Positions 1 to 48,151 of a stretch of DNA of 48,151 nt are shown piece after piece; position 1 is the first letter of the stretch; each line of letters opens with the position of its first letter. This DNA is from Gammaproteobacteria bacterium (GTDB taxonomy: Bacteria; Pseudomonadota; Gammaproteobacteria; JAJPIJ01): positions 1-48,151 of the forward strand of contig JAJVHZ010000093.1 in the NCBI GenBank assembly GCA_022072255.1. Reading direction: 5' to 3'. The notes under the pieces are model-generated. The model was given only the letters and a program-made list of their open reading frames with translations. It was not told where the DNA came from and searched no databases. Position numbers and translations under genes: made by a program.

Positions 1-2
1 CC

Positions 3-272
3 GAACGCCGGCCGGCGGCCGGGGCGGCGCGCGCCGCCGCCGGCGCGCCGCCGGTGAAGCGGGATCGTCTCGACGTGATCGACGGCATCGGCAGGGTGTA
101 CGAGCAGAAGCTCAATCGCGCCGGCGTCTACACCTATGCGAAGCTCGCCAGCATGAGCGCGCGCCGCATCACCGAGATCATTCAGCCCAGGGAGTGGCAG
201 AAGATCGAGCCGGAGAAATGGGCGCGGGAGGCGGAGAAGCTCGCCAGGAAGGCGGCGGCGAGGAAGCACTGA
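3..272 (+). CDS. Helix-hairpin-helix protein, C-terminal part (truncated by window edge)
   Basis: The reading frame is open from the first bases of the window, so this is probably the end of a longer protein; a GTG at 54 is the first possible internal start. The part before it encodes an Ala/Pro/Gly/Arg linker. The last 70 residues carry a helix-hairpin-helix pattern (LDVIDGIGRVYEQKLNRAGV, then a TYAKLA helix) and end in a Lys/Arg-rich helix. Such modules often bind DNA non-specifically or act as C-terminal docking modules. The stop lies 18 bases before the start of the OmpA-family gene, so the two are probably co-transcribed. The function of the full protein cannot be told from this fragment. 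Confidence 0.6.
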   Translation, partial: ERRPAAGAARAAAGAPPVKRDRLDVIDGIGRVYEQKLNRAGVYTYAKLASMSARRITEIIQPREWQKIEPEKWAREAEKLARKAAARKH

Positions 273-290
273 GGGGAGGGCCGAACGTCC

Positions 291-1496
291 ATGTACTACG
301 TTTCCGTCCAGGACAGCGTGCGGCAGTACGATCGCTTCAAGACCATCGTGGTGATGCTGCTGGTCGCGGTGCTGCTCCCGTTGCTGTGGTTCGGGCGCGA
401 TACCGCGCGCGGGAGCGCGGCTGCCGGCGAAGGCACCGCCACCGAAACCGCACCGCCGCAGCAGGTCGCGGCGCCTGCGCCGCCCGTCACGCTCGATACG
501 CCTGCCGACGGCACCACGTTCGTGACCGACAGCGCGACCCTCATCGGCACCGCCACGCCGGGGGATCGGGTGTTCGTGCTGGTCAACGGGACGAGCGCGG
601 GCGAGGTGCCGGTCGCGGTCGACGGCGGCTGGAGATACGATCTGGCGATGCCGGAGCCGGGGGACTACCGGATCGTCGCGAGGCTGGTCGGGACCGGCGG
701 GGTCGAGAAGGGACTGAGCCACGCGATCATCGTGAGCCGGCTGCCGTCTCTGAAACCGATCTCCACACCGGCCATCGCCGAACCGCAAGCGGATGCCACG
801 GTCGCCGCCGGCGAACTGGAATTCACCGGCACGGGCGAACCCGCCAGGGAGGTGGTACTGGTCGTCGATGGCAAGGAACTCGGCCGCAGTACCGCAGCGC
901 CCGACGGGCGCTGGACGCTCAAGGCGACGCTGGCGGCAGGTGGTCACGACGCCCACGCCTATACCCTGGACGACGCCGGCAACGCGTTGATGTCCAACAC
1001 CGTGCACCTCAGCGTGAGCGGTGAGGCGCCGGTGGCGGCCAGCGCGCAGGGCGCCGAGGGCGACGGCGACGGCGATCGGGTCGCCGACGGCGTGGACCAG
1101 TGCCCGGGGACGCCCGCGGGCGTCGCGGTCGACGAACACGGTTGCCCGCGTGCGGGCGAGACCCTGCTCACGCTCACCGGCGTGACCTTCGAGAACAACA
1201 AGGCCGAGCTCAAGCCCGAGTCGGCCGAGGTGCTGGACCGCGCCATCGAGACGCTCAAGCGCAGCCCTGGCCTCGGCATCGTCATCGAGGGCCATACCGA
1301 CGATCGCGGCGATGCGGATTACAACCTGGAACTGTCGCGCCAGCGTGCGGAATCGGTGCGCCAGTACTTCATCGACCACGGTCTTCCCCAGGAGCGTCTC
1401 GAGGCCGTCGGCAAGGGGGAAACCGAGCCACTCATTCCCAACGACAACGAAGAGGCCCGCCGCAAGAACCGGCGCGTCGAGCTGGTCGTGAAATAG
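291..1496 (+). CDS. Ig-like/TSP3/OmpA-family envelope protein
   Basis: A 401-residue envelope protein. A short N-terminal cytoplasmic tail is followed by a hydrophobic segment (about residues 21-37) that looks like an uncleaved anchor. Two bacterial Ig-like modules follow (about 60-150 and 165-245), then a thrombospondin-type-3-like calcium loop (DGDGDRVADGVDQCPG, near 257), and an OmpA C-terminal peptidoglycan-binding domain from about 290 to the end with GHTDDRGD and NLELSRQRA. The last domain should hold diaminopimelate in the cell wall. The ATG has a strong purine-rich site (GGGGAGGG) upstream. Anchoring by an inner-membrane helix rather than a barrel suggests a periplasm-spanning link between membrane and wall. 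The substrate of the Ig modules is unknown. Confidence 0.85.
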   Translation: MYYVSVQDSVRQYDRFKTIVVMLLVAVLLPLLWFGRDTARGSAAAGEGTATETAPPQQVAAPAPPVTLDTPADGTTFVTDSATLIGTATPGDRVFVLVNGTSAGEVPVAVDGGWRYDLAMPEPGDYRIVARLVGTGGVEKGLSHAIIVSRLPSLKPISTPAIAEPQADATVAAGELEFTGTGEPAREVVLVVDGKELGRSTAAPDGRWTLKATLAAGGHDAHAYTLDDAGNALMSNTVHLSVSGEAPVAASAQGAEGDGDGDRVADGVDQCPGTPAGVAVDEHGCPRAGETLLTLTGVTFENNKAELKPESAEVLDRAIETLKRSPGLGIVIEGHTDDRGDADYNLELSRQRAESVRQYFIDHGLPQERLEAVGKGETEPLIPNDNEEARRKNRRVELVVK

Positions 1497-1590
1497 CCGC
1501 GACGCGCCGCGGCGCCCGACCCGGCAGCGAGATCCCCGTCCCGCGGCCGGGTTTGGGAATCCGCGCCCATATGTTGTAAGCTTTTGTCAA

Positions 1591-1609
1591 GGGTTCGAAC
1601 TGAGAACCC
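1591..1609 (+). promoter_or_regulatory. Small dyad in the cold-shock gene leader
   Basis: GGGTTC (1591-1596) and GAACCC (1604-1609) form a perfect 6-bp inverted repeat about 70 bases before the cold-shock start codon, inside a locally AT-richer stretch. Cold-shock genes often have long structured leaders. Whether this dyad belongs to the mRNA or is an operator is not decided by the sequence. Confidence 0.3.
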
Positions 1610-1677
1610 GTTCGTAAGGGTAGAGGCGTCGGCAATATCAATAAAAAGATCTGGATCAGGTCGGGGAGGAGAGGGGT

Positions 1678-1890
1678 ATGTCCGAGCGCGAGCAGGGTAC
1701 TGTCAAGTGGTTCGACAATGCCAAGGGATACGGATTCATCAAGCGGGAGAATGGCGAGGACGTCTTTGTGCATTTCCGACAGATCCGCGGTGATGGTTTT
1801 CGTTCATTGAAAGACGGTCAGCGGGTCGAGTTCAGTGTGGTGAAGGGCCAGAAGGGACTGCAGGCCGAGGACGTCACCGTCGCCGGCTGA
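1678..1890 (+). CDS. CspA-family cold-shock protein
   Basis: A 70-residue single-domain nucleic-acid chaperone that binds single-stranded RNA and DNA. RNP1-like KGYGFIK and RNP2-like DVFVHF motifs are present, together with the family opening [11 protein letters not shown]. Length is normal for CspA/CspD proteins. A strong ribosome site (GGGGAGGAGAGG) lies just before the ATG. One variation is [13 protein letters not shown] where CspA usually has HFSAI. The gene stands alone on the plus strand with a 180-base leader region. Cold or stationary-phase control is typical of the family but not shown here. Confidence 0.95.
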
Positions 1891-2028
1891 CGCAGCGGGA
1901 CGGCGCACCGCCGCCCGGCCGTCTGCCAACAGCAGCGTCGTCGCCGTCCGCGCGTTGTACCGCGTGGAGGGGCGCGTTGCGGGAGTCCGATCTTCACGTT
2001 CCATCCAGACTGTGCCCGAGGGCACGCC

Positions 2029-2508
2029 GTGACGCTGCGCATCCTGTTCGTCTGCACCGGGAACATCTGCCGCTCGCCGATGGCCGAGGGCATCATGCGC
2101 TCGTTGCTGGGCCAGACCGGGTTGCTCGACCGCGTCGAGGTCGACTCCGCGGGTATCCAGGCCCGCGAGGGCGAGCCGCCGGATCCCGCCGCGATCGAGA
2201 TCGCCGCCGAGCACGGCATCGACATCAGCGCTCTGCGCGGACGCCAGTTCCAGCTCCGAGATTTCGGGGCGTTCCACCTGATCCTGCCCATGGATCGCGA
2301 GCAGCAGGCACACCTGCGGTTCATCTGCCCGGCGGGCGAGGAGGCCCGGCTGCGCCTGCTCATGAGCTATGCGGCGCCCGGCGAGCCGGCAGACGTGGCG
2401 GATCCCTACAGGCGCCGTCGCAGGGCGTTCCTGCAGGCGTGGCGGGACATCGAACGCGGTTGCAGTGGGGTGCTGCGCTCCGTGCAGGCCCGGCTGGTCG
2501 AGCCGTGA
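2029..2508 (+). CDS. Low-molecular-weight protein tyrosine phosphatase
   Basis: A 159-residue cytoplasmic phosphatase. The P-loop CTGNICRS lies at residues 9-16 with nucleophile Cys9 and Arg15; the general-acid motif DPY lies at 125-127. Start is GTG. In bacteria these enzymes either dephosphorylate BY-kinases of capsule export (Wzb type) or other tyrosine-phosphorylated proteins. The DPY motif is followed by a run of five arginines where Wzb-like proteins usually have an aromatic and glycine, so substrate choice may differ. The window also holds a BY-kinase-like gene 42 kb away, but there is no operon link. It converges on infA. Confidence 0.92.
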   Translation: MTLRILFVCTGNICRSPMAEGIMRSLLGQTGLLDRVEVDSAGIQAREGEPPDPAAIEIAAEHGIDISALRGRQFQLRDFGAFHLILPMDREQQAHLRFICPAGEEARLRLLMSYAAPGEPADVADPYRRRRRAFLQAWRDIERGCSGVLRSVQARLVEP

Positions 2509-2518
2509 ACCGGGCGGT

Positions 2519-2541
2519 GTCGCCCCACGCAGCAGGGCGAC
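2519..2541. terminator. Hairpin between convergent genes, possible bidirectional terminator
   Basis: GTCGCCC (2519-2525) and GGGCGAC (2535-2541) form a perfect 7-bp stem with a 9-base loop, exactly in the 34-base gap between the stop codons of the phosphatase and infA. There is no T tract on either strand, so intrinsic termination would be weak; the position is the main argument. Confidence 0.4.
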
Positions 2542-2542
2542 C

Positions 2543-2761
2543 TCAGCGGCCGCGGAAGGTGATGCGGCCCTTGGTCAGATCGTAGGGCGTCAATTCGACC
2601 GTCACCGTGTCGCCGGTGAGGATGCGGATGTAGTGCTTTCTCATCTTGCCGGAGATGTGCGCGGTGACGACGTGGCCGTTGGCAAGCTCAACCCGGAACA
2701 TGGTGTTGGGCAGGGTCTCGATGACCTTGCCTTCCATCTCTATGTGCTCTTCCTTCGGCAT
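2543..2761 (-). CDS. infA: Translation initiation factor IF-1
   Basis: A 72-residue S1/OB-fold protein that binds the ribosomal A site with IF-2 and IF-3. The sequence starts [19 protein letters not shown] and ends [10 protein letters not shown], matching bacterial IF-1 in length and motifs ([16 protein letters not shown]). An in-frame extension upstream is open but the family start is the ATG at 2761. In many gammaproteobacteria infA lies next to clpA/clpS and aat-bpt. Here the flavoprotein and Prx-Grx genes separate it from bpt, and clpA/clpS are not present. Confidence 0.97.
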
Positions 2762-2899
2762 AAGGCTGCGCCGACCCCTCATGAATGAATTGGAACGGCG
2801 CGCATTGTGCCCTAAAGCGCGCGAGCGCGCCAAGTTCCGCGGCGCGGTTCCCTCGCCGGTTCGCGCCGCCCCGTACGCGGCCTCCCGCGGCGCCTGCCG

Positions 2900-4315
2900 T
2901 CACGCCGCGCGCGTGCCGGCCCCTGCAGCCATCAGTTTTCCGTTCGCCTCCCGCAACGCGGTACGCAGACCTTCCTCCACGACCGGGTGGTAGAAGGGCA
3001 TCTGCAGGGCCTGCGCCACGGTGAGCTCGCACTGGATGGCCCACGCCAGCAGGTGCGCGAGGTGTTCGGCGTCCGGGCCGATCATCTCGGCGCCCAGGAG
3101 GCGTCCGGACTTCCTCTCGGCATACAGATGCAGCAGGCCCTTGTTGCGGAGCATGACCCGGCTGCGGCCCTGGTTCTCGAAGCAGACCTCGCCGGTGACG
3201 AAACTTTCGGGCCTCAGGGCGCTGTATCCGGTTCCGACCACGGCGAGTTGGGGATCGGAGAACACCACGCCCATCGTCGCCCGGCGCCGGGCCGGCTGCG
3301 GCCCGTCGTTCCGCGCCGCGTTCTCCCCGGCGATGCGGCCCTCGTCGGCCGCTTCGTGCAGCAGCGGCACGTCGTCGTTGACGTCGCCCGCGATGTAGAT
3401 GCTGCTGTCGCCACAGCGCATCGTCTCGCGATCGAACAGCGGCACGCCGCTGCCGTCGCGCGCGATGCTCAGGTTTTCCAGTCCCAGGTCGTGCACGTTG
3501 GGCTTGCGTCCGACGGCGGCGATCACGAAGTCCACCGTATCGGTGCGCTCGGTGCCGTTGCGATGCACGTATCGTACGGAAACGCCGTCGGCGACCCGCT
3601 CGATGGCGCGCACCTCGGCGGTGGCATCGAGGTAGAACTCCGACTGGAAGGTGCGCGTGGCGTAGGCGCGGACGCCCGGATCCGTGAACGGCCCGACGCT
3701 CTGGTTGCGCCCGAACATCAGCACCTTCACGCCCAGCCGGTGCAACGCCTGGCCGAGTTCGAGCCCGATGACGCCGGCGCCGAACACGGCCACGGACCGC
3801 GGCAGGTCGTCCCAATCGAAGATGTCGTCGTTGACGATCAGGCGATCACCGGCGGCGCGCAGAAACGGTGGCAGGCTCGGCGATGAGCCGGTGGCGATCA
3901 CGGCGCGGCCGAAGCGTACGCGGACGTGATCACTTACGCTGAGGTGGTGGTCGTCGAGGAAGCGCGCGTAGCCCCGCAGCTTCGCCGCGGCCGGTATGGC
4001 CTCCACTCCTTCGAGCACGAAGCCCACGAAGCGATCGCGTTCGGACTTCACGCGCGCCATGACGGCCTTGCCGTCGACACGGACGGTGCCCTCCAGCTTC
4101 AGACCGAACTGCGGCCATTTCTCGACGACGTGCGCGGCCTCCGCGGCGGCGATCAGCAGCTTGCTCGGCATGCAGCCGACGCGGGCGCAGGTGGTCCCGT
4201 AAGGACCGCCTTCGATGATCACCGCCCGCCGGCCGGCCGTGGCGGCGGCGCGATAGGCGGCAAGGCCCGCCGTACCGGCGCCGATGACGGCGACATCCAC
4301 GTTCAGGTCTTTCAT
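2900..4315 (-). CDS. Dihydrolipoamide dehydrogenase-like FAD disulfide reductase
   Basis: A 471-residue flavoprotein of the pyridine-nucleotide disulfide oxidoreductase family. It has an FAD Rossmann motif (GAGTAG, residues 12-17), a redox pair Cys43/Cys48 in TTCARVGCMPSK, a second Rossmann motif (GAGVIGLELG), the FAD motif IAGDVNDD, and the C-terminal His443-Glu448 dyad (HPVVEE). The enzyme should pass electrons from NAD(P)H to a disulfide. No pyruvate or oxoglutarate dehydrogenase genes are nearby, so a standard E3 role is unlikely. It sits directly downstream of the Prx-Grx gene and may reduce its thiol donor, as the glutathione amide reductase of purple sulfur bacteria does. The ATG at 4315 is chosen because the FAD motif follows at once and an AGGAG precedes it; a longer frame upstream lacks family character. 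Confidence 0.85.
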   Translation of the reverse strand: MKDLNVDVAVIGAGTAGLAAYRAAATAGRRAVIIEGGPYGTTCARVGCMPSKLLIAAAEAAHVVEKWPQFGLKLEGTVRVDGKAVMARVKSERDRFVGFVLEGVEAIPAAAKLRGYARFLDDHHLSVSDHVRVRFGRAVIATGSSPSLPPFLRAAGDRLIVNDDIFDWDDLPRSVAVFGAGVIGLELGQALHRLGVKVLMFGRNQSVGPFTDPGVRAYATRTFQSEFYLDATAEVRAIERVADGVSVRYVHRNGTERTDTVDFVIAAVGRKPNVHDLGLENLSIARDGSGVPLFDRETMRCGDSSIYIAGDVNDDVPLLHEAADEGRIAGENAARNDGPQPARRRATMGVVFSDPQLAVVGTGYSALRPESFVTGEVCFENQGRSRVMLRNKGLLHLYAERKSGRLLGAEMIGPDAEHLAHLLAWAIQCELTVAQALQMPFYHPVVEEGLRTALREANGKLMAAGAGTRAA

Positions 4316-4469
4316 CACGACAACGCTCCTGGAGTTGAACCCGCACGAACCGGCCATGCGGTTTGAATTCCATCTTGCGCAAGCCCGCCGGGAGGGGCGG
4401 CGGGAGCGCGGCAGGTCTTCGGCCGCGATACTCGCCGCATTCCCCGGGGCGGGCCTGCGCGGCGTTGCC

Positions 4470-5216
4470 TCAGGCGGCCTTCTTCGCGGACTTCGCCCAT
4501 TGCTCCAGCGCTTCCAGCCCGCCGATGTGCTCACCGTCGATGAATACCTGCGGAACCGTCTGCTCGCCGCTCACTGCGCCCACGACACGGCTGCGCGTGG
4601 TGTGCGGCAGCGGCACCTCCGCGTAAGCGTAGCCGAGATCGGACAGCAGCGCCTTGGCCTGGGCGCAGTACTGGCAGCCTGCGCGGGTGAAGATCGCCAC
4701 CTGCGCCGGCCTCTTCGCCTTCGGATTGACGTACTCGAGCATGGTGTCGGCGTCGGAGACCTCGAACGGGTCGCCCGGCCGGTCCGGCTCGATGAACATC
4801 TTCTGAACGACGCCGTCCTTCACCAGCATCGAATAGCGCCAGGAGCGCTTGCCGAAACCGAGGTCGGCCTTGTCGACCAGCATGTCCATGCCCTCGGTGA
4901 ACTCGCCGTTGCCGTCCGGGATGAGGACTACGTTTTCGCACTCCTGATCCCTGGCCCACTCGTTCATGACGAAGGTGTCATTGACGGAGACGCAGATGAT
5001 CGAGTCCACGCCGTTGGCGAAGAACGCCGGCGCCAGCTCGTTGTAGCGCGGCAGGTGCGTGGAAGAACAGGTCGGCGTGAATGCTCCCGGCAGCGAGAAG
5101 ACGACCACGGTCCTGCCGTCGAAGAGCTGCCCGGTGGTGACGGTCTTCCACTCGTTGTTCTCACGGACCCGGAATGCGACGTTGGGCACGCGCTGGCCTT
5201 CACGACTCTTGAACAT
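4470..5216 (-). CDS. Hybrid peroxiredoxin (Prx5)-glutaredoxin peroxidase
   Basis: A 248-residue thiol peroxidase. The N-terminal Prx5 domain (about 1-165) has PGAFTPTC with peroxidatic Cys50. The C-terminal glutaredoxin domain (about 172-245) has CQYC at 181-184 and the glutathione-site motif TVPQVF (220-225). Fused enzymes of this kind reduce H2O2 and alkyl peroxides with glutathione, or glutathione amide in Chromatiaceae, using the attached Grx. The gene is followed on the same strand by the flavoprotein reductase after about 150 bases. The promoter region carries an OxyR-like half-site, fitting peroxide induction. Cytoplasmic, no signal peptide. Confidence 0.96.
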   Translation of the reverse strand: MFKSREGQRVPNVAFRVRENNEWKTVTTGQLFDGRTVVVFSLPGAFTPTCSSTHLPRYNELAPAFFANGVDSIICVSVNDTFVMNEWARDQECENVVLIPDGNGEFTEGMDMLVDKADLGFGKRSWRYSMLVKDGVVQKMFIEPDRPGDPFEVSDADTMLEYVNPKAKRPAQVAIFTRAGCQYCAQAKALLSDLGYAYAEVPLPHTTRSRVVGAVSGEQTVPQVFIDGEHIGGLEALEQWAKSAKKAA

Positions 5217-5276
5217 GCTACTGGCTCATCGCAGGTTGAATGGTTTCGAGCGATGCGCTCGATCAACGCCTGCAAG

Positions 5277-5304
5277 ACTAAAGGCCAGGGTCGCGTAGGT
5301 CCAA
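5277..5304 (-). promoter_or_regulatory. Candidate sigma-70 promoter of the Prx-Grx gene
   Basis: On the minus strand TTGGAC (5299-5304) and TTTAGT (5277-5282) are separated by 16 bases and would start the transcript near 5270, about 55 bases before the start codon. The region is much richer in A/T than its surroundings. The leader contains a perfect 7-bp hairpin (TCGAGCG, loop ATG, CGCTCGA; 5246-5262). Both hexamers are imperfect. Confidence 0.45.
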
Positions 5305-5312
5305 AGAGAAAT

Positions 5313-5327
5313 TTAGATAAAAGCTAT
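5313..5327 (-). promoter_or_regulatory. OxyR-like half-site upstream of the Prx-Grx gene
   Basis: The minus strand reads ATAGCTTTTATCTAA, matching the OxyR core ATAG-x-T-xxx-A-x-CTAT at nine of ten fixed positions. It lies 8 bases upstream of the proposed -35 box, a normal activator position. Only one of the two tandem half-sites of the full consensus is evident. Confidence 0.4.
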
Positions 5328-5405
5328 TAATTCATTTAATTGATAGAAAACGCCAATCGTCGCCACGGTTGCGCAGGGGGCAAGGCGGGTGCGGCGGGGA
5401 CGCCG

Positions 5406-6161
5406 TCATTCGGCGGCGGCCGCGGGGGTGCGCGCGGCCGGCACCGGCGGCTCCCTGGTCCACTTGCCGCTCCAGAAATACTCCATCGGCTGGTACGCCA
5501 CCTTGTAGCTCATCTTGCGGCAATCGCGGATCCAGTAGCCCATGTACAGCCACTTCACGCCTGCCGCCCGCGCCGCGAGGATCTCGTGCAACACCGCGAA
5601 CTTGCCGAGGCTGCGCGCCGGGTAATCCGGGTCGTAGTAGGTGTAGACCGCCGAATAGGCGTCCGCCATCACGTCGACCACGGCAACGGCAACGAGGCGG
5701 TCCTCCAGCCGCATCTCGTGGAAATGCGTGCTCGACCAGCTTGCGGTGAGAAATTCCAGGTATTGCTGCGGCGTCGGATTGTCCATGCCGCCGCCGGAGT
5801 GCCGCCCGGAGAGATAACGCTGGTACAGCGTGAAATGCTCGTCGCTGTAACGCGCGGGGACCGCGCGCACGCTGAGATCGCCGTTCGCCTTCAGGGCGCG
5901 CCGCTGGTGGCGGTTGGGCTCGAATTCCGCGACCGGCAAGCGCACCGGGACGCAGGCGCGGCAGCCCTGGCAATGCGGGCGGTAGAGATGCTCGCCGCTG
6001 CGGCGGAAGCCGTGTGCGGAGAGCAGTCCGTAGACCACGTCGTTCTTGGGTATGCCCGGATCGGCAAACAACGTCACCGCCTGCCGTCCCGGCAGGTAGC
6101 TGCACGCGTGCGGGGGCGTGGTGTAGAAGTTCAGCGATGCGGTGCGCGTCGGTTTGTTCAT
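5406..6161 (-). CDS. bpt: Aspartate/glutamate leucyltransferase
   Basis: A 251-residue aminoacyl-tRNA-protein transferase that adds leucine to N-terminal Asp or Glu, making an N-degron for ClpS/ClpAP. Family marks are the N-terminal cysteine cluster [12 protein letters not shown], the YQRYLSGRH segment and the C-terminal [15 protein letters not shown] motif. Its start overlaps the stop of aat by four bases, so the two N-end-rule transferases are translationally coupled. The last residues are a poorly conserved Ala/Pro tail. Confidence 0.95.
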
Positions 6162-6874
6162 GAGCCTACCAGGGGGCCGCGCCAGGCACGCGGATCCGGC
6201 GGCACGGTACAGGCGTTTTCTAGCATGCTCGCGAAAGTTTTGCGAGGGATGGGTTCAGCGCCAAGACTGGCGAGGTGTTCGGTGTGTACCTGGCAGTCGA
6301 TCAGCACGTAACCCCACTCCCGCAGCCACCCGCAAAGCTGAACGAGCGCGACCTTGGAGGCATCGGTGTGGCGGGAGAACATGGACTCGCCGAAGAACAC
6401 CAGTCCGATGGCCACCCCGTACAGTCCGCCCGCGAGCTCGCCGTCGTGCCAGCACTCGATGCTGTGCGCGTGGCCTTTCAGGTGCAGGGCCTGGTAGGCG
6501 GCCGACATGTCGCGCGTGATCCAGGTGCCGCCACCGTCACGGCGCGCGGTGGCGCAGCCGGCCAGCACGCCCTGGAAATCGCGGTCGAAGGTGACCTTGA
6601 AATCGCCGCGCTCGAGCCGGCGCCTCAGGCTGCGCCCGACATGCACGCGGTCGGGCCGCAGCACGGTCCGCGGATCCGGGCTCCACCACAGGATCGGCTG
6701 GCCGTCGCTGTACCACGGAAAGATGCCGTGGCGGTACGCCGCCAGCAGGCGGGAGACGCTCAGGTCGCCGCCGGCGGCGAGCAGGCCGTCGGGGTCCGAC
6801 AGCGCGAGCTCGAGCGGCGGGAAATCCTGTGCATAGGTCTGCGTGCTGAACCAGAACAGCGGCGTCGACTTCAC
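6158..6874 (-). CDS. aat: Leucyl/phenylalanyl-tRNA-protein transferase
   Basis: A 238-residue enzyme that adds Leu or Phe to N-terminal Arg and Lys, marking proteins for ClpS/ClpAP. The family signature [18 protein letters not shown] and the central [19 protein letters not shown] are intact. Length is normal. The gene overlaps both neighbours by four bases (ATGA type), forming a tight GNAT-aat-bpt operon on the minus strand. Confidence 0.96.
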
Positions 6875-8064
6875 GGCAGCGACCCGCCGTTCCGTGCGCC
6901 CCTGCGGTAGGGCGAATGGGCGTCCAGTTCGCCGAGGTACCGGTCAACGGCGATCCGCTCGCGATGCAGGAAGTCGGCGACCGCGCCGCGGAAGCCGGGA
7001 TCGCGCAGCCAGTGCACCGAGCAGGTCCGTACCGGGTTGAAGCCGCGCGCCAGCTTGTGCTCGCCCTGCGCGCCGGCGTCGAGCCGGCTGAGGCCGTGCC
7101 GGATGCAGTACTCGACGGTTGCGTAATAGCACAGCTCGAAGTGCAGGTGCCGGACGAAACGGCTGCATCCCCAGTGACGGCCGTACAGCGTGCGCGCGCC
7201 GCGCATCGCGAATGCGCCGCCGACGTACTCGCCGTGCTGGCGCGCCAGCAACAGCAGGACGGCGCCCGGCATGGCGCGGCCCAGCGAGCGGAAAAAGGCC
7301 AGCGTGAATCGCGGTTCGCCCCACTTGCGCTCGAAGGTCGAACAATAAAGCCGGTGCAGGACGGACCACTGCTCCTCGCTGATCGCGCCCCCGGGGAGGA
7401 CCTCGATCTCGATCCCGCCGGCGGCGACGTCGCGGCGCTCACGGCGCAGTTGCTTGCGATGCCTGGAATCCAGGACGTCGAGAAAGTCGGCGAAGTCGCG
7501 GTAGCCCGCGTTGTGCCAGTGATACTGGACGCCCACGCGCCGCAGGGCGGTTCCGCCGCCGGTCAGCACCGCGGCGGCGGGCTCCTCCGGGAACAGGCAG
7601 TGCAATGACGACAGCCCCCATTCCCGCATGAGCTCCTCGGCGCGGGCGAAGAGCTGACGGGTGAGGGTGGCGCGCTGCCGCTCCTCGGCGACCAGCACGC
7701 GTGGTCCGGTGACGGGCGTGAAAGGGATGGCGCTGACCAGCTTCGGGTAGTAGCGGCCGCCGGCGCGCTGATAGGCCTCGGCCCACGACCAGTCGAAGAC
7801 GAACTCGCCGTGCGAATTCTCCTTCAGGTACAGCGGCAGGGCGCCCACCAGGCGACCGCCGGCGCGGGCCAGCAGGTGCACGGGGATCCAGCCGTGCGGA
7901 CGCAGGCAGTCATGCACCTCCAGGCCGTGCAGGAAGTCGTGCCGCAGGAAGGGGTAGTCGGGGTCGACCATGCGATCCCAGTCCTCCCGCCTCACGGTGC
8001 CCAGACCGCGGGCGATTTCGATGGCCGGGCTCGGGCCAGGGTCGAGATCGATTTTGGGCTGCAT
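6871..8064 (-). CDS. DUF482/FemAB-like GNAT-fold acyltransferase
   Basis: A 397-residue protein of the DUF482 (COG3146) family, related in fold to GNAT and FemAB aminoacyl or acetyl transferases. Family features include [14 protein letters not shown] near the N-terminus, [30 protein letters not shown], and the C-terminal [30 protein letters not shown] split across the last third. The substrate is not established; COG3146 is labelled peptidoglycan-related only by similarity. It overlaps aat by four bases. FemAB proteins use aminoacyl-tRNA, like Aat and Bpt, which makes the linkage suggestive. Start ATG at 8064. Confidence 0.85.
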
Positions 8065-8100
8065 GTTGAATACGGAATCCTGCGCGCCGGCGCTCGAATT

Positions 8101-8129
8101 TTGACAATACGGCAGCGGTATCGTTTAGT
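8101..8129 (+). promoter_or_regulatory. Sigma-70 promoter of the deacetylase-fold gene
   Basis: A perfect -35 TTGACA (8101-8106), a 17-base spacer and a -10 TTTAGT (8124-8129) give a good housekeeping promoter, with a start near 8136 and about 25 bases of leader before the GTG at 8161. It lies in the divergent gap with the DUF482-aat-bpt operon. Confidence 0.65.
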
Positions 8130-8160
8130 GTCAGTGTACCCGTTTGCCGTTGAGACAAAT

Positions 8161-9165
8161 GTGAAACGTCGACACTTGCTGAGCGCGGCCGCCCGGTGCG
8201 CGGCGCTGGGGATGTGGGCGGGATGGAGATGCTCGTGGGCGGCGTCGGCGGCGGCGACGGGCTGGGTATACGATCCGCTTTTCCTGACTCCCGTTTTCGG
8301 ACCGGGCCATCCCGAGCAGCCGCGCCGGCTGCAGGCGATACTCGCCGCGATGGACCACAGCGGCCTGCCGGCCCGGCTGCGGAACCTTGCGCCGCGCGCG
8401 GACGTCGATCACGCGCTGCGGCTCGTCCATACCGAGGCGCACATCGCCGCCATACGCGCCGGCTACGGCGAGGCCATCGATGCGCTTGCCCGGATGGGGG
8501 TGGGCGGCGCGCTGGCGGCCGTGGACGCCGTTGCCGGCGGAGCCGTGCGCAATGCCTTCGTGTGTTCGCGTCCGCCGGGTCACCATGCCCGCAACACGGG
8601 CCGCGAGGAGGGCTTCTGTTTTTTCAACAACGTCGCCATCGCGGCGCGCCACGCCCAGCGTGAAAGCGGGCTGCGCCGCGTGCTGATCGTCGACTGGGAC
8701 TACCACCATGGCGATGGCACGGAGAGCTTTTTCTACGAGGACCCCGGGGTGCTGTATTTTTCCACGCACGACTGGCACGCCTATCCCGGCACGGGCGACC
8801 CGGCGCGCCGGGGGGCGGGCGCCGGCGCCGGGTACAATATCAACGTGCCGCTGCCGTGCGGCGCCACCGACACGGACATCGTGACGGCGTTCGAGCGGTA
8901 CCTGCTCCCCGCCGCCGACGCCTTCCGTCCCGAGCTGGTGCTGGTGTCCGCGGGTTTCGACAGCCGGGCCGACGACCTGCTGGGGTGCCTGGGCGTCAGT
9001 GACGAGGGCTTCGTGCGGCTGACCCGCATGGTCATGGCGATCGCTGATCGCCATTGCAGCGGGCGCCTGGTATCGGTGCTGGAGGGCGGCTACAACCCGC
9101 GCGGCCTGGCGAGCGCGGTGGTCGCGCACGTGCGGACGCTGACGGAAGGACAGGCCGGCAACTGA
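8161..9165 (+). CDS. Exported histone-deacetylase-family amidohydrolase
   Basis: A 334-residue zinc amidohydrolase of the HDAC/acetoin-utilisation/acetylpolyamine hydrolase superfamily. Catalytic elements are intact: RPPGHHA with His141-His142, DWDYHHGDGTE with zinc ligands Asp180 and His182, and AGFDSRADD with Asp267. What stands out is the N-terminus, MKRRHLLSAAARCAALGMW, a twin-arginine followed by a hydrophobic stretch, which looks like a Tat (or other export) signal ending near the AASAAA segment. Most bacterial members are cytoplasmic. GTG start chosen because it is the first codon after the promoter and gives the signal; the upstream extension is non-coding in character. The substrate is unknown. 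It is followed by an RND efflux pair on the same strand. Confidence 0.85.
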   Translation: MKRRHLLSAAARCAALGMWAGWRCSWAASAAATGWVYDPLFLTPVFGPGHPEQPRRLQAILAAMDHSGLPARLRNLAPRADVDHALRLVHTEAHIAAIRAGYGEAIDALARMGVGGALAAVDAVAGGAVRNAFVCSRPPGHHARNTGREEGFCFFNNVAIAARHAQRESGLRRVLIVDWDYHHGDGTESFFYEDPGVLYFSTHDWHAYPGTGDPARRGAGAGAGYNINVPLPCGATDTDIVTAFERYLLPAADAFRPELVLVSAGFDSRADDLLGCLGVSDEGFVRLTRMVMAIADRHCSGRLVSVLEGGYNPRGLASAVVAHVRTLTEGQAGN

Positions 9166-9212
9166 CGGAATCGCCGTGGAATTTTTCATGCATGCAGGGG
9201 TCTTCCATTAGG

Positions 9213-10295
9213 ATGTACAGCTTCCGCCGAGCGCGTCCGGTTCCGCTGCTGGTCCTCACGCTGTGGTGCGCGGGCGTGGCGGCCCAACAGGCGGGCGCGG
9301 CGTCAGCCAAGGAACAGCCGGAAGAGGCCCCGCCTACCGTCGTCGAGGTCGCGCCGGTGCTCATCGAGCCGGCCCGTGAGGAGATCGGCGTCGTCGGCAA
9401 CCTGATGGCGGGGGAGTCCGTCACACTGCGGCCGGAGGTGGCCGGGCGGCTCGCCAGCATCGAGTTCGAGGAGGGCCAGGCCGTAGAGCAGGGCCAGACG
9501 CTGTTCACGCTCGACCCCGCGGAGTTCCAGGCGGAGGTTGCGCGCACGGAGGCGGCCACGCGGCTGTGGGAACTGAAGTACGAGCGTGCCCGCGACCTGC
9601 TGGAGCGCAAGGTGATGAGCCGGCAGGAGTACGACGAGTCGCTGGCGCAGTTGCAGACGGCGCGCGCCCAGCTCGCCCTGGAGCGCGTGCGGCTGGCGAA
9701 GACGAAACTGGTGGCCCCGATCAGCGGCATAGTCGGACTGCGGCAGGTGAGTCCCGGAGACTATGTCGAGGCCGGCCATGCGATGGTCAATCTCGAGGCC
9801 GTGAATCCCGTCAAGATCGACTTCAGCGTGCCGGAGCGCTACAGCGCGGTCCTGAGTGCGGGTCAACGGTTCACCGTACGTGTGGAGGCCTACCCGGACA
9901 GGGAGTTCGTGGGCGAGGTGTACGCGATCGACCCGCGCCTGGACGAGGCCAACCGCACGCTGCGCGCGCGCGGGCGCATAGCGAACGACGACATGGCCCT
10001 GCGCCCCGGCATGTTCGCCCAGGTGCGGATCACCCTGGCCACCCGCGAGCGCGCCGTGTGGGTGCCCGAGGAGGCGATCGTCCCGCGCGGAGGCGAGCAG
10101 TTCGTCTTCCGTGTGCAGGAGGGTCGGGCCGCGCTGACGCGTGTGCGGCTCGGCGTGCGCGAGGCCGGCAGGGTCGAAGTCGTCGACGGACTGAAGGAAG
10201 GCGACACCGTGATCACGGCCGGTCACACGACGCTGCGCGACAACGCCAGCATCCGCATCGTCAAGCTGCCGGTCACGGCCGCCCCGGGCGTGTAG
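9213..10295 (+). CDS. RND efflux periplasmic adaptor (membrane fusion protein)
   Basis: A 360-residue HlyD/AcrA-type adaptor. It has an N-terminal signal peptide (about 1-25), a lipoyl-like half-motif (GRLASIEFEEGQAVEQGQTLF), an alpha-hairpin (about 95-130), a second lipoyl half (KTKLVAPISGIVGLRQVSPGDYV, split) and a beta-barrel and membrane-proximal domain. No lipobox cysteine was seen. It lies 24 bases upstream of the RND permease, so the two make one inner-membrane/periplasm unit. The ATG at 9213 is favoured because the signal follows at once; ATG at 9192 is an alternative. No outer-membrane channel gene follows, so an unlinked TolC-type protein is implied. Confidence 0.92.
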   Translation: MYSFRRARPVPLLVLTLWCAGVAAQQAGAASAKEQPEEAPPTVVEVAPVLIEPAREEIGVVGNLMAGESVTLRPEVAGRLASIEFEEGQAVEQGQTLFTLDPAEFQAEVARTEAATRLWELKYERARDLLERKVMSRQEYDESLAQLQTARAQLALERVRLAKTKLVAPISGIVGLRQVSPGDYVEAGHAMVNLEAVNPVKIDFSVPERYSAVLSAGQRFTVRVEAYPDREFVGEVYAIDPRLDEANRTLRARGRIANDDMALRPGMFAQVRITLATRERAVWVPEEAIVPRGGEQFVFRVQEGRAALTRVRLGVREAGRVEVVDGLKEGDTVITAGHTTLRDNASIRIVKLPVTAAPGV

Positions 10296-10319
10296 TCGCG
10301 CCCATCGCGCCCGGGCGTC

Positions 10320-13300
10320 ATGAAGATCTCCGACCTCTGCATACGCCGTCCGGTGCTGGCGACGGTGATGAGCCTGGTGCTGGTGCTCATCGGCCTGATG
10401 TCGCTCGCCCGCCTGCCGGTGCGCGAATATCCGAATATCGACTCTCCCATCGTCTCCGTCAGCACCGTCTATACCGGCGCCAGCGCCGCGGTCATCGAGA
10501 GCCAGGTCACCCGCCCGCTGGAGAACTCGCTCGCCGGCATCGAGGGCGTGAAGGTGATGAAGTCGGTGAGCCGCGAGGAGGTGAGCCGCATCACCATCGA
10601 ATTCGAGCTGACGCGCGATCCCGACGCCGCCGCCGCCGACGTGCGCGATCGCGTCTCGCGGGTGCGCGGCCGGCTGCCCGACGACGTCGACGAGCCGGTC
10701 ATCAGCAAGGTCGAGGCCGATGCCCAGGCGATCATCTGGCTGGCCTTCTCGAGCAGCCGTCACGATCAGCTCGAGATCACCGACTTCGCCGACCGGCAGG
10801 TCAAGGATCGCCTGCAGACCCTGCCCGGCGTGGCGAGCGTCATCATCGGCGGCGAGCGCCGCTATGCGATGCGATTGTGGATCGATCGGGAACGGCTCGC
10901 GGCGTATGGACTCACGGTGCAGGACGTCGAGGACGCGCTGCGCCGGCGCAATGTCGAGATCCCCTCCGGTCGCCTGGAGAGCCGCATGCGGGAGTTCACG
11001 GTGCTGAGCGAGACGGATCTGCGGACGCCCGCGGAGTTCAACGCGCTCATCATCCGCGAACAGGGCGGCTCCCCGGTGCGCCTGCGCGATGTCGGCTACG
11101 CCGAGCTCGGCGCGGTGGACGAGCGCAACGAGGTCCGGGTGAACGGCAAGGCGGCCGTCGGCCTGGGCATCGTCAAGCAGAGCACGGCGAACACCCTCGC
11201 GGTCGCCAAAGCCGTGAAGGCGGAGCTGCCGAGCATCATCGCGGCCCTGCCCGAGGGCATGTCGATCACCACCGCCTTCGATTCCTCGCTGTTCATCGAT
11301 CGGTCCATCCGGGAGGTGCTGAAGACGCTCGCGGAGGCGCTGGCGCTGGTCATCCTCGTCACCTTCGTGTTCCTGCGCTCGGTGCGCGCCACCCTCATCC
11401 CGCTGGTGACCATTCCGGTGTCGCTGATCGGCGCCTTCGTCTTTCTCGATTTCATGGGATTCACGGTCAACGTCCTGACGCTGCTGGCGCTGGTGCTGGC
11501 CATCGGCCTCGTGGTCGACGATGCGATCGTGGTGCTCGAGAACATACACCGGCGCATCGAGCGCGGAATGGCGCCGATCGCGGCCGCCTTCGAGGGCAGC
11601 CGCGAGATCGCCTTCGCGGTGGTGGCCATGACCCTGACGCTGGCCACGGTATTCACGCCACTCGCCTTCATGACCGGCAATACCGGCCGCCTGTTCACGG
11701 AGTTCGCGCTGGCCGTGTCGGCCGCGGTGCTCGTCTCGGGCTTCATGGCGCTGACGCTGACCCCGATGATGTGCTCGCGCATGCTCCGGGCCCACGCCGC
11801 GCACGGCTGGTTCTACCGCGCCGGCGAGTGGCTCCTCGACGGGCTCACCGCCCTGTACGCGCGGACGGTGCGGGCCGTCGCCACGCCCGCGGCATACCTG
11901 CGCCGGCACCTCCCGGTGCTGGTGCGCTGGGTCGGCGTCGCGGCGGTGTTCGCCGTGATCGGGCTGGGCATCTACCGCTACGGCGCCACGATCAAGCGCG
12001 AGCTCTCGCCGCTGGAGGATCGCAGCTTCCTCATCGCCATCATGAACAGCCCCGATGGCGCGACCATGGCCTACACCGATCGCTACGCGCGCCAGGTTGA
12101 GGCCTACATCAGCGAGATCCCCGAGGCGCGCACGTCCTTCATGGTCGTCGCGCCCGGGCTGGAGCGACCGAACCCGGTGACCCTGGCGATGGCCTTCGTC
12201 AGCCTGAGGCCCTGGGAGCAGCGCGAACGCAAACAGCAGGAGATCGCCCGCGAGTTGATGCCCAGGCTGCAGGGTCTGCCGGGCGTGCTGGCATTCGTCG
12301 TGAACCCGCCGTCGCTGGGCCAGAGCTTCCGCTCCACGCCGGTGCAGTTCGTCGTGCAGGCCGATTCCTACAAGACGCTGCAGGAGGTCGTCGACAAGAT
12401 CATGCAGCGCGCCCGCGCCTGGCCGGGGCTGACCAACGTCGACTCGGATCTGAAGCTCAACAAGCCGCAGTTCAGCGTCAGCGTCGATCGCGATCGGGCC
12501 GCCGCGATGGGCGTGGAGGTCGAGGACATAGGGCGCACGCTGGAGAGCCTGCTCGGCGGCCGGCAGGTCACGCGCTTCAAGCGCGAGGGCGAGCAGTACG
12601 ACGTCATGGTGCAGATGACGCCGCAGGAACGTGCCACGCCGACGGACCTCTCGAGCATCTACGTGCGCGGCCGCGACGGCCAGCTCGTGCAGCTCGACAA
12701 CCTGGTGCGGGTCGAGGAGACGGTGGCCGCGCGGGAGCTGAATCACTTCAACCGCCTGCGCGCGGCGATCGTCTCCGCTGGCCTCGCGCCGGGCACTTCG
12801 CTCGGCGAGGCGCTGGCGTTCATGGAGAAGACCGCCGCGGAGCTGCTGCCACCGACGGCGCGCACGGAGCTCGACGGTCAGTCGCGCGAATTCCGCGAGA
12901 GCGGCGCGGCGCTGTATTTCGTTTTCGCCCTGGCGCTGCTGTTCATCTATCTGGTGCTGGCGGCACAGTTCGAGAGTTTCGTTGACCCCTTCGTCATCCT
13001 GCTGACCGTGCCGATGGCGGTGTGCGGCGCGCTGGTCGCGCTGAAATGGAGCGGCGGCACGCTGAACGTCTACAGCCAGATCGGCCTGGTGATGCTGGTC
13101 GGCCTGATCACCAAGAACGGCATCCTGATCGTGGAGTTCGCCAACCAGCTCCAGGATCAGGGCCGGAACCTCCTCGAGGCGGTCTGTGAGGCCGCCCGGC
13201 TGCGCCTGCGGCCGATCCTCATGACCACCTTCGCCATGGTGCTCGGATCGCTGCCGCTGGCGCTGTCCACCGGCGCGGGGGCGGAGAGCCGTAGGCAGAT

Positions 13301-13505
13301 CGGCTGGGTGATCGTCGGCGGGCTCAGCTTCGGAACGCTGCTGACCCTGTTCCTGATCCCGGCGGTGTATCTTCTGCTGGCGCGGATCAGGCAGCCCGCG
13401 GCGGCGACCACGGTTGCGCCGACGGTTGCGGGCGCTGCTCCAGCCGCCGACTGGGAAGGAGCGCCGGCGCCCGGCCACGCTCGGTCCGCCGGCGGCGGGG
13501 CATAG
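10320..13505 (+). CDS. RND efflux pump inner-membrane permease (HAE1-type)
   Basis: A 1061-residue proton-driven exporter of the AcrB/MexB/MdtC group. It begins KISDLCIRRPVLATVMS, has twelve predicted membrane segments in the usual 1+5+1+5 pattern, the TM4 proton-relay acids in GLVVDDAIVVLENI, and the TM10 lysine in LVGLITKNGILIVEFANQ. The two large periplasmic loops have the usual size. The C-terminus is an Ala/Pro-rich tail. Substrates cannot be told from sequence; regulators and an outer-membrane channel are absent from the neighbourhood. Confidence 0.95.
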   Translation: MKISDLCIRRPVLATVMSLVLVLIGLMSLARLPVREYPNIDSPIVSVSTVYTGASAAVIESQVTRPLENSLAGIEGVKVMKSVSREEVSRITIEFELTRDPDAAAADVRDRVSRVRGRLPDDVDEPVISKVEADAQAIIWLAFSSSRHDQLEITDFADRQVKDRLQTLPGVASVIIGGERRYAMRLWIDRERLAAYGLTVQDVEDALRRRNVEIPSGRLESRMREFTVLSETDLRTPAEFNALIIREQGGSPVRLRDVGYAELGAVDERNEVRVNGKAAVGLGIVKQSTANTLAVAKAVKAELPSIIAALPEGMSITTAFDSSLFIDRSIREVLKTLAEALALVILVTFVFLRSVRATLIPLVTIPVSLIGAFVFLDFMGFTVNVLTLLALVLAIGLVVDDAIVVLENIHRRIERGMAPIAAAFEGSREIAFAVVAMTLTLATVFTPLAFMTGNTGRLFTEFALAVSAAVLVSGFMALTLTPMMCSRMLRAHAAHGWFYRAGEWLLDGLTALYARTVRAVATPAAYLRRHLPVLVRWVGVAAVFAVIGLGIYRYGATIKRELSPLEDRSFLIAIMNSPDGATMAYTDRYARQVEAYISEIPEARTSFMVVAPGLERPNPVTLAMAFVSLRPWEQRERKQQEIARELMPRLQGLPGVLAFVVNPPSLGQSFRSTPVQFVVQADSYKTLQEVVDKIMQRARAWPGLTNVDSDLKLNKPQFSVSVDRDRAAAMGVEVEDIGRTLESLLGGRQVTRFKREGEQYDVMVQMTPQERATPTDLSSIYVRGRDGQLVQLDNLVRVEETVAARELNHFNRLRAAIVSAGLAPGTSLGEALAFMEKTAAELLPPTARTELDGQSREFRESGAALYFVFALALLFIYLVLAAQFESFVDPFVILLTVPMAVCGALVALKWSGGTLNVYSQIGLVMLVGLITKNGILIVEFANQLQDQGRNLLEAVCEAARLRLRPILMTTFAMVLGSLPLALSTGAGAESRRQIGWVIVGGLSFGTLLTLFLIPAVYLLLARIRQPAAATTVAPTVAGAAPAADWEGAPAPGHARSAGGGA

Positions 13506-13602
13506 CCCAGGCTGTGCGCCCTGGCCCCGGCGCGCGCGGTTCTCGACGCCGCCGCCGCAGTGTGGCCGAGATGGATTCAGCGTCGGTGCGCGCCGGTGCC
13601 GG

Positions 13603-14112
13603 TCATGGCCCGGGGACGATGCGCCAGGTCCCGTCAGGCTGGCGGCAGGCGGTCCCACGCCCGGTCTCCTGTCGGCCGTCGACGTCCACGCTCTGGGTGA
13701 AATCACGGCAGTTCGTGCCCTCGCCCGTCCGGTAGGTCCTGGTCGGGGTGACCGATCCGGCGTGGCCGGTGTCGGGGTTCATCCACGTCGAGGTGGCGCC
13801 CGTGCGTTGCGTCTCGAAGGCGTTCTGTGCCGTGCCGGCGTGATATTTCTGATCCTGGCAGGTCAACTGCGCGGCGAGCCGGTTGCCAAGCAGGCCGCCC
13901 GCGAGCACGCCCGCGCCGATGGCGATCTTGTTGCCGGAGCCGTCACCGATCTGCGAGCCGATGAGCCCGCCCACGGCGGCGCCGAGCAGGGTGCCGGCCA
14001 TCTCGCCGCCGCTGCTTTCCCGAGCGGGCGGGCAGTCGGCGCGCAACAACGACGGCACGGCGGCCAGCGCCGTGCCCAGGGCCGCGCCCAGAAGTGAAAC
14101 CCGGTATTGCAT
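13603..14112 (-). CDS. Glycine-zipper surface antigen-like protein
   Basis: A 169-residue exported protein with a signal peptide, then a glycine-zipper two-helix membrane motif (GTLLGAAVGGLIGSQIGDGSG and IAIGAGVLAGGLLGN) and a C-terminal domain of the RT0821/Lpp0805-like surface protein type (WMNPDTGHAGSVTPTRTY and TACRQPDGTWRIVPG). Proteins of this group sit in the outer membrane or periplasm; function unknown. Upstream in-frame codons (TTG at 14130, ATG at 14124) are possible alternative starts. It converges on the RND permease. Confidence 0.8.
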   Translation of the reverse strand: MQYRVSLLGAALGTALAAVPSLLRADCPPARESSGGEMAGTLLGAAVGGLIGSQIGDGSGNKIAIGAGVLAGGLLGNRLAAQLTCQDQKYHAGTAQNAFETQRTGATSTWMNPDTGHAGSVTPTRTYRTGEGTNCRDFTQSVDVDGRQETGRGTACRQPDGTWRIVPGP

Positions 14113-14355
14113 CGGTACGTGCATCTCCAACTATCGGCGACATCGCACCGACCATGCCAGGGCGAGGAGGCGTAGCGCTGCCACTGCATATCCAGGGCGC
14201 ACGCATCCTGCCCGCGCCGAACGCCGGCGATCGACACAGAACGGGACAGCGCCGAGCAGGCTTATCCTGCCCGCGCCTGCCGTCCCGAGTTCGTGACAAT
14301 TCTCCTCGAGGTGCAGTGAATACGGACTTAACGCCGTGGCCCTGCGGGGCTGTGC

Positions 14356-14361
14356 TAACAT
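14356..14361 (+). promoter_or_regulatory. -10 box directly before DUF1820 start (possible leaderless mRNA)
   Basis: TAACAT lies six bases before the ATG of the DUF1820 gene, preceded by TGTGC. A transcript from it would begin at or next to the start codon. No ribosome site is present before this ATG. No good -35 box is visible. Confidence 0.3.
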
Positions 14362-14367
14362 CCCCGC

Positions 14368-14703
14368 ATGGCGGCGCGGCGTACCTTCAAGGTCATCTTC
14401 CAGAACCAGGGCAAGGTCTATGAGGTCTACGCGCGCGCGATCCAGCCGAGCAGCCTGTTCGGATTCGTCGAGGTGGAGAAACTGGTGTTCGGCGAGAAGA
14501 GCACGGTGGTGCTCGACCCCTCCGAGGAGCATTTGAAGAGCGAGTTCCGCGGCGTGACGCGCACCCACCTGCCGGTACATTCCATCATCCGCATCGACGA
14601 GGTGGAGAAGGAGGGACACGGCCGGATCACCGCGGCGACGGAAGGCTCGGGCAACGTGGCCGCCTTTCCCATATACACGCAGGGCGACAGGCCCAAGGAG
14701 TAG
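14368..14703 (+). CDS. DUF1820 family protein
   Basis: A 111-residue cytoplasmic protein matching the DUF1820 family, which is found mostly in gammaproteobacteria. Recognisable segments are FKVIFQNQGKVYEVYAR, SLFGFVEVEKLVFGE, LVVDPSEE-like VLDPSEEHLKSEF and the HSIIRIDEVEKEG core. Function unknown. No Shine-Dalgarno site precedes the ATG. It lies 187 bases ahead of ftsK with its own apparent promoter. Confidence 0.85.
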   Translation: MAARRTFKVIFQNQGKVYEVYARAIQPSSLFGFVEVEKLVFGEKSTVVLDPSEEHLKSEFRGVTRTHLPVHSIIRIDEVEKEGHGRITAATEGSGNVAAFPIYTQGDRPKE

Positions 14704-14890
14704 GGGGCCGCCGCGCCGTCCGGTGCGTCGGCAAGGTACCGGATGCGGCGGCGGGCGGACGCCGGGATCGCCGTCGTTTCAGCGGCTTGGCGAGCCGGCC
14801 GGGGGGATCGCCGGCACCATCGAAGCCTCATCTAAAAATCCATCCGTTCAGTGTGTTATATTCCTTTTCAAAGAAACGGATTGAGATCCA

Positions 14891-17203
14891 TTGGGCCAAG
14901 CGGTACGCAAACGACAGGGTGCCGGTCCGGCACTGAACCTGAACCTGGGCAGACGCCTGCAGGAGGCCGCCTTCATCCTGCTCGGGATCGCCGCGGTGAT
15001 CCTCGCGCTCGCGCTGTGGACCTTCAGCGTGCAGGACCCAGGCTGGTCGCACACCAGCGGTTCCAGCGTGGTCACCAACCAGGTCGGCCTCATCGGCGCC
15101 TACGTCTCGGACATCCTGCTGTACTGCTTCGGTTATTCCGCCTACCTGCTGCCGCTCATCCTGCTGTTCATCGGGTGGCGCATCCTCAAGCGCACCGACG
15201 ACACCCCGGCGGCCGACTACTACCACGTCGGCATGCGGAGCGTCGGGCTGATACTGACGGTCCTGACGGCAAGCGCGCTGGTCTGGTTGCGCATGCAGGG
15301 GCGGGCCGAGTTGCCGCACGCCACCGGCGGGGTCATGGGCGACGTGGTCGGCAGCACCCTGCTGGCCGCGCTCGGTACCGTCGGCGGCCCACTGGTGCTG
15401 CTCGCGCTGCTGCTGGTCGGCATCACGCTGCTGACGGGGCTGTCGTGGGTGTGGCTGATGGATCGGATCGGGGCCTGGACGCTGCGCGGGCTCGACCTGC
15501 TGGCCGCGGCCTACGAGAATCTCACCGACTGGAATGCCGGGCGCATCGCCAAGCAGGCGCGCGAGGCGGTGGTCAAGGTCGAAAAGGAGAAGAAGGTGGC
15601 GCGGTCCAGGCCGCGCATCGAGCCGCAGATCTCGACCTTCGAGCCGAGCCGGCGCGCGGTCAGGGAGCGGCAGGAGACCCTGTTCGAGAAGCCGGCCAGC
15701 GCCGCGGAGTTGCCGCCGCTGAGCCTGCTGGACGACCCGCCTCCCGCCAAGGGCGGATATTCCGAGGAGACCCTCGAGGCGATGTCCCGCCAGGTCGAGC
15801 TGAAGCTCGCCGACTTCGGGGTGGAGGCGCAGGTGGTCGCGGTGCATCCCGGACCGGTCATCACGCGCTTCGAGCTGCAGCCGGCGGCCGGCGTCAAGGT
15901 CAGCCGCATCACCAACCTCGCCAAGGATCTCGCCCGCTCGCTGTCCGTCGTGAGCGTGCGCGTGGTCGAGGTCATACCGGGCAAGTCGACGGTGGGGCTG
16001 GAGATCCCGAACACGAAACGCGAGGTCGTGACCTTGAGCGAGATGCTGAGCGCGCGCGAGTACGAGGCGAGCACGTCACCGCTCACGCTCGCGCTCGGGA
16101 AGGATATCGGCGGCAAACCCGTGGTCGTGGACCTCGCACGCATGCCGCACCTGCTGGTGGCGGGCACCACCGGCTCGGGCAAGTCGGTTGCGCTGAACGC
16201 CATGATCCTGAGCCTGCTCTACAAGTCCACGCCCAGCGACATCCGCCTCATCATGATCGATCCGAAGATGCTCGAGCTGTCGGTGTACGAGGGCATCCCG
16301 GTGCTGCTCGCGCCGGTGGTCACCGACATGAAGGAGGCGGCGAATGCCCTGCGCTGGTGCGTGAACGAGATGGAGCGGCGCTACCGGCTGATGGCGGCGC
16401 TCGGCGTGCGCAACATCGGCGGCTACAACCGCAAGGTCCAGGATGCGATCGAGGCGGGCAAGCCGCTCGTCGATCCGCTGGTGCGCGCCAGCGGCGCCGA
16501 GGAGGAGGAGACCCCGACGCTCGACGCGCTGCCCTACGTGGTGGTCATCGTCGACGAGCTTGCCGACATGATGATGACGGTGGGCAAGAAGGTGGAGGAA
16601 CTGATCGCGCGCCTGGCGCAGAAGGCGCGCGCCGCGGGCATACACCTGATACTCGCCACGCAGCGGCCGTCCGTGGACGTGATCACCGGCCTCATCAAGG
16701 CCAACATCCCGAGCCGCATCGCCTTTCAGGTCTCCTCCCGCGTGGACTCGCGCACGATCCTCGATCAGATGGGAGCGGAGACGCTGCTCGGGCATGGCGA
16801 CATGCTCTATCTGCCGCCGGGCGTCGGACTGCCGACGCGCGTGCACGGCGCCTTCGTCTCGGACCAGGAGGTGCATCAGGTCGTCGCGCACCTGAAGGCC
16901 TCGGGCACGCCGGAGTACATCGACGCGATCGTGCGCGGCGATCTCGACGAGGACCTCGCCGGCAATGGCGGCTACGGGGAGGCGAACGGAACCGGGGAGG
17001 ATGTGGATGTCTTATATGACGAGGCCGTACGCTTCGTGACCGAGACGCGGCGGGCCTCGGTGTCGGCGGTTCAGCGGCGGTTGAAGATCGGCTACAACCG
17101 CGCCGCGCGCATGGTCGAGGAGATGGAGCGCGCCGGCGTGGTGGGTTCGCTGCAGTCGAACGGCACGCGCGAGGTACTGGCGCCGCCGCCGCCGAAGGAC
17201 TGA
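14891..17203 (+). CDS. ftsK: DNA translocase FtsK (short form)
   Basis: A 770-residue septal DNA pump that segregates the chromosome terminus and activates XerCD recombination. About four membrane helices fill residues 25-200, then comes a short charged linker, an ATPase motor with Walker [13 protein letters not shown] and Walker [13 protein letters not shown], and a C-terminal winged-helix gamma domain (about 700-765, [23 protein letters not shown]) that reads KOPS. The linker is short compared with E. coli FtsK. The start is TTG with a modest GAG before it. It heads the conserved ftsK-lolA-rarA order. Confidence 0.97.
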
Positions 17204-17265
17204 AGCCGGTCCGCGCGCGGCTGCCGCGCCGACACCGACCATTTCTGCAGGAGGACTGTGGTCCG

Positions 17266-17916
17266 ATGAGCTTGAAACACACCATGAGGGCGATCGCGGG
17301 CCTCGGCGCGCTGCTGGTGGCGACGGCGGCGCACGCCGGCGCCGCCCGCGAGGCGCTGGATGAGTACCTGGCGCAGTTCCGGACGCTGCAGGCGCAATTC
17401 GAGCAGACCGTCGTCAACGAGAAGGGCAAGACGCTGGAGACCTCGAGCGGCATCGTCTATCTCGAACGGCCCGGCAGGTTTCGCTGGAATTACACCAAGC
17501 CCTACGAGCAGGTGATCGTCGGCGACGGCAGCAAGGTGTGGTTCTACGACAAGGATCTCGAGCAGGTGACCATACGGCGCGTCGAGAAGGCGCTCGGCAG
17601 CGCCCCGGCCCTCATCCTCGGCAGCGACGCCAGGGTGGACGACAATTTCACCGTCACCGAGGACGGCAGCAAGGACGGCGCGGAATGGGTGACGCTGACC
17701 CCGAAGGCGGCGAAGAGCGCCTACGCCAAGGTGCGCGTCGGCTTCGAGGGCAAGGACCTGCGCTGGATGGAGCTGTTCGACAATTTCGGCCAGACCACGC
17801 GGCTGAAGTTCAGCGGCGAGCAGCGCAACGCCGCCATCGACCCGAAGTATTTCTCCTTCACGCCGCCGCCCGGCGTGGACGTGAACGACCTGACGGCGGC
17901 GCCGGCGTCTCCCTAG
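17266..17916 (+). CDS. lolA: Outer-membrane lipoprotein carrier protein LolA
   Basis: A 216-residue periplasmic chaperone that takes lipoproteins from LolCDE to LolB. It has a cleavable signal peptide ending AAHA-GA near residue 25, then the LolA fold with LDEYLAQFRTLQAQFEQ, RPGRFRWNYTKPYEQ and YFSFTPPPGVDV. AGGAGG precedes the ATG. It follows ftsK by 62 bases and precedes rarA, the usual gammaproteobacterial order. Confidence 0.96.
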   Translation: MSLKHTMRAIAGLGALLVATAAHAGAAREALDEYLAQFRTLQAQFEQTVVNEKGKTLETSSGIVYLERPGRFRWNYTKPYEQVIVGDGSKVWFYDKDLEQVTIRRVEKALGSAPALILGSDARVDDNFTVTEDGSKDGAEWVTLTPKAAKSAYAKVRVGFEGKDLRWMELFDNFGQTTRLKFSGEQRNAAIDPKYFSFTPPPGVDVNDLTAAPASP

Positions 17917-17984
17917 CCGATCCCCGGGAGGGCGCGGCGGCTGCGGCCGCCCGTCGGCCGCAGGGAGAAAACCGCCGCTGGCCG

Positions 17985-17990
17985 TATAAT
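17985..17990 (+). promoter_or_regulatory. Consensus -10 box directly before rarA (possible leaderless mRNA)
   Basis: A perfect TATAAT lies six bases before the rarA ATG at 17997, inside a short dyad (GCCGT 17981-17985, ACGGC 17992-17996). Transcription from it would begin at the start codon. No ribosome-binding sequence lies in the 15 bases before the ATG. A -35 match is not visible at 16-18 bases. Confidence 0.35.
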
Positions 17991-17996
17991 CACGGC

Positions 17997-19304
17997 ATGA
18001 GCGCCGTCGCCGATCTCACCGGGTCCGATCACCGGCCGCTGGCCGATCGGCTGCGGCCGTCGCGGCTGGAAGAGGTCATCGGCCAGGACCACATCCTCGC
18101 GCCGGGCAAACCGCTGCGGCGGGCGATCGAATCCGGGCAGCTGCATTCCATGGTGCTGTGGGGGCCGCCGGGCACCGGCAAGACCACCCTCGCACGGCTC
18201 ATCGCCAATCACTGCGACGCCGAGTTCGGCACGCTCTCCGCCGTGCTCTCCGGGGTCAAGGATATCCGCGCCGCGGTGGAGACCGCGCGCGAGGCGCTGC
18301 AGACCCGGCAGCGTCGCACGGTGCTGTTCGTCGACGAGGCGCATCGCTTCAACAAGTCGCAGCAGGACGCCTTCCTGCCGCATATCGAAGACGGCACGAT
18401 CACCTTCATCGGCGCCACCACCGAGAATCCCTCCTTCGAGCTCAACAACGCGCTGCTCTCCCGCGCGCGCGTCTACGTGCTCAAACCGCTGACTGCCGCG
18501 CACATGCACCTGGTGATCGAGCGGGCGCTGCGCCACACCGGCGCTGCCATGTCCGTGGAGCTGCGCGAGCGGCTCGCGGCCGCCGCGGACGGCGATGCCC
18601 GGCGCGCGCTCAACCTGCTGGAGATCGCCGTCGACCTGTCCGATGGCCGGGAGATCGGCGAGGCGCTGCTCGCGGAGGTCCTGGCCGGCGGAACGCAGCG
18701 GCGTTTCGACAAGGGCGGGGAGGCCTTCTACGATCAGATCTCCGCGCTGCACAAGGCGGTGCGCGGTTCCTCGCCCGATGGCGCGCTGTACTGGTTCGTG
18801 CGCATGATCGACGGCGGCTGCGACCCTCGCTACGTCGCGCGCCGAGTCGTCAGGATGGCCGCCGAGGACATCGGGCTCGCCGACCCGCGGGCCCTGCCGA
18901 TGACGCTGGATGCCTGGGAGACCTACGAGCGGCTCGGCAGCCCCGAGGGCGAGCTCGCGATCGCGCAGGCGATCGTCTATCTCGCCTGCTGTGCCAAGAG
19001 CAATGCGCTGTACGTGGCCTACAACAGCGCCATGGAGGAAGTGCGGCGCAGCGGATCGCTGGAAGTGCCCCTGCATCTGCGCAACGCTCCGACGGCGCTG
19101 ATGAAGAAGCTCGATTACGGGCGCGGGTACCGGTATGCCCACGACGAGCAGGACGGTTACGCCGCGGGCGAGAACTATCTGCCCGAGGCGCTCGCGGGCC
19201 GCCGTTACTACGAGCCCACGGACCGCGGCCTGGAGGCGAAGATCGCCGAGAAGCTCCGGCAACTGCGCGAGCGGGACGCCGGGCATCGCAGGGACGGACG
19301 GTGA
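17997..19304 (+). CDS. rarA: Replication-associated recombination protein A (AAA+ ATPase)
   Basis: A 435-residue MgsA/Mgs1/WRNIP1-family clamp-loader-like ATPase that acts at stalled forks. Walker A is WGPPGTGKTTLAR, Walker B VLFVDEAHRFNKSQQD, sensor 1 GATTENPSFELN, and the tetramerisation domain contains KAVRGSSPDGALYWFVRM. The family opening PLADRLRPSRLEEVIGQDHI sits at residue 14. The ATG is 81 bases after lolA but lacks a ribosome site, see the -10 box just before it. Confidence 0.96.
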   Translation: MSAVADLTGSDHRPLADRLRPSRLEEVIGQDHILAPGKPLRRAIESGQLHSMVLWGPPGTGKTTLARLIANHCDAEFGTLSAVLSGVKDIRAAVETAREALQTRQRRTVLFVDEAHRFNKSQQDAFLPHIEDGTITFIGATTENPSFELNNALLSRARVYVLKPLTAAHMHLVIERALRHTGAAMSVELRERLAAAADGDARRALNLLEIAVDLSDGREIGEALLAEVLAGGTQRRFDKGGEAFYDQISALHKAVRGSSPDGALYWFVRMIDGGCDPRYVARRVVRMAAEDIGLADPRALPMTLDAWETYERLGSPEGELAIAQAIVYLACCAKSNALYVAYNSAMEEVRRSGSLEVPLHLRNAPTALMKKLDYGRGYRYAHDEQDGYAAGENYLPEALAGRRYYEPTDRGLEAKIAEKLRQLRERDAGHRRDGR

Positions 19305-19340
19305 GCCAACGCGCAGCCATCGCCCGCAGCAAGGAATGAC

Positions 19341-19727
19341 ATGGCCTGGCCAGGCCTCGTTGCTGTCGGTGTCGGCGCCATGCTCGGGGCGTGGCTGCGC
19401 TGGGCGCTGAGTCACGCCCTGAATCCCGTCTTTCCCACGGTGCCACTCGGTACGCTCGCGTCCAACCTCGTCGGCGGTTTCCTCGTCGGCGTGGCGATCG
19501 GGTTCTTCAATCAGCACCCCGGCCTGCCGCCGGAGGCCCGCCTGGCGCTGGTGACCGGTTTTCTCGGCGGGCTGACCACCTTCTCGACTTTCTCGGCCGA
19601 GGTGATCACCCTGATCGCGCGCCAGCAGTTCGGCTGGGCCCTGGGCACGGTGGGCCTGCATCTCGTCGGCTCACTGCTGCTGACGGCGCTCGGGTTCGCG
19701 GCCGTCCGGCTGGCGGCGAGCGGTTGA
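19341..19727 (+). CDS. crcB: Fluoride channel CrcB/Fluc
   Basis: A 128-residue four-helix membrane protein that exports fluoride as a dual-topology dimer. The family signature GFLGGLTTFSTFSAE is intact, as is the N-terminal GAMLGAWLRW. AAGGA precedes the ATG. It sits 36 bases after rarA, so no room exists for a fluoride riboswitch of its own. The DUF190 gene follows, a common pairing. Confidence 0.95.
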   Translation: MAWPGLVAVGVGAMLGAWLRWALSHALNPVFPTVPLGTLASNLVGGFLVGVAIGFFNQHPGLPPEARLALVTGFLGGLTTFSTFSAEVITLIARQQFGWALGTVGLHLVGSLLLTALGFAAVRLAASG

Positions 19728-19758
19728 GCGGGCAGTCGATGCGAGGCGGGGGGAAGAA

Positions 19759-20106
19759 ATGCAAGGGGCGTTCCTGAGGTTCTATGTGCATGAAGGCGAG
19801 CGGCACCACGGCAAACTGCTGTGGGAGTGGCTGCTCGAACAGGCCAAGGGGATGGGGTTGCGCGGCGGATCGGCATTGCGCGCCATGGCCGGTTTCGGGC
19901 GTCATCACACGCTGCACGCGAACCATTTCTTCGAACTCGCCGGCGATCTGCCGGTCGAGGTGGAATTCATCGTCAGCGACGAGGAGGCGAGTGCGCTGCT
20001 CGCGCTCATCGCGCGGGAGGGGGTGCGGGTCTTCTATGCGCGGATCCCGGTGAGTTTCGACGTCATCAATTCCGAAGGCGCCGATGGCGCTGGCGGGCGC
20101 GGCTGA
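19759..20106 (+). CDS. DUF190 family protein
   Basis: A 115-residue PII-like-fold protein of the DUF190 family, with FLRFYVHEGERHHGKLLWEWLL at the start and a core of AGFGRHHTLHANHFFELAGDLPVEVEFI in two parts. Members are often coded beside crcB, as here, and a regulatory or fluoride-linked role has been guessed but is not established. A GGGGGAAG site precedes the ATG. The C-terminal ten residues are Gly/Ala-rich and unconserved. Confidence 0.85.
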   Translation: MQGAFLRFYVHEGERHHGKLLWEWLLEQAKGMGLRGGSALRAMAGFGRHHTLHANHFFELAGDLPVEVEFIVSDEEASALLALIAREGVRVFYARIPVSFDVINSEGADGAGGRG

Positions 20107-20365
20107 TCGCGGGATTCCATGACATCGCGGGGGCGTGGATCGCCGCCCGCGGGCCCGAGCCGTTGCTGGCGGGCGTGCCGGCGTCGCGCCGACACCGGCG
20201 GGCAGCGGTCGCCATCGGCATGGGCGCACGCTACACTATCGCCGGAATTCGGCGCGACCCCGCAGGGAACCCATCGAGATGCACGCCACCCTTCCGCGTA
20301 CCGGGCAGGCTTCCGGTGCCGCGGCCGCTGCACCCGCCGTCGCCCGGGACAGGTAAAGACACTAG

Positions 20366-21661
<1,296 letters not shown>

Positions 21662-21790
21662 CCGCCGCGGCGTGGCGGGGACGGGAGTTGCGTGGCGGCG
21701 AAGCAGAAGTGACCGTGCCCGCGCACGCGCAACGGAGCAGTTTGGATTCGGGAGCAATGTCGATTATTCAACCTGGATTGGGGGAGTGAC

Positions 21791-23338
21791 ATGAGAATCG
21801 GTGTGCCGAAAGAGGTGTACCCCGGAGAGAGACGGGTAGCGACGACTCCGGAGGTTGCGGAAAAGCTCGTCAAGCTGGGATTCACGGTGGCCGTGGAATC
21901 CGGCGCCGGCGCGCAGGCGAACTACGACGACGACGCCTACCTCGAGGCCGGCGTCGAGGTCGTGCCCGACGCGAGGACGCTGTGGTCGACGTCCGACATC
22001 ATCTTCAAGGTCCGCGCTCCGGACCAGGAAGAGACCGACGCGATGCGCGAGGGTACAACGCTCTTGAGCTTCATATGGCCGGCGCAGAACCCCGAACTCA
22101 TGCAGAGGCTGGCGGCGAAAAAGGCTACGGTGATCGCCATGGACAGCGTGCCGCGCATCTCGCGCGCGCAGAAGCTCGATGCCCTGAGCTCCATGGCCAA
22201 TATCGCCGGCTATCGCGCCATCATCGAGGCGGCGCACCACTTCGGGCGTTTTTTCACCGGACAGATCACCGCCGCGGGCAAGGTGCCGCCGGCGAAGGTG
22301 TTCGTGATCGGCGCCGGCGTGGCCGGCCTTGCCGCCATCGGCGCGGCCTCGGGCCTGGGGGCGATCGTGCGCGCCAACGACACGCGGCCCGAGGTCGCCG
22401 ACCAGGTCAAGTCCATGGGCGGGGAGTTCATCGCGGTGAACTACCACGAGGAGGGTACGGGCACCGGCGGCTACGCCAAGGTCATGAGCGAGGGTTACCA
22501 GAAGGCGCAGCGGGAGGTGTTCGCACGCCAGGCCATGGACGTCGACATCATCGTCACCACCGCACTGATACCGGGCAAGCCCGCGCCCAAGCTCATCACC
22601 GCCGGCATGGTGGAGTCGATGAGCCCCGGCAGCGTGATCGTCGACCTCGCCGCCGAGCAGGGCGGCAACTGCGAGCTGACCGAGCCCGGCAGGGTGGCGG
22701 TCAAGCACGGGGTGACCATCATCGGCTACACCGATCTGCCGAGCCGGCTCGCGAAACAGGCGAGCACGCTGTACGCCACGAACCTGCTGCGCTTTGCCGA
22801 GGAGCTATGCCCGGGCAAGGACGGTGCCTTCAACGTCGACATGGACGACGAGGTCATCCGGGGCGCGACCACCGTGAAGGAGGGCGCCATCACCTGGCCG
22901 CCGCCGGCGCCCAAGATCTCCGCCGCCCCCGTGGCACCGGCGCCTACGGCGGTGGCGCCGCCACCGGTGGCCAAGGTGGAAAAGAAAGGCTGGTCACCGC
23001 AGCTGCGGGCGGCAGTCGTGCTCGGGGTCGGCGCCGTGCTGTTCTGGTTCATCGGCGCGCACGCGCCACCGGCGTTCATGGCGCACTTCACCGTGTTCGT
23101 GCTCGGCTGCTTCGTCGGCTACATGGTGGTGTGGAACGTGACACCTGCATTGCACACGCCGCTGATGAGCGTCACCAACGCGATCAGCAGCATCATCGCC
23201 ATCGGCGCCCTCATCCAGATCTCGATACCGGGCGTGTGGCTGAAGCTGCTCACGGCGCTCGCTCTCGTACTGACCGCAGTCAACATGTTCGGCGGATTCG
23301 CCGTCACCCAGCGCATGCTGGCCATGTTCAGGAAATGA
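21791..23338 (+). CDS. pntA: NAD(P) transhydrogenase subunit alpha
   Basis: A 515-residue subunit of the proton-driven enzyme that makes NADPH from NADH. The NAD(H)-binding domain I occupies about 1-375 (MRIGVPKEVYPGERRVATTP; GAGVAGLAAIGAASGLGAIV). A Pro/Ala linker follows near 380-405 and then four membrane helices, so this is the fused alpha1+alpha2 form as in E. coli. GGGGGAG precedes the ATG. pntB starts 12 bases after the stop. Confidence 0.97.
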   Translation: MRIGVPKEVYPGERRVATTPEVAEKLVKLGFTVAVESGAGAQANYDDDAYLEAGVEVVPDARTLWSTSDIIFKVRAPDQEETDAMREGTTLLSFIWPAQNPELMQRLAAKKATVIAMDSVPRISRAQKLDALSSMANIAGYRAIIEAAHHFGRFFTGQITAAGKVPPAKVFVIGAGVAGLAAIGAASGLGAIVRANDTRPEVADQVKSMGGEFIAVNYHEEGTGTGGYAKVMSEGYQKAQREVFARQAMDVDIIVTTALIPGKPAPKLITAGMVESMSPGSVIVDLAAEQGGNCELTEPGRVAVKHGVTIIGYTDLPSRLAKQASTLYATNLLRFAEELCPGKDGAFNVDMDDEVIRGATTVKEGAITWPPPAPKISAAPVAPAPTAVAPPPVAKVEKKGWSPQLRAAVVLGVGAVLFWFIGAHAPPAFMAHFTVFVLGCFVGYMVVWNVTPALHTPLMSVTNAISSIIAIGALIQISIPGVWLKLLTALALVLTAVNMFGGFAVTQRMLAMFRK

Positions 23339-23350
23339 GGAGACGGCGAA

Positions 23351-24766
23351 ATGAGTGAAGGTCTGGTTACTGTCGCATATCTCGGTGCGACGATACTTTT
23401 CATCCTGAGCCTGGGCGGCCTGAGCCATCCGGAGACCTCCCGCCGCGGCAATCTCTACGGCATCATCGGCATGACCATCGCCATCGTCGCGACGCTGCTC
23501 GGACCGCACGTCTCGGGCGCGGGCTTCGCCTGGATCATCCTCGCCATGCTGATCGGCGGCAGCGTCGGCCTGTATGCCGCGCGCAAGGTGCAGATGACGC
23601 AGATGCCGGAGCTGGTGGCACTGATGCACAGTCTGGTCGGTCTCGCCGCGGTGTTCGTCGGTCTGGCGAGTTACATCGATCCGGATGTTCACTACACCGG
23701 CACCGAGAAGACCATCCACGAGCTCGAGGTCTACATCGGCATCCTCATCGGCGCGGTGACCTTCTCGGGCTCGGTGATCGCCTTCGGCAAGCTCTCCGGA
23801 AAGATTGGCGGCAGGCCGATGCTGCTGCCGGCGCGGCACTGGATCAATCTCGCCGGGCTGATCGCGGTGATCGTGCTCTGCCGGACGTTCCTGAAAGCCG
23901 ATTCCGTCGGCAGCGGCATGGTGCCGCTGCTGCTGATGATCGCCATCGCGCTCGCCTTCGGCGTGCACATGGTCATGGCGATCGGCGGCGCGGACATGCC
24001 GGTGGTGGTGTCGATGCTGAACAGCTATTCCGGCTGGGCCGCCTCGGCGACCGGTTTCATGCTCTCCAACAACCTGCTCATCGTCACGGGCGCGTTGGTG
24101 GGCTCCAGCGGTGCCATTCTGTCCTACATCATGTGCGAGGCGATGAACCGCAATTTCATCAGCGTCATCGCCGGCGGCTTCGGCACGGAGGGCGGCAAGC
24201 CGGCCGCCGCGGGCGGGGCGCAGCCGGCCGGAGAGGTGGTGGCGGTGAGCGCGGCGGAGACCGCGGAGCTCATGCGGGAGGCCAGGAGCATCGTCATCGT
24301 GCCCGGCTACGGCATGGCGGTGGCGCAGGCCCAGCACACGGTCTACGAGATCACGAGGCTGCTGCGCGAGCGCGGCAGCGACGTGCGCTTCGCCATCCAT
24401 CCGGTCGCGGGCCGCATGCCCGGGCACATGAACGTGCTGCTGGCGGAGGCCAAGGTCCCCTACGACATCGTCATGGAGATGGACGAGATCAACGAGGACT
24501 TCCCGGAGACCGATCTGGCGATGGTCATCGGTGCCAACGACATCGTCAATCCGGCCGCCGAGGACGATCCGCACAGCCCGATCGCCGGCATGCCGGTGCT
24601 GGAGGTCTGGAAGGCGGGGACCTCCATCGTCATGAAGCGCAGCATGGCCTCCGGCTACGCGGGCGTGGACAATCCGCTGTTCTACAAGGACAACAATCGC
24701 ATGCTGTTCGGCGACGCGAAGAAGATGCTCGGCGAGGTGCTCGCGGTGCTGAAGACGGCGGCCTGA
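23351..24766 (+). CDS. pntB: NAD(P) transhydrogenase subunit beta
   Basis: A 471-residue partner of PntA. Nine or so membrane helices in the first 270 residues form the proton path, and the C-terminal domain III binds NADP(H) ([39 protein letters not shown]). AGGAG precedes the ATG. NADPH from this enzyme could feed glutathione-type thiol reduction and anabolism. Confidence 0.97.
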
Positions 24767-24767
24767 G

Positions 24768-24784
24768 CGCCTGCCGAGCAGGCG
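24768..24784 (+). terminator. Hairpin just after pntB, weak terminator candidate
   Basis: CGCCTGC (24768-24774) and GCAGGCG (24778-24784) form a perfect 7-bp stem with a CGA loop right after the pntB stop. No T tract follows, so it is at most a weak intrinsic or a Rho-assisted site. Confidence 0.35.
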
Positions 24785-25018
24785 TGGCGATCGGTGACGG
24801 CGGGGGCGGGTCGCCTCCCGCCGCGCGCGGCCGGCGTCGGGATCCCCGGCGGTCTGGAGCAGCGGTCGCCGACGCGGCGGGGCGAGTCGTCATGCCATAT
24901 CCGACCGGTGTCGATGCGTGTATACGGCGTCACAACCACAGCCGCCCCGGTCGCGGAAGAATATGGCTTGACCATTGCAGGGGATCGGGGGACGGACTAA
25001 GCTAATTCTCACAACTAA

Positions 25019-25053
25019 GAATCGATGCAAACGGCTTGATCCGGCATCGATTC
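25019..25053 (+). promoter_or_regulatory. Perfect 10-bp dyad upstream of the cNMP-binding/rhodanese gene
   Basis: GAATCGATGC (25019-25028) and GCATCGATTC (25044-25053) are perfect inverted repeats with a 15-base spacer. They lie in an AT-richer part of the 355-base gap after pntB, about 70 bases before the start codon. They could be an operator for a dimeric regulator or an mRNA hairpin. Confidence 0.45.
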
Positions 25054-25078
25054 GGCGAACGAACGTCAGCCTTCCCGG

Positions 25079-25098
25079 CTGTCCGGGGCAGCGGACAG
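25079..25098 (+). promoter_or_regulatory. Second leader hairpin before the cNMP-binding/rhodanese gene
   Basis: CTGTCCG (25079-25085) and CGGACAG (25092-25098) form a perfect 7-bp stem with a 6-base GGGCAG loop, ending 23 bases before the GTG start. Position near the ribosome site suggests an effect on translation. Confidence 0.4.
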
Positions 25099-25121
25099 TC
25101 CTCAGCCTACGGGACAAGTTT

Positions 25122-28085
25122 GTGGACGCAAGCCAGCTAAAAGAGCATTTTCGCCGCCTGGTGCCCTTCAATCGCCTGCGCGCACCGCAGCAGGAACGGA
25201 TACTCGGCAAGACCGAGGTGGTGGAACTGAGGCCCGGCGAAGAACTGTTCCGGCAGGGCAGCCAGGACTCCTACACCTACTATCTGCTCGGCGGATCGCT
25301 GGTCCTGAACGCCGACGGTGTGCGCGCCAAGAAGCTCGTGGCCGACACCGATGCCGCGAAATCGCCCCTGGGTCACCTGCAGCCGCGCCGCCTGAGCGCG
25401 GTCGCCGAGACCGGCGCTGCGGTCCTGAAGGTCCGCTCGGCGCTCATCGAGCGGGTGCTCGCGCCCAGGCCCGACGACGCGGAGAACCCACACGCCTTCG
25501 ACGACGTCGCCGAGGGCGAGGAGACGATGAACCCGGCGCTGATGGCGGCGGCCCTGAAGCCGGAGCTGTTCGGCAAGGTCCCGCCCGCCAACATGCAACG
25601 ACTGTTCAGCGTCATGGAATGGGTGAAATACAAGGCCGGCGACAATGTGATCCGGCAGGGCGACGTCGGCGACTACTACTACATCATCAAGGAAGGCAGC
25701 TGCGAGGTGCGACGGACGACCTCGGTCAGCGCGCACGGAATCAAGCTCGCGGAGCTCAAGCCCGGGGACGCCTTCGGCGAGGACGCCCTCATCTCCAATA
25801 TGCGCCGCAATGCCACCGTGCGCATGATCACCGACGGGGAGCTGATCCGCATCGGCAAGGACGATTTCAGCCAGCTCATCAAGGATCCGCTGCTCAAGTT
25901 CGTGACCTTCGAGGCGGCCTCGGAGAGGGTGCGTGACGGCGCGGTGTGGCTCGACGTGCGCTTCCCGGAGGAGTGCCGCAACGGCGCGCTGCCCGGCAGC
26001 ATGAACATCCCGCTGAACATGCTGCGCATGTACGCCGGCAAGCTCGACCCCGCCAGGACCTACATCACCTACTGCGACGACGGCAGCCGCAGCTCCGTGG
26101 CGGCCTTCATCCTGCGCGAGCGCGGATTCGAGGCGGCCTGCGTGGAGGGCGGTTGCGGGGCGCAGCTGGCGGCGCTCTACGCGCTGCACGCGCCGGGGTC
26201 GGAGAATCCCGACCTGACCGCCACCGTGATCCCGCGTCCGCTGGGGCAGACGGAGGGGCAGGAGACGGTGCCGATGGAGGAGGAGACCCTGCGCATCCTG
26301 GATCACCTCGCCTCGCTGCAGCTGTTCTCGAGCACGGCCGAGAAGGCCGTGATCCTCGATAAACCGCACATGCCGATCCCGCCGGATGCCGCCGCCCGTG
26401 CGGCCAACGAGCTGGCGATGCCCATCCTCATGGGCAAGGATCCGACCGCGACCAGGCCGCAGTTGCCGCCGTCCCTGGCAGCGGATGTCGACGGCGACGC
26501 GACGATCGTCAGTTACGAGGAAACACCCGTCGACGAGCCGGCCGCACCGCCGGCGGCCGCCGATCCACCGGCGCTGCAGGCCGCGGAGATCCGGTTGCGC
26601 GATCTCGAGGCCCAGTTGCGGTACGAGCGCGAGAGCGCGGAACGCCTCGGACGGGCGTTGCGCGATGCGGAGGTCCTGCTGGTCCGACAGGCCGAGGCGG
26701 CGAGCGCCGGCGCAGGCCAGGCGGCGGGCGCGGCGGAACCGGGCGCAGCGGAGAGCGAACGCGTGGAGGCGGCACTGGCCGCCGAGCGGAATCGGCTCGC
26801 GCAGGCGCACCAGCAGGAGCTCGCGAAAGTCGTGGCCGCCGAGCGCGAGCGTCTGGAGCGAGCGCATCGCGGACAGCTGGACGCGGCGCTGGCCGCGGAA
26901 CGGGATCAGGCCCAGCAGGCGAACCGCGAGGCGATCGAGGGCGCGGTCAGGGCGGAGGGCGAGCGGCTGGAAAGGGAGCGGCGCGCCGGCGCGGAGGCTG
27001 CACTGGAGGCCGAGCGCGCCCGCCTGCGGGAGCGGCACGCCGAGGAGCTTGCCGCCGCGCTCGACACGGAGCGCGCCCGCCTGGAGCACGCGTATCGCTC
27101 ACAGGTCGAGGAGCTGCAGGCCCGGCTCACCGAGAATATCGCGGTGCTGGAGCGCACCGGCGAACAGCTGCGCAACTATGAGACCGCCCTGCAGCAGAGC
27201 AGCGCAGTGTCGGCGGAACGGGACCAGCTCGAGCAGTCGTACCGCCAGCGCATCGAGGAGCTGGAGAGGCTCCTCACGGCGCAGTCGGAGGCCGAGGAAC
27301 TCCTGAGTGCCGATCGCCAGAAGCTGGCCGGGGAGCTGGCCGAGCAGCGCCGGCTGCTGGAGGAGGCCAAGCGGCAGCTGAAGGAGACGCCGGCACAGGC
27401 GCAGCAGCTGGAGCAGGCGACCGAGGCGCAACTGGCGGAGCTGCGCAAGATCCTGGGCGCGGAGTTCGCGCGCAACGCCGCGCTCGTGGAGCTGGCGCGC
27501 CAGGAGCGCTCCTCGGCGGAGGCGGCGCGCAAGCGTCTGGTCGAGCAGACCGAGCAGGTGTTCGCGGAGTATCGCGGCCGGCACGAGCGTGTGCGCATCC
27601 AGGAGGAGGACCGCGTGCGCGAGGAGCGGCGCCTCATGGAGATGGAACGCGGCTTCCTGCGTTCGGCGATGGAGGCGGCCAACCGCGTGCGCGAACAGGC
27701 CGAGCAGATGATCCGCCAGGCCGAGGAGCAGGCCACGCGCTTGCGCGCGCTCACCAGCACGCAGATCGACGCCATCGAATCCGAGGCGCGCAACGACATG
27801 AAGCGCGTGCAGGCCTCCATGCCGTGGTTGCGCGACGACAGCAGGGCCGACGCGCTCGCCGAGGCGGAGGTGCGCCTCGGGCAGGAGATCCGCCACCAGG
27901 TCGACGACATGCTGACGGCCAGGGCGCCGGCGCAGGTCGCCTCGGCCAAGATCCTCGAGCTGCAGCGCCAGGACATGGAGCGCATCCAGAAGCGCACCGA
28001 GGAAGTGAAGGTCGTCCAGAGCGGCGGCATGGAGCTCATCCGCGGCGGGCTCTCGGAGCTCGACGGCGCACCGGTCGCCGATTAG
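25122..28085 (+). CDS. Double cyclic-nucleotide-binding-fold/rhodanese/coiled-coil protein
   Basis: A 987-residue protein of unusual build. Residues 1-110 are a cNMP-binding-type domain with degenerate phosphate site. Residues 150-262 are a second one with a near-canonical phosphate-binding cassette (FGEDALISNMRRNATV, keeping the Glu and Arg). A rhodanese domain follows (about 265-360) with active-site Cys in YCDDGSRSS. After a linker, about 450-960 is one long Glu/Ala/Arg coiled coil with repeated AAERxRLxxAH-like units. No membrane segment or DNA-binding domain is seen. Function unknown; it may be a cytoplasmic scaffold gated by nucleotide and sulfur or redox signals. The GTG at 25122 is chosen because family similarity starts there (ASQLKEHFRRLVPFNRL) and upstream codons look non-coding; TTG at 24975 is the other option. 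Confidence 0.8.
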   Translation: MDASQLKEHFRRLVPFNRLRAPQQERILGKTEVVELRPGEELFRQGSQDSYTYYLLGGSLVLNADGVRAKKLVADTDAAKSPLGHLQPRRLSAVAETGAAVLKVRSALIERVLAPRPDDAENPHAFDDVAEGEETMNPALMAAALKPELFGKVPPANMQRLFSVMEWVKYKAGDNVIRQGDVGDYYYIIKEGSCEVRRTTSVSAHGIKLAELKPGDAFGEDALISNMRRNATVRMITDGELIRIGKDDFSQLIKDPLLKFVTFEAASERVRDGAVWLDVRFPEECRNGALPGSMNIPLNMLRMYAGKLDPARTYITYCDDGSRSSVAAFILRERGFEAACVEGGCGAQLAALYALHAPGSENPDLTATVIPRPLGQTEGQETVPMEEETLRILDHLASLQLFSSTAEKAVILDKPHMPIPPDAAARAANELAMPILMGKDPTATRPQLPPSLAADVDGDATIVSYEETPVDEPAAPPAAADPPALQAAEIRLRDLEAQLRYERESAERLGRALRDAEVLLVRQAEAASAGAGQAAGAAEPGAAESERVEAALAAERNRLAQAHQQELAKVVAAERERLERAHRGQLDAALAAERDQAQQANREAIEGAVRAEGERLERERRAGAEAALEAERARLRERHAEELAAALDTERARLEHAYRSQVEELQARLTENIAVLERTGEQLRNYETALQQSSAVSAERDQLEQSYRQRIEELERLLTAQSEAEELLSADRQKLAGELAEQRRLLEEAKRQLKETPAQAQQLEQATEAQLAELRKILGAEFARNAALVELARQERSSAEAARKRLVEQTEQVFAEYRGRHERVRIQEEDRVREERRLMEMERGFLRSAMEAANRVREQAEQMIRQAEEQATRLRALTSTQIDAIESEARNDMKRVQASMPWLRDDSRADALAEAEVRLGQEIRHQVDDMLTARAPAQVASAKILELQRQDMERIQKRTEEVKVVQSGGMELIRGGLSELDGAPVAD

Positions 28086-28150
28086 GGCGCCGGGGCGTTC
28101 AGCCGCGTTCCCCCCTCCCGGGGCGTGCTGTATCCTGACGGCCCCTTGAA

Positions 28151-28240
<90 letters not shown>

Positions 28241-28514
28241 CTTCCAGTCCCTGAGTGGGCGAATTTCAGGATCGCAGCCGAGACCGAAAATGTTGCCCAT
28301 CGTGGGGCTGGCAGATTCGCGAAACGTTCGACACCTCTTCCACCCCGCACGCAGCAAGCCGCCATCGCCCCATCAGGCCGGGCGCATCGAAGCGGCCGCC
28401 CGCGCCCTCGATGCCGCCGCCCTTTCGACCGAAGTGTTCGGATGACCACGGACGACGCCGCTGCCGCCCGAACCGGGCGCAGGCGGGTCGAGGCCGGAGG
28501 CAATGCAGTCATGA

Positions 28515-29894
<1,380 letters not shown>

Positions 29895-29998
29895 CCGGTC
29901 GCCCTTCGCCCTACGCCAGGCGACTGCGGCTCGGCAGGATTTGGTCCCGAGTCGAGACCGGCGCACGCGCTCCCGCAGTCCTGCGCCAGCCTTGTTTC

Positions 29999-30038
29999 GC
30001 CGCGACCGGGTCCGGACTACCGGCTGCCCGGTCGCGGC
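29999..30038. terminator. Long hairpin between convergent gdhA and katG
   Basis: GCCGCGACCGGG (29999-30010) and CCCGGTCGCGGC (30027-30038) form a perfect 12-bp stem with a 16-base loop that itself holds CCGG twice. It lies in the gap between two convergent genes. There is no T tract on either strand. Confidence 0.45.
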
Positions 30039-30075
30039 TGCGCTCCATGGATCTTCCCGGAGCGCTCCCCCGCGA

Positions 30076-32927
<2,852 letters not shown>

Positions 32928-34340
32928 ATGCGATGGCCGAGACTGTTGCTGCCTGCCCTGTGGCTGAGCGCCGCTGTCGCCGGCGGCGGAGGTGGCAGGA
33001 CCGTCGTCGTGCTGAAGATCGACGCGGCCATCGGCCCGGCAGTCAGCGACTACGTGCACCGCAGTCTCGATCTGGCCGCGCGGCGCGACGCGCGACTGGT
33101 CGTGCTCGCGCTGGACACGCCCGGGGGCCTGGACGACTCCACCCGCGCGATCGTCCGCGACATCATCGCCTCGCCGGTGCCGGTGGCGGTCTACGTCTCG
33201 CCGGCCGGCGCCCGGGCCGCGAGCGCGGGCACCTACATCACCTATTCCGCGCATGTCGCGGCCATGTCCCCGGGCACCAACATCGGCGCCGCGACCCCGG
33301 TGCAGCTCGGCGGCCTGCCGGATTTCGCCACGCCCGCGCGCCCCGCGGAAGAGAAGCCCGATGAGAAGGCGGCGGCCGGCGAGGAAAGACGCGAGCGTGA
33401 TACCGAACCCGAGAAACGTCCGCCGGATCGCCCGGCGGCGGAAGGCGGCAGTGCCATGGAGCGGAAGCTCGTCAACGATTCGGTCGCCTACCTGCGCAGC
33501 CTGGCCCAGATGCGCGGTCGCAACGCGGAGTGGGCGGAGAAGTCGGTGCGCGAGGGCGCGAGCCTCTCGGCCGAAGACGCGCTCGCGCAGAACGTCATCG
33601 ATCTCATGGCGACGGATCTCGATGCGCTGCTGAAGGCGCTCGAGGGCCGCTCGGTCACGGTGCGAAAGGTGCCGCGCACGTTGAGCCTTCAGGGCGCGAC
33701 GGTCGAGACGGTGGAGCCGGACTGGCGCAATCGCCTGCTCGCGATCATCACGAATCCGAACATCGCGTATCTGCTGATGCTGCTCGGCGTGTACGGCCTG
33801 TTCTTCGAGCTGGCCAACCCGGGCAGCGTCGTGCCCGGCGTCATCGGGGCCGTCAGCCTGCTGCTGGCGCTCTATGCCCTGAACGTCCTGCCGGTCAATT
33901 ACGCCGGTGTGGCGCTGATCCTCGTCGGCATCGCCTTCATGATCGGCGAGATCTTCATGCCGAGCTTCGGGTCGCTGGGCATCGGCGGTGTGGTCGCGTT
34001 CGTGATCGGTTCGGTGATCCTGTTCGACACGGAGCTGGAGTTCTTCAGGGTGTCGTGGCCGGTGATCGGCGGGCTTGCCCTGCTCAGCGCGCTGTTCTTC
34101 ATGGGTGTGGCCGGCATGGCGGTAAAGGTGCATCGTCGTCGCGCCGTCAGCGGCAGGGAGGAGATGGTCGGCAGCCTGGGCGTGGCGCTGGAGGACTTTC
34201 ATGGCACGGGCAACGTGCGGGCGCATTCCGAGATCTGGCGGGCGTGCTCGCAGACGGCGTTGAAACGGGGGCAGGCGGTGCGCATCAGGGCGCTCGATGG
34301 CCTGACCCTGATCGTAGAAGCGGTGAACGAGGAGAACTGA
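32928..34340 (+). CDS. NfeD/ClpP-class membrane serine protease (stomatin operon partner)
   Basis: A 470-residue membrane protein. A signal peptide ([17 protein letters not shown]) leads to a ClpP-like serine protease domain with catalytic-region [10 protein letters not shown] and the typical [11 protein letters not shown], then an acidic/basic insert of about 70 residues ([11 protein letters not shown]...), then a lysine-region [13 protein letters not shown], four membrane helices and a C-terminal OB-like NfeD domain. Proteins of this type cut the hydrophobic C-terminus of their partner slipin. The slipin gene starts one base after this stop, so the pair is coupled. The start is set by the signal peptide; the ribosome site is weak. 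Confidence 0.9.
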
Positions 34341-34341
34341 C

Positions 34342-35112
34342 ATGCCTACCGACATCACCATCACCATCACATTGCTGGTCCTGTTCCTGCTCGTGCTCTG
34401 GACCATCCTCAACATACTGCTGGAGTACGAGCGCGGCGTGGTCTTCTTCCTGGGAAGATTCCAGCGCGTCAAGGGACCTGGCATCGTCGTCATCATCCCG
34501 GGCATCCAGAAGATGATGCGGGTGGATCTGCGCATCGTCGTCCTGGACGTGCCCACGCAGGACGTGATCTCGCGCGACAACGTGTCGGTGAAGGTCAATG
34601 CCGTCATCTATTTCAGGGTGATCGACCCGGAGAAGGCCATCATCCAGGTGGAGAATTTTCATGCCGCGACCAGCCAGCTCGCGCAGACCACGCTGCGCTC
34701 GGTGCTGGGGCAGCACGAGCTGGACGAGATGCTCGCCGAGCGCGAACGCCTGAACCTGCACATCCAGAAGATCCTGGACGAGCAGACCGCGGCCTGGGGG
34801 ATCAAGGTGAGCAATGTCGAGATCAAGCACATCGATCTCGACGAGAGCATGGTGCGCGCGATCGCGAAGCAGGCCGAGGCCGAGCGCGAACGGCGGGCGA
34901 AGATCATCCATGCCGAGGGCGAGCATCAGGCCTCGGAGAAGCTGCTGCAGGCGGCGCAGACGCTGGCGAAGAACCCGCAGAGCATGCAGCTGCGGTTCCT
35001 GCAGACGCTGACGGAGATCGCCGGCGAGAGGAGCTCCGTCATCGCCTTCCCGCTGCCCATCGATCTGCTGCGGCCGCTGCTGCACGGCTCGGCGACGCGG
35101 GCCGACGGCTGA
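34342..35112 (+). CDS. Slipin (stomatin-like SPFH protein)
   Basis: A 256-residue SPFH/prohibitin-family protein: one N-terminal membrane helix (about 8-27), the [20 protein letters not shown] entry motif, the SPFH domain to about residue 170 and a coiled-coil region [20 protein letters not shown]. These proteins form membrane microdomains and work with the upstream NfeD-type protease. GAGGAGAA precedes the ATG and overlaps the end of the previous gene. Confidence 0.95.
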
Positions 35113-35229
35113 GAACGCAGTCCCGCGCCGCGCGGGGGCTGCAGACCGCCGTCCGGGGCTCCGGCAGGCGCGCCCGGCGCCGCGACGGTAATGGACGGCG
35201 GCGCGCCTTCCCTAGTAGATTCCCTCTCC

Positions 35230-35634
35230 ATGAACATGGTCAACGACATGCTGCCGGCGGTGGAGCCGGCGCTGAAGATCCCCGCGCGCCCGCAGGACGT
35301 CAACATGTACGGCGACATCTTCGGCGGCTGGCTCATGAGCCAGGTCGACCTCGCCGGGGCGATGCGCGCCATCGAGCGCTCGCGCGGGCGGGTGGCCACG
35401 CGCGCCGTCAGCGACTTCCAGTTCCTCAGGCCCGTGAAGGTGGGTGACATGGTGCTCGCCTACGCGGACGTCGAGCATGTCGGGCGCACGTCGCTGACGA
35501 TCAACGTGCACGTCTACGTCGAGCGCCGCACGCCGCCGGACTTCGACGCGCTCGTGCAGAAGGTGGCCGAGGCGCGCCTGGTCTACGTGGCGATGAACGC
35601 CGACGGCAGCGCGCGCGCCGTCCCGCCGCCGTGA
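35230..35634 (+). CDS. YciA-like acyl-CoA thioesterase
   Basis: A 134-residue hot-dog-fold hydrolase that cleaves acyl-CoA. The signature DVNMYGDIFGGWLMSQVDLAG matches YciA (ANGDIFGGWLMSQ) with the catalytic Asp, followed by FLRPVKVGDMVLAYADV. No strong ribosome site is present; ATG 35191, 35230 and 35236 are all possible, and 35230 gives a length like YciA. Possibly feeds fatty-acid or polyketide turnover; no linked pathway genes. Confidence 0.85.
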   Translation: MNMVNDMLPAVEPALKIPARPQDVNMYGDIFGGWLMSQVDLAGAMRAIERSRGRVATRAVSDFQFLRPVKVGDMVLAYADVEHVGRTSLTINVHVYVERRTPPDFDALVQKVAEARLVYVAMNADGSARAVPPP

Positions 35635-35680
35635 GCCCGCGGCCGCGCCACGTTTGCATGCAGGCCCGGCGCCGGTCGGC

Positions 35681-36190
35681 ATGAGCGAGGAGATCTTCGC
35701 CGTCGTCGATGAGAACGACACGGTGATCGCCTACCGTCCGCGCTCGGAGGTGCATCGGCTCGGACTGCGCCACCGTTCCGTGCACATCTGGGTGTACAAC
35801 GGCGCCGGCGAGGTGCTGCTGCAGAAGCGCTCGCAGCGCAAGGAGTGTTTCCCCGGCCTGTGGGACTCGGCGACCGCCGGTCACGTCGATCGCGGCGAGG
35901 ACTACGATCAATGCGCCGTGCGCGAACTGCGCGAGGAGCTGGGCGTCGTCCTCGACGCGCCGCCGGAGCGCCTGTTCAAACTGCAGGCCTGCGCCGCGAC
36001 CGGCTGGGAGTTCTGCTGGGTCTACCGCCTGGCCGCGGACGGGCCATTCCATCCCGACCCGGGGGAGGTGGACGCGGTGGCCTGGTTCGCGCTCACCGAG
36101 CTCGGTCGTCGTCTTCGGGACACGCCGATGGAGTTTGCAAGCACGGTGCCGCTCATCTTCGCCAGGCTGCATCCGCAGCCGGGGGCCTGA
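35681..36190 (+). CDS. Nudix hydrolase (YfcD/IPP-isomerase-like)
   Basis: A 169-residue Nudix protein. The Nudix box GHVDRGEDYDQCAVRELREELGV keeps the metal-binding glutamates. The upstream VHIWVYNGAGEVLLQKRSQRKECFPGLWDSATAGH is typical of the YfcD/isopentenyl-diphosphate-isomerase-like subgroup. Substrate unknown. ATG at 35681 is chosen as the family start (MSEEIFAVVDENDTV); an ATG nine codons earlier is possible. Confidence 0.9.
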   Translation: MSEEIFAVVDENDTVIAYRPRSEVHRLGLRHRSVHIWVYNGAGEVLLQKRSQRKECFPGLWDSATAGHVDRGEDYDQCAVRELREELGVVLDAPPERLFKLQACAATGWEFCWVYRLAADGPFHPDPGEVDAVAWFALTELGRRLRDTPMEFASTVPLIFARLHPQPGA

Positions 36191-36253
36191 GCGCGTGCGG
36201 CGGTCGTCGAGGGATACACCACGCCGGCCCATGCCCGGCCAGCGCGACAGACG

Positions 36254-38092
36254 ATGAACAGCGAGTCTCCGGCCTTCGACGGCAAGGCGTTCAGCAGGAC
36301 ACTGACCACCCGGCCCGGCGTCTACCGCATGTTCGACGCCGGCGGCGGCGTGCTGTATGTCGGCAAGGCGCGCAACCTGAGGAAGCGCGTCGAGAGCTAT
36401 TTCGGCAGCCCCACGCGTTTGAGCGCGAAGATCCGCGTGCTGGTCGCGCGCACCGCCGCGATGGAGGTGACGGCGACGCACACCGAGGCCGAGGCGCTGC
36501 TGCTGGAGAGCAATCTCATCAAGGAGCTGAAGCCCAGGTACAACGTCACGCTGCGCGACGACAAGAGCTTCCCGTGGATATATCTGGCGAGCGATCAGGA
36601 ATTCCCGCGGCTGCGCTTCCATCGCGGCGCGCGCAAGGGCAAGGGGCGGTATTTCGGTCCGTATCCGAACGCCGGCGCCGTGCGCGCGACGCTCAACCTG
36701 CTGCAGAAGCTGTTCCGGATCCGCAACTGCAGCGACGGCTTTTTCCGCGCCCGCACGCGGCCCTGCCTGCAGCACCAGATCAGGCGTTGCAGCGCGCCGT
36801 GCGTGGGCCTCATCGACGCGGCGGCCTATCGGCAGGACGTCGAGCACGCGGCGATGTTCCTGGAGGGCAAGGGCGAGGCCGTCATCGCCGAGCTGGTCAG
36901 GCGCATGGAGACCGCCGCCGGGGGGTTGCAGTACGAGTCCGCGGCGCGCTATCGCGACCAGATCGCCGACCTGAAGCGCATCGAGCAGCGCCAGTACGTC
37001 GCGCAGGAGGACGGCGATTGCGACATCGTGGCGGTGGCCACCGATGCTGCCGGCGGCTGCATCCAGCTGTTCGTCATCCGCGGCGGCCACAACCTCGGCA
37101 ATCGCACCTTCTTCCCCGCCAACTCCGAGGGAGCGGACGCCGGGGAGCTGCTCTATGCCTTCATCGCGCAGCACTACCTCGACAGCGCCGGCGACCGCGT
37201 GCTGCCGCCACTCATCCTGGTCAGCCACCCGCTGGCGGAGGCCGCGGTCGTCGCCGAGGCCCTCTCGCAGCACGCCGGCCGCCGGGTCGCCGTGCGCCAC
37301 GAGGTTCGCAGCCAGCGCGCGCGCTGGCTGGGCATGGCGCTGGAGAACGCGGAGCTCGCGCTCGGGCAGCGCCGCAGCCTCGCCGGCGAGGAGGGCCGGC
37401 GGCTGGAGGCGCTGCAGCAGTTCCTCGAGCTGGAGGATCCCATCGAGCGCATCGAGTGTTTCGACATCAGTCACACGATGGGCGAGGCCACGGTCGCCGC
37501 CTGCGTGGTGTTCGGCGCCGAGGGTGCCGTGAAGTCCGACTACCGGCGCTTCAATATCGAGGGCGTGACGGCGGGCGACGACTACGGCGCCATGCGGCAG
37601 GCGGTGGAGCGGCGCTACGCGCGCGTGCAGCGCGAAGAGGGCCGCCTGCCGGAGGTGCTGCTGATCGACGGTGGCACCGGGCAGGTGACGCAGGCGCAGG
37701 GGGTCATGCAGGAGCTCGGCATCACCGACGTGGTGATCGTCGGGGTGGCCAAGGGGCCGGCGCGCAAGCCCGGGCAGGAGGCGCTCATACTGGCGGGCAC
37801 GGGTCAGACCCGCCACCTGCCGCCGGACTCCCCGGCCCTTCATCTCATCCAGCGCATCCGCGACGAGGCACACCGCTTCGCCATCACCGGCCATCGCCAG
37901 CGCCGCGGCAAGGCGCGCACCACCTCGGCGCTGGAGGAGATCGAGGGCATCGGCGCCCAGAAGCGGCGCACACTCATCCAGCATTTCGGCGGCCTGCAGG
38001 GCGTGGCCCGTGCCGGTATCGAGGACCTCTGCAAGGTCCCCGGCATCAGCCGCGCGCTCGCTCACCGCATCTACGACCGGTTCCACGAGTAG
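36254..38092 (+). CDS. uvrC: Excinuclease ABC subunit C
   Basis: A 612-residue nuclease that makes both cuts in nucleotide excision repair with UvrB. It has an N-terminal GIY-YIG nuclease domain (GVYRMFDAGG, VLYVGKARNLRKRV), a UVR domain near 205-240, the RNase-H-like endonuclease domain (IECFDISHTMGEATVAACVVF, LLIDGGTGQ) and a C-terminal double helix-hairpin-helix (IEGIGAQKRRTLIQHFGG). Followed by pgsA, the usual gammaproteobacterial pair. Confidence 0.97.
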   Translation: MNSESPAFDGKAFSRTLTTRPGVYRMFDAGGGVLYVGKARNLRKRVESYFGSPTRLSAKIRVLVARTAAMEVTATHTEAEALLLESNLIKELKPRYNVTLRDDKSFPWIYLASDQEFPRLRFHRGARKGKGRYFGPYPNAGAVRATLNLLQKLFRIRNCSDGFFRARTRPCLQHQIRRCSAPCVGLIDAAAYRQDVEHAAMFLEGKGEAVIAELVRRMETAAGGLQYESAARYRDQIADLKRIEQRQYVAQEDGDCDIVAVATDAAGGCIQLFVIRGGHNLGNRTFFPANSEGADAGELLYAFIAQHYLDSAGDRVLPPLILVSHPLAEAAVVAEALSQHAGRRVAVRHEVRSQRARWLGMALENAELALGQRRSLAGEEGRRLEALQQFLELEDPIERIECFDISHTMGEATVAACVVFGAEGAVKSDYRRFNIEGVTAGDDYGAMRQAVERRYARVQREEGRLPEVLLIDGGTGQVTQAQGVMQELGITDVVIVGVAKGPARKPGQEALILAGTGQTRHLPPDSPALHLIQRIRDEAHRFAITGHRQRRGKARTTSALEEIEGIGAQKRRTLIQHFGGLQGVARAGIEDLCKVPGISRALAHRIYDRFHE

Positions 38093-38237
38093 CCAGGCAC
38101 CCGTGCGGCCTGTGCGAGAGCCACCGCGCACCGCCTCGTCACTTCCGCTTCCGGCCGCGATTCCTTTATCCTTGCGGCCGCGCGGCTGCCACGGCTGCCG
38201 GCGCACCGATCACGACTCTCGCACCCGACGGCCGCAG

Positions 38238-38795
38238 ATGAACATCCCGAATACTCTCACCCTGCTGAGGATCGTGCTGATCCCGGTGTTTGTCGTGGTC
38301 TACTACCTGCCCTGGCGGTGGTCGCACCTCGCCACGGCGCTCATCTTCGCGCTCGCCGCCGGCACCGACTGGCTCGACGGTTATCTCGCCCGGCGCTGGA
38401 ATCAGACCTCGCCGCTCGGCGCGTTCCTCGACCCGGTGGCCGACAAGCTGATGATCGCGGTGGTGCTGGTCGTGCTGCTGCAGAAGCATCCCACGGTCTC
38501 GCTGGCGGTGCCGGCGGCGATCATCATCGGTCGCGAGATCACGGTCTCGGCGCTGCGCGAATGGATGGCCGAGCTCGGGGCGCGCTCCAGGGTGGCAGTC
38601 TCCTTCCTCGGCAAGTACAAGACCGCCGCGCAGATGGTGGCCCTCATCCTGATGCTGTACGCGGAGCCGATCGGCGGCTTCGATACCTACCAGGTCGGGT
38701 TCGCACTGCTGTACGCCGCCGCCGTGCTGACGATCTGGTCGATGTGCCTGTACGTCGCCGCAGCGTGGCCGAAGTTGCGCACCGGCGCACGCTGA
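38238..38795 (+). CDS. pgsA: Phosphatidylglycerophosphate synthase
   Basis: A 185-residue inner-membrane CDP-alcohol phosphatidyltransferase, the first committed step to phosphatidylglycerol and cardiolipin. The metal-binding motif is complete: DGYLARRWNQTSPLGAFLDP with the following VADK. The start MNIPNTLTLLRI is the family start. It lies 145 bases after uvrC and before tRNA-Gly, as in E. coli. Confidence 0.96.
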   Translation: MNIPNTLTLLRIVLIPVFVVVYYLPWRWSHLATALIFALAAGTDWLDGYLARRWNQTSPLGAFLDPVADKLMIAVVLVVLLQKHPTVSLAVPAAIIIGREITVSALREWMAELGARSRVAVSFLGKYKTAAQMVALILMLYAEPIGGFDTYQVGFALLYAAAVLTIWSMCLYVAAAWPKLRTGAR

Positions 38796-38944
38796 GCCGG
38801 CGCCGACATCGGGATTGAGGCACCATCAGACGGCCTGCGCCGGCGGCCGATCGCGACGGCGGATCGCCGACAGACCCCTGTGCGGCCAACGGGTTATTCC
38901 GGCTTGACACCCCGCACGTCGCCGATAAGAATACGCCTCCTGTC

Positions 38945-39020
<76 letters not shown>

Positions 39021-39042
39021 GATTCCGGTTTTGTGGAACAAG

Positions 39043-39067
39043 CCCCGACATCGCTCGGGGTTTTTTT
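39043..39067 (+). terminator. Rho-independent terminator after tRNA-Gly
   Basis: CCCCGA (39043-39048), loop CATCGC, TCGGGG (39055-39060), then seven T. A clear intrinsic terminator between tRNA-Gly and tRNA-Cys, which in E. coli are co-transcribed. Confidence 0.85.
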
Positions 39068-39133
39068 CTTATACTCGGTTTGCGTTCGGCCCACCGTCCG
39101 ATGCAGACCCGAAGCGTTCCAAGGTGCGACCTT

Positions 39134-39207
39134 GGCTGAGTGGCAGAGTGGTCATGCAGCGGCCTGCAAAGCCGTGTACGCCGGTTCGATTCCGACCTCA
39201 GCCTCCA
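39134..39207 (+). tRNA. tRNA-Cys (GCA), first copy
   Basis: A 74-base tRNA with acceptor GGCTGAG/CTCAGCC, D loop with GG, anticodon loop CTGCAAA (GCA), TTCGATT T loop and encoded CCA. One flaw: the T stem GCCGG/CCGAC has a C-A mismatch at pair 50-64. Probably functional. Confidence 0.9.
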
Positions 39208-39267
39208 TTGTCAAAGGCCGATCAGCAGTCGGGAACGACGCGCCAGTTCGTAGAGTTCCGACACAAT

Positions 39268-39342
39268 GGCTGGGTGGCAGAGTGTTCATGCGGCGGCCCG
39301 CAAAGCCGCTCAGGCCGCGTTCAAATCCGGCCCCAGCCTCCA
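39268..39342 (+). pseudogene. Second tRNA-Cys copy, aberrant or specialised
   Basis: A 75-base relative of the preceding tRNA-Cys. The acceptor stem GGCTGGG/CCCAGCC is perfect, and compared with copy one an A-T pair became G-C by changes on both strands. The anticodon stem is fully paired. The anticodon loop is CCGCAAA, so the near-invariant U33 is C. The D loop reads GT where GG is expected. The T arm has an extra C (GCCG-C-G against CCGGC). CCA is encoded. It could be a decaying duplicate or a tRNA-like RNA with another job. Confidence 0.7.
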
Positions 39343-39495
39343 ATCCCCTGACCCTGTCCGCTGGCCCCGCGAGGCAGGCCGGGGCATCGGGCGTCGTCGT
39401 CCCATCCGCCCCGGCCGCGCGCGATCCCGGGCATTCCCGTGAGGCTGCGAATCGAGTAAAAGACGGTTCGTCGGCGCCTAATTGAAATCGCCCGA

Positions 39496-39584
39496 GCCCG
39501 GATGGCGGAACTGGTAGACGCAAGGGACTTAAAATCCCTCGCTGCGCAAGCGGCGTGCCGGTTCGATTCCGGCTCCGGGCACCA
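39496..39584 (+). tRNA. tRNA-Leu (UAA)
   Basis: An 89-base class II tRNA with acceptor GCCCGGA/TCCGGGC, anticodon stem GGGA/TCCC with loop CTTAAAA (anticodon TAA), a variable arm, TTCGATT T loop and encoded CCA. Confidence 0.97.
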
Positions 39585-39713
39585 CCTCGACGCCGTCTCC
39601 GCGACGGCCCCCCGTACCCCGATCCTCTCGCCCCGACCCCTGCGAGACCCGCGGTTCTCCGCTCCATCCGCGGCCACGCGCACAGAAATTTGCGGGTTGA
39701 GCATGATATCTAG

Positions 39714-39741
39714 TGGTAAGCTTTAGATTACCATGCTAAAG
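39714..39741 (+). promoter_or_regulatory. Interleaved dyads upstream of the exopolysaccharide operon
   Basis: TGGTAA (39714-39719) pairs with TTACCA (39728-39733), and CTTTAG (39721-39726) pairs with CTAAAG (39736-39741). The two perfect 6-bp inverted repeats are interleaved, so as RNA they are either alternatives or a pseudoknot, and as DNA they are overlapping operators. The stretch 39690-39780 is markedly AT-rich. A third small dyad (TTCCG 39766-39770, CGGAA 39779-39783) follows. Confidence 0.45.
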
Positions 39742-39836
39742 TTATGTAAAAGCAGGAGTTTATTATTCCGTTAGCGAGCGGAAACCAGATCCCGGCGGGG
39801 AACGGGCCGCAATCGGTGACTGTGGGGGTGACAGGC

Positions 39837-40931
39837 ATGAGGTCAAAGATCGGGCAGCGGGGCGCGGTACGGGCATCAGCCGCCGCGCTGGTGTGTGCCG
39901 CGGCTTTCGTGGCCGCCATGGCGGTCACGGCGGCGCCGTGGATAGATGTCGGCAAGCCGCCCGACGCGGGCGACGCGGCCACGGGCTCCAACGGCGCTCC
40001 GCCGGCGAACGGGGACGCGCGCGCCATCGCCGCGGAGGCTGCAGCGGGCGATAACGTCGCGCAGGATCCCGTCGATTCCACCCCCGCGGCCCCGGTCGCC
40101 GCGCCAGCCGGAGCGCCGGCGACGGCGGCCATGCCGGCGGCAACTGCCGGGAGCGTGGAGGCGGTGACCGCCGATCGGCAGCTCGAATCGGCCCGGCCGG
40201 TCGCTCAGCGCGCCCTGGCGGAGGATGCCGCGCCCGAGCCGGTGACGGCGCGCAAATCGCCGCAGATGATGGCTGTTCCCGGCTCGCGGGCGACGCTGGC
40301 CGATGCGATCGACGATTCCGAGAATTTTTCCGTCGACAACGGCGGCGCAGCGCCGGCAGGCGGGACCTCGACCGACATGCCGGCCACTGCGCCGGCGCCG
40401 GCGACCGGCAGCACCAACCGGGCCCCGGTCGCCTATGTCCTGCCCGGTCCGCGCTACCAGGTGCAGCCCGGGGACATACTTCAGATCACGGTCTGGAAGG
40501 AGGAGGACCTGCAGCGCGAGGTGCTGGTCCGTCCCGACGGAGGCATCTCCTTCCCCCTGGCAGGCGACGTGCAGGCCGCCGGACGCACGGTGGACCAGGT
40601 GCAGGAGGAGCTCGCGGCCAAGATCGAAAGCTACATCCCGGAGCCCGTGGTCACGGTGGCCGTCAAGCAGGTGGTCGGCAATCGTGTCTACGTGGTCGGC
40701 CGCGTCAACAAGCCCGGGGAGATCATCATGGGGCATGAACTCACGGTCATGCAGGCACTGAGCCTCGCCGGCGGCGTGACCCCGTTCGCCGCCCTCAACA
40801 GCGTGCACGTGCTGCGCCGGGAAAGCGGCGTGGAGCGTTCGATCCCCTTCCGCTACGGCGACGTCGAGAAGGGCCGCAGCCTCTCGCAGAACATCGTCCT
40901 GCAGAACGGCGACGTCGTCGTCGTCCCGTAA
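39837..40931 (+). CDS. Wza-like polysaccharide export protein (exosortase-locus type)
   Basis: A 364-residue periplasmic/outer-membrane export protein. A signal peptide is followed by an unusually long Ala/Pro low-complexity region (about 40-200), then the polysaccharide-export domain (YQVQPGDILQITVWKEEDLQ) and a SLBB domain (VVGRVNKPGEIIMGHELTVMQAL, split). No lipobox is evident, unlike Wza. The ATG at 39837 has a GGGGGTGA site; GTG at 39816 is an alternative. First gene of a five-gene export operon. Confidence 0.9.
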   Translation: MRSKIGQRGAVRASAAALVCAAAFVAAMAVTAAPWIDVGKPPDAGDAATGSNGAPPANGDARAIAAEAAAGDNVAQDPVDSTPAAPVAAPAGAPATAAMPAATAGSVEAVTADRQLESARPVAQRALAEDAAPEPVTARKSPQMMAVPGSRATLADAIDDSENFSVDNGGAAPAGGTSTDMPATAPAPATGSTNRAPVAYVLPGPRYQVQPGDILQITVWKEEDLQREVLVRPDGGISFPLAGDVQAAGRTVDQVQEELAAKIESYIPEPVVTVAVKQVVGNRVYVVGRVNKPGEIIMGHELTVMQALSLAGGVTPFAALNSVHVLRRESGVERSIPFRYGDVEKGRSLSQNIVLQNGDVVVVP

Positions 40932-40955
40932 CAATCGGGCCGCAGGGTACGCGTT

Positions 40956-42194
40956 TTGAAGCGGTCGCGCAGCAAGGCCAGGAAACCGGGGGCGGCCGGC
41001 GTAACCCTGGCGGTGGCGCTCGGCGCCGGGGTGCACTCCGCCGGCGGCGCGGAGTGGTCCGCAACGCCGCGAGTGAATGTCTCCACCGAGGTCAACAGCA
41101 ACATTCGCCTGACCACCGCGGATCACGACACCGTCTTCGGCCTCATCCCGGAGGTCGGCGCCGTGCTGAAGCGCGCCACCGAGATCAACACCCTGGAGTT
41201 CGAACCGACCGTGCGTGTGCCGCGCTACTGGGGCGAGGAGAATCTCGATTACGAGGCCTATGGCTTTCGCTTCGGCGCGCGGCATCAGCTCGAACGACTG
41301 GAGATGGGGCTCGATGCGAACTACCGCCGCGATTCGACGCTGGCGACCGAGCTGGAGACCACCGGCCGGGTGCAGCGGCAGCTGGCGGTGGATTCCGTGC
41401 GGGTCGGCCCCTCGCTGACCTACCTCGTGACCGAGCGCGACCGGGTGGATCTCGGCTACGACTACAACCGGGTCACGTATGAGGAGGCGGTCGCATCGGG
41501 CCTCCGCGACTACACGTACCATGTGGCGGATGCGACCTATACCCACGACCTCTCGGAGACCGCCAAGGGCTTCGCCACCTTCTCCTACAGCCGCTTCGAC
41601 GTGGACGACGACATCAATCCGATCCTCGACCCGCGCAACGTGATCGACAGTTCCTCGAGCACCGACGCCTACGCCCTCATCGGCGGATTCCAGGGCCAGA
41701 ACGAGCGCGCCAGCGGCAGCGCCTACGCGGGCCTGCGCTACGCCGTGTCCACCTTCGAGGAGATCTTCGGCCGGGAACGGAGCATCGATGGTGTGGGCTC
41801 GCTGTTCGGTTTCTCCGCCGCCTACCAGTTCCTCGACGGGCGCATGATCTGGCGCGGAAGTTTCGATCGCAGCGTGGACCCGAGCGGCGAGGGCAGCCAG
41901 GTCTCGCGCGACCAGTGGCGCACCGGATTGAGCCATCGGTTCACCGACCGACTGAACGGCGAACTGGGTTTCCGCCACCTGGAGACCGCAACGGCGCAGA
42001 CCGGCCGCGACGACCGTACCTATCTGGCAGGCGATGCCACGATGCGCTATTTTCTGGATCCGTACTGGTCCGTCTACGCCCGCTATCAGCACGCCGAGCA
42101 GTCCTTCGAAAGCGCCATCGACGACACCGCCGATCAGGACCTGGTGGCGATCGGCCTGAGCTACGGCGGGCGCAAGTGGTCAGTTTCGCGCTAA
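40956..42194 (+). CDS. Outer-membrane beta-barrel protein of the EPS locus
   Basis: A 412-residue exported protein. A signal peptide ends near residue 31 (AGG-AEW), and the rest is alternating aromatic/polar beta strands, e.g. VSTEVNSNIRLTT, GYDYNRVTYEE, FATFSYSRFDVDDD, ending SYGGRKWSVSR. Size and position match the outer-membrane barrel found in XrtA/PEP-CTERM exopolysaccharide loci. It may form the outer-membrane pore or a modification enzyme. TTG start with an AGGG upstream, 24 bases after the export gene. Confidence 0.8.
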   Translation: MKRSRSKARKPGAAGVTLAVALGAGVHSAGGAEWSATPRVNVSTEVNSNIRLTTADHDTVFGLIPEVGAVLKRATEINTLEFEPTVRVPRYWGEENLDYEAYGFRFGARHQLERLEMGLDANYRRDSTLATELETTGRVQRQLAVDSVRVGPSLTYLVTERDRVDLGYDYNRVTYEEAVASGLRDYTYHVADATYTHDLSETAKGFATFSYSRFDVDDDINPILDPRNVIDSSSSTDAYALIGGFQGQNERASGSAYAGLRYAVSTFEEIFGRERSIDGVGSLFGFSAAYQFLDGRMIWRGSFDRSVDPSGEGSQVSRDQWRTGLSHRFTDRLNGELGFRHLETATAQTGRDDRTYLAGDATMRYFLDPYWSVYARYQHAEQSFESAIDDTADQDLVAIGLSYGGRKWSVSR

Positions 42195-42360
42195 AGGGCT
42201 TGCAGCTACGCGTCGAGTTGGCGAAGAATCGCGGCGGGCAGGCCTGGCGGAGCCCGCTCCGGCCCGCCGCACCGGGCGCAACGGCGGGCAGTCGCCGCCC
42301 AACCCGGGCCGGTCGGCGCCAGTCCATCGCCCAGAGGATCACGAGTCCGCAACGCAGTCC

Positions 42361-44115
42361 ATGGAAGAGCAGGAAAAGACACTAAGCGACTACCTCGCCG
42401 CCCTGAAACGCCGGCGCAAGCTGATGACCGCGATCGTCGTCGGCCTGCTGCTGCTCGCGCTCGGCGTCACCTTCGGGCTGCCGGCGGTCTATCGCTCCAA
42501 GGCCGTGATCCTCATCGAGCAGCAGGAGATCCCCAAGGAGCTGGTGACCTCGACGGTGACCAGCTACGCCGATCAGCGCATACAGGAGATCACGCAGCGG
42601 GTGATGACCACGTCCAACCTGCTGGCCATCATCGAGCGGTACTCGCTCTACGAAAAGCAGCGCAGGAACGCGCCGCTGGAGGTGGTGGTCGAGAAGATGC
42701 GCGACGACATCAGCATCGACACCATCAGCGCCGATGTCGTCGATCCGATCCGCGGCCAGCCCACCAAGGCGACCATCGCCTTCTCGGTCTCCTACGAGAA
42801 TCGATCCCCGGAGCTGGCGCAAAAGGTCGCCAACGAGCTGACCTCGCTGTACCTGAAAGAGAACCTCACACGCCGCACGGAGGCGGCGACGGAGACCTCC
42901 GCCTTCCTCGCCGAGGAGGCCACGAAGCTGAAGAATCACATCGCGGACCTCGACCGGCGGCTGGCTGAGTTCAAGGAGCAGAACGCGGGCAAGCTGCCGG
43001 AGATGCAGCAGTTCAACACCCAGATGATGGATCGCACGGAGCAGCAGATCATCGAGCTCGACCGGCAGATCCGATCGCTGGAGGATCGCAAGGTGTACCT
43101 GCAGGGACAGCTCGCGCTGGTCAAGCCGGTGACGGCGACGGTATCGGAGACCGGCGAACGCATCCTCGGGCCGGCGGACCGGCTGAAGGTCCTGCAGACC
43201 CAGTACGTCTCGCTGCTGGCCCGCTACTCGCCCCTGCATCCCGACGTCGTGCGTACCAAGAAGGAGATGGATGCGCTCGAGGCGGAGCTCGGCGGCAGGA
43301 GCGACGCCGGCGCGGTCATCCAGAAGCAGCTCGAGGGTGCGCGCGCGGAGCTGGCGACACTGCGCGAGCGCTACTCGCCGAACCACCCGGACGTGGTCCG
43401 CGCCCAGCGCACCGTGGCCAACCTGGAGGCGGAGCTCGCGAGCTCGCGCGCGCGCCGCTCCACGGTCATCGACACCCAGGAGGCCGACAATCCCGCCTAC
43501 ATCCAGCTGCGCACGGACCTGGAGTCCGCCAATGTGGAGATCGCCTCGATACGCCAGCAGAAGGAGGCGCTGCGCGCGAAGGTCGCGGAATTCGAGCAGA
43601 AGCTCGCGGACTCCCCGGAGGTGGAGCGCGTGTATCGCGATCTGATGCGCGACTACGAGACCTCCACGCTGAAATACGAGGAGATGACGCAGAAGCAGAT
43701 GGCCGCCCAGGTCTCCCAGACCCTGGAGACCGAGCAGAAGGGCGAGCGTTTCAGCCTCATCGAACCGCCGCTGAAGCCGGAGAAGCCGGCCAAGCCGAAC
43801 CGGCTGGCCATTGCGCTGCTGGGCACGATGCTTGCGTTCGCCGGGGGGATCGGATCGACGGCGATCGCCGAGGCGCTGGACCCGGCGATATACGGGCGCA
43901 GCGCGCTCACGGCCCTGACCGGCGTGCCGCCGCTGGCGGTGATCCCCGAGATCGTCACGGCCGGCGAGCGGCGCACCCGGATGCTGATGCGCCTCGTCAT
44001 GTTCGTGGCGATGATCGCCGCCCTGGTCCTGGCATTGCTGGCGATCCACTTCTTCTATCAGCCGCTGGACGTGCTGTGGTTCCGCACCCTTCGAAAATTC
44101 GGTCTCGGCGAATAG
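42361..44115 (+). CDS. Wzz/GNVR chain-length determinant
   Basis: A 584-residue polysaccharide co-polymerase. Membrane helices at about 22-42 and near 550 bracket a long periplasmic coiled coil. The C-terminal GNVR-like segment PLKPEKPAKPNRLAIALLG precedes another hydrophobic stretch. Two copies of a YSPxHPDVVR...LEAEL unit lie at about 285-310 and 334-359. The tyrosine-kinase partner is a separate gene just downstream. The ribosome site is weak. Confidence 0.92.
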   Translation: MEEQEKTLSDYLAALKRRRKLMTAIVVGLLLLALGVTFGLPAVYRSKAVILIEQQEIPKELVTSTVTSYADQRIQEITQRVMTTSNLLAIIERYSLYEKQRRNAPLEVVVEKMRDDISIDTISADVVDPIRGQPTKATIAFSVSYENRSPELAQKVANELTSLYLKENLTRRTEAATETSAFLAEEATKLKNHIADLDRRLAEFKEQNAGKLPEMQQFNTQMMDRTEQQIIELDRQIRSLEDRKVYLQGQLALVKPVTATVSETGERILGPADRLKVLQTQYVSLLARYSPLHPDVVRTKKEMDALEAELGGRSDAGAVIQKQLEGARAELATLRERYSPNHPDVVRAQRTVANLEAELASSRARRSTVIDTQEADNPAYIQLRTDLESANVEIASIRQQKEALRAKVAEFEQKLADSPEVERVYRDLMRDYETSTLKYEEMTQKQMAAQVSQTLETEQKGERFSLIEPPLKPEKPAKPNRLAIALLGTMLAFAGGIGSTAIAEALDPAIYGRSALTALTGVPPLAVIPEIVTAGERRTRMLMRLVMFVAMIAALVLALLAIHFFYQPLDVLWFRTLRKFGLGE

Positions 44116-44124
44116 GCACCGATC

Positions 44125-44934
44125 ATGGAACGCATCAAACAGGCGCTCGAACGCGCGCGGCAGGAACAGGTTCGCAACATGGGTAGCGGCATGGTGCACC
44201 CGCTGGCCCCCATCGATGCGCCCGAGAGCCAGATCACCTACTCCGAGACGCGTGTCACGCCGGTCCCGCCGTCGGTGCTGAAGAAGAACCGCATCGTCAC
44301 CGGCATCGAGACCGACGAGGTGACGGCGGCCTACAAGATCCTGCGCACGCAGGTGCTGCAACGGATGGTGAGCAAGAACTGGAACGCGCTGGCCGTGACC
44401 AGCCCGGGCCCGGGACAGGGCAAGACCGTCACGGCCATCAATCTCGCCATCAGCCTCGCGCGCGAGGTGCACCACACGGTGCTGCTGGTCGATCTCGACA
44501 TGCGCCGTCCCAGCATCCACCGCTATCTCGGGCTGAATGCGCAGTTCGGCATCAGCGACGTGCTGACCAAGGGCACGCCCGTCAGCCACGCGCTCGTCAA
44601 TCCGGGGATGGACCGGCTGGTGGTGCTGCCCGGCAGGGAGGCGCTGCCGAACTCCTCCGAGCTGCTCAAGTCTCCGCGCATGGTGCAGCTGGTGAAGGAA
44701 CTGAAGTCGCGATATCTCACCCGCCTCATCATCTTCGACCTGCCGCCGCTGCTGTCGGTGGACGATGCCATCGCGTTCGCGCCCTACGTCGACGCGGTGC
44801 TGGTGGTCGTCGCCGAGGGCCTCACCACGCGCGAGGAGCTCCAGCACGCGAGCAGCCTGCTCGCCAACACGCCGGTCGTGGGTACCGTTCTGAACCGCTC
44901 GAGCGAGAAGGCGACGCCGTATTTCAACGCATGA
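44125..44934 (+). CDS. BY-kinase-like P-loop ATPase (CpsD/CapB type)
   Basis: A 269-residue cytoplasmic ATPase that would control polymerisation with the Wzz protein. Walker A is SPGPGQGKT (93-101), Walker A' LLVDLDMRRP (120-129), Walker B-like LIIFDLPPLLSVDD. It matches the tyrosine autokinase of exosortase loci. The C-terminus (TPYFNA) has a single tyrosine and no tyrosine cluster, so classical autophosphorylation on a tail is doubtful. It starts 9 bases after the Wzz stop. Confidence 0.88.
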   Translation: MERIKQALERARQEQVRNMGSGMVHPLAPIDAPESQITYSETRVTPVPPSVLKKNRIVTGIETDEVTAAYKILRTQVLQRMVSKNWNALAVTSPGPGQGKTVTAINLAISLAREVHHTVLLVDLDMRRPSIHRYLGLNAQFGISDVLTKGTPVSHALVNPGMDRLVVLPGREALPNSSELLKSPRMVQLVKELKSRYLTRLIIFDLPPLLSVDDAIAFAPYVDAVLVVVAEGLTTREELQHASSLLANTPVVGTVLNRSSEKATPYFNA

Positions 44935-45027
44935 TGTATCGATCTCACCTGATGGTGCGGGCACGATGGCCAGCCGCCGCCGCGGGCAGCGGGCAGCGGG
45001 CCATCCGGATACGAGCTGGTCGCTGAC

Positions 45028-45957
45028 ATGTACGAAGAATTCTACGGCCTGAAGGAGCGCCCGTTCACGCTGCAGCCCGACCCGGCGTTTCTCTACCTGA
45101 GCCGGCGCCACCGTTCGGCGATCACGCTGCTCGAGTACAGCATCGTCAGCCGCGCCAACTTCACCGTCGTCTCGGGCGAGATCGGCTCCGGCAAGACGAC
45201 CCTGGTGCGGCACCTGCTCAACCGTCTGGACCGGGACGTGACTGTGGGCCTCATCACCAACACCCATCGCGCGCTCGGCGAGCTGCTGCAGTGGGTTTGC
45301 CTGGCCTTCGGCCTGACCTACACCGGGCAGGAGAAGATCGCGCTCTACCAGCAGTTCATGGATTTCCTCATCGATCAGTACTCCAAGGGCCGGCGCACGG
45401 TGCTCATCGTCGACGAGGCGCACAACCTCGACGTCAGCACGCTAGAGGAGCTGCGGCTGCTGTCCAACATCAACGTCGACAAGGATCAGGTGCTGCAGAT
45501 GATCCTCGTCGGCCAGCCGGAGCTGCGCGAGACGCTCATGCGCCCGGCGCTCACCCAGCTCGCGCAACGGGTATCGGTGGCCTGCCACATCGAGCCGCTC
45601 AACCCGGACGAGACCGACGAGTACATCCGTCACCGCATCAGCGTTGCCGGGGGCGATCCCGACATCTTCAAGCCGGCCGCCACGCGCTTCATCTATCACC
45701 AGACCGGCGGCATACCGCGCATGATCAACAAGCTCTGCGACATGTCGCTGGTGTACGGCTTCGCCGAGCAGCGGCCACAGATCGACGTTAAGCTGGTGTT
45801 CGACGTGGTGCGCGAGCAGATCCAGGGCGGCCTGTCGTTCTACAAACTGAAGGGCGACAACGAGGGCGACGTGCGCGTCGGCGAGCTGCCGGCGACGCCG
45901 AACGAGGATCCCGATGTGGCCCCGCTGCGCATGCCCTCCCTGACGAAGAAGACCTGA
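45028..45957 (+). CDS. ExeA/GspA-like AAA ATPase (exosortase-locus type)
   Basis: A 309-residue ATPase. It opens MYEEFYGLKERPFTLQPDP, the standard ExeA-family start, has Walker A GEIGSGKTTL (50-59), Walker B TVLIVDEAHNL (124-134) and sensor ILVGQPELRETL. Size and neighbours match the secretion ATPase of XrtA/PEP-CTERM loci. The C-terminal peptidoglycan-binding part of ExeA is absent. Its exact role in export is unknown. Confidence 0.88.
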   Translation: MYEEFYGLKERPFTLQPDPAFLYLSRRHRSAITLLEYSIVSRANFTVVSGEIGSGKTTLVRHLLNRLDRDVTVGLITNTHRALGELLQWVCLAFGLTYTGQEKIALYQQFMDFLIDQYSKGRRTVLIVDEAHNLDVSTLEELRLLSNINVDKDQVLQMILVGQPELRETLMRPALTQLAQRVSVACHIEPLNPDETDEYIRHRISVAGGDPDIFKPAATRFIYHQTGGIPRMINKLCDMSLVYGFAEQRPQIDVKLVFDVVREQIQGGLSFYKLKGDNEGDVRVGELPATPNEDPDVAPLRMPSLTKKT

Positions 45958-45977
45958 CGGCGGCGAGCGCCGACGTC
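45956..45977 (+). terminator. Hairpin overlapping the end of the EPS operon
   Basis: GACG-g-CGGC, loop GAGC, GCCG-a-CGTC: eight base pairs with one internal G-A mismatch, overlapping the stop of the ATPase gene. No T tract. It may mark the end of the operon. Confidence 0.3.
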
Positions 45978-46132
45978 ATCCTGCTGCTCCGGTAGCGGCC
46001 CCGCGGCCCGATCCCCGGCCGGCAGGCTCGCCACGCCCGCGCGCCCGCGCGGGAGGTTTCCCGTAAAGATTGCCCTTCGACTGCCGACATCTGTACCGGG
46101 CACCTCAACGCACGCCCGGCGAGAACGGCACG

Positions 46133-47119
46133 ATGAAAAACGATGGCAGGGGAAGGGTACTGGTCACCGCGCTGCTGGGCGCCGCCTGGGTGGTCCTGAG
46201 CGGCAACGCGGCGGCCGTCTACGTGCGCCACGACGTCAACGTCACGGCGTTCAACGATCTGGCGGCGAGTCCGCATTTCGAGGCAGCCGGCTTCTTCAGC
46301 ACCGGCTGTTCCGGCGTGCTCATCGGCGCGACCACCGTGCTCACCGCGGCACACTGCGCCACCGACAGGAAGAGCAGTTTCGGTTTCGGGGCCGAGAGGG
46401 ACGCTGCGACCACTTACGAGGTCGCGGGCATGGAGCGGCATCCGCTGTACGGTGCCGGCAGCAACGGCTACCAGTACGACCTCGCCATCGCGACCCTGCT
46501 CGCGCCCGTCGAGGATGTCATCCCCGCGACCATCACGCCGGTGAACCTCATCGGCAGGCAGGTCACCATGGTCGGCTACGGCGGGCAGGGCACCGGACTC
46601 GGTACCCCCTTGAGCGGCGCCACGGACCGTCTGGCGGCCACCAACACCATCGACACCACCGCCTACAATCTCTGGGCGGCGGACTTCGACTCGCCGGCGG
46701 GCAACAAGAGTCTCACCGGCGGGAAGACACCGACGGCGTACGAGGGACAGCTCGCCGGCGGCGACAGCGGCAGTCCCCTGTTCTGGAGCAACTTCCTCGT
46801 CGGCATCGGGGCGTACACCTTCTGCCAGACCAGTGGCTGTCGGTCCACTTCGGTCTACGGGACGGCGAGCCTCTGGGTAAGGCTGGATCTCGCCGCCAAC
46901 CGCCTGTTCATCGACCAGGCGCTGGCCCGGGCTGCCAGCCAGTCCCCGGCGAACTCGCCGGTGCCGGTGCCGCCGGCCGGATGGCTCCTCGGCACGGCCC
47001 TGCTCGGCATGCCGTTGCTGCGCCGGGGTGGCCGCGCGGTGGCGACCGTCCATGGCCGGGGTCCGGCCCGCGGCCGACCCGAGGGTCGGCCGGGGTGCGT
47101 GCAGGCCGGCGGGTCTTAA
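46133..47119 (+). CDS. Trypsin-like (S1) serine protease with VPVP-type C-terminal sorting signal
   Basis: A 328-residue exported protease. A signal peptide (about 1-28) is followed by an S1 domain with His in VLTAAHCA, Asp in YQYDLAIATL and Ser in GGDSGSPLF. Near the end stands a PEP-CTERM-like signal: PVPVPPAGWLLGTALLGMPLLRRGG, that is motif, hydrophobic helix and Arg cluster. Exosortase would cut it and fix the protein in the envelope or EPS. Unusually, about 26 further Gly/Arg-rich residues follow the Arg cluster. ATG 46133 chosen because the signal peptide follows. Confidence 0.88.
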   Translation: MKNDGRGRVLVTALLGAAWVVLSGNAAAVYVRHDVNVTAFNDLAASPHFEAAGFFSTGCSGVLIGATTVLTAAHCATDRKSSFGFGAERDAATTYEVAGMERHPLYGAGSNGYQYDLAIATLLAPVEDVIPATITPVNLIGRQVTMVGYGGQGTGLGTPLSGATDRLAATNTIDTTAYNLWAADFDSPAGNKSLTGGKTPTAYEGQLAGGDSGSPLFWSNFLVGIGAYTFCQTSGCRSTSVYGTASLWVRLDLAANRLFIDQALARAASQSPANSPVPVPPAGWLLGTALLGMPLLRRGGRAVATVHGRGPARGRPEGRPGCVQAGGS

Positions 47120-47274
47120 GCCAACTTCACGGGGGTCGCGGGGCAGACCGCGACGCACTCGCCGCACGGACACGGCGCACGGGCGCGGCAGGCGCGCACG
47201 GGCCGGACAGTCCATTCGGCGGCCCGCAGGGGCGGCCGCGACGTCAATCCGGCGGCGCGGCAAACTGCGACCAT
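47116..47274 (-). other. 52-codon frame with ferredoxin-like CGECVAVCP motif, possible gene remnant
   Basis: An ATG-initiated minus-strand frame ends in PCPCGECVAVCPATPVKLA. The CxxCxxxCP pattern is that of a [4Fe-4S] ferredoxin C-terminal half, though the first cysteine is misplaced by one (C-x-C-x2-C-x3-C-P). The N-terminal part resembles nothing known and the ribosome site is poor. It may be a fragment of a ferredoxin gene, or a chance frame in GC-rich DNA. Confidence 0.25.
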
Positions 47275-47429
47275 TTCCACGTTTGCGCGTGCGCCGAGTC
47301 CCTAACATCACCCTTGAACGCCCCCTTGCTCACGGCAGCCGGACCCGGTGGGTCGCCGGTCCCGGGCCGCAGGGCGACGGTGGGCGGGGTTTCGTGCTGA
47401 TTGACCAACGAATGAACGGAGCAAACGAT
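47120..47429. other. 310-base gap between protease and small sorted protein
   Basis: Besides the antisense ferredoxin-like frame, it contains a perfect 7-bp hairpin GTCGCGG/CCGCGAC (47135-47154, loop GGCAGA) soon after the protease stop, which may be a weak terminator without a T tract. No convincing promoter was found for the next gene. Confidence 0.4.
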
Positions 47430-47963
47430 ATGGAACCGCGCAAGTTTTCCCTGAAGTGGCTGGCAGGGCTGCTCATGATGGTCGCTGCGGTCGGGAGCGC
47501 ACAGGCCCTCACCGTGACCAACACCGTGAGCGGCTCGGGCACGACCCTCGTCGATTTCAACCTTTCCGCCATCTCGGACGTCACCGTGAGCCTCGAGGAT
47601 CTGCATCTCGACGGCAGCCTGGGCCGGGACTTCGAGTTCCTGGCCGTGTCCATCTTCCGCAAGGGCGCGCCGGATACCTTCCTCGACGGCGGGGTGGCGG
47701 TGCAGTCCGGCGCCATCAGCGATCCGGTCCCGTTCTCGTTGTCATCGCTCGCCGCGGGCGATTACATCGCCAAGGTCGACTATTTCACGCCGTTCGCGGG
47801 CTTCCTGCAGGGCTTCGGGCCGGTCTTCTACAACGCGCAGTACAAACTGGACGTGGCGATCGCGGCTTCGACCGCGCCGGTACCGGTCCCCGCGGCCGTG
47901 TGGCTGCTCGGATCGGCGCTGGTCGGGCTGGTCGGCGTCAGCCGCCGCCGCGCCCACGCCTGA
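47430..47963 (+). CDS. Small secreted protein with VPVPA-type C-terminal sorting signal
   Basis: A 177-residue exported protein. Signal peptide ends near SAQA-LTV. The middle is a beta-rich domain (about 28-148) with repeated Asp/Phe/Gly patterns, of the kind seen in FxDxF-type or pre-peptidase-like sorted proteins. It ends VPVPAAVWLLGSALVGLVG plus SRRRAHA, a complete PEP-CTERM-family signal with motif, helix and Arg cluster. GGAG lies 8 bases before the ATG; ATG at 47412 is an alternative. Probably an exosortase substrate and EPS-associated surface protein. Confidence 0.85.
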   Translation: MEPRKFSLKWLAGLLMMVAAVGSAQALTVTNTVSGSGTTLVDFNLSAISDVTVSLEDLHLDGSLGRDFEFLAVSIFRKGAPDTFLDGGVAVQSGAISDPVPFSLSSLAAGDYIAKVDYFTPFAGFLQGFGPVFYNAQYKLDVAIAASTAPVPVPAAVWLLGSALVGLVGVSRRRAHA

Positions 47964-47994
47964 GGCCGTCCTCCGACACCTGCTCCTCACCATG

Positions 47995-48029
47995 CCCCGC
48001 CGGCATTCGTGCCGGCGGGGTTTTTTTTT
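47995..48029 (+). terminator. Strong Rho-independent terminator
   Basis: CCCCGCCGGCA (47995-48005), TTCG tetraloop, TGCCGGCGGGG (48010-48020), then nine T. A textbook intrinsic terminator that closes the small sorted-protein gene. The last 120 bases of the window hold no recognised gene. Confidence 0.93.
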
Positions 48030-48151
48030 GTATCCTCGCGGCCGGCAGGATTCGCAATCCGGCCCGCCTCGTGACCGGGATCAACCGCGCGGACCGCCCG
48101 CAGGCTTGGCTTCCGGGGCAAAGCGCCGCATTCTCTACCCCGGCCAGCGCA

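Follow-up and report, generated by a model that had tools for sequence, protein, structure and literature searches.

Tandem cyclic nucleotide-binding folds and a rhodanese domain on a long predicted coiled coil with a conserved tail in Gammaproteobacteria

Results

The gene examined here lies on a 48,151-nucleotide stretch of gammaproteobacterial DNA, the whole of which is called the window, and encodes two cyclic nucleotide (cNMP)-binding (CNB) folds, a rhodanese domain and a helical rod of ~500 residues (Table 1). It stands alone, with pntB 355 bp before it and a tRNA-Ser gene (28151-28240) after it; gdhA lies downstream and katG on the opposite strand (protein-coding gene names read by eye). 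The open frame extends upstream to 24975 and ends with the stop codon at 28083-28085. The GTG at 25122 is supported as the start because, in comparison with the orthologue of a second species of the genus (genome G001), the stretch before it has a dS of 0.025 and a dN/dS above 1, against a dS of 0.16-0.59 and a dN/dS of 0.02-0.39 inside the gene. The leader is nearly identical between the two species although the synonymous sites of the gene differ to that extent; it carries inverted repeats at 25019-25053 and 25079-25098, and it had no match in Rfam. The genome encodes RpoN. A sigma-54-like -24/-12 element, TGGCTTGACCATTGCA, is present at 24964-24979, a pattern that is at chance level (0.64 expected in the window), and to call it a promoter would be a guess.

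Table 1. Coordinates, in the window, of the gene, its leader and the parts of the encoded protein.
Feature	Residues	Position	Strand	Evidence
Upstream leader, nearly identical to same-genus orthologue; two inverted repeats		24964..25121	+	Orthologue comparison
Whole gene, 987 aa, GTG start		25122..28085	+	ORF and species-pair comparison
cNMP-binding domain A, degenerate	3-113	25128..25460	+	Second PF00027 stretch and CNB roll in model
cNMP-binding domain B	138-257	25533..25892	+	Pfam, structural match, model
Phosphate-binding cassette of domain B, GDAFGEDALISNMRRNATV	215-233	25764..25820	+	Alignment
Rhodanese domain, DxR at 278-280	258-357	25893..26192	+	Pfam, alignment, model, structural match, dN/dS 0.024
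Rhodanese active-site loop, C318-D-D-G-S-R323 (Cx4R)	318-323	26073..26090	+	Alignment
Linker, predicted disordered	358-480	26193..26561	+	pLDDT 31-50 over most
First rod helix	481-540	26562..26741	+	Full-length model
Six 19-residue repeats; spacer with between-species indel	553-666	26778..27119	+	Repeat test, orthologue comparison
Conserved C-terminal helical tail module	740-980	27339..28061	+	Alignment, tail profile matches

Pfam matched cNMP_binding (PF00027) in two stretches of the protein (2.6e-26, 91.8 bits) and Rhodanese (1.4e-9), and an AlphaFold model of residues 1-356, a ligand-free monomer built with 78 sequences, shows two CNB rolls and a rhodanese fold at a pLDDT of 90.5. The domain content that a first-pass annotation had read from the DNA is thereby confirmed, and so is its statement that a DNA-binding domain is lacking: Pfam found no DNA-binding family at E values up to 1, the C-terminal helix-turn-helix of Crp/Fnr type included. 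NCBIfam gave partial matches only, far under cut-off. The nearest solved structures to the head are the tandem CNB domains of PKA regulatory subunits and PKG; domain B superposes on CNB-B of PKG-I with a Z score of 19.1 (1.8 A over 124 residues), and on cNMP-bound PKG and PKA domains at 1.8-2.1 A.

Conservation in the head was counted in an alignment of 78 relatives. The cassette Glu is missing from domain A, which has P88/R89 ('PR') there instead in 78/78 and is degenerate across the whole family. Domain B keeps the Glu and Arg reported for it earlier: F218, G219, E220, R229, N230 and A231 are all invariant (78/78), within the pattern FGE(E/D)AL...RNA. If no ligand were bound, invariance of the cassette Glu, Arg and Asn over such diverse sequences would be difficult to account for; CNB-B probably binds a cyclic nucleotide. 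The residue after the cassette Arg is usually Ala, Ser or Thr; given the invariant Asn230 after Arg229, the ligand of CNB-B could differ. Five class III nucleotide cyclase matches in the same genome indicate that 3',5'-cNMP can probably be made.

In the rhodanese domain D278, R280 and E284 occur in 78/78 relatives, the Cys of the CDDGSR loop, already singled out in the first reading, in 76/78, G321 in 76/78 and R323 in 74/78, and the fold superposes on CoADR-RHD (Z 16.3). A Cx4R loop marks the sulfurtransferase type and a Cx5R loop the CDC25 type, and the Arg at the loop end is needed for the activity of yeast RDL2 (PMC8533005, PMC10135228). With C-DDGS-R, the window protein has Cx4R and not the Cx5R loop of CDC25/Acr2-type phosphatases, so its rhodanese would, on balance, be expected to transfer sulfur. 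The genome holds further copies of the core: one that is core alone with motifs intact (C43), and two short-coil copies without the rhodanese Cys (C35 and C79), of which C35 also lacks the cassette Arg, indicating that the fold can persist without the chemistry.

In the full-length model (a monomer with a pTM of 0.26, uninformative on oligomers) the rod consists of helices at 482-529, 542-752, 757-876 and 906-980, with pLDDT mostly 70-86. The repeated AAER units described in the first pass correspond to six consecutive, in-register 19-mers, the first being AAERNRLAQAHQQELAKVV, whose pairwise identity of 0.36 compares with 0.149 in shuffled sequences, the highest of 2000 shuffles reaching 0.23; the coil as a whole is not uniform, however, a fast-changing spacer being followed by a conserved tail. 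The hydrophobic period of the 19-mers is 94.75 degrees, or 19 residues per five turns, and this 19/5 periodicity differs from heptads or hendecads. That of the tail, 100.5 degrees, fits a coiled coil, and in most relatives the coil has its peak close to 100 degrees. The coil very likely oligomerises. The same-genus orthologue, which is 89% identical to the window protein over its full length, showed no TM helix, and no convincing solved homologue of the tail was recovered, the best match (7e-4) being a sensory rhodopsin transducer, followed by the generic coils of myosin and keratin.

Selection was estimated from one species pair, the window gene and its orthologue in G001. Purifying selection is strongest on the rhodanese (dN/dS 0.02), next on CNB-B (0.08) and then on the tail (0.15 over 740-905, 0.26 at the tail end), and weakest on the 19-mer spacer (0.39; 68% identity, with an indel); CNB-A and the linker have values of 0.15 and 0.20. 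In this comparison the heads and the tail are preserved and the middle of the rod looks like an adjustable spacer. That the coil is a frame artefact or a separate gene was ruled out: head and coil share a single open frame in ~20 gammaproteobacterial genomes, and purifying selection on the coil, with a dN/dS of 0.08-0.39 in this species pair, argues against an artefact. The view that the long coil belongs to the same polypeptide therefore stands, and the fold of a nucleotide pocket is present in the model. In L062 the tail module follows an in-frame stop, and in L074 and L106 it lies in another frame beside the core-coil frame; these displaced tails are probably assembly errors, a split gene being the alternative.

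The same tail also ends a pseudokinase-like protein, both in the window's genome (G000:C50, L056:7013-9538, minus strand, an 842-aa frame) and in G001 (G001:C27, L057:7437-10016, plus strand), at 41-44% identity to the window tail over the aligned part. Pfam recognised a partial kinase domain (2.2e-9), and the motifs VVIRE and VHGQFSETS, judged by eye, lack the catalytic Lys and Asp. The protein in G000 has a long AAEEV repeat as well. A tail profile scored 129-307 bits on most coil-tail proteins and 45-81 on four divergent ones; a mere match of composition was ruled out, since the pseudokinase-like protein reached ~200 bits, whereas the FGE-type relatives described below scored ~40 or less on their long coils.

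The cNMP-cNMP-rhodanese core forms a widespread and apparently unstudied family. It was detected at E <1e-40 in 44/94 relatives, most of them the single representative of a family of the class, and in 14/200 genomes across the phylum, five of them outside the class; among named genomes, 80 loci were recovered, nearly all of them labelled Gammaproteobacteria, Proteobacteria/Pseudomonadota or a subgroup. The relatives are mostly metagenome-assembled genomes; the hosts of the 80 loci include Methylohalomonas lacus, Thiohalobacter thiocyanaticus and Thiohalomonas denitrificans. The first-pass annotation had set short regulators apart from the coil protein; a short form does exist, but both are members of a single family that has at least three architectures. 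Of the three main ones, the commonest is the core alone, of ~350 aa, in Gammaproteobacteria and some other Pseudomonadota, which shares mostly 36-45% identity with the window core but is without coil or tail. The window's type, a grade with core, coil and conserved tail but no TM helix, spans 712-1382 aa, and the tail occurs in 15/274 class genomes. The third type (1300-2033 aa; L046-L054, L078, L134) likewise has the core and a long coil but continues into a TM helix followed by an FGE-sulfatase domain at the C terminus, and lacks the conserved tail; one member (L047) has an additional PP2C after the rhodanese, and an HU-family gene adjoins this group and close coil relatives in 9/16 loci surveyed. 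Pfam found no FGE-sulfatase in the window protein, and its orthologue has none either. In a 109-row tree whose root is not fixed, 59/61 core-alone rows fall together in a single clade, which excludes nearly all coil-bearing rows, and gain or loss of the coil has therefore been rare.

At no fewer than eight loci (L040, L041, L044, L061, L063, L064, L065, L068) a second core gene lies within a few kb of a coil-bearing one, and in two genomes (G123, G215) two tail genes are close together by their coordinates. The paired members at L044 and L061 fall in different subclades of the tree, so that these pairs appear to be old duplicates that have stayed together, as would fit a two-subunit rod. The window gene itself has no such partner beside it in its genome. 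Neighbouring genes were called from open frames without a gene finder. Across the loci surveyed, coil-tail genes had no conserved sulfur-metabolism neighbour nor any single conserved partner, and the neighbours seen (a two-component system, Fae, DUF520, DUF3301, polyphosphate kinase, HemD and a PreP-type peptidase) look like local synteny. A defence system was rejected as an explanation, the PADLOC matches being only to the CNB fold of PycTIR and to kinase folds, with no effector.

Discussion

Computation establishes the domain content, the cassette and catalytic-loop residues, the helical rod, the shared tail and the purifying selection. The explanation that we favour, with a probability of roughly 0.5, is that the protein is a cytosolic coiled-coil oligomer bearing cNMP-controlled sulfurtransferase heads. 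Each chain would carry a head made of the degenerate CNB-A, a CNB-B competent for cAMP or cGMP, and the rhodanese, tethered by a flexible linker of ~120 residues to a rod that, at 0.15 nm per helical residue, would reach ~60-70 nm at full extension. Its variable middle part would act as a spacer, and the conserved tail would set the oligomer and its partners, possibly including the pseudokinase with the same tail. Binding of cNMP to CNB-B might change the posture of the adjoining rhodanese and hence how readily the rhodanese reaches sulfane-sulfur donors or acceptors; the rod, for its part, would fix the number, spacing and place of the heads. Such gating of the sulfurtransferase by nucleotide is a tentative element, to which we give somewhat less than even odds. 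The broader view, in which a cNMP-gated sulfurtransferase scaffold is built on a modular core that is free, on a pseudokinase-recruiting rod or on a membrane-anchored FGE coil, is less probable still.

The individual domains are already known, as is the layout of a sensor head on a long coil. FrzS and AglZ of Myxococcus xanthus likewise combine an N-terminal signalling-type domain, a long coiled coil and, at the C terminus, a tail important for localisation (PMC1974792), but their head is a pseudo-receiver and not tandem CNB plus rhodanese, and the likeness is one of layout only. Single-domain rhodaneses such as RDL2 (CAKGVR) and DUF442 (CRTGTR) have the same Cx4R loop (PMC8533005) and CoADR-RHD the same fold, whereas the window rhodanese is fused behind CNB domains and onto a coil, without a CoA-disulfide reductase domain. 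Family 2B encapsulins also join cNMP-binding domains to a protein scaffold, and the cysteine-desulfurase operons of Family 2A include rhodaneses as accessory genes (PMC8346489); theirs is an HK97-fold shell, however, for which the window protein has no Pfam match. What is new is that the core is mostly a stand-alone protein of ~350 aa, that it has coil-tail and FGE forms, that the tail recurs on a pseudokinase-like protein and that coil-tail genes are often paired. We found no literature on the core or on its coil and FGE forms, in a search of incomplete coverage, so that an earlier mention is possible.

The tandem CNB folds that the head shares with PKA regulatory subunits and PKG suggest the most interesting rival, namely that the protein is the regulatory subunit of a pseudokinase complex, with a head resembling the PKA R subunit or half of PKG, tails that pair, and a rhodanese serving mainly as a redox or persulfide switch or as a docking surface. 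The tail common to the two proteins in G000 and G001 argues in its favour. As to differences from PKA and PKG, the window protein has no kinase in cis by Pfam and no cassette in CNB-A, and the rhodanese and the long rod are absent from PKA and PKG. Against this rival, the tailed pseudokinase turned up in just 2 genomes, both of the window's genus, with its gene on a different contig from the window gene, and the remaining proteins or frames with the tail are core proteins or second-frame tail fragments beside a core gene. The rival rests on two genomes, and we consider it unlikely.

The first-pass annotation had gone further and proposed a filament-forming scaffold under the control of a nucleotide and of sulfane sulfur or redox state, a model that would make the protein an intermediate-filament-like cytoskeletal element with controlled assembly. 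This exceeds the evidence. The long unbroken predicted helices and a rod length resembling that of bacterial coiled-coil-rich proteins are compatible with it, and FilP shows that such proteins can self-assemble into filaments (PMC6599971). Yet a spacer that varies so strongly between close species argues against a lattice-forming rod, the large globular heads sit on a flexible linker, and conservation is found in the tail and not across the whole rod. Filaments are thus possible but unsupported, and we regard this model as improbable. Equally improbable is that the rhodanese is the enzyme or sulfur carrier, the coil an anchor or multimeriser and the CNB domains structural only, a reading in keeping with the family-wide degeneracy of CNB-A and the degenerate paralogues in the genome but at odds with the invariant cassette of domain B.

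Most known bacterial effectors of cAMP and cGMP are transcription factors or channels, along with a small number of enzymes. If the favoured reading of cNMP-controlled sulfurtransferase heads on an oligomeric rod is true, a conserved cNMP pocket beside a conserved sulfurtransferase would connect a second messenger directly to sulfur chemistry. On the broader and less probable modular view, the core would tie second-messenger signals both to the chemistry of sulfane sulfur and to organisation in space. The family could then let a small signalling molecule control the place or timing of sulfur chemistry, and cultured hosts of its members, such as Thiohalobacter thiocyanaticus and Methylohalomonas lacus, make it testable.

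Elsewhere in the window, two consecutive tRNA-Cys(gca) genes (39134-39207 and 39268-39342) lie in a tRNA-Gly/Cys/Cys/Leu cluster. Further on, a Wzz-type chain-length protein (42361-44115) and an AAA_22 ATPase (45028-45957) are encoded, and an exopolysaccharide cluster seems to begin in the region 42361-45957.
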